A stretch of 32,800 bases of DNA, taken from the NCBI GenBank assembly GCA_903826865.1, contig CAIKGD010000038.1, positions 1 through 32,800 on the forward strand, read 5' to 3'. A program made the position numbers and the translations under genes. Shown piece by piece: positions 1 to 32,800 of the stretch (position 1 is its first letter; each line of letters starts with the position of its first letter). The DNA comes from an uncultured Verrucomicrobiota bacterium (GTDB lineage Bacteria; Verrucomicrobiota; Kiritimatiellia; Kiritimatiellales; Tichowtungiaceae). Below the pieces are notes generated by a model, which was not told the DNA's origin, searched no databases, and was given only the letters and a program-made list of their open reading frames with translations.

Positions 1-873
1 CACAGCAATCTGGCGGTGATCATCACGCACTATGCGCCGTACTGTTTGGCCCACCCGACCGGTGACCCGGACTGCCCGGCAAATCAGCGCTATCTGGAGC
101 TGATTAAACGCTGGCGGCAGCAGGTGTCCGATGTCTATATCTACGAATACTACCTCAAAGGCAACTGGATGGGGTTGCCCTGGCCGATCATGCATACCGT
201 TCGGGAAGATATACCGTTTCTTCATGGGCTGGGGGTGAAAGGGATGTATTCACAATACTCCCGGAATTATCTTTGGGGCGATTTTCTGGATCAGTATGTG
301 GCGGCGCGATTGCTGTGGAACCACACCGAGGACGTGGGTGCGGTCCTGAACGAGTTCTATTCTAAGTTTTACGGCTCGGCGGCTCCGGCGATGAGGAAGT
401 ATCATGAACTGCTGGAAGGGCAGATGGCAACAAACGGAACCTGCATAGACGGGAACGCGCCGAAGAATTTCCAGCATGTTTTTCCGGAAGTGGTGCTGCT
501 GAAAATGCAGGAATACATCGACGAAGCACAGAGGCTGACCGCCGATACCCTGGTGTTGAAGCGCTTGGGAAAGATGGCGTTGCTGACGGATTACACGAAA
601 AAGTTCTGCGGGATGCTGAACTGCTATAACCGGGCGAAAGGATTAACGGGAGCTGAGGCCTCCGCCGAATACCTGAGGGCGCTGAATCTGTTCCGGGAGA
701 TCGACCGGGATGTGCTGGCGAATTCCGCAGCGTATGAGGGGATACTCGACAGAAATCAAACCCTTTACAGGCCCATGATGACCCATCTGGTTGCTGAATT
801 GAAAGCGGGATCCCTTGGCCGGAAGGCGGTAAAGGACGACAAATCTCTGCCGGATGACCAGAGACTGGATTGA
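1..873 (+). CDS. DUF4838 domain-containing protein, 3' part only
   Basis: The reading frame is open from base 1, so the window starts inside this gene; the visible part ends at a TGA at 871-873. The protein closely parallels the second DUF4838 protein at 1962-3417: both carry a Y-x-E-Y-Y motif, a W-P-I motif and a run through Y-x-Q-Y-S and A-R-L-L-W, so they are paralogues. DUF4838 proteins are large secreted proteins with a TIM-barrel-like part, common in polysaccharide-degrading PVC and Bacteroidota bacteria and often beside sulfatases; their exact substrates are unknown. The C-terminus is hydrophilic, with no anchor. A sulfatase follows after about 100 bp on the same strand, consistent with one polysaccharide operon. 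The missing N-terminus should hold the signal peptide. Family assignment is confident; function is not. Confidence 0.8.
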   Translation, partial: HSNLAVIITHYAPYCLAHPTGDPDCPANQRYLELIKRWRQQVSDVYIYEYYLKGNWMGLPWPIMHTVREDIPFLHGLGVKGMYSQYSRNYLWGDFLDQYVAARLLWNHTEDVGAVLNEFYSKFYGSAAPAMRKYHELLEGQMATNGTCIDGNAPKNFQHVFPEVVLLKMQEYIDEAQRLTADTLVLKRLGKMALLTDYTKKFCGMLNCYNRAKGLTGAEASAEYLRALNLFREIDRDVLANSAAYEGILDRNQTLYRPMMTHLVAELKAGSLGRKAVKDDKSLPDDQRLD

Positions 874-976
874 AAGATGCTCGAAACCCGGGCTGTTGGC
901 TCTGTTTAGCATACGACTTGGTGAGGCATGTTCAGCCTTTGGTTAAAAGGCACGGGGATAAATGTGGGAGCGGACT

Positions 977-1972
977 ATGACGGCATTAAAAAAAATCAGT
1001 TATCTCAGTGCCGGACTGACCGGTTTTCTGGCGGTGAGTTGCGGGGTAAACGCGGCTGATATTGAAAAGGCCGTAAAAAAAACAAACTTCGTCTTAATCA
1101 TGACCGACGATCAAGGTTATGCCGATTTAGGCTGTTACGGAGCGGACGGCTTTGCGACACCCAATCTTGATCTATTGGCCCGGCAAGGCGCGCGGTTTAC
1201 TGATTTTTACGCGGCCCATGGTGTTTGCAGTGCATCAAGAGTTGCTTTGCTGACCGGCTGTTACGCCACACGCATCGGCATTTACGGTGCGCTGAATCCG
1301 CATGCCGACATCGGGCTGAATCCAGATGAGCAGACGATTGCCGATCTCCTTAAAGCGGAGGGCTATGTTTCCGGGATTATCGGCAAATGGCATTTGGGAC
1401 ACCACAAAGAGTTCCTGCCTCTGCAAAACGGGTTCGATGAATACTTCGGACTGCCGTACTCAAACGATATGTGGCCCGTCAGCCACGATGGAAGGCCTCG
1501 TCCTGCGGATTATCCCGCTTTGCAACTGATCGAGGGCAATCAGGTTGTCGGAACAATTCAGACTCTGGACGATCAGGCAAAGTTGACCACCAGTTATACC
1601 GAACGGGCGGTACAGTTTATTCGAGGGCATAAAGACGCCCCGTTTTTTCTCTATATGGCTCATTCCATGCCGCATGTGCCGCTGGCAGTTTCCGACCGGT
1701 TCAAAGGTAAAAGCAAACAGGGGCTGTACGGCGATGTCATAATAGAAATCGACTGGTCGGTAGGGCAGGTCATGCAGGCGCTTGATGAGAACGGACTGAC
1801 AGACAACACGCTGGTGATTTTTTTAAGTGATAACGGCCCTTGGTTGAACTATGGAAATCATGCCGGATCGACAGGACCTCTTCGGGAGGGCAAGGGGTCT
1901 GAATGGGAGGGCGGGGTCAGGGTGCCGTGCATCATGCGCTGGCCGGGCCAAATCAAGCCGGGAACTGGGTGA
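977..1972 (+). CDS. Arylsulfatase-type sulfatase, C-terminally truncated at a chimeric junction
   Basis: An S1-type sulfatase hydrolysing sulfate esters, probably on a polysaccharide. I start it at 977 because GGGAG at 966-970 is well placed for that ATG; an in-frame ATG at 962 exists. The N-terminus is a secretion signal, either lipoprotein-like (Cys at about 22) or cut after V-N-A. Metal residues D44-D45 sit in a T-D-D-Q motif. The formylglycine motif is C84-S-A-S-R88, and the K-W-H-L-G and S-D-N-G motifs are present. The frame runs through the conserved R-W-P-G-Q-I segment and then stops at 1970-1972 after about 331 residues, whereas the family is usually 450-550. The missing C-terminal subdomain coincides with a switch into DUF4838 coding sequence in another frame. 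Probably inactive unless the junction is an assembly error. Confidence 0.85.
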
Positions 1973-4082
1973 GTGTCTGCCTCATCTGAGCGAGATTGCC
2001 TTTCAGGGGCTGAATGTCCGTCGCGCGCCTTCTTTCCAGATGCGCTGGGTCGGCAAGGATTTGAAATGGAACCTGCGCAACCGGTCCAATTTTGTTCCAG
2101 ATCAGCATTTACCGTCGGCTTTTGTTGTTCACTCCGGCATTTTTCATACTCAGCAGTACTGGCTTCCTGACGCAGAATGCTTCCCGACTCACCCGGAGTA
2201 TTTTGCCCTCATTGACGGCACACGCTCCACCGATAAGGACTCGCGGAAACTCTGCAACTCCAATCCCGACGTGGCGAAGGAAATAGCGAAGAACATGGCC
2301 CGCGATCTTCGCGAAAAACCGTATATAAATCTGCTCTCCCTTTCGCCCACTGACGGGCGCAGCCACTGCTGGTGCGAATGTGCCACCTGTCAAGCACTGG
2401 ATCAGCCGGACTGGAATCTGCTGGGCAGCCCTGTTCCCGGCGACTGCCTGTACTCCCGGCGGCAAATGGTTCTCTACAACAATGTCGCGACCGAACTGGA
2501 AAAGGAGTTTCCGGATCAGAAGATTATGGTCGGAGCCTACGCCAATTACACCTGGCCGCCGGCGGATCCGGCTCTGAAGGCTCATCACAATCTGGCCGTG
2601 ATTATCTGCCGGTACGAAAACTACTGCTACGCCCATCCGGTCGGTGATGTGACCTGTGAACCCAACCGGCGTTTTCTGGCGCTGATTCACGCCTGGCAGG
2701 AACAAACGCCGCATATTTACTTTTATGAATATTATAATAAATCCGCCTGGCTGAATTTCCCATGGCCGATCACCCTCGGGGTGCGTGCGGATATTGTCAT
2801 GTATAAGCAACTCGGGGTTGAAGGGCTTTATACGCAATACAGTACAGGCAACATCTGGACCGCGTTCATGCCTATATATGTCGCTTCCCGGCTTCTGTGG
2901 GATCACGAGACGGATGTCGATGCTTTGATGGAGGAGTTTTATACGAAATTTTACGGTGAAGCCGCCGCTCCCATGATAGCCTACCATGAATGTCTGGAAA
3001 ACGCCATGGCCAGTGGCAAGTACCACCACATCGGCTATGCACGCGAGACCGCGTATCAGCTTTTTACAGAGGAACTGGTGGCGGAGATGAAAACGCATTT
3101 GCAGGAAGCCCAGACTCTCGCCTCGACGGACATCGTTCTCCGCCGCCTCGACCGCATCGCCGTCATGACTGAATACACCGAACGGCTCGCGCTCTATTAC
3201 CGTCTTATGGCTGAAGCCCGCGGGATGGCCGAGGGTGATGCAAAGACTCAAACCCTGCTCAAGGCCTACCAGGCCGGTGATCCTCTGAGAGTGGATGTCC
3301 GGGATAACCCGGAGAAATACGATGGAGTTGTCAATGCCAGCTGGCTGGTCAACGATATTTCCGAGGGCCATACCATTCGCGAGCTGCGCGAGGCTCTGAT
3401 CAGAGCCGGTGCTATTCCGGTTTTTGCGGACAGCTTTACAAACGGGATCGTCGCGGACAGCGATTCCGAGCCGGGATTTTGGATATCAGGCAACACAACA
3501 CCACAATCAACAGGTGCGGAGTCGGGAGGGGCTGTCACCTTAACAGCGAAAAGTACTAATACCGGAACAAGCGCCAGCGCCGCGATATATTCTTCGTTGG
3601 ACAGCCGGTTTAACTTTTTAAATTCCACCGGACTGACGTTCTCGACGACTCTCGACAGCTCGGGAATGCAGGCAGCAGCCGGAGATGAAGGTGCGGTATG
3701 GTCACGTCTGGTTATTTCCCCTGTTTCAGGGACGACACTTGGTACAAACAGCATCTTTTTAACTCAGAGCGCTGCCCGGAATATAAATCTGCAGGCCAGA
3801 GCCAATTCCTCCAATAATATATCCATCGTGTCGTTTTCGCCAGGCAAGTGGATGACCTCCTACTCACTGTCACTGGATGCGACGAACTTCTTTCTGACCG
3901 TTGTCTTTGATGATAATACAACAACAAACTTCTCCGGCGCCAATCGCCTTGTTCAAACGCAGTGGACCGGGGGGTTAGAAGTCGCCTTGATGGCCGGCAA
4001 AGACCCGCGAAGCGGTCTGGTATCCACGGACAGCACTTCCGTGGTCAGCATTTCTGATTTTTCTGTCATTTCGGGAATGTGA
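1962..4082 (+). CDS. DUF4838 protein lacking its N-terminus, with C-terminal beta-sandwich domain
   Basis: From codon 1962-1964 the frame reads E-L-G-E-C-L-P, the point in DUF4838 proteins that follows the N-terminal domain. The open frame extends back to an ATG at 1851, but those residues are out-of-frame sulfatase sequence, so the native start, signal peptide and first domain are missing. About 1962-3417 is the DUF4838 region, paralogous to the protein at 1-873. About 3418-4080 (221 residues) is a second domain starting F-A-D-S-F-T-N-G. It resembles the neighbouring PEP-CTERM protein: L-D-A-T-N-F-F-L against L-D-A-T-N-Y-Y-L, followed by a matching S-G-A/T-G-A-H and Q-W/A-W pattern. Unlike that protein it ends without a PEP-CTERM anchor. 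The substrate is unknown. As written there is no credible translation start. Confidence 0.7.
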
Positions 4083-4158
4083 TTTATGCTCCCGCTGCTT
4101 TTTGCTGTTTTCATCTATGCCCCCAGACAATGAAACGGGAAATTCCGGGAAAAATATA

Positions 4159-4187
4159 TTGACAGGTTTATGTTGTTACATTATTTT
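4159..4187 (+). promoter_or_regulatory. Sigma-70-type promoter for the PEP-CTERM gene
   Basis: TTGACA at 4159-4164 is a perfect -35 box. Exactly 17 bp later TATTTT at 4182-4187 matches four of six -10 positions. Transcription would start near 4195, about 60 bp before the ATG at 4256. The gene therefore has its own promoter, separate from the DUF4838 gene upstream. Confidence 0.6.
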
Positions 4188-4255
4188 TAACTCGAAATAA
4201 ATCCAGAGATGGACTTCGGTAAACAGAGTGAACAACAACGGAAAGGAGCGGTCAG

Positions 4256-5056
4256 ATGAAACGAATGATGATGGCAGGATGGATGGTATTGGCAATGTTT
4301 CTTGCTCTAAACGCAGGCGCAGGTGTGCTTCTCTTGGACACCTTCGAAAATGGTAATGTCACGAACATTGATTCAGGGGCAGCGTTTTGGACAAAAACCG
4401 TGAGCGGCGGTACTGCTACTGAGACAGGTGGCCAACTGCTTTTGCAGGATAAGCCTAAAACCAATACAGCGGTATCGGCGACTCTTTATAGTCCACTGAT
4501 GTCTGATTGCAATTTTTTCACCACGACTTTGGTTTATAACGCAAAATTTGACTTATCGATGGCAAACATAGCGTCAGGTGATAAGTCAAAAATGGAATTT
4601 CGTTTCTTTATAAATGATGGCGTCGGCCAGAACTTAACGCAGTCATCAAATTATTTTGCGATAACCCAGTTTGGAACCGGGAACTTCAGGGTGACCACCA
4701 AAGTTGACAACGGTTCCGTCGTCACTCTTACGAGCATTACGGGCACAACCTTAGCTCAGGAACTCAACTTGCGTCTGGATGCTACAAACTATTATCTGGA
4801 TATGATCTATGCGGGCGGAGTCACCAACAGTTACACGGGAGCGCATGGTCTTAGCCAATCGGCCTGGCGAACCACCGGCAGCACTTTGGAGATGATGGCG
4901 TATAGCAGCACATCAACTGCAGCCTCGACCAATGGAACCTGGACGGTAGGCGTGTCCGAATTGAAAGTAACCTCCATTCCCGAGCCGTCCACCATAGGGC
5001 TCTTCATCCTCTCGAGCTTCTCGGCGCTGGGCATCCGGCGAATGGTTAAGCTTTAA
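4256..5056 (+). CDS. PEP-CTERM sorting domain protein
   Basis: A 266-residue secreted protein. GGAAAGGAG lies just upstream of the ATG. Residues 1-23 are a Sec signal peptide, followed by a beta-rich body with many T, S, N and G residues, similar to LamG/jelly-roll-like beta-sandwich proteins. The C-terminus has the PEP-CTERM arrangement: P-E-P-S-T at about 243, a hydrophobic segment, then a short basic tail (R-R-M-V-K-L). In organisms with exosortase this tail directs processing and surface or exopolysaccharide association; no exosortase gene is in this window. The body resembles the C-terminal domain of the upstream DUF4838 protein, suggesting domain duplication. It has its own promoter and a strong terminator. 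A structural or carbohydrate-binding role is likely; no catalytic motif is visible. Confidence 0.85.
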   Translation: MKRMMMAGWMVLAMFLALNAGAGVLLLDTFENGNVTNIDSGAAFWTKTVSGGTATETGGQLLLQDKPKTNTAVSATLYSPLMSDCNFFTTTLVYNAKFDLSMANIASGDKSKMEFRFFINDGVGQNLTQSSNYFAITQFGTGNFRVTTKVDNGSVVTLTSITGTTLAQELNLRLDATNYYLDMIYAGGVTNSYTGAHGLSQSAWRTTGSTLEMMAYSSTSTAASTNGTWTVGVSELKVTSIPEPSTIGLFILSSFSALGIRRMVKL

Positions 5057-5083
5057 TCCTTTTCCGGCGGATCCGTCGGGAAG

Positions 5084-5129
5084 CGAAATGGGAATCTTTC
5101 TTAATGGAGTGATTCCCATTTCGGTTTTT
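5084..5129 (+). terminator. Intrinsic terminator after the PEP-CTERM gene
   Basis: CGAAATGGGAATC at 5084-5096 is the perfect 13-bp inverse complement of 5111-5123, with a 14-nt loop, followed by GTTTTT. It lies 28 bp after the stop codon. Confidence 0.85.
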
Positions 5130-5197
5130 AGAAGATATTCAGTGTGCTGATAAAGAACCAACCCTGAAGAAAAAACAGGGTGCATTTGGAATGAGCA

Positions 5198-5366
5198 ATG
5201 AAAAAAAATCTATATAGCGCTGTTTTCCTGTTTTTCGGTTTACGGATGGAAGCGAATGTTATTTATCATATCCATTAACGGTGTTGAATTTAGGCAGGCG
5301 CAATCCACTCAAACCGGATCAATGGGCAAAATGTATATTGATAACATCAGGGCGCTGATGGAGTGA
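5198..5366 (+). pseudogene. Remnant of a small secreted protein, internally deleted
   Basis: An ATG at 5198 preceded by TTGGAATGAG opens a typical Sec signal peptide (M-K-K-N-L-Y-S-A-V-F-L-F-F-G-L) followed by E-A-N-V-I-Y. It stops at 5276 after about 26 codons. In another frame, 5256-5366 ends G-K-M-Y-I-D-N-I-R-A and a stop, resembling the final strand of secreted beta-sandwich proteins. The simplest reading is a PEP-CTERM-like secreted protein reduced to its two ends by an internal deletion. Too little remains to name a family. The rest of 5130-5453 shows no gene. Confidence 0.4.
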
Positions 5367-5453
5367 AGTACCGTAAGAAATACTCTGGACTGCCGATGAA
5401 AGCGGTAAAAGTATCCTGAGCGAGCAGCTCTTTTAAAAACTGAACCTTTGAAT

Positions 5454-6670
5454 TTACCGAACTGGTACCCAGTGGTGAACAATTTGGGCCGCAGCACCCA
5501 GCGCACCGCTGAATTCTCCCAGTTCTGATGCGACAATCTCGGGCGCAGACAGATGCCGTTCCCGGACATGTTCTGTCGCCTTCCGGCGGATACGATCCAG
5601 GAAAGTCTGGCCCAGCGCCATAAACGGGCTGGAAAAAATAATTTTTCCAGGATCCAGCAGCACGTTGATTTGTCCTGCGGCCCAGCCCAGCCCGTCGGCG
5701 GCGGCATTCAGATGGCTGACGGTCATTTTATCTCCCTTGCGGTATGCCTCCAGAAGGTCGTTTACGGTGATGTGCAAGCCGCATTCCGACAGAGAAGAAG
5801 GTTGTCCGTCCCGAATGCAGGTTGCGATATTGCGCAGTACAGCACGCACAGAAGCGATCTCTTCCAGCTCAATGTGCGCCGGATTGGAGCGGAATATATT
5901 TTTGATAACCTGCCGGTCTAAAACAGCCGCAGGGCAGAGCCAGAATCCGATTTCACCGGCGCTTTGGTGTGCGCCTTTGCAGACTTTCCCTTGGGTAACA
6001 ATACCTGCTCCCATGCCGCTTCGTACGACAATACTCACAAACTGGTCAGCTGCCCGTCCCTGTCCGAACCAGAGTTCTGCGGATGCCATAGCCCGCATAT
6101 TACTTTCCAGATAAACCGGGAAGTTAAAGTTTTTTTCGAAAAAGGATCCGATCTGGACATTTTCCCAGCCTTTAATGTATTTATAGAAAGAGCTGGTTCT
6201 CTGCTTGATATCGATTGATCCGGGTGCCGCCACGCCTAGACCCAGAATACGGCTGCGGTTTTTTGGCAGAATGCGCAGCACAGCATCCCGGGCGAGTTTC
6301 AGTACTTCCTCAACATCCGCATCGGGGCGGATGCTGATTGAAACGGAATCCTGAATCTCTTCTCTGAAATCAAGGCAAACAGCACGAATACGATTTGCTT
6401 CGATATCCACGCCAAGCAAATATCCGCCTCCGGGATTAAGAGATAAGGCCGTTCGCGGACGCCCCCTTTTGAGTCTCAGAACTTCATTTTCAAGCAGGAA
6501 GTTCTCCTTCAGAAGTCTCGATACAAAAATACCGATGGTGGAAGGTGCAACGCTCATCAGCGCGGCCAGTTCGACCCGGGAGATTCCCTGATGAGTACGA
6601 ACAAGCTGCAGCAACAAAGCCTCATGTTGAGCGATCAGTTGTTTTTTTTAACCGGCCTGTTTTTTAGCAT
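5454..6670 (-). CDS. ROK-family transcriptional regulator (NagC/XylR-like), possible 5' frameshift
   Basis: A winged-helix DNA-binding segment (G-I-S-R-V-E-L-A-A-L-M ... S-T-I-G) is followed by a basic G-R-P-R-T linker and an actin-fold ROK sugar-binding domain (G-V-D-I-E ... G-V-A-A-P-G ... G-A-H-Q-S-A-G-E-I-G). The usual ROK zinc motif C-x-C-G-x-x-G-C is absent, C-P-A-A-V-L-D standing in its place. Such proteins repress sugar-utilisation genes until a sugar or sugar phosphate binds. The uninterrupted frame reaches only to a stop at 6648-6650 and contains only TTG or CTG starts. An ATG at 6668-6670 with AAGAGGG before it is in the neighbouring frame, separated by a run of eight A (6642-6649). 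One more A would join them into a normal N-terminus. So this is either a homopolymer error, a real frameshift, or a TTG start at 6617. The target genes are not evident. Confidence 0.8.
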
Positions 6671-6765
6671 ATTCCCTCTTTTCCTCGGATTGGTGTGCCT
6701 GAGAGTTGAAAAAGTTGACTGGTTGTCGTTTTCTTTCAAGTCCCTCAACCAAAAAGGAAACAAAT

Positions 6766-6957
6766 ATGTCTACCAGTTACTTATACCATTACCATACGCA
6801 AGGAACTGCCGGTTTTCACTTAAAAAATACTATCGTCGCGCCGGGCAATATGCCGAAGCAACTGAAATGGAAACGGAATAGTGATTTTTCGCCACAAACT
6901 TTTCCCTGTATAGTTCGCAAAGCGACAAGAGTAGGAACTGGTGAACCTGTATGTTAA
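6766..6957 (+). mobile_element. Possible ISL3-family transposase N-terminal remnant
   Basis: A 63-codon frame with AAGGAAA upstream begins M-S-T-S-Y-L-Y-H. As I recall, ISL3-family transposases commonly start M-S-T-S-x-L-Y-H followed by a beta-rich zinc-ribbon segment. Here the similarity fades after about 40 residues, the expected C-x-x-C pair is missing and the frame stops at 6955-6957. I cannot see terminal inverted repeats or target duplications. It lies directly before the truncated XylR gene, so an insertion-deletion event may have removed that gene's front half. A chance open frame is the alternative. Confidence 0.35.
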
Positions 6958-7000
6958 TTCGATAGCAAACGATGCGTCCGCCTCCGCTCAGTATAAATAG

Positions 7001-7609
7001 TTTGGTGTTGATCGATGCCGTCAGCGGGCGGAAGCCTGTAAGCGCGCCGACATTAAGGTTCCTGAAGAAACAGCACTGCTGGGTGTGGATAATGACGAAT
7101 TGGTCTGCGAGTTCGCCTCGCCGCCCTTGTCGAGCATTGTGCTCAATACCGAAAAAAGCGGGTATGATGCGGCCACAGTTTTGCACCGGATGATGCAGGG
7201 TAAAAAGGTCGGCGGAATTACCATTCCTATTCCGACTCCACGTGTTGTTACCCGGCAGTCGACGGATGTGATTGCGGTGAATGATCCGGTCGTGGCATGT
7301 GCGTTGAATTATATTCACGAACACTATCGTAAGGGGATTTCGGTCGACGATATTGCTAATGCTGCGGGAGTTTCCCGCCGGGTTCTGCAAATCCGTTTCC
7401 GGAAAGTAATGAACCGCTCGGTCTATGAAGAGGTCTTGCGTCTGCGTATGAATCAGGCGTGCCTTCTTTTGACTGAGACCAATCTTTCGGTTGCGCAGGT
7501 CGCCGAAGCGTTGAATTACGAAGAGATAAAATATTTTTCCCGGGCATTTCTTCAGATTGTCGGCATCAGTTTGCTAGCCTATCGAAAGCAGCAAAGTATC
7601 CGGAACTAA
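7001..7609 (+). pseudogene. XylR-type AraC regulator, N-terminus deleted
   Basis: From about 7001 the frame carries the end of a periplasmic-binding-protein-like sensor (R-A-D-I-K-V-P-E-E-T-A-L-L-G-V-D-N-D-E). A complete two-helix AraC-type DNA-binding domain follows (about 7300-7590: D-I-A-N-A-A-G-V-S-R-R ... V-A-E-A-L-N-Y). This sensor-plus-HTH order is that of the xylose regulator XylR and its many relatives. About 200 N-terminal residues are gone: TAG at 6998-7000 closes the frame and unrelated sequence precedes it. An ATG at 7085 could start a 174-residue DNA-binding fragment, but it has no clear ribosome site. The sugar kinase starts about 100 bp downstream, so this was probably its regulator. 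Confidence 0.75.
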
Positions 7610-7705
7610 TACGCAAATTGAGAAAAAATATTCGCGTAAAGCGGTTTGCTGATTTGGATAAAAAGTTCACCCTGTGAATGAATCATTTTAAAAGCGAGGC
7701 GTTTA

Positions 7706-8815
7706 ATGGCGAAAGTAGCGGTAGCGGGGCATATTTGTCTGGATATAATTCCAACGTTTACAGAAGGCTCATGTGATTTGGGCACATTGCTTGCCCCCGG
7801 TTCGTTAACGGAAGTCGGCGAGGCGGTTGTGGCGACCGGCGGGGCGGTTTCCAATACAGGGCAGGCGCTTCACCGGCTTGGGGAAGAGGTCGTTTTGATG
7901 GCCAAGATCGGTGACGATGAGTTTGGTCAGACGGTTAAACGCATTCTGGATCAAGCCGGCTCTGGATTGTCAGACGGATTGATTATAGATGCAGGTTCGA
8001 GCACGTCCTATTCGCTGGTTATTAATCCGCCGGGGATTGACCGGATATTTCTCCACTCTTCCGGAGCTAACCACACATTTTGTTCGGAAGACATTGATGA
8101 CGCGAAACTGGAAGGAAGCACTCTGTTTCATTTCGGTTATCCGCCGCTTATGCGAAGTATTTATGAACGTGACGGGGCAGAACTTAAAAAAATATTCAAC
8201 CGGATGAAAAGCAAAGGAATGTCGACATCGCTGGACATGACCTTTGTTGATCCGGCTTCAGAATCCGGGCAGGTTGACTGGTTAGCGTTTTTGAAAAATG
8301 TATTGCCTTCAACGGATATTTTTCTTCCCAGCCTGGATGAGATTCTTTTCATGGCTGATCGCGAAAAATATAACCAGCTGGTCGCAGAATTTGGAGATCG
8401 GATTATTCAAGGCGTAGACGCGAATTTGGTGGAAAAAACCGCACAGTGGCTGATTAATCTCGGCGTGCCGGTGGTTGTGATCAAGCTGGGTGAACATGGT
8501 CTGTATCTGCGAACCGCAGTAACCGTTCCAGGAAGGGATTCTTCATGGAGAAATGTCAGCCGGTTTGAATCACGCTTTTCCGTCAAACTGGCGGGAACAA
8601 CCGGAGCGGGTGATTGTGCTATTGCCGGATTCCTTTCGGCGTATATTAATGGAGCATCTGCCGAAGAGGCGATTATTACCGCTGTTGCGACCGGTTCTGC
8701 CAGCACGGAATCACTGGACGCAGTGAGCGCTATTCCGCACCGGAACCGGATCCTCGCCCGCATTAATTCCGAATGGAAGCGGATCCCTGGAAAATTCAGT
8801 GGTACTCAGAAATGA
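7706..8815 (+). CDS. PfkB-family carbohydrate kinase
   Basis: A 369-residue cytoplasmic sugar kinase of the ribokinase/PfkB family, transferring phosphate from ATP to a sugar hydroxyl. Both family signatures are clear: G-G-A-V-S-N-T-G-Q-A-L-H-R-L-G near residue 45-59 and G-T-T-G-A-G-D-C near 297-304, with D303 the expected catalytic base. GCGAGGCG lies before the ATG. The length is somewhat above the usual 300-330. It is flanked by two XylR-type regulator genes, both damaged, which suggests a sugar-inducible unit whose control has been lost. The specific sugar cannot be read from sequence; a monosaccharide freed from the polysaccharide degraded by neighbouring enzymes is plausible. No clear terminator separates it from the convergent xylR gene 24 bp away. 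Confidence 0.85.
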   Translation: MAKVAVAGHICLDIIPTFTEGSCDLGTLLAPGSLTEVGEAVVATGGAVSNTGQALHRLGEEVVLMAKIGDDEFGQTVKRILDQAGSGLSDGLIIDAGSSTSYSLVINPPGIDRIFLHSSGANHTFCSEDIDDAKLEGSTLFHFGYPPLMRSIYERDGAELKKIFNRMKSKGMSTSLDMTFVDPASESGQVDWLAFLKNVLPSTDIFLPSLDEILFMADREKYNQLVAEFGDRIIQGVDANLVEKTAQWLINLGVPVVVIKLGEHGLYLRTAVTVPGRDSSWRNVSRFESRFSVKLAGTTGAGDCAIAGFLSAYINGASAEEAIITAVATGSASTESLDAVSAIPHRNRILARINSEWKRIPGKFSGTQK

Positions 8816-8839
8816 AGTAGAAAGTTATAAAAGCCATAT

Positions 8840-9993
8840 TTATGGTTTAGTGAATGTGTGATTTTCACGGTAGGAAGAGGGCGCTATTCCCAAAAAACGG
8901 GAAAAAACCCGGGTCATTTGGCTGGCGGATGAAAAGCCGGCTCGCTCTGCAATATCTTCCATGGTGAACCGGTCTGGTTCGAGGAGCAGTTGCTGAGCGT
9001 GCTTGATCCGGCATTGCCTGAGTTCTTCGGCCATAGTATGTCCCACATGTTTTACAAATGCATCGTGCAACCAGCGATAAGACATAGGAATACCTTTACA
9101 AAGCTGTTCGGTGGAGACCGGATCCTGATAATGATTCCATATCCGGTTAAGGGCGGTGACAACATGAGGATGTCGAATTCCCAGCAGGTTGCTGCTTTTC
9201 CGGGTAACCACTCCCGTCGGGGGAATCAGCAGTGCGCGCTTAAGTGGTTTTTCTCCATTCATCATGCGATCCAGCAGGGCTGCGGCTTCGTACCCCTGCC
9301 GTTCCAGATCGGTGTCGATGCTGGAGAGCGGAACCGGAGCAAAATCGCAGATCAGCTCGTCATTATCTGCACCCAAAACGGCTACGTCTTCAGGTACGTG
9401 CAATCCGGCGTTTTCACAGGCTTGAAGAATTTCCACGCCCCGATCATCAAACTCCGTAATGACGGCCAGCGGTTTCGGCAACTGTTTCAGTGTTTTTGCG
9501 AGCCAGTCAATTCGGGCGTTGCTTCCGGCCTTTTGACTCTTTTTTGCCGTATTCCAATTCATTGAATGCAGTGTTGCATTTTGATTATTCAGAGCCCGGA
9601 TGAATTCTGCCGCACGCATTTCTTCTACGGGACCGCCCGAACAGATGTAATAAGAAAAATGCTTGAACCCCCGCATCAAGAAATGCTGAACCGCCATCTG
9701 CCCCATGATTTGGTTGTCGCATAATACCCGGGGATGCTGTCGGCAAGAATCGGCCCGATGTTAACGGTTGGAACTTTCAGTGATAGGATATGCCGATCCT
9801 GTTGCCCTTTAACGCCGAGCACGCAAATGACTCCGTGACCGTTCCAATAGGGCGGAATTTTGCCGGTACGTTCCATTTCAACATTTAGAATCCAGCGCAT
9901 TTGATTGGCATAATGGGCGACACCGCGTTGCAGTTTGTAGGAATGCCAGCCCAAGGCCAGCAGGACTTTTTTACGTTGCTTGAGCACTTTCAT
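8840..9993 (-). pseudogene. XylR-type AraC regulator, split by one frameshift
   Basis: Two minus-strand frames together make one full-length regulator of about 384 residues. The upstream frame (9993 to about 9730) holds the N-terminal sensor start (K-V-L-L-A-L-G-W-H-S-Y-K-L-Q-R-G). The downstream frame (about 9732 to 8840) continues D-N-Q-I-M-G-Q-M-A-V-Q-H-F and ends with an intact AraC-type HTH. The shift maps to the run of four G at 9730-9733 (C on the coding strand). One more base would give I-P-R-V-L-C-D-N, the normal family sequence. These regulators bind a sugar through the LacI-like part and usually activate adjacent genes. It diverges from the sulfatase pseudogene across 9994-10178, which contains two operator-like sites. 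It may be functional if the indel is a sequence error. Confidence 0.8.
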
Positions 9994-10062
9994 ATCAGCT
10001 GTTTAACATGGCTGTCTGGTCGCGTCAACGCTTCGGACTCAGGCCGGCAACCTGTTTTGAAG

Positions 10063-10096
10063 ACATCATAAAAATGCAAGGCGATATCTGAAAGTG
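10063..10096. promoter_or_regulatory. 34-bp shared upstream element, copy 1
   Basis: This stretch matches 11298-11331 at 28 of 34 positions. Constant cores are ACATCATAAAAA, then GCAA, then GATATC, then GAAAG. Similarity extends a little upstream (TGTTTTG). It lies between the divergent xylR-type and sulfatase genes, where a XylR-type protein would be expected to bind. Recognition by that regulator is inference. Confidence 0.55.
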
Positions 10097-10121
10097 TTTT
10101 TATATTTGCCGGGAGAGAGAG

Positions 10122-10137
10122 TCTAATCAAGATTAGA
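10122..10137. promoter_or_regulatory. Palindromic operator-like site
   Basis: TCTAATC-AA-GATTAGA is a perfect 7-bp inverted repeat with a 2-bp centre in the divergent intergenic region, 42 bp before the sulfatase ATG. Its form suits a dimeric repressor; no regulator is assigned. Confidence 0.4.
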
Positions 10138-10178
10138 GTAGCGGTTAGGGACATGAAATTTCCGGAGACGAATTGCAT

Positions 10179-11161
10179 ATGAAACGAAATTATTTTTTTA
10201 AATGAACCAGTGCAGCATCTGTTTTTTTATCCGCGACTGGATATGGTGCGTCAGCGACCGCAAAAAAACCGAATGTCGTGTTCATTGTATCCGATCAGCA
10301 GCGGCCGGATACCTGTGGATGCTACGGATCAGCAGTTAAACGCAAAGACGGAAGCTCTCCAACACCTACTTTGGATGCCTTGGCCGCTGATGGTGTTCGT
10401 TTTGACCGGGCCTGTTGCAATTCGCCGTTATGCGCCCCGTCCCGGGCCTCTTTTATAACTGGAACCTATCCGCACACAACCACAGCAAATTATCATCAGC
10501 CCGATCGGCGCAATCCGGGCGTGACACGTTTTCCCGGTGTGCGCGAAAATCTTCCGACGATGGGAGAGGTTTTCCGTGCGGGAGGATATCGCACAGCCGC
10601 AATCGGTAAAATGCATGTCCATGGCGAATTAAAGGATGTGTGGGATATGGGGTTCGATGTTACTAAACTCAGATTTTATACGGAATTCCCCGGTTGCATT
10701 ACGCCGATTTGCGCGATGGCGATCTGAATGCACGCTATCGCGGGATAGGCGATTATAAGGAAAAAACCTATCGGGAAGTCGATCCGGTCCGGTTTAAAAA
10801 TGCTCCCGCCGATGTGAGAGCAAAGAACAATGAGCTGAATCCACATTATCTGGAAACACTGGTCGAAAACGAAGACGAGATGTTTGACCATTTGGTGGCA
10901 AATGAATCAATTCGTTTTATTGAAGAAAGCGTACAAACCAAAAAACCGTTTTTCATTCATGTCGGAATGGGAAAACCGCATCCCAGCTGGGATACATTTC
11001 AGCGGTTTTTGGATATGTTTAATCCGGATGAAATGCCATTGCCGGCCACGATTCGGGAGTGGAAGGAAAAAGGAATGCTTCCGACTCATCTCGCATGGGC
11101 ACACAATGGGCCTTTTTATAATCGGGTGCACAGGCCTGCTTGGTGTTCGCATGCATCTTAG
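10179..11161 (+). pseudogene. Sulfatase pseudogene with three lesions
   Basis: The ATG at 10179 with GGAGA upstream starts a Tat-like leader (M-K-R-N-Y-F-F-K). An in-frame TGA at 10203-10205 follows, and the same frame continues with T-S-A-A-S-V-F-L-S-A-T and then the sulfatase core (N-V-V-F-I-V-S-D-Q-Q-R-P-D-T). The formylglycine motif C-A-P-S-R is intact near 10430. Around 10694 the frame shifts by one base: F-P-G-C continues as H-Y-A-D-L-R-D-G-D only in the next frame. The second frame ends at 11161 before the D-H-G motif and the C-terminal domain. An internal start would still give only a fragment. A good terminator follows at 11190. It was probably the second exported sulfatase of this locus. 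Confidence 0.8.
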
Positions 11162-11189
11162 GAAGTAAAAAATTGCTTCGATGGCGATG

Positions 11190-11230
11190 AACCTTTGGCT
11201 CGGCAAGTTTTTTGGGCCAAAGGTTTTTGT
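11190..11230 (+). terminator. Intrinsic terminator after the sulfatase pseudogene
   Basis: AACCTTTGGC at 11190-11199 pairs perfectly with 11216-11225 and is followed by TTTGT. The loop is 16 nt. Confidence 0.65.
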
Positions 11231-11297
11231 ATTTCGAGGTGATGATTTGTTGAAGGCCTGCGGCGGTTCCATACGGATAATGACAATGTGTTTTGTA

Positions 11298-11331
11298 ACA
11301 TCATAAAAACGCAAACGGATATCCGAAAGCG
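11298..11331. promoter_or_regulatory. 34-bp shared upstream element, copy 2
   Basis: Partner of 10063-10096, 28 of 34 positions identical and in the same orientation, ending 125 bp before the GH42 start. Its placement supports co-regulation of the GH42 gene with the XylR/sulfatase pair. The rest of 11231-11456 shows no gene. Confidence 0.55.
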
Positions 11332-11456
11332 GTATTCACTTTAAGCGGTAAAACACGTTTCATATGGCAGCGATAATGACTGAATCGATGCATCTTGTAT
11401 GCTGGACAGTCAGCGTATTGCGCCACTGGTTTGATTTATAAAAAGAGGAGAAAGTA

Positions 11457-13553
11457 ATGTTTGCACTCGGTTCACAATATCATCGTCCGCCAACACCCAA
11501 AATGGACAAGTGGGAAGATGATTTTAAAACGATGAAAGCGCATGGTTTTAACATTGCCCGCGGATGGGCCATGTGGGGCTGGTTGAATTCCAAAGAGGGT
11601 GAATATGACTTTTCAGAACTGGAGCGGCTTTGTGATTTAGGTCTTAAGTACGACATTAAGATTATTCTGCTGATCAATCTCGAGAGCACTCCGGCCTGGC
11701 TGTATAAAAAATACCCAGAAACGCTGTATGTGGATCATCGGGGCGCAAAGGTTGTTCCGCATACGGTTCACAATACCTGCTGCGGCGGGTTCCCCGGACA
11801 CTGCCTGCATTGGCCTGAAGTAAAGGGACATGCAGTTGATTTTATCAGCGCTCTCGTCGCGAAATTCGCCAGCCATCCGGCCCTTTACGGATGGGAACCC
11901 CACAATGAGCCGTTGCACGAGCCGGCGCGTTACTATCGGGACGGTGACGGAGAAATCTTCTGCTACTGTGAAAAAACTATGGAACAGTTTATCAAGTGGC
12001 TCAAAGTCAAATATAACAACAACATCAATCTGCTGAACAACACCTGGCAGCGGCGCTACGGTGCTTTTGACGAAGTGATTCCTCCGGTAGAGCGCGGCAG
12101 CTATTCCGACTGGACCGACTGGCGGCTGTTTCATATCGAGGATCTGGTTAATCAGGATAAATGGAGAACGCAGGTCATTCGCGACAACGATCCGGCCCAC
12201 CCGGTAATGATCCACACCCGCTCGGCCTCTTCCGGCCGTAATATCGTGTTTGACTGCACCGATGACTGGCGTCTGTCGCAGTTTGTTGACAGCTTCGGCT
12301 TCGCCAGTTTCCCGGAAACGGTCTCCATGCTGGATCATGCCATGGCGGGAGACATCAACCGTGCAGCCGCACAGGGTAAAGAGTTCTGGATGCATGAGCT
12401 GGCTTCCGGCTCGTACGGCATTGGTCTCGATATTCCTGCAGCCGATCTGCCCGGTGACCGCGTCGCCGGATGGGCGTTGACGACCATTTCTCAAGGGGCG
12501 AGAGGGCTGTTGATGTGGCAGTTCCGCACGGAGCAGTTCGGCGCGGAATACGGCTTTAATCTGGTCAATTTGGACGGAACGCCGAATGAGCGCCTGAAAG
12601 CCGTGGAGCATGTCGGCCGGACAGTTTTTGAAAATGAGTCATTATTCGATCAGTTGAAGCCGATACCGTCGGAAGTGGCGATCGGTTATTCTCCGATGAA
12701 TCCCCTCATGCTGTATGTCGCTGACGGGACGGTTGCTCCGTTCGATCATTCCTATCTGGGCGCCTACAGAATCCTGTGCAACCTGAGTATTCCGGCGGTC
12801 GATATTGTTCGTCTCGACACGCAGGCGGTGAATGACGATTTCAATAAATATAAAGTCATTTACATGCCGCTTCCGTTGTGGATGGATGAGGCGACAGCCG
12901 CGAAAATTGAACGTTTCGTGGCGCAGGGCGGTACCGTGATTTCCGAGCCTTCGCTGGCGCTGATTGAAACGGATTACTATTCCGCAGATACCGTTCCCGG
13001 CATGGGATTGCATAAAGTCTTCGGCTGCCGCCGGGAGCTGATGGGCAACTGCAAAGATAAACCGGTTAAAATCAATGCGGGCGGAACACAGTTGACGTCG
13101 CGGTTTCTGCGCGAAGTGCTGATTCCTGAAGGTGCCGAAGTGATCGGAACGTATGAAACCGGAGAACCGGCCATTACCGTGAATCAATACGGGAAAGGTA
13201 AAGCCGTTTATCTTGGATCGAATATTTTCAACCAGTACTACCATTCGCCGTCAGTCGAAGTGCGCGATTTTTTCCAGAAGCATTTTCATGGCGATATCGG
13301 CCGATGGGCTGTAACAGAGGCCGCTGAAAAGACCTTTGTGAAAATCATGGCGGCGGACGAATGCCGCGTGGTTTTCCTGTTCAATATGGTGGACGAGACG
13401 GTTGAGACCCGATTGACGGTGAATGCCAAGGTCAAAGAAGCCGAAGATATTTACAATCATCAGATCGTTCAGTTCAAGCAGGGCAAGCAGTCCGTCGCGA
13501 AAATGTCTTTGAAACCGTACGCATCCTGCATTCTGCTGTTCAAAAATCCATAG
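11457..13553 (+). CDS. GH42-type beta-galactosidase-like glycoside hydrolase
   Basis: A 698-residue protein with the GH42 plan. It has a catalytic TIM barrel (about 1-380), a trimerisation-like Rossmann domain (about 400-610, A-I-G-Y-S-P ... Y-M-P-L-P-L-W) and a C-terminal beta domain. The acid/base is E151 in G-W-E-P-H-N-E-P; the nucleophile is E314 in W-M-H-E-L-A-S-G. Cysteines in H-N-T-C-C ... C-L-H-W and C169-Y-C171 resemble the GH42 metal cluster. AGAGGAGAAAG precedes the ATG. There is no signal peptide, so it acts in the cytoplasm on imported oligosaccharides, removing beta-galactosyl or related residues. A 34-bp element shared with the upstream regulator locus lies in front. GH42 relatives also include arabinosidases and fucosidases, so the sugar is uncertain. 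Confidence 0.85.
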   Translation: MFALGSQYHRPPTPKMDKWEDDFKTMKAHGFNIARGWAMWGWLNSKEGEYDFSELERLCDLGLKYDIKIILLINLESTPAWLYKKYPETLYVDHRGAKVVPHTVHNTCCGGFPGHCLHWPEVKGHAVDFISALVAKFASHPALYGWEPHNEPLHEPARYYRDGDGEIFCYCEKTMEQFIKWLKVKYNNNINLLNNTWQRRYGAFDEVIPPVERGSYSDWTDWRLFHIEDLVNQDKWRTQVIRDNDPAHPVMIHTRSASSGRNIVFDCTDDWRLSQFVDSFGFASFPETVSMLDHAMAGDINRAAAQGKEFWMHELASGSYGIGLDIPAADLPGDRVAGWALTTISQGARGLLMWQFRTEQFGAEYGFNLVNLDGTPNERLKAVEHVGRTVFENESLFDQLKPIPSEVAIGYSPMNPLMLYVADGTVAPFDHSYLGAYRILCNLSIPAVDIVRLDTQAVNDDFNKYKVIYMPLPLWMDEATAAKIERFVAQGGTVISEPSLALIETDYYSADTVPGMGLHKVFGCRRELMGNCKDKPVKINAGGTQLTSRFLREVLIPEGAEVIGTYETGEPAITVNQYGKGKAVYLGSNIFNQYYHSPSVEVRDFFQKHFHGDIGRWAVTEAAEKTFVKIMAADECRVVFLFNMVDETVETRLTVNAKVKEAEDIYNHQIVQFKQGKQSVAKMSLKPYASCILLFKNP

Positions 13554-13603
13554 CTGAAATCCAAGGCTTTTTTGAGCGGGACCTGCTGGTGTCCGTAAAT
13601 CTG

Positions 13604-13625
13604 CTCCCGGCCGGAAGGCCGGGAG
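13604..13625 (+). terminator. GC-rich hairpin after GH42 gene, no U-tract
   Basis: CTCCCGGCC-GGAA-GGCCGGGAG is a perfect 9-bp stem with a 4-nt loop, 50 bp after the stop codon. No T-run follows, so it may stabilise the mRNA 3' end rather than terminate. Confidence 0.4.
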
Positions 13626-13642
13626 GTTACAGTTTGACCGCT

Positions 13643-13902
13643 ATGAAAGAAACTTTCGACTTAATCGGAATGCTGTTGGACGGTAACGGGGACAGCCTCT
13701 TACACGTGGCAGCTTGGTGTTTCCATGGAACCTGGTGTCAGGCTCAATGCTGAAATTGATGCCGTGCCGGCAAAAGGTGCCCGGGTCGGTACAGTATGCG
13801 TTGCGGGACGCGGGGGTTATCCCGGACTGGAACTTCGGTTTGGACGGACGCTCCTGCGAATGGGTGGAAAACCGGCAGTCGATCTTTAAAACGGTTCAGT
13901 GA
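13643..13902 (+). pseudogene. GH2 (beta-mannosidase-like) N-terminal remnant
   Basis: Three reading frames carry successive pieces of a GH2 N-terminal sugar-binding domain. M-K-E-T-F-D-L-I-G starts at 13643. W-Q-L-G-V-S-M-E-P-G-V-R-L-N-A follows in a second frame. In a third frame comes V-P-G-S-V-Q-Y-A-L-R-D-A-G-V-I-P-D-W ... C-E-W-V-E-N-R-Q-S-I-F-K-T-V, up to a TGA at 13900-13902. The V-P-G-S-V and C-E-W-V-E-N-R patterns are typical of beta-mannosidase-type GH2 enzymes. At least two frameshifts and loss of more than 700 downstream residues mean no enzyme is made. It sits between two glycoside hydrolase genes on the same strand. Confidence 0.6.
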
Positions 13903-13931
13903 CCGGAAACGAAAGGGAACTCAGGTAGGAT

Positions 13932-15149
13932 ATGGAATGGTTTAACAGTTTTTTGGCAGGCTATGTAAAAGGGATCAATGGCTGGGATGTTCTGGTGATC
14001 GCCAGGTACTTTGTCGGCATTGTTCTGATGGGTAGGACTGATCGTTACAACTATATCGTTGGTACGCAAACCATCGGTTCCAAATACCAGTTTACCGATA
14101 AAACGCGACTGCTGGAAACGGCTGAAATAATCCATGGAATGGGTTCTAATATATTGAAATTCAATATGGGTTCTGTTTTCAGCAAAGACAATTATGCCGG
14201 GCCGAATCCCGGAAACTACAAAGATCTGGCAGATATGGCCGCCAATGAACCGTCGATTTATGCGGTGCTGGGTATGCCGTTTTACTATTACATAATCTGG
14301 GCCAATCCATTGCAAAAGACCGAATGGCAGTGGCGGAAGACGAATGACCGCCTGACGGATGCTGAGGCCGAGATCGAATATCGGGAGCTTTATGATCTGT
14401 CCTGCTACCTTCTCAAAACCTACAGCGGCAGCGGCAAGTCGTTTTATCTGGGTCACTGGGAAGGTGACTGGCTGCTGCTGGCTGGATATGACAGAACTAA
14501 AGATCCGGTTCCTGCGCGTGTCGCGGAGACGATCAAGTGGTTGAATATCCGGCAGAAAGCAGTAGACGATGCCAGACGCGATACGCCGCATCATGATGTC
14601 CGGCTGTTTCATTACACGGAAGTGAACCTCGTTCAAAAAGGACTGCGCGGCAGTCCGTGTATGACCACGGACGTTCTTCCGCATGTCAACGTGGATTTTG
14701 TATCGTATTCTGCTTACGATGTGGCGTTTGACGATGCGATGCCGAGTGCACTGTATGAAGCTCTCGATTTTATTAAAAAACATCTTCCGGAAAAAGAGGG
14801 ATTGCCGGATTGCCGGATTTTCATCGGAGAGTTCGGATATAAGGGATCTGAGTTTGCTCCGGTTGTACAGCAGCAGAAAAGTATTCAGTTCGCGCAGCGC
14901 GCTGTCGAGTGGGGCTGCCCGTTTGTTCTGTACTGGCAGCTGTACGACAATGAAATAGTTGACGGAAAATATGAAGGATACTGGCTGATTGATAATCAGG
15001 GGAAGAAGCAGCCGCTTTTTTATGCGCTGGAAAAGTATTATTCCGGAGCCCGGAAATATGTGGCAGAGCGTCTCGAACTGGACGGCCAGCTGCCGGATCA
15101 GAAACAGTTTAACAAAGAGGCTTGGAGCATTTTGACCCAGGTGAAATAA
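13932..15149 (+). CDS. Putative glycoside hydrolase, TIM-barrel type, family not assigned
   Basis: A 405-residue protein of (beta/alpha)8 appearance. Two glutamates sit where clan-A retaining hydrolases have theirs: E177 in L-G-H-W-E-G-D-W and E300 at a strand end in F-I-G-E-F-G-Y. Y-W-Q-L-Y-D-N-E and G-K-K-Q-P near the end resemble the last strand of GH5/GH39-like barrels. I do not recognise the exact family. The first 35 residues look unlike the rest and are not a clean signal peptide; the conserved part seems to begin near Y-N-Y-I-V-G-T-Q, so the true N-terminus may be altered or start later. AGGTAGG precedes the ATG. A sulfatase follows 116 bp downstream on the same strand, supporting a role in sulfated-polysaccharide breakdown. 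Confidence 0.65.
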   Translation: MEWFNSFLAGYVKGINGWDVLVIARYFVGIVLMGRTDRYNYIVGTQTIGSKYQFTDKTRLLETAEIIHGMGSNILKFNMGSVFSKDNYAGPNPGNYKDLADMAANEPSIYAVLGMPFYYYIIWANPLQKTEWQWRKTNDRLTDAEAEIEYRELYDLSCYLLKTYSGSGKSFYLGHWEGDWLLLAGYDRTKDPVPARVAETIKWLNIRQKAVDDARRDTPHHDVRLFHYTEVNLVQKGLRGSPCMTTDVLPHVNVDFVSYSAYDVAFDDAMPSALYEALDFIKKHLPEKEGLPDCRIFIGEFGYKGSEFAPVVQQQKSIQFAQRAVEWGCPFVLYWQLYDNEIVDGKYEGYWLIDNQGKKQPLFYALEKYYSGARKYVAERLELDGQLPDQKQFNKEAWSILTQVK

Positions 15150-15265
15150 AAGGCCTGTCCGGTTCGCGGAACATCATTTTTTGCGCAGCAGTCTGCAGGA
15201 ATGGGTGTGGACGCTCCGGACAGACTGGCTGATTATCAAAGATAATTCGCAACAGGAGGGCTGAC

Positions 15266-16879
15266 ATGAGTCTAATAAACCGCAATCGCCGGGAATTTAC
15301 AAAAGCTGTAGGTACCGGTGTTTTATCATCCGTTTTTTTCCCCCAACTTGCTGCCGGAGTTGCTGCCGGGAAGGCAAAACCGAATTTGCTGGTTATCCTT
15401 CCCGACCAGTTGAATCGGGATGTCCTGAGCTGTTACGGCGGGCCGGTTTCCACGCCGAATATTGATCAGCTTGCAGCAGAGGGGGTTCGGTTCACACAGG
15501 CCACCTGTCCGACTCCGTATTGTTCGCCATCCCGGATGTCGCTGGAAACCAGTCTTTACCCTCATCAGCATGGCGTCGTGCAGAATTGCGGATGGAAGCA
15601 GAACGGGATGACCACCAACGATATAACGCTCGCCAAAATTCTGAATCAGGCCGGTTACAGCACGCATCACTACGGCAAGTGGCATTTGGAAACCCTGAAT
15701 ATGGGAGATACGATGCCGTGGTATCCGGATCAGTACCGTCAGTTCCCCGAATACCGGGATGAAATGATGGATAGTTTCCTGAAACATAAAGGAACAGATC
15801 CCCTCGGTTATCAGGATTGGTACGGCCTCATTCTGCCGGTGGAACTGACCGGCGCAATGAAACAGGCGATCCAGTATAACGACCTTGAGAACAAGTGGAA
15901 GGTAGGATCGTTTGCCCAGTTCGCTATGAAACAAGGCCGCTTCAGGCTGGGAGAACCGGATGTTTTCGATACCCGCGTGGCGGATCGTGCGATCAGAACC
16001 ATTGAGCGGTGCGCGGCGGAAGAGAAACCGTTTATGATCACCTGCGGGTTTAATGTGCCCCATGACCCCTACATATTGCATTCGCCGTATTATGAAATGT
16101 TTGACCCCGACAAGATTGAGCTTCCCGCGAATTTTGACAAATTGGAAAAACTGTATGAAAAGAACTGGTCGCGGAGGGTCGTGACTCAGATGCGCGGCCC
16201 GAACGGCGAAGAGATCGGTCTTCGGGAATTCATGCGGATATACTACGGCGCTGTTAAATTTCTGGATGATCAGGTCGGTCGTGTTATAGAGACCCTTAAA
16301 AAAACCGGCCAGCTTGATAACACAATCATTGTTTTTATACCCGATCATGGAGATATGGTCGGGGGCCATGGCATGGCATGGAAAGAAACAACAGCATTCT
16401 ATGAAGAAGTGGTACGTCTTGCACTGATTATCCGCTATCCGTCAGTGTTTAAACCGCACGTGAATGAAGTTCCGGCGGAAACGCTCGACATTATGCCGAC
16501 CGTTCTGGAACTCCTGAAGTTTGAAGTTCCGTCTCATTTGGAGGGGAAAAGTCTGGTTCCCTATATGACCGGCGTTAAAAAAATAACAGAAGCATACCCC
16601 TACACATTCAGCGCACGGATTGACGGCCATCCGGAAGGTGCAAGAGAAATTCTGCCGGCAACAAAAGGCAGCTTCATGATTCGGGGCGAAGGTTTCAAAT
16701 ACATGGTTTATCCCGACGGGACGGAATATCTGTTTAATTTAGATAAAGATCCCGGTGAAATAAATGATGTGGCTGGAGATCCGGAATACCGGACTGTTAA
16801 AAAGAAAATGGCCGAAACGCTTGCCGAATGGCTCAGAAGAACCGGTTGGAAAGGTCTTCCATCCGGCGGAGCCCGATAA
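15266..16879 (+). CDS. Sulfatase with Tat-type signal
   Basis: The only complete sulfatase here, 537 residues. The N-terminus has a twin-arginine leader (N-R-R-E-F-T-K-A-V-G followed by a hydrophobic stretch to about residue 34), so it is exported folded. The formylglycine motif is C86-S-P-S-R90, needing maturation by an FGE or anaerobic sulfatase-maturing enzyme not in this window. Other family features are P-D-Q at 46-48, G-K-W-H-L, the N-V-P-H-D-P metal/substrate segment, the D-H-G-D metal site and the C-terminal L-F-N-L-D-K-D-P-G-E subdomain. ACAGGAGGG lies ideally before the ATG. Fully open and of normal length, unlike the other two sulfatases. It probably removes sulfate from oligo- or polysaccharide; the subfamily and sugar position cannot be read from sequence. 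Confidence 0.92.
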   Translation: MSLINRNRREFTKAVGTGVLSSVFFPQLAAGVAAGKAKPNLLVILPDQLNRDVLSCYGGPVSTPNIDQLAAEGVRFTQATCPTPYCSPSRMSLETSLYPHQHGVVQNCGWKQNGMTTNDITLAKILNQAGYSTHHYGKWHLETLNMGDTMPWYPDQYRQFPEYRDEMMDSFLKHKGTDPLGYQDWYGLILPVELTGAMKQAIQYNDLENKWKVGSFAQFAMKQGRFRLGEPDVFDTRVADRAIRTIERCAAEEKPFMITCGFNVPHDPYILHSPYYEMFDPDKIELPANFDKLEKLYEKNWSRRVVTQMRGPNGEEIGLREFMRIYYGAVKFLDDQVGRVIETLKKTGQLDNTIIVFIPDHGDMVGGHGMAWKETTAFYEEVVRLALIIRYPSVFKPHVNEVPAETLDIMPTVLELLKFEVPSHLEGKSLVPYMTGVKKITEAYPYTFSARIDGHPEGAREILPATKGSFMIRGEGFKYMVYPDGTEYLFNLDKDPGEINDVAGDPEYRTVKKKMAETLAEWLRRTGWKGLPSGGAR

Positions 16880-16897
16880 CATCCGGGGAAGGAAAAT

Positions 16898-17062
16898 ATG
16901 AGGAAATTATTTATAGTCGCGTGACTTGAGGTCTGTGTCTCACTGGCCGATGCAGGCGTTCGTCTGCCGGCCGTTTTCTCTGACGGAATGGTATTGCAGC
17001 AGCAGGATCATGTCGCGGTATGGGGCTGGGGCGGATCCGGGTGAAAAAGTCGCGGTTAACCG
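16898..17062 (+). pseudogene. Sialate O-acetylesterase-like N-terminal remnant
   Basis: GGGGAAGG precedes an ATG at 16898. The leader M-R-K-L-F-I-V-A is broken by TGA at 16922-16924, yet the frame continues with the hallmark start of sialate O-acetylesterase-type esterases, [14 protein letters not shown], then V-W-G-W-G. A one-base shift near 17030 moves the continuation A-D-P-G-E-K-V-A-V into the next frame. Coding similarity ends at a GGTTAACC palindrome (17053-17062), where minus-strand integrase sequence takes over. Only about 50 of the usual 450-650 residues remain. These enzymes de-acetylate sugars and often accompany sulfatases. Confidence 0.65.
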
Positions 17063-17129
17063 TGAACCGTTCGTACCACCACTTCGAGCGAAGTGATCCA
17101 TCTTTTTTCTGTGTTAATTCCACACTCAT
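17055..17129 (-). mobile_element. Tyrosine integrase N-terminal remnant
   Basis: On the minus strand CGGAGG sits just before an ATG at 17127-17129. The 25 codons that follow read M-S-V-E-L-T-Q-K-K-D-G-S-L-R-S-K-W-W-Y, resembling the arm-binding N-terminus of phage-type tyrosine integrases. The coding sequence is cut at the CGGTTAACCG palindrome and runs into esterase sequence, so the catalytic domain is absent. It lies about 155 bp beyond the 3' end of tRNA-Pro, the usual place for an island integrase. The family match is from memory over a short stretch. Confidence 0.5.
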
Positions 17130-17239
17130 TTTTGCCTCCGTTTGTGTTTTTGAAACAATTCGACCGCTTCTAAACAAGCGGGCGAATCAAACGGCCAAAC
17201 CCGAAGTTTTTCCCGAAGTCTGATCCGTACGAGGCAGAT

Positions 17240-17265
17240 ATAAAAAGCACTTTTTGTAAAGTGCT
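17240..17265 (-). terminator. Intrinsic terminator after tRNA-Pro
   Basis: On the minus strand AGCACTTT-ACAA-AAAGTGCT (17265-17246) forms a perfect 8-bp stem followed by TTTTTAT. It is 19 bp past the tRNA CCA end. Confidence 0.75.
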
Positions 17266-17283
17266 GTAAATGAATTAGTTAGA

Positions 17284-17361
17284 TGGTCGGAGTGGCGAGA
17301 TTTGAACTCGCGGCCTCTTGCACCCCAAGCAAGCGCTCTAGCCAGACTGAGCTACACCCCG
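17284..17361 (-). tRNA. tRNA-Pro (anticodon GGG)
   Basis: The minus strand folds as a full cloverleaf. The 7-bp acceptor stem CGGGGTG/CACTCCG has one G-T pair. The D arm is TAGCTCAG. The anticodon stem CTTGC/GCAAG encloses the loop TTGGGGT, giving anticodon GGG. The T arm holds GTTCAAATC, the discriminator is A, and CCA is encoded at 17284-17286. It separates the decaying region on the left from intact conserved genes on the right. Confidence 0.93.
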
Positions 17362-17439
17362 AAAGCGTGAGAAGCTATCACGCACTCTATAGGCGGTCAA
17401 CGCGAGACTGCCGGAAAGAATGTTTCGGCGGTCGGATCG

Positions 17440-18315
17440 CTATTTTCCAATGCTTGGAAGGCTGGCGCGGACGCCGGGTTCACCGGCTTTTTGAAAGACA
17501 AGGGGGATATCCTTTGCGGCTTTTTCCCACGGATTGAAGGCGAGCGGGCCGAAGCCGCTGCCCAGCCCGGGAGCCTGACGCAATCCCTGATTGAGATAGG
17601 CTTTGGCGACGATGATGCTGTCGAGCGGGCCGTAACCCAGTGCGCGGGCGGTGGCGATAGCGGATGACAGCACGCAGCCTGTTCCGTGCGAGTGTTTTGT
17701 GTCGAGTCGCGGGCTCGAAAGCCAGACATGGTTTTTACCGTCACTCCAGTAGTCGCTGGAAAGTTCCATGTCGTGCGAACCGTGTCCGCCCTTGATCAAT
17801 ACTTCTTTGACACCGGTGGTAAGCGCTTTCTGGGCGGCGGCTTCAATGTCGGCGGGCGTGGTGATTTCCATGCCGAGCAGGTGTTCGGCTTCGGGGATGT
17901 TGGGGGTGATCAGGTGTACGACGGGGAAAAGTTTTTCTGTGAGCAGTTTCCACGCGGAGGCTTCGAGCAGGAACGCGCCGCTGGATGAAATCAGTACCGG
18001 GTCGCAGACTGTGAAGGGCGACTTGGAGGTCTTGAGGAAAGTTGCGACCATTTCAACGGCAGCGGCGGTGCCGAGCATGCCGAGTTTTACGGCGGCGGGC
18101 GGCAGGTCGGTCTTGAGCGCTTCGAGCTGCGCGGAAAGCATATCGGGCGCGACCCATTCAAGTCGGCCCGTGCCGATGGTGTTCTGGGCCGTCAGTGCGG
18201 TGATAACCGAGCAATCGTGTGCGCCGAGCAGGTTGATAACTTTGATGTCAGCCTGAACGCCGGCGCCTCCGCCGGAATCCGAGCCCGCTACTGTCCAGAC
18301 AATCGGTTTTTTCAT
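17440..18315 (-). CDS. thiD: Hydroxymethylpyrimidine/phosphomethylpyrimidine kinase
   Basis: A 291-residue ribokinase-fold enzyme phosphorylating HMP and HMP-P in thiamine biosynthesis or salvage. The ThiD start motif A-G-S-D-S-G-G-G-A-G-V-Q-A-D-I-K is at about 10-25. C-D-P-V-L-I-S-S-S-G, the T-P-N-x-P-E-A-E segment, the I-K-G-G-H motif and the catalytic H-G-T-G-C all follow in order. It is slightly longer than the common 260-270 residues because of a C-terminal tail. Its start overlaps the stop of the upstream FtsB-like gene (ATGA, 18312-18315), so the two are translationally coupled. A TTCCA-N5-TGGAA palindrome overlaps the last codons. No TPP riboswitch is apparent. Confidence 0.93.
   Translation of the reverse strand: MKKPIVWTVAGSDSGGGAGVQADIKVINLLGAHDCSVITALTAQNTIGTGRLEWVAPDMLSAQLEALKTDLPPAAVKLGMLGTAAAVEMVATFLKTSKSPFTVCDPVLISSSGAFLLEASAWKLLTEKLFPVVHLITPNIPEAEHLLGMEITTPADIEAAAQKALTTGVKEVLIKGGHGSHDMELSSDYWSDGKNHVWLSSPRLDTKHSHGTGCVLSSAIATARALGYGPLDSIIVAKAYLNQGLRQAPGLGSGFGPLAFNPWEKAAKDIPLVFQKAGEPGVRASLPSIGK
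17445..17459. repeat. TTCCA-N5-TGGAA palindrome, copy 1
   Basis: TTCCAATGCTTGGAA lies within the last thiD codons, just before its stop on the minus strand. One of five in this half of the window. Confidence 0.5.
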
Positions 18316-18650
18316 GGTGTTGTCTTTCCGTTTACAGCCGGCGGCGGATTGCTGACGGCTTTTTCGTTGAACTGGTAGATCGTCTCGCCCGGATGGGCGA
18401 AGCCGATCTCGTGGGCGATCTGCTGTACAAAAAATTTGTCGGTGCCGAACCGCTCCTGTTTGAGACGCAGTTCTTTGATGGCTTCTTCTTTGGCGCGGAT
18501 ATCCGCATCCAGCGCATTCTTGGTTGCCTGATAACTGCTGAACTGCGACATCTTGGGCAGGAAGGCGAAAACAACGCCGGTCAGCGCGAGTCCGATCGCG
18601 GCAATCGCGGCATAGCGGTAAATTTTATTCCAGTACTTCTGAGGACTCAC
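18312..18650 (-). CDS. FtsB/DivIC-like septum formation initiator
   Basis: A 112-residue single-pass membrane protein: short cytoplasmic N-terminus, one transmembrane helix at about 13-31, a charged coiled coil at about 37-70, and the DivIC/FtsB-type motif F-G-T-D-K-F-F-V-Q-Q-I-A-H-E-I-G-F then P-G-E-T-I-Y. These proteins bridge FtsL and FtsQ in the divisome and help activate septal peptidoglycan synthesis. The tail after residue 95 is proline-rich and probably disordered. The gene overlaps thiD by four bases (ATGA), and a terminator isolates the pair from eno upstream. Pairing a division gene with thiD is probably just local operon history. Confidence 0.8.
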   Translation of the reverse strand: MSPQKYWNKIYRYAAIAAIGLALTGVVFAFLPKMSQFSSYQATKNALDADIRAKEEAIKELRLKQERFGTDKFFVQQIAHEIGFAHPGETIYQFNEKAVSNPPPAVNGKTTP

Positions 18651-18724
18651 GGCGCGCAGTATAGGGGGAGAGGGATGAATTATGAAATCTGAAATATGAA
18701 AAATTCAGACCCGTGCGGCGGAAT

Positions 18725-18756
18725 AAAAAACGCTCCGGGAAATCCGGAGCGTTTTT
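18725..18756 (-). terminator. Intrinsic terminator after eno
   Basis: AAACGCTCCGG and CCGGAGCGTTT pair around a 5-nt loop. On the minus strand a run of six T follows the stem; the plus strand also ends in five T, so it can work in both directions. It separates eno from the FtsB/thiD pair. Confidence 0.85.
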
Positions 18757-18758
18757 GC

Positions 18759-18773
18759 TTCCATGGATTGGAA
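18759..18773. repeat. TTCCA-N5-TGGAA palindrome, copy 2
   Basis: TTCCATGGATTGGAA lies between the eno stop codon and its terminator. Confidence 0.5.
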
Positions 18774-18777
18774 ACGT

Positions 18778-20100
<1,323 letters not shown>

Positions 20101-20227
20101 CTATACGGACGCCCCCGCACCGCCGCAACCTGAAACAGCCGGAAAATCAGGCGTTAGAGATAGGGGGGGATGGATGCTGTGGGAGTGTGGGAGTGCTTAT
20201 CCTCTGACATCCGACCTCTGATCTCTG

Positions 20228-20297
20228 CTCTCTGACCCCTGACCTCTGACCGCTAAGACGCGAAGAAACGAAGGCCGGGAGAATTTTAGACAGGATA
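20228..20297. repeat. Intergenic inverted repeat, left arm
   Basis: This segment, from TCTGACCCCTGACCTCTGA through AAGACGCGAAGAAACG to TTTAGACAGGATA, reappears inverted and slightly diverged at 23196-23270. It starts in a tract of degenerate CTCTGACC-like heptamers (20203-20251). The arms flank the HAD phosphatase and FGGY kinase genes. The 20053-20517 gap holds no gene. Confidence 0.75.
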
Positions 20298-20451
20298 ACA
20301 GGATTTACAGGATGATTACCGGGCAGGGCGACTTTGGCCCTCTGGATCTTTGCCCCTTTGGACTTTTGACTTCTGACTCTTCTCTCTCAAAACACATTTG
20401 GCTTGAAAGATTTGTCTGATAAGCTCGCGTCTTATTGAAGGAGTGTTTTTT

Positions 20452-20480
20452 CTGCCTCCGGCAGATCCGCCGAAGGCGGA
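20452..20480. repeat. Twin hairpins downstream of the kinase/phosphatase operon
   Basis: CTGCC-TCC-GGCAG is followed at once by TCCGCC-GAA-GGCGGA. On the minus strand they lie about 40 bp beyond the HAD stop codon. No T-run follows on that strand, so they may be an mRNA 3' end structure rather than a classical terminator. Confidence 0.4.
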
Positions 20481-20517
20481 AACTGCTGATCACGGGTTGC
20501 CTAGCGGATTCTAAAAT

Positions 20518-21174
20518 TCATCGGCTGACCTGTTTTTCCGGGTTCAGTTCATGAAAATTCCTGATCGTCCGGTCGGCTCCGGCGTTCCGCAATACTTCAT
20601 CGGAAAACGATGTAGTGACGCCAATGCACTGGGCTCCGGCGGCCTTGGCCGCCTGCACGCCGTTGACGGCATCTTCGAACACCGCGCATTCCTGCGGTGA
20701 AACACCCAGACCCTCTGCTGCCTTCAGGAAAATATCCGGAGCCGGTTTTTTGTGCCGGATATCGTTTCCGGTCACGAGCGCTGTAAAGACCGCAGCATCC
20801 AGCCCGATGGCCTGCAGATTGACTTCCATCTTAAACCGGTCGGCGCTGGTTGCCACCGCCAGCTTGAATCCTGCTGCGGCGGACTTGTGAATAAAATCCA
20901 CCACACCGGCCACCGGCTGAAGCCGTCCCTGCACACATGTTGCGTACAATTGATAAAGTGTCTCCTTGTCGCGCGGCATCACCAACGTAAGGCCGTACTG
21001 CTCAGCCACACCGGCCAGATAACGCTCTTCGCCGGTTCCGATAAACGGTTCGAAATCGGCCGGAGTAACCGTCGTTCCGTAAACCGTTTTAAACAGCAGA
21101 CAGGCAGCTTCGGCAATAAACGCCTCGGAATCGCACAGCACGCCGTCCATATCAAAAATAAAAGCCCGGATCAT
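20518..21174 (-). CDS. HAD-superfamily phosphatase (beta-phosphoglucomutase/Gph-like)
   Basis: A 218-residue HAD subfamily IA protein. Motif I is F-D-M-D-G-V with D8 as nucleophile and D10 as acid/base. Motif II is the T-S-A segment near 115. Motif III is K-K-P-A-P-D, and motif IV is F-E-D-A-V-N-G-V-Q-A-A. A helical cap lies between motifs I and II. Relatives dephosphorylate small sugar phosphates or isomerise phosphoglucose. The start overlaps the stop of the FGGY kinase (ATGA at 21171-21174), so the two are co-translated; a sugar-phosphate or housekeeping phosphatase role in the same pathway is likely. The substrate is not readable. Confidence 0.85.
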   Translation of the reverse strand: MIRAFIFDMDGVLCDSEAFIAEAACLLFKTVYGTTVTPADFEPFIGTGEERYLAGVAEQYGLTLVMPRDKETLYQLYATCVQGRLQPVAGVVDFIHKSAAAGFKLAVATSADRFKMEVNLQAIGLDAAVFTALVTGNDIRHKKPAPDIFLKAAEGLGVSPQECAVFEDAVNGVQAAKAAGAQCIGVTTSFSDEVLRNAGADRTIRNFHELNPEKQVSR

Positions 21175-22838
21175 AACGAAACTCCACTCCGAACCTGTTC
21201 GCGCAGGGCGATCAGGTCTTTCATTACAGTAAACTGATTTTCAGCATACTCCCGGGTGCCGAACAGATCATGAAGCCGTTTGTAGATCGCAAATAGGCGG
21301 TCGTACAGTTCCCGGTTTTCCGGAACCGGTTCGTAGCGTTTTTCCTTCACGCGGGTCATTGCCTGAGCCGCTTTCCCGAAATCCGGAAATACACCGCCGA
21401 CTACCGCGCCGGCCATCGCCGCGCCAAGAGCGCAGCTCTGCTCGTTGTCCGAAACCTCCATGGTACAGCCGAGCACATCGGCATAGATCTGCATCATCAC
21501 CGGACTTTTAATCGATATCCCGCCGCAATTGATGACGCGCTCAACCGGTACACCGTATTCTTTGAAACGCTCAATGATCATCCGGGCTCCAAACGCTGTC
21601 GCCTCGCGCAGTGCACGGAAAATTTCTGCGGGCGTGGTATGCAGTGTGAAGCCGATCATCAATCCGGTCAGCTTCGGATCAGTCAGCAGCGAGCGGTTGC
21701 CGTTATTCCAGTCGAGTGCAAGCAGTCCGCTCTCCCCGGGCTTCAGCTTCGCGGCCTCGCGATCCAGCGCGGCATGGTCAAGTCCGGCGGGCTGGAGCTT
21801 GTGAACATACCAGTTGAAAATATCGCCAACGGCCGACTGGCCGGCTTCCAGGCCGTAGCATCCGGGCAGTACCGACTCATGCGCGATGCCGCAGATGCCG
21901 GGAATGTCAGGAAGTTTCTGATCCAGCGAAGCAACGGCAATGTCGCAGGTGGAGGTGCCGATGATTTTGACCATTGTTCCGGGAGCAACACCGGAGCCGA
22001 CCGCGCCGGCATGTGCGTCAATGATTCCGGCAGCCACCGGAATCCCAGCAGGCAGTCCAAGCTTCTGCGCCCATTCCAGGCAGAGCGTTCCGATTGACTG
22101 ACCGATGTGAAAGGCTTCGTCCGGCAGTGTCTGCCGGACCTTGGAAAGCACGCCGCTGTCGAATGTCCCGAGAAATTTTTCATCGGCGTATCCGCCCCAC
22201 TCCGGGCTGTAGAGCCCCTTATGCCCGGCGGCACAGAGGCAGCGTTTAAGAAGTTCCGGACTCTGCGTGCCGGTTAAAACAGCGGGAATCCAGTCCGGCA
22301 GTTCAACCCAGGTATGCGCAGCGGCAAAAACATCCGGCGCCACACGCGAACAGTGCAGAAGTTTGGCCCAGTACCATTCGGAGGAATAGGCTCCGCCGCA
22401 GGCCGCCAGATACTGCGGGCGCATCGCTTTCGCCTTGGCTGTGATTTCACCGGCCTCCGTATGTGAGGTGTGGTCCTTCCAGAGCCAGGCGTACGCATCG
22501 GAATTATCTGCAAACCGTGAATGAAGCGCCAGCGGCATGCCGCTTTCATCCACCGGAATCGGTGTACTCGCCGTGGCATCCACGCCGATCCCTTTAATAT
22601 CCGCCGGATTAACGCCCGCTTCGGCCAGCGCCGCTTTAACGGTGATCTTCAACCCTTCCAGATAATCCGCCGGGTGCTGCCGCGCGACGTTTGAATCGGC
22701 TGAATCAATGACCACGCCCTTGTCTCCGTGCGGATAGTTAAAGACCCCGGAGCCACGAATTGAGCCGTCTGCCGTATCCGCTGCAATGGCCCGTACCGAG
22801 TTGGTCCCGTAATCAATTCCAATTGTATATGAAGCCAT
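21171..22838 (-). CDS. araB: FGGY-family carbohydrate kinase, ribulokinase-like
   Basis: A 555-residue two-domain FGGY kinase. It starts with the phosphate-binding loop G-I-D-Y-G-T-N-S-V-R-A, keeps D-A-T-A-S-T and G-I-I-D-A-H-A-G-A-V-G-S-G, has the ATP-site segment I-G-T-S-T-C, and ends with I-N-C-G-G-I-S-I-K-S-P and the A-L-G-A-A-M-A-G motif. Length and motifs fit L-ribulokinase, which makes L-ribulose 5-phosphate. I chose the ATG at 22838 because homology begins there and GAGGACAG lies upstream; the open frame extends further but is not coding. A promoter is at 22894-22922. No araA or araD is in the window, so the sugar assignment is by similarity only. Confidence 0.85.
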   Translation of the reverse strand: MASYTIGIDYGTNSVRAIAADTADGSIRGSGVFNYPHGDKGVVIDSADSNVARQHPADYLEGLKITVKAALAEAGVNPADIKGIGVDATASTPIPVDESGMPLALHSRFADNSDAYAWLWKDHTSHTEAGEITAKAKAMRPQYLAACGGAYSSEWYWAKLLHCSRVAPDVFAAAHTWVELPDWIPAVLTGTQSPELLKRCLCAAGHKGLYSPEWGGYADEKFLGTFDSGVLSKVRQTLPDEAFHIGQSIGTLCLEWAQKLGLPAGIPVAAGIIDAHAGAVGSGVAPGTMVKIIGTSTCDIAVASLDQKLPDIPGICGIAHESVLPGCYGLEAGQSAVGDIFNWYVHKLQPAGLDHAALDREAAKLKPGESGLLALDWNNGNRSLLTDPKLTGLMIGFTLHTTPAEIFRALREATAFGARMIIERFKEYGVPVERVINCGGISIKSPVMMQIYADVLGCTMEVSDNEQSCALGAAMAGAVVGGVFPDFGKAAQAMTRVKEKRYEPVPENRELYDRLFAIYKRLHDLFGTREYAENQFTVMKDLIALREQVRSGVSL

Positions 22839-22893
22839 CCCGGCTGTCCTCTCACCGTTTGAGCGCATTGGAAATACACCCGTCAAATTTCGC

Positions 22894-22922
22894 ATTATTC
22901 CGTAATCAGTTGTGTGCGTCAA
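22894..22922 (-). promoter_or_regulatory. Promoter for the ribulokinase-like operon
   Basis: On the minus strand TTGACG (22922-22917), a 17-bp spacer and AATAAT (22899-22894) match sigma-70 boxes at five of six positions each. The start point would be near 22887, about 49 bp before the ATG. Confidence 0.65.
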
Positions 22923-22987
22923 GTTTTGCAATTTGGGTTTCTGATATCCCCCCCCTCCTTTATAAATCCAATCGCATTCCAGGTTGT

Positions 22988-23194
22988 TTACGCCGCATTG
23001 ACGAGTTTCAGTTTCTTGTGTTCCCGGAGCAGTTCCATGTTCAGGTAGCGGGTCTGCCACTTGGCCAGCCATACGCCCAGATCCCGGCGGGCTTCTTCCA
23101 GACTCCTCCGGTCATACAGCCAGCGCAGTTCCATCAGACAATCGTCATCGGCCTTGCGGGGCAGGTGATCGAGCGCGTTGCGTAAAAAGTGGAC
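22988..23194 (-). mobile_element. IS256-family transposase remnant, internally deleted
   Basis: One frame reads V-H-F-L-R-N-A-L-D-H-L-P-R-K, then E-L-R-W-L-Y-D-R-R and W-L-A-K-W-Q. It jumps straight to T-R-Y-L-N-M-E-L-L-R-E-H-K-K and a stop at 22988-22990. These are two characteristic blocks of IS256/Mutator-type transposases that are normally separated by roughly 80 residues containing the final catalytic region. The 5' half of the gene is absent as well. The truncated 5' edge touches the right arm of the intergenic inverted repeat at 23196. Inactive. Confidence 0.8.
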
Positions 23195-23195
23195 A

Positions 23196-23270
23196 TATCC
23201 TGTCTAAATTTCTCCCGGCCTTCGTTTCTTCGTGTCTTAGAGGTCAGAAATCAGAGGTCAGGGGTCAGAT
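23196..23270. repeat. Intergenic inverted repeat, right arm
   Basis: The inverse complement of 20228-20297 with a few changes and one extra heptamer. It includes TATCCTGTCTAAA, TTTCTCCCGGCCTTCG and a GGTCAG-rich tract. It adjoins the IS256 remnant; the remaining bases to 23306 hold no gene. Confidence 0.75.
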
Positions 23271-23306
23271 ATGCAACCCTGAAGCCTGTGGTCTGCGGCT
23301 TGAAGC

Positions 23307-24266
23307 CTACTTGAATATATCCTGCCAGTTGCCTGTTGTTGACGCTTTGGCGTATTCGGTGGAGCGGTTTTCGAAGAAGTTGGCGTGTTCGACGCCGTTG
23401 AGCATGTAGTCGAGCCACGGCAGCGGATTTTCCGGCACGGTGTAGATGCTTTTCATGCCGATGCCGATCAGCCGGCGGTTGGCGATGTAGCGGATGTAGG
23501 CTTTCACTTCGTCGGGCGTGAGTCCTTCAACGGAGCCGAGTTCGAAGGCGAGGTCGATAAAGCGGTCTTCCAGTTCCACTGAGCGTTCAGCGGCGCAGTA
23601 GATCTCGTATTTCAGTTTATCGGTCCAGAGTTCGGGATGCTCTTTGATGAATGTTTTGAAGAGCAGTGCCATGGATTCAACGTGCAGACTTTCGTCGCGG
23701 ATGCTCCAGGTGACGATCTGGCCCATGCCTTTCATTTTGTTGAAGCGCGGGAAGTTCATCAGGATGGCGAAACTGCTGAAGAGCTGGATGCCTTCGGTAA
23801 AGGCGCTGTACACCGCTATGGTCTTCGCCATGTCGAAAGGCGTGTTCATGTTGAAGTTGAGCAGATATTCGTGTTTTTCCGCCATGGCGGCGATTTCCAT
23901 GAAGACGGTGTATTCCTCATCGCCGAGGCCGAGCGTTTCCAGCAGCAGCGAATAAGCGTCCTGATGGACGGCTTCCATCGCGGCGAAGGCGCTGAGCATC
24001 ATGCGGACTTCCGGCACCTTGAAGGTCGGCAGGAAGAGGGTGGAGTAGCCGCCGGCGACATCGACGTCGGCCTGCGTGAAGAACTTGAAAATATTCAGCA
24101 GCAGGTTTTTGTCCTTCTGCGAAATGTTTTCGCTGAAGTCCTTCAGGTCGTCGGCCAGATTGATCTCGCCCGGAATCCAGTGCATCTGCTGCTGTATCTT
24201 GTAGGCTTCAAACGCCCAGTCGTATTCAAACGGTTTGTAGTAAGTTCGTTCTTCTAAAAGCGGCAT
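23307..24266 (-). CDS. nrdB: Ribonucleotide reductase, class I small (beta) subunit
   Basis: A 319-residue ferritin-like R2 subunit that generates the tyrosyl radical used by NrdA. The E98-A-V-H101-x-x-x-Y105 pattern matches the E-x-x-H-x-x-x-Y of class Ia enzymes, so the radical tyrosine is present. Further metal ligands lie in F-T-E-G-I-Q and R-D-E-S-L-H-V-E. It follows nrdA by 49 bp on the same strand, surely one operon. The spacer has TTCATC/TTCAC-like repeats and no terminator. An aromatic Y/W-rich region near the C-terminus fits interaction with the large subunit. The oxygen-dependent class suggests at least some exposure to oxygen. Confidence 0.95.
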   Translation of the reverse strand: MPLLEERTYYKPFEYDWAFEAYKIQQQMHWIPGEINLADDLKDFSENISQKDKNLLLNIFKFFTQADVDVAGGYSTLFLPTFKVPEVRMMLSAFAAMEAVHQDAYSLLLETLGLGDEEYTVFMEIAAMAEKHEYLLNFNMNTPFDMAKTIAVYSAFTEGIQLFSSFAILMNFPRFNKMKGMGQIVTWSIRDESLHVESMALLFKTFIKEHPELWTDKLKYEIYCAAERSVELEDRFIDLAFELGSVEGLTPDEVKAYIRYIANRRLIGIGMKSIYTVPENPLPWLDYMLNGVEHANFFENRSTEYAKASTTGNWQDIFK

Positions 24267-24315
24267 GACTCAGTTCTCCATTTATCTTTCATCGTTCACA
24301 ATTCATCATTCTCTT

Positions 24316-26094
24316 TCACCCTTCACACGACAGGCAGGTGCTTTCCTTGTTGTAGTCGAGAATGTATTCGCGCGGCTTCTGATCCGATACGACATCGGCG
24401 CGCTTAATTGCTTCGCTGCGGACGTAGTAGAGGCTCTTTAACCCCTTTTTCCAGGCCAGCATGTGGGTATTGTGCAGTTCCTGCTTGCTGACCAGCGCGG
24501 GGAAGAAAAGGTTCACGCTCTGCGACTGGCAGACGTACTGCTGACGGTCGGCGGCAAAATCGATCACCCAGCGTTGGTCGATTTCCAGCGCGGTTTTGAA
24601 AACGTCACGCTCCCAGTCAGTCAGGAAGTCGAGATGCTGGGCGCTGCCGCCCTGTGTGATGATCGATTTCCAGACTTCGGAATTATTCTGTCCGTGGCGT
24701 TCGAGCGCCTCTTCCAGATATTTGTTTTTCATCAGCGCCGAACCGCTCTTGGTTTTCTGTGTAAACGCATTGGCGCGGAACGGCTCGATGGACGGGCTGG
24801 TGTTGCCGCAGATAATTGAACTGCTGGCGTTCGGCGCGATGGAAAGCAGATGGGCGTTGCGGACGCCGTACCCTTCGGCGTCCGGGCATTCTCCGCGTTC
24901 TGCGGCCAGCTGTTTGGTCGCGGTCAGTGCCTGCTCCTTGATGTGCTTGAACATCTGCATATTGAGCCCTTTGGCCATTGCGCTTTCAAACGGAATGCTG
25001 TGCGCCTGCAAATACGCGTGGAAGCCCATGGCACCGAGTCCGATGCTTCGCTCGCGCTGCGCCGAAAAACGGGCGCGGCCGATTTCGTCCGGCGCGTTCT
25101 GAATAAACGATTCGATCACGTTATCGAGAAAGCGGACAAGGTCGGCAATAAACTGCGGATGCTCTTTCCATTCGTCGTAGGTTTCCAGATTGACCGAGCT
25201 CAGACAGCAGACCGCCGTGCGCTCCTCGTTGGTCGGCAGGGTGATTTCGCTGCACAGGTTGGACTGATGAACTTTCAGTCCGAGTTTTTTCTGGAATTCG
25301 GGCAGGGCGTCATTGACAGCTTTGTCGAACAGGATATAGGGCTCGCCGGTTTCGATGCGGTTCTGAATCAGCTTCACCCAGATGGTTTTAGCGGAAACAG
25401 TTTTCTTCACCTCTTTGGTATGCGGATCAATGAGATTAAAGCTGTCATCAAAGCCGGGCATGCGCGTTGCCTGGTCAATCAGGTTCATAAACTCTTCGGT
25501 CAGCACCACGCCGTGGTGCAGGTTGGTGGATTTACGGTTCACATCGCCGCCGGTCGGTTTGCGCACATCGAGGAACTCTTCGATCTCCGGATGGTTGACC
25601 GGCAGATAGGCTGCGTAGGAGCCGCGCCGCGTTACGCCCTGACTGAAAGCGAGCATTTCCGAATCAACCACTTTAAGGAAAGGAATTACGCCGGTTGACT
25701 CGGAGCCGTGCGACGTTTTGGAGCCGCAGGCGCGCACGTCGCCCCAGTAGCCGCCGACGCCGCCGCCGAACGACGAAAGCCACGCGGTTTCGGTGTAGTG
25801 ACCGGTGATGCCGCCGCGGCTGTCCGGCACATAGTTCAGAAAACAGGAGATCGGCAGACCGCGGTTGGTGCCGCCATTGGTCAGAATCGGAGTGGCAAAC
25901 ATGAACCAGAGCATGCTGGCGTAGTCATAAATCCGCTGAGCCATAGCAGCATCGTCCGAAAAAGCGGCGGCGGCGCGGGCGAAAGCTTCCTGCGGACTTT
26001 TTTCAGCGGGGAGCATGTAGCGGTCTTCGAGGGTTTTTCGTCCGAATTCGGTCATCAGGCTGTCGCGGGAATAGTCAATTTTTACATTCATCAT
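24316..26094 (-). CDS. nrdA: Ribonucleotide reductase, class I large (alpha) subunit
   Basis: A 592-residue catalytic subunit reducing ribonucleoside diphosphates. C84 (P-I-S-C-F) and C297 (C-C-L-S-S-V-N-L) are the redox pair. N279, C281 and E283 (N-L-C-S-E-I) form the active site, with C281 the thiyl radical site. The C-terminal C-L-S-C is the tail that accepts electrons from thioredoxin or glutaredoxin. It is shorter than the 700-760 residue enzymes and starts directly at the catalytic region, lacking the N-terminal ATP-cone, so dATP overall-activity control is expected to be absent in this subunit. Two adjacent ATGs exist; GAGG spacing favours the second. A paired NrdR-type operator lies 86-133 bp upstream. 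Confidence 0.95.
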   Translation of the reverse strand: MMNVKIDYSRDSLMTEFGRKTLEDRYMLPAEKSPQEAFARAAAAFSDDAAMAQRIYDYASMLWFMFATPILTNGGTNRGLPISCFLNYVPDSRGGITGHYTETAWLSSFGGGVGGYWGDVRACGSKTSHGSESTGVIPFLKVVDSEMLAFSQGVTRRGSYAAYLPVNHPEIEEFLDVRKPTGGDVNRKSTNLHHGVVLTEEFMNLIDQATRMPGFDDSFNLIDPHTKEVKKTVSAKTIWVKLIQNRIETGEPYILFDKAVNDALPEFQKKLGLKVHQSNLCSEITLPTNEERTAVCCLSSVNLETYDEWKEHPQFIADLVRFLDNVIESFIQNAPDEIGRARFSAQRERSIGLGAMGFHAYLQAHSIPFESAMAKGLNMQMFKHIKEQALTATKQLAAERGECPDAEGYGVRNAHLLSIAPNASSSIICGNTSPSIEPFRANAFTQKTKSGSALMKNKYLEEALERHGQNNSEVWKSIITQGGSAQHLDFLTDWERDVFKTALEIDQRWVIDFAADRQQYVCQSQSVNLFFPALVSKQELHNTHMLAWKKGLKSLYYVRSEAIKRADVVSDQKPREYILDYNKESTCLSCEG

Positions 26095-26179
26095 CGCCTC
26101 ATGTGTTATTATCGATTTTTAAAACCTACCATAATTGTCACATTAATCACCATCATCCATCGTGTCGGCAAGCTAAAAA

Positions 26180-26227
26180 ATACAATATGTGGTGTAACAG
26201 GATAATAACCGGTACAAAATATAGGTA
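26180..26227. promoter_or_regulatory. Paired NrdR boxes upstream of nrdAB
   Basis: ATACAATATGTGGTGT (26180-26195) matches 13 of 16 positions of the NrdR-box consensus ACACWATATATWGTGT. GTACAAAATATAGGTA (26212-26227) matches 10 of 16. They are 32 bp apart start to start, three helical turns, the usual spacing for NrdR. NrdR represses RNR genes when bound to dATP or ATP. Since this NrdA has no ATP-cone, transcriptional control could carry more weight (inference). 26228-26375 shows no gene. Confidence 0.6.
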
Positions 26228-26375
26228 TTTAGATAGATCAGACAATCAAAGTAAGTGGTTTGGATTTTGGCGGAATACGACTTCCGGGCGCGTTTTGTGA
26301 AAATGAAAAACCGGAGTTGAAGTCTGTTCGATAATCCCGCTAGCCTCATGGATCGCCCGCATAACGAGGTACAAT

Positions 26376-26729
26376 ATGGCATCTGACAAAAATTTCGTGG
26401 AATTTATCACAGACCAGATGCGAAATGCCGGTTCTGTTTCTCACCGGAAAATGTTCGGCGAGTATGCAATCTATTGCGACGGCAAAGTCGTGGCGCTGGT
26501 TTGTGACAATCAGCTTTTTGTAAAACCAACCGAAGGCGGACGGGCGTATGCCGGTCAGGTTGTTGAAGCCGCGCCGTATCCCGGAGCCAAGCTTTATTTC
26601 TTGGTAGAAGATTCATTTGAAAATCCGGAATGGATCAGCGGGTTAATCAAAATAACCGCGCAGGAACTTCCGGTTCCCAAACAGAAGCGAAGTAAAACAT
26701 GCGGCGCACGCAAGCAGGGGGGCGGTTAA
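26376..26729 (+). CDS. TfoX N-terminal domain protein
   Basis: A 117-residue protein consisting almost only of a TfoX/Sxy N-terminal domain: R-K-M-F-G-E-Y-A-I-Y, then K-V-V-A-L-V-C-D-N-Q-L-F-V-K, then P-Y-P-G-A-K-L-Y-F. In gammaproteobacteria the longer TfoX/Sxy promotes competence; stand-alone versions in other phyla have no established role. Its last residues are basic and low-complexity. ACGAGG precedes the ATG. The stop overlaps the tatD start (TAATG at 26727-26731), so both are co-translated. Confidence 0.85.
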   Translation: MASDKNFVEFITDQMRNAGSVSHRKMFGEYAIYCDGKVVALVCDNQLFVKPTEGGRAYAGQVVEAAPYPGAKLYFLVEDSFENPEWISGLIKITAQELPVPKQKRSKTCGARKQGGG

Positions 26730-27490
26730 TGAAACTGTTTGACGCCCATTGCCACCTTCAATCTCCGGAGCTTTTTCCAATGATTGGAAAAATCATGGAG
26801 CGCGCGGCGGCTGCCGGTGTCGGGAAAATGGTTTGCTGCGGCACTTCGCCGTCCGACTGGCTAGCGGTGAGTCAACTCGCGGAGCAATTTCCTCAAGTCA
26901 TTCCGATGATTGGAACTCATCCGTGGTTTGTTTCCAAGGATTGGCAGAAAAATTTCCGCGCACTCGAAAAACTATTGCGTGAAAATTCGCACGCGGGCAT
27001 CGGCGAAACGGGACTCGATTTTCAGGAGCGCTTCACAAACCGTGCGGAGCAGGAGGCTTCTTTTGCGGCGCACCTTGATCTGGCGCGTGAACTGAACCGC
27101 CCGGTTGCAGTTCATTGCGTTCACGCATGGGGGCGGCTGATCGAAATTCTGCGCGGGCATCCTGCGCCGCGTGTTCTGCTGCACGCGTTCGGCGGTTCGG
27201 CGGAACTGATTCCGGAACTGAGTGAGCTGAACTGCTGGTTTTCGTTTTGCGGGTCGGTGGCAAACCTGAAGGCCAGACGGATCAGAATGTCAGCTGCCGC
27301 TGTTCCGGATGATCGTCTGCTGATTGAAACTGATTCGCCCGATTTTCCGCCGCCGGGTTGTCAGTCGCCCAACGAACCGGCCAATCTGGTGTATGTCGCC
27401 CGCGCTGTTGCGGATCTTCGCAGTGTCTCATCTGAAAGTCTGACCGCGCTGACTTTCTCCAATGCAGAGCAATTTTTCGTATCTGTCTAG
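26729..27490 (+). CDS. TatD-family metal-dependent hydrolase
   Basis: A 253-residue TIM-barrel amidohydrolase-type nuclease. Metal ligands are all visible: H7 and H9 in D-A-H-C-H-L, E in G-I-G-E-T-G-L-D, H in V-A-V-H-C-V-H, H in L-L-H-A-F-G-G, and D in E-T-D-S-P. TatD proteins are Mg-dependent DNases or exonucleases linked to DNA repair and quality control. I start it at the ATG overlapping the tfoX-like stop, since the upstream codons are basic tail sequence of the other gene and homology begins at this Met. A TTCCA-N5-TGGAA palindrome lies inside the early coding region. The T-H-P motif continues as T-H-P-W, common in this subgroup. Confidence 0.9.
   Translation: MKLFDAHCHLQSPELFPMIGKIMERAAAAGVGKMVCCGTSPSDWLAVSQLAEQFPQVIPMIGTHPWFVSKDWQKNFRALEKLLRENSHAGIGETGLDFQERFTNRAEQEASFAAHLDLARELNRPVAVHCVHAWGRLIEILRGHPAPRVLLHAFGGSAELIPELSELNCWFSFCGSVANLKARRIRMSAAAVPDDRLLIETDSPDFPPPGCQSPNEPANLVYVARAVADLRSVSSESLTALTFSNAEQFFVSV
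26775..26789. repeat. TTCCA-N5-TGGAA palindrome, copy 3
   Basis: TTCCAATGATTGGAA inside the start of tatD, flanked by T and A runs that extend the symmetry. Confidence 0.5.
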
Positions 27491-27520
27491 TTGCGGACGC
27501 TTGCAGATTTCGCATATAGT
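27491..27520 (+). promoter_or_regulatory. Promoter for the HTH-EIIA gene
   Basis: TTGCGG (27491-27496), an 18-bp spacer and TATAGT (27515-27520) resemble sigma-70 boxes (four and five of six). It begins right after the tatD stop codon, 28 bp ahead of the next ATG. Confidence 0.6.
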
Positions 27521-27547
27521 ACGTCCCCTTATCCGGAGTCTGCTTGC

Positions 27548-28213
27548 ATGAACCATGAAATCATGACGATTGAAGAGGTTGCTGCGTACCTGCGTGTGTC
27601 GGAACGAACGGTGTATGACTGGGCACAAAAAGGTCAGCTTCCCGGCGGCAAGCTCGGAACAACCTGGCGCTTTAAACGCAGCGACATTGAAGTCTGGGTG
27701 AACCGCCGCATCGGGAATTCCGCGGCTCCGGTGGCCCCGGTTGCGCCAGGCATGGAAGTGCTGAGCCGGAGTCTTTCGCCGGAGCGTGTTGTTTTTTTTG
27801 ATACCGCTGAAAAAGCGGCCGCGCTGAAAACGCTGTGTGCAGCGCTGGGAACCTCTCCTTTGATTCATAATGAATCCGAACTGGAGAAGGCGGTTTTTCA
27901 GCGCGAGGATCTGATGAGCACCGGGATCGGCTTCGGCGTCGGCGTGCCGCATGTACGGCTCGCTTCGGTGGATGATCTGGTGATGGCGCTGGGCATAGCA
28001 CGCAAGCCGCTGGACGACTATTCCTCGCTCGACGAAGTTCCGGTTCAGATTGTCTGCATGGTGGCGGCCTCCAGTACGCAGCATCCGCAATATATCCGCG
28101 CGCTTTCGGCGATCAGTTCGCGCCTTAAAGACGAAACGGTGCGCAAGGCGCTTATTACCGCGAAGGACGCTGTTTCGGTGTTTAATATTTTCATCGGCAG
28201 TGAACCGGCTTAA
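27548..28213 (+). CDS. HTH excisionase-type domain fused to PTS EIIA-type domain
   Basis: A 221-residue two-domain protein. Residues 5-52 are a MerR/excisionase-type helix-turn-helix (I-E-E-V-A-A-Y-L-R-V-S-E-R-T-V-Y-D-W-A). Residues about 75-218 are a fructose/mannitol-class EIIA domain with the phosphorylatable H135 in G-V-G-V-P-H. The linker is rich in A, P and V. The HTH suggests DNA binding controlled by phosphorylation of H135, similar in idea to EIIA-Ntr regulators. No EIIB, EIIC, HPr or EI gene is nearby, so a regulatory rather than transport role is favoured. I chose ATG 27548 because homology starts there; upstream codons overlap the promoter. Confidence 0.85.
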   Translation: MNHEIMTIEEVAAYLRVSERTVYDWAQKGQLPGGKLGTTWRFKRSDIEVWVNRRIGNSAAPVAPVAPGMEVLSRSLSPERVVFFDTAEKAAALKTLCAALGTSPLIHNESELEKAVFQREDLMSTGIGFGVGVPHVRLASVDDLVMALGIARKPLDDYSSLDEVPVQIVCMVAASSTQHPQYIRALSAISSRLKDETVRKALITAKDAVSVFNIFIGSEPA

Positions 28214-28239
28214 TGCCCGTGATTTTACTGATAAATCGC

Positions 28240-28267
28240 TTGGTTAAAACGGGTTGCTTCATATAAT
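28240..28267 (+). promoter_or_regulatory. Promoter for the membrane coiled-coil gene
   Basis: TATAAT at 28262-28267 is a perfect -10 box. TTGGTT at 28240-28245 is 16 bp upstream. The GGAGG before the ATG at 28307 completes a standard expression signal. Confidence 0.65.
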
Positions 28268-28306
28268 GCGTAGCAGTTAATCACAGTACATAAACGGAGG
28301 CCCTCT

Positions 28307-29515
28307 ATGGACTCAGGCGAAAGAACGAAATCGGAAGTGATCGTGCGCGCGAAAGGCGTCACGATCGGAACTCTCGGCATCATTATCGGGTCGGCTGTTC
28401 TCGGTGCGGCGGCGGCCCTCTCTGTGTTTCGCGCCATGCAGGGCGGGGCCGAAACCATTTCTATGACCGGCCTGCTGAGCTTTCTCTTTACCATGGGACT
28501 TTCGGTGTCGGCGATTGTGCTGGCCGTCGCCGCCATTGCGCTCAGCCGCACAGCTGAGCGCACCATTGCAAAAAAATCAGAGGAAATGAGCGCCATGCAG
28601 GCGGCAATGATTACGCAGACCGTGGCTGCGATCGACCGTATGGAATCGTCCGTCATGCGCATTGGCGAAGAAATAGCCGACACCATCTACGACAACTTTG
28701 AAATGCTCTCCGAAGAAATTCAGGAAAATCTGCCGTCACGCGATGTTCTGCGCGCCGACGTTACCGAAGCGATTGAGCGTTCACTGACCGAAGCCATGAT
28801 CGCGGTCAAACAGCAGGGAAAGCCGGTGCAGGAAGAGCAGGCACAACCCGTTGAAGAAGCTGTTACCATCGAAGAAACTCCCGTAGCGGAGCCGGAACCC
28901 GTTGTCGTTGAGGAGGAAACTCCGGTCGCGGCCATTCCTGCACCGGAATTGCCGGTTCAAGCGGCGCCCGAACCGGTCACCGATGAAGTGCGTGAAAAGG
29001 CTAATAAAAAATACGGTGAATTTAAAGATATCGTCCTGCTTGGTGTTGCCAACTATCCGGGTGTCATCGCCCGCAAAATCGGTGAAGGTCAATATCGCAC
29101 TGAGGGTGATGAACTGGCTGATGGCGCATTTGTCATCAACAACGAAAAAGTGGCGGTTTGCACCTTTTGCATAAACGACAGCATCACCGATCGCTTCATG
29201 GGTGAAAAAGGAGACAGCTTCAATGTATTCCTGCGTTCGCTCTTTAACGAACTCAAAAAAGGCCATTTCACCCGGGTCTTTCTGGTATTCGATGGAAAAC
29301 TCACAAACGCCAGTCCGTATGCCCGGGCGCTGAACGGACTGAGTGGACACATTGATGCCGAAACCTTTGCCTGCTTTGAATTATTCGAAGGTTCACCCGA
29401 TATCATCATTCCTGAACTGACCGAGCGTGTGAGCCAGCTGATGGATGCCGTCCGTGAAACCGCCGCCGAGGATGATGATGTACCTGCCATCTCCTTCCGG
29501 CAGATGGGCGCTTGA
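28307..29515 (+). CDS. Two-TM coiled-coil protein with unassigned C-terminal domain
   Basis: A 402-residue protein I cannot place in a family. The order is: basic start, TM1 about 18-41, TM2 about 55-80, a charged helical coiled-coil-like stretch about 81-165, a P/E/V-rich linker about 172-228, and a globular domain 230-402. The last domain begins K-K-Y-G-E-F-K-D-I-V-L-L-G and includes G-A-F-V-I-N-N-E-K-V-A-V-C-T-F-C, then a helix and F-T-R-V-F-L-V-F-D-G-K. That alternation of strands and helices with conserved-looking acidic residues could be an alpha/beta fold, even nuclease-like, but this is speculation. With both helices near the N-terminus, the bulk is probably cytoplasmic. It has its own promoter and terminator, so it acts as a single-gene unit. 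Confidence 0.8.
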   Translation: MDSGERTKSEVIVRAKGVTIGTLGIIIGSAVLGAAAALSVFRAMQGGAETISMTGLLSFLFTMGLSVSAIVLAVAAIALSRTAERTIAKKSEEMSAMQAAMITQTVAAIDRMESSVMRIGEEIADTIYDNFEMLSEEIQENLPSRDVLRADVTEAIERSLTEAMIAVKQQGKPVQEEQAQPVEEAVTIEETPVAEPEPVVVEEETPVAAIPAPELPVQAAPEPVTDEVREKANKKYGEFKDIVLLGVANYPGVIARKIGEGQYRTEGDELADGAFVINNEKVAVCTFCINDSITDRFMGEKGDSFNVFLRSLFNELKKGHFTRVFLVFDGKLTNASPYARALNGLSGHIDAETFACFELFEGSPDIIIPELTERVSQLMDAVRETAAEDDDVPAISFRQMGA

Positions 29516-29534
29516 GATAGCGGGACGCATGCCG

Positions 29535-29578
29535 AAAGAGCCGGTCTTCCAAGGTTTGGAAGAACCGGCCTCTTTAAT
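29535..29578 (+). terminator. Intrinsic terminator after the membrane coiled-coil gene
   Basis: AAAGAGCCGGTCTTCC (29535-29550) pairs with GGAAGAACCGGCCTCTTT (29558-29575) with two single-base bulges. The loop region is one of the TTCCA-N5-TGGAA palindromes. Confidence 0.7.
29547..29561. repeat. TTCCA-N5-TGGAA palindrome, copy 4
   Basis: TTCCAAGGTTTGGAA forms the apex of the terminator at 29535-29578. Confidence 0.5.
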
Positions 29579-29607
29579 TTAAACGCTGGAAAGACAGCTC
29601 GCAATTT

Positions 29608-29622
29608 TTCCAGAGTTTGGAA
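29608..29622. repeat. TTCCA-N5-TGGAA palindrome, copy 5
   Basis: TTCCAGAGTTTGGAA lies in the leader just upstream of the MATE gene start, 46 bp after copy 4. Confidence 0.5.
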
Positions 29623-29640
29623 ACACTGATTCGTCGCTTA

Positions 29641-31029
29641 ATGAAAACGATCTGCTCATCCTCTTCTTCGTACCGCGAACTGCTGCGCATTGCTGTGCCG
29701 CTGATCATCACGTCGGCCTCGTTCACGGTTCAGAACTTCTGCGACCGCATGTTTCTGGCCTGGTACAGTCCGGCGGCGTTGCAGGCTGTTGTCCCGGCAG
29801 GTATCCTGTTTTTCACACTGGTGTGCGGATTCATGGCCACGGCGGCTTTCGCCAACAGTCTGGTGGCGCAGTATTACGGCAGCGGCGACCTGCACAGTTG
29901 CAGCCGTTCCGTGGCGCAGGCTGTTCTGCTGGCGCTTTTTTCATTTCCGCTGATTCTTCTGCTGATTCCTGCCGGACTCTGGATGCTTTCCGTCAGCGGA
30001 CATGCACCGGCTGTGCTGGTAGAGGAAAAAACCTATTTTTTTATTCTGATGCTGGGCGGACTGCAACTGCCGCTTTCTGCGGCAGTCAGCAGTTTTTTCT
30101 CAGGCCGCGGACTGACCAAGGTAGTGATGCTGTGCTCGATTGCAAGCGCCGCACTGAATCTGGTGCTGAACTGGCTGCTGATTTTTGGTGCCGGGCCGTT
30201 TCCTGAAATGGGCACAGCCGGCGCGGCGCTGGCCTCGGTTATTTCCGGATTTGCTTCTCCGGTTATCATGCTGGCTCTCTACTTTTCGGCGAAAAACAAC
30301 CGGCTCTACGATACGCGCCGTCTGTTCTATTTCGACGCGCCGCTCTTCCGGCGGCTGCTTCGTTTTGGTGTTCCCGCAGGTATTCACATGACCTTCGATG
30401 TCGGCGCATTTTCGCTGTTTGTGCTGCTGGTCGGTCGACTGGGCGAAACCGCTTTTATGGCCGCCAATATTGCTCTGAGCGTTAACATGATCGCTTTTAT
30501 GCCGTCGATCGGTATCGGGCAGGCGGCTGGCACGCTGGTGGGGCAGCATCTGGGGCGGCGCGATTTTGACGGTGCCTCTGCGGTCGGCTGGCGGGCCGTT
30601 CATGTCGGCTGGATTTACACCGTCATCGCCGCGCTGAGTTTTATCCTGATGCCCGAGGTTTACATCCGCCTTTTTGCACGCGGCGATGTTCCGTTCGATG
30701 AGATTTTCAGCCTCGCCCGCCTGCTGCTCGGCTTTGCCGCCTGCTGGGGACTGATGGATGCCACCAATCTGATTCTTTCCGGCGCATTGCGCGGTGCCGG
30801 TGATACGCATTTCGTAATGTGGTATGAAACCGCTATGGCGTGGTTGTTTTTCGCGGCAGGCGAACTGATAATCGTGCTGGTTCTGAAGCGCAGCGTGTTG
30901 ACCGCCTGGGCCTGGGCGCTGGTCTATATCTGCCTGCTGGCCTTCGGTATGATTGCACGGTTCCGTTCAAAGCGCTGGCAGCTGATCGAACTTATCGAGC
31001 GGCAGAAAACCGGCACCGATTGTATTTGA
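29641..31029 (+). CDS. MATE-family efflux transporter
   Basis: A 462-residue inner-membrane protein with about twelve transmembrane helices in two halves, the MatE arrangement. The first half starts L-L-R-I-A-V-P-L-I-I-T with a following D-R-M-F-L-A-W motif; the second starts L-L-R-F-G-V-P-A-G-I. G-x-G-x-A-A-G-T-L-V-G-Q-H-L-G in the second half is the usual conserved loop. Members export cationic drugs, flavins or other metabolites using Na+ or H+. I use the first ATG (29641); a TTG at 29617 would add eight residues, and neither has a good ribosome site. The tRNA-Val gene converges at its 3' end, one base after the stop codon. Confidence 0.9.
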   Translation: MKTICSSSSSYRELLRIAVPLIITSASFTVQNFCDRMFLAWYSPAALQAVVPAGILFFTLVCGFMATAAFANSLVAQYYGSGDLHSCSRSVAQAVLLALFSFPLILLLIPAGLWMLSVSGHAPAVLVEEKTYFFILMLGGLQLPLSAAVSSFFSGRGLTKVVMLCSIASAALNLVLNWLLIFGAGPFPEMGTAGAALASVISGFASPVIMLALYFSAKNNRLYDTRRLFYFDAPLFRRLLRFGVPAGIHMTFDVGAFSLFVLLVGRLGETAFMAANIALSVNMIAFMPSIGIGQAAGTLVGQHLGRRDFDGASAVGWRAVHVGWIYTVIAALSFILMPEVYIRLFARGDVPFDEIFSLARLLLGFAACWGLMDATNLILSGALRGAGDTHFVMWYETAMAWLFFAAGELIIVLVLKRSVLTAWAWALVYICLLAFGMIARFRSKRWQLIELIERQKTGTDCI

Positions 31030-31030
31030 T

Positions 31031-31107
<77 letters not shown>

Positions 31108-31167
31108 GAAAAGAGAACCGAAAAAATATAGAACTCGCCGGAACGTGTCAATCCGCGCGACTGCTTT

Positions 31168-31851
31168 TTATTTTGATGTGCGCACGGCCGCGTAAAAACG
31201 GTCTTCGTAGCGTTCGAACAGATTGTTTCGCTTCAGCAGATCGGCCAGTTCAGGAACTTTGGCGGCATTCCGTGAGGCATCCAGAAACGCCTGCTCGATT
31301 TGCTGGTGCAACTGCGCTTTACGGTCGCGCTGCTGCTGGCGGATGTCCTGGATATTGCCGGCTACCGAGTGCTGAACCAGTTCAACCATCAGTTTCAGCA
31401 GGCAGACCTCCCAGGGCCGGTCTACGCCGACCAGCACCGCGTCCAGCGGATCGCTGCGCCCGGCGACTTCTTTTTTTACACGATCAATGACGATCTCCAG
31501 CGGATCGCTTATAATGTAGTCGTTGACTTCCTGCTTCTGCACCTTAAAGCCGTACTTTAAAATCTGCATTTCCTGCGCATTTTTATGCAGCCAGTCAGCG
31601 TAGTTACGGGCTTCGTCACCAAAACCTTCAAGCATCATTTCGGCAATAGACTGCGGTGTGATGATTTCAGGACGGAACGCTTTCAGTTTTCCTTCGCGCA
31701 CCCGAACCTTGTTGACTGAATCCATCAGTTCCGTCACCAGATAGTAATTTACCATCGTGGTGCCGAACGTCTCCAGACGGCGCTCCGGCACCGAGATCAC
31801 CTCGGTGTTGTTTACCGCGTACCAAAAATCAAACTGTGGATTATTTTTCAT
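31168..31851 (-). CDS. Conserved hypothetical protein
   Basis: A 227-residue soluble protein, not recognised. It starts N-N-P-Q-F-D-F-W-Y-A-V-N-N-T-E-V and is predominantly helical and charged, with a Q/R-rich helix near 170-190 (D-I-R-Q-Q-Q-R-D-R-K) likely to form a coiled coil. There is no signal peptide, membrane segment or metal motif. The strand pattern near the start (V-I-S-V-P-E-R-R-L-E) and V-L-V-G-V-D-R-P-W-E look structured. I start it at the ATG at 31851, although a GTG immediately upstream is possible. No ribosome site precedes it; instead a perfect TATAAT ends 7 nt before the ATG. The clean composition and coding character argue for a real gene. Confidence 0.7.
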   Translation of the reverse strand: MKNNPQFDFWYAVNNTEVISVPERRLETFGTTMVNYYLVTELMDSVNKVRVREGKLKAFRPEIITPQSIAEMMLEGFGDEARNYADWLHKNAQEMQILKYGFKVQKQEVNDYIISDPLEIVIDRVKKEVAGRSDPLDAVLVGVDRPWEVCLLKLMVELVQHSVAGNIQDIRQQQRDRKAQLHQQIEQAFLDASRNAAKVPELADLLKRNNLFERYEDRFYAAVRTSK

Positions 31852-31858
31852 CACCGGA

Positions 31859-31864
31859 ATTATA
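31859..31864 (-). promoter_or_regulatory. -10 box of a leaderless-type promoter
   Basis: TATAAT on the minus strand ends 7 nt upstream of the ATG at 31851. Transcription from it would begin at or within a base or two of the start codon. The -35 region (TTCGAT, 16 bp upstream) is weak. Confidence 0.5.
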
Positions 31865-32276
31865 ACAGAAAAGCCCTTGTATCGAACCAGATAAGTTTAA
31901 AATATAATTACATCATCAACTTTGCCTGTTTGCAGCGCAACACGCTGTCATGACACTGTTTTCTGCGGGCTTCTTTGGCTGATTTCCGCCGGTTCAGGAT
32001 TTTTCGCCGGAATATTTATCAGCAGATAGAAATTTTGTGTTCCTGCAGACAGATTGTTTTTCGTTTCACGCAAAACAACGGGATCGCAGAGGGGTTCCAT
32101 ATGAAGATGAAACCGATCCAGTGCAGAACCCATGGCTTCAGTAATTTCAAGAATTACAGGTTGCGTGTGATGGTGTTGTGTGGTAGCCGTCCTTGCTCTC
32201 GTTTTTAGGGCAGGGTCTGCGGCGCGTTAAATTTGAAACTCGAAGCGAATAACAATTCAGAACAGGAGAAAATTAA
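31865..32276. other. Intergenic region, possible minus-strand gene scrap
   Basis: There is no convincing gene. On the minus strand about 32170-31948 reads coding-like (V-I-L-E-I-T-E-A-M-G-S-A-L-D-R-F-H-L-H-M-E-P-L then N-F-Y-L-L-I-N-I), but no family, ribosome site or full-length frame supports it. The stretch from about 32200 is the leader of the dehydrogenase gene, with AGGAG at 32264-32268. Confidence 0.3.
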
Positions 32277-32731
32277 GTGAAGGGTTCTAAGAGAGAGGAG
32301 TGGTTTTTTAAGTTGCCGGTGGAGGTTCATTTCGGTTTAGGGGTTGCAGGACGAATTTCTGAGTCGATAGAGGAATCCAAGCGGATTGTATTGGTGACCG
32401 ATCAAGGGGTGGCTGGACAGGCATTTATGCGGGGAATTGAATCCCAACTCCTGCCGGTTGCTATATTTAAGGATGTTCATCCCAATCCAACGGTAGACGA
32501 TGTGGATATTCTGGCTGGTATCTTGCGTGATCAACAGGCCGAAATATTGGTCGCAGTCGGCGGGGGCAGCGTCATGGATTGTGCTAAAGCAGCATGTTGT
32601 CTGGCGCGGACCGATGAGCCGGGCATGCGGGTTTTCCATACCGGCCGCAAAAAGTTTTCCACCCCGGGCGTTCCTCTTATTGTCGTTCCGACGACATCCG
32701 GAACGGGGTCTGAAGTTACGCCGATAGTGGT
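32277..32731 (+). CDS. Iron-type alcohol dehydrogenase, 5' part only
   Basis: The first 151 residues of a group III (iron-type) alcohol dehydrogenase, a family of NAD(P)-dependent oxidoreductases including 1,3-propanediol dehydrogenase, lactaldehyde reductase and butanol dehydrogenases. It starts at GTG 32277 with AGGAG eight bases upstream. The Rossmann part has V-L-V-T-D-Q-G-V and the nucleotide motif V-G-G-G-S-V-M-D-C-A-K-A. Next comes the family signature V-P-T-T-S-G-T-G-S-E-V-T-P. After P-I-V-V the sequence turns into Illumina adapter, so the residues after about 151 and the apparent stop at 32751 are artefacts. The metal-binding C-terminal domain is missing because the contig ends. The substrate is unknown. 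Confidence 0.88.
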
Positions 32732-32800
32732 AGATCGGGGAGCACACGTCTGAACTCCAGTCACTGGCTCAGATCTCGTATGCCGTCTTCTGCTTGAAAA
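32732..32800 (+). other. Illumina TruSeq adapter read-through
   Basis: AGATCGG, then AGCACACGTCTGAACTCCAG and TCAC, are the TruSeq index-adapter sequence (one mismatch and one missing base after AGATCGG). An 8-nt index TGGCTCAG follows at 32765-32772, then ATCTCGTATGCCGTCTTCTG, CTTG and AAAA. This is sequencing-library sequence, not genome. Confidence 0.97.

Follow-up and report, generated by a model that had tools for sequence, protein, structure and literature searches.

Paired 34-bp elements with half-sites 21 bp apart as candidate operators of a XylR-type regulator in a Verrucomicrobiota polysaccharide locus

Two similar noncoding sequences lie in a polysaccharide locus of an uncultured Verrucomicrobiota bacterium, one before a sulfatase gene and beside a divergent XylR-type regulator gene, the other before a GH42 gene. 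The question raised by this locus is whether the pair represents the binding sites of the adjacent regulator. Here, we analysed the window, a stretch of 32,800 nucleotides that carries the locus, together with its source genome and with XylR-type loci of relatives.

The paired element and the state of the locus

An earlier note had described two copies of a 34-bp element with 28 of 34 bases shared in the same orientation, including the blocks GCAA, GATATC and GAAAG, and had placed one copy between the divergent XylR-type and sulfatase genes and the other before GH42. Alignment within the window confirmed both the pair and its placement (Table 1); the 28 identical bases lie on the same strand, and both copies are noncoding. 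The pair was the sole case in the window of same-orientation 34-mers with at least 28 matches, and no such pair appeared in 12 dinucleotide shuffles of the window. The resemblance ends at the element edges, the flanks being unrelated except for a short upstream TGTTTTG, and the six mismatches fall in short spacers (element positions 13, 18-20, 27 and 33). Such block-wise divergence between unrelated flanks appears more in keeping with a site bound by protein than with a duplicated piece of DNA.

Table 1. Coordinates of the element copies, their half-sites and the neighbouring features in the window
Feature	Position	Strand	Description
Element copy 1	10063..10096	+	ACATCATAAAAATGCAAGGCGATATCTGAAAGTG; 82 nt to sulfatase ATG 10179, between sulfatase and divergent xylR
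Copy 1 half-site 1	10063..10072	+	ACATCATAAA; lag-21 self-match p about 0.016
Copy 1 half-site 2	10084..10093	+	ATATCTGAAA; 21 bp downstream of half-site 1
Element copy 2	11298..11331	+	ACATCATAAAAACGCAAACGGATATCCGAAAGCG; 125 nt to GH42 ATG 11457
Copy 2 half-site 1	11298..11307	+	ACATCATAAA, same as copy 1
Copy 2 half-site 2	11319..11328	+	ATATCCGAAA
ROK protein	5454-6617
XylR-type regulator xylR	8840..9993	-	PF13377 (periplasmic-binding-protein-like sensor domain) and PF12833 (AraC HTH)
Sulfatase pseudogene	10179..11161	+	Pfam Sulfatase on both fragments; three-frame translation
Terminator-like hairpin	11189..11226	+	15 pairs; separates sulfatase remnant from GH42 promoter region
GH42 beta-galactosidase-like gene	11457..13553	+	intact, 698 aa; Pfam PF02449, PF08532

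The domains of the window regulator, a sensor and a two-helix-turn-helix AraC domain, place it in the XylR-type class, and its best PDB match is E. coli XylR (4fe4/4fe7), of which it is only a distant relative. The xylR gene starts at 9993 on the minus strand, with copy 1 lying 70 bp upstream of the start codon, and has no intact ORF, because a frameshift has broken it into two ORFs (9676-9993 and 8840-9706) that overlap and lie in different frames. Its DNA-binding half is intact inside the latter ORF, which carries both Pfam domains. Given the frameshift, a functional XylR regulator is probably absent in the assembly as it stands. The sulfatase gene carries an in-frame TGA (10203-10205) within the signal peptide, is frameshifted near 10700 and lacks its C-terminus; the CAPSR active-site motif is present in the pseudogene. 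A second XylR/AraC-type regulator gene, N-terminally truncated and 36% identical to the first, lies directly upstream of a PfkB kinase (7010-7609, plus strand) and looks like another mark of decay in the locus. Copy 2 is located downstream of the terminator-like hairpin, and GH42 probably has its own promoter region, in which this copy lies. None of the neighbour genes scanned (sulfatases, GH42, PfkB and ROK) was recognised as a xylose gene. Elsewhere in the window, a 405-aa protein with no Pfam or NCBIfam match is encoded between GH42 and a second sulfatase (13932-15149, plus strand), and a 77-nt inverted repeat that is unrelated to the element has its arms 2.9 kb apart (20221-20297 and 23196-23272; 87% complementary).

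The broken xylR and sulfatase genes, the regulator remnant nearby and the failure to find the exact element sequence elsewhere in the source genome or in 13 same-genus genomes would agree with a different origin of the pair, namely leftovers of a small local duplication that are now functionless in a decaying locus. However, the likeness stops at the element edges with the differences clustered in fixed spacers, both copies stand before genes and point the same way, and GH42 is intact; we regard such an origin as improbable. The earlier note had held that a recent duplicated fragment without conservation elsewhere would speak against an operator, and the first part of this objection is disfavoured by the unrelated flanks and the block-wise divergence.

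It is very improbable that the pair serves as core promoters or as an RNA leader and not as a site for a regulator. The minus strand of copy 1 does contain TTCAGA-16-TATGAT, a 9/12 sigma-70-like match directed towards xylR, but sigma-70-like matches were no commoner than in shuffles (2 vs 2.4), there is no minus-strand gene for copy 2 to serve, and conserved blocks spread over 34 bases are more than a core promoter accounts for. The RNA leader possibility was rejected with no Rfam match.

Half-sites and the 21-bp spacing at related loci

Within each copy, the half-site consensus AyATCnkAAA is repeated at exactly 21 bp, corresponding to two helical turns, and the second half-site reads ATATC(T/C)GAAA across the two copies. 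The lag-21 self-match reached p = 0.016 against permuted columns and lags 20 and 22 were not significant, while lags 13 and 14 gave raw scores about equal to that of lag 21; taken alone, the self-repeat is weak to modest evidence, and it is weaker in the window element than at many other XylR loci. It gains weight because a 21-bp distance is expected from AraC-type operators, and because XylR-type sites have been described as two AT-rich direct repeats. As in a tandem operator, both copies hold two direct half-sites at this distance, and a site stands before each target unit in the same orientation.

About 90 loci with XylR-type genes from relatives were compared with 20 control regions from the same genomes, distant from such genes. 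The lag statistic was computed on noncoding hexamers flanking xylR or within 3.5 kb of it, with satellites filtered out. Near xylR, 46 hexamers were repeated at exactly 21 bp, 16 of them flanking the gene and 30 within 3.5 kb, whereas each other lag gave about 16 (Poisson p about 8e-10); farther from xylR the corresponding values were 25 against 17.5, and in the control regions 9 against 7.7. The window was among the loci counted; no exact hexamer recurs at 21 bp in its element, and it does not drive this result. Examples at this spacing include two copies each of TTGCACA (L064), GAYACA (L041), TTTGCGCA or TGCGCA (L089, L164 and L169) and, at two sites, TAATGAWA (L172). Furthermore, noncoding 34-mer pairs with 26-31 of 34 bases shared were found at 18 of 90 loci in the vicinity of xylR, and in none of the 20 control regions. 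Since some of these pairs look like terminators, satellites or duplications (e.g. at L100, L113, L123 and L174), single pairs were not counted as proof, and the lag statistic with satellites filtered out was relied on in their place. Taken together, the hexamer and pair statistics suggest that the arrangement in the window is common for XylR-type regulators, with half-site letters that vary from one regulator to another.

Two further observations were made at these loci. Beside the XylR-type gene of L041, a 34-bp element (GACACA...TAATAAGATACAT) occurs in three copies (at 5665, 10291 and 12734) and carries the GAYACA repeat at 21 bp. Tandem repeats of TTTGCGCA/TGCGCA at 21-22 bp were present at different XylR loci and in different genomes (L164, L169, L089, L110 and L131), and this sequence is possibly a widely shared half-site.

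Distribution of the element and the nearest regulators

A regulon motif, to be found upstream of sulfatase, GH and xylR-type genes in the source genome and its relatives, had been proposed in the earlier note. With up to three mismatches allowed, the consensus pattern occurred at exactly two places in the 2.64 Mb source genome, copies 1 and 2 themselves, while 13 further genomes from the same genus gave no match. The 34-mer is therefore a locus-private element, and these counts do not support a genome-wide regulon motif before such genes. A PWM built from both copies found no match exceeding background in all fetched XylR loci. Absence of conservation elsewhere, the second part of the objection above, thus holds for the exact sequence but not for the architecture, which recurs at related XylR loci. 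Outside the source genome, the best match to the window regulator was 44% identical and the GH42 relatives reached 31% identity at most; a GTDB contig scan with narrow, automatically chosen peptide patterns returned three distant matches, and a plasmid search was empty. The genomes searched yielded no orthologous locus, and therefore the element itself could not be footprinted by comparison.

An intact regulator, 72% identical to the window xylR product, is encoded on another contig of the source genome (G000:C23:7713-8852), where its neighbours are a sulfatase, a GH2-like protein, URO-D proteins and an ABC ATPase. No clear copy of the element was detected when this paralogue locus was scanned. 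The best candidate (position 7614 of this locus, L033; 18/27, shuffle p = 0.048) is oriented against the neighbouring gene and touches its ribosome-binding region. A half-site-like CATGCTAAAAATGC before the paralogous xylR was judged to be chance. This lack of a clear copy, together with the broken adjacent xylR and the presence of further regulators nearby, would suit a site bound by some other protein, such as the truncated AraC-type remnant, the ROK protein or a distant regulator. Against such an assignment, which we consider unlikely, there are just two copies in the genome and both touch the xylR locus, 21-bp tandem repeats are enriched beside XylR-type genes, and the remnant is itself truncated; moreover, ROK sites are usually palindromic, which counts against ROK as the binder.

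Besides the paralogue, the closest DNA-binding domains are those of L114-L118, with a common first recognition helix SYRxLHDAF. At the XylR loci of one of these genomes (G222) a 40-bp motif recurs, GCATCATTTTTCRGAGATANNNNTGCAAGCAATATGCCTT, and a whole-genome search with its core retrieved six copies of TTCRGAGATANNNNTGCAANCAATATG, all on two XylR contigs. These contigs, C33 and C54, correspond to L114 and L115. One copy (L114:13243) lies 70 bp before a sulfatase gene, and two directly precede xylR genes, one of them facing a divergent target gene. When aligned with the window element in target-gene orientation, the motif gave p = 0.011 with ATA-N4-TGCAAG in common; the opposite orientation was almost as good (p = 0.019), and its reading of TTTCRGA-N-AT-N5-TGC shared with L114 was set aside in favour of the orientation-consistent forward alignment. 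The two sequences are alike in a leading CATCAT followed by ATA-N4-TGCAAG, and also in having several copies before genes of the locus, a sulfatase included. They differ in the distance from CATCAT to TGCAA, which is 22 bp in G222 and 11 bp in the window and hence about one helical turn longer in the former, and the G222 motif, unlike the window element, shows no clear 21-bp self-repeat. The resemblance is modest and suggestive, not proof. As a model regulon, L114 and L115 would serve better than the window.

A putative operator and its known counterparts

The two 34-bp elements are likely operators for the XylR-type regulator encoded beside them, or for the form that this regulator had before its gene was broken. 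This assignment, which the earlier note had also suggested, is the best supported by position, orientation, the 21-bp spacing and the related loci, and it has against it the frameshift in xylR, the paralogue locus with no clear copy, the modest internal repeat and the modest resemblance to the G222 motif. The search for -10/-35 boxes, too, yielded none convincing at a fixed distance and no -10 at a distance common to both copies. We read the element as an operator because of its architecture, that is, the half-site repeat at 21 bp and the same layout at related loci. A regulator dimer would set its two AraC-type DNA-binding domains on the directly repeated half-sites AyATCnkAAA, which start two helical turns apart. 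The signal would be a sugar that is released from the substrate polysaccharide and bound by the regulator, and the sugar-bound regulator would, on family precedent, activate the sulfatase and GH42 transcription units; at copy 1 it probably would control its own gene, xylR, as well. Given the frameshifted xylR, any present-day use of the sites is something we infer, and they may be orphaned or served by the intact paralogue. A more speculative and rather doubtful idea is that the operator pair passed to the paralogue, which would put two separate polysaccharide loci on one switch. More broadly, the many XylR-type regulators of these bacteria might all keep to a 21-bp tandem layout and vary only in the half-site letters. 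If true, such a fixed layout with variable letters would make regulator-operator pairs readable from sequence alone.

The half-sites araI1/I2 have a 21-bp centre spacing. The window element resembles the AraC operator of araBAD in its tandem half-sites with this spacing, although the sensor domain of AraC is unrelated to that of the window regulator, and no looping operator was seen in the window. In araBAD, a single dimer occupies I1 and I2 as tandem half-sites (PMC10547716). In E. coli XylR and Vibrio XylRA, as in the window regulator, a LacI/GalR-like sensor domain is joined to an AraC-type HTH. The sites bound by XylRA are two AT-rich direct repeats that lie upstream of the genes it controls, and it activates these genes with xylose (PMC12125979); the operators of these systems are like the window pair in having two AT-rich direct repeats before each target of a sugar or polysaccharide locus. 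Unlike in those systems, the genes in the window are for sulfatases, GH42, a PfkB kinase and ROK, with no xylose gene recognised among those scanned.

XylR-type regulators number ten to twenty-five or more in some genomes of the group and in several loci adjoin sulfatase and carbohydrate-active genes, and our literature search found no description of binding sites for XylR-type regulators in this group. The window pair is one instance, and the added value lies in the 21-bp spacing across XylR-type loci. When this spacing is combined with recurrence inside a locus, candidate operators of XylR-type regulators can be picked out, and the polysaccharide regulons of a poorly cultured group thereby become testable.
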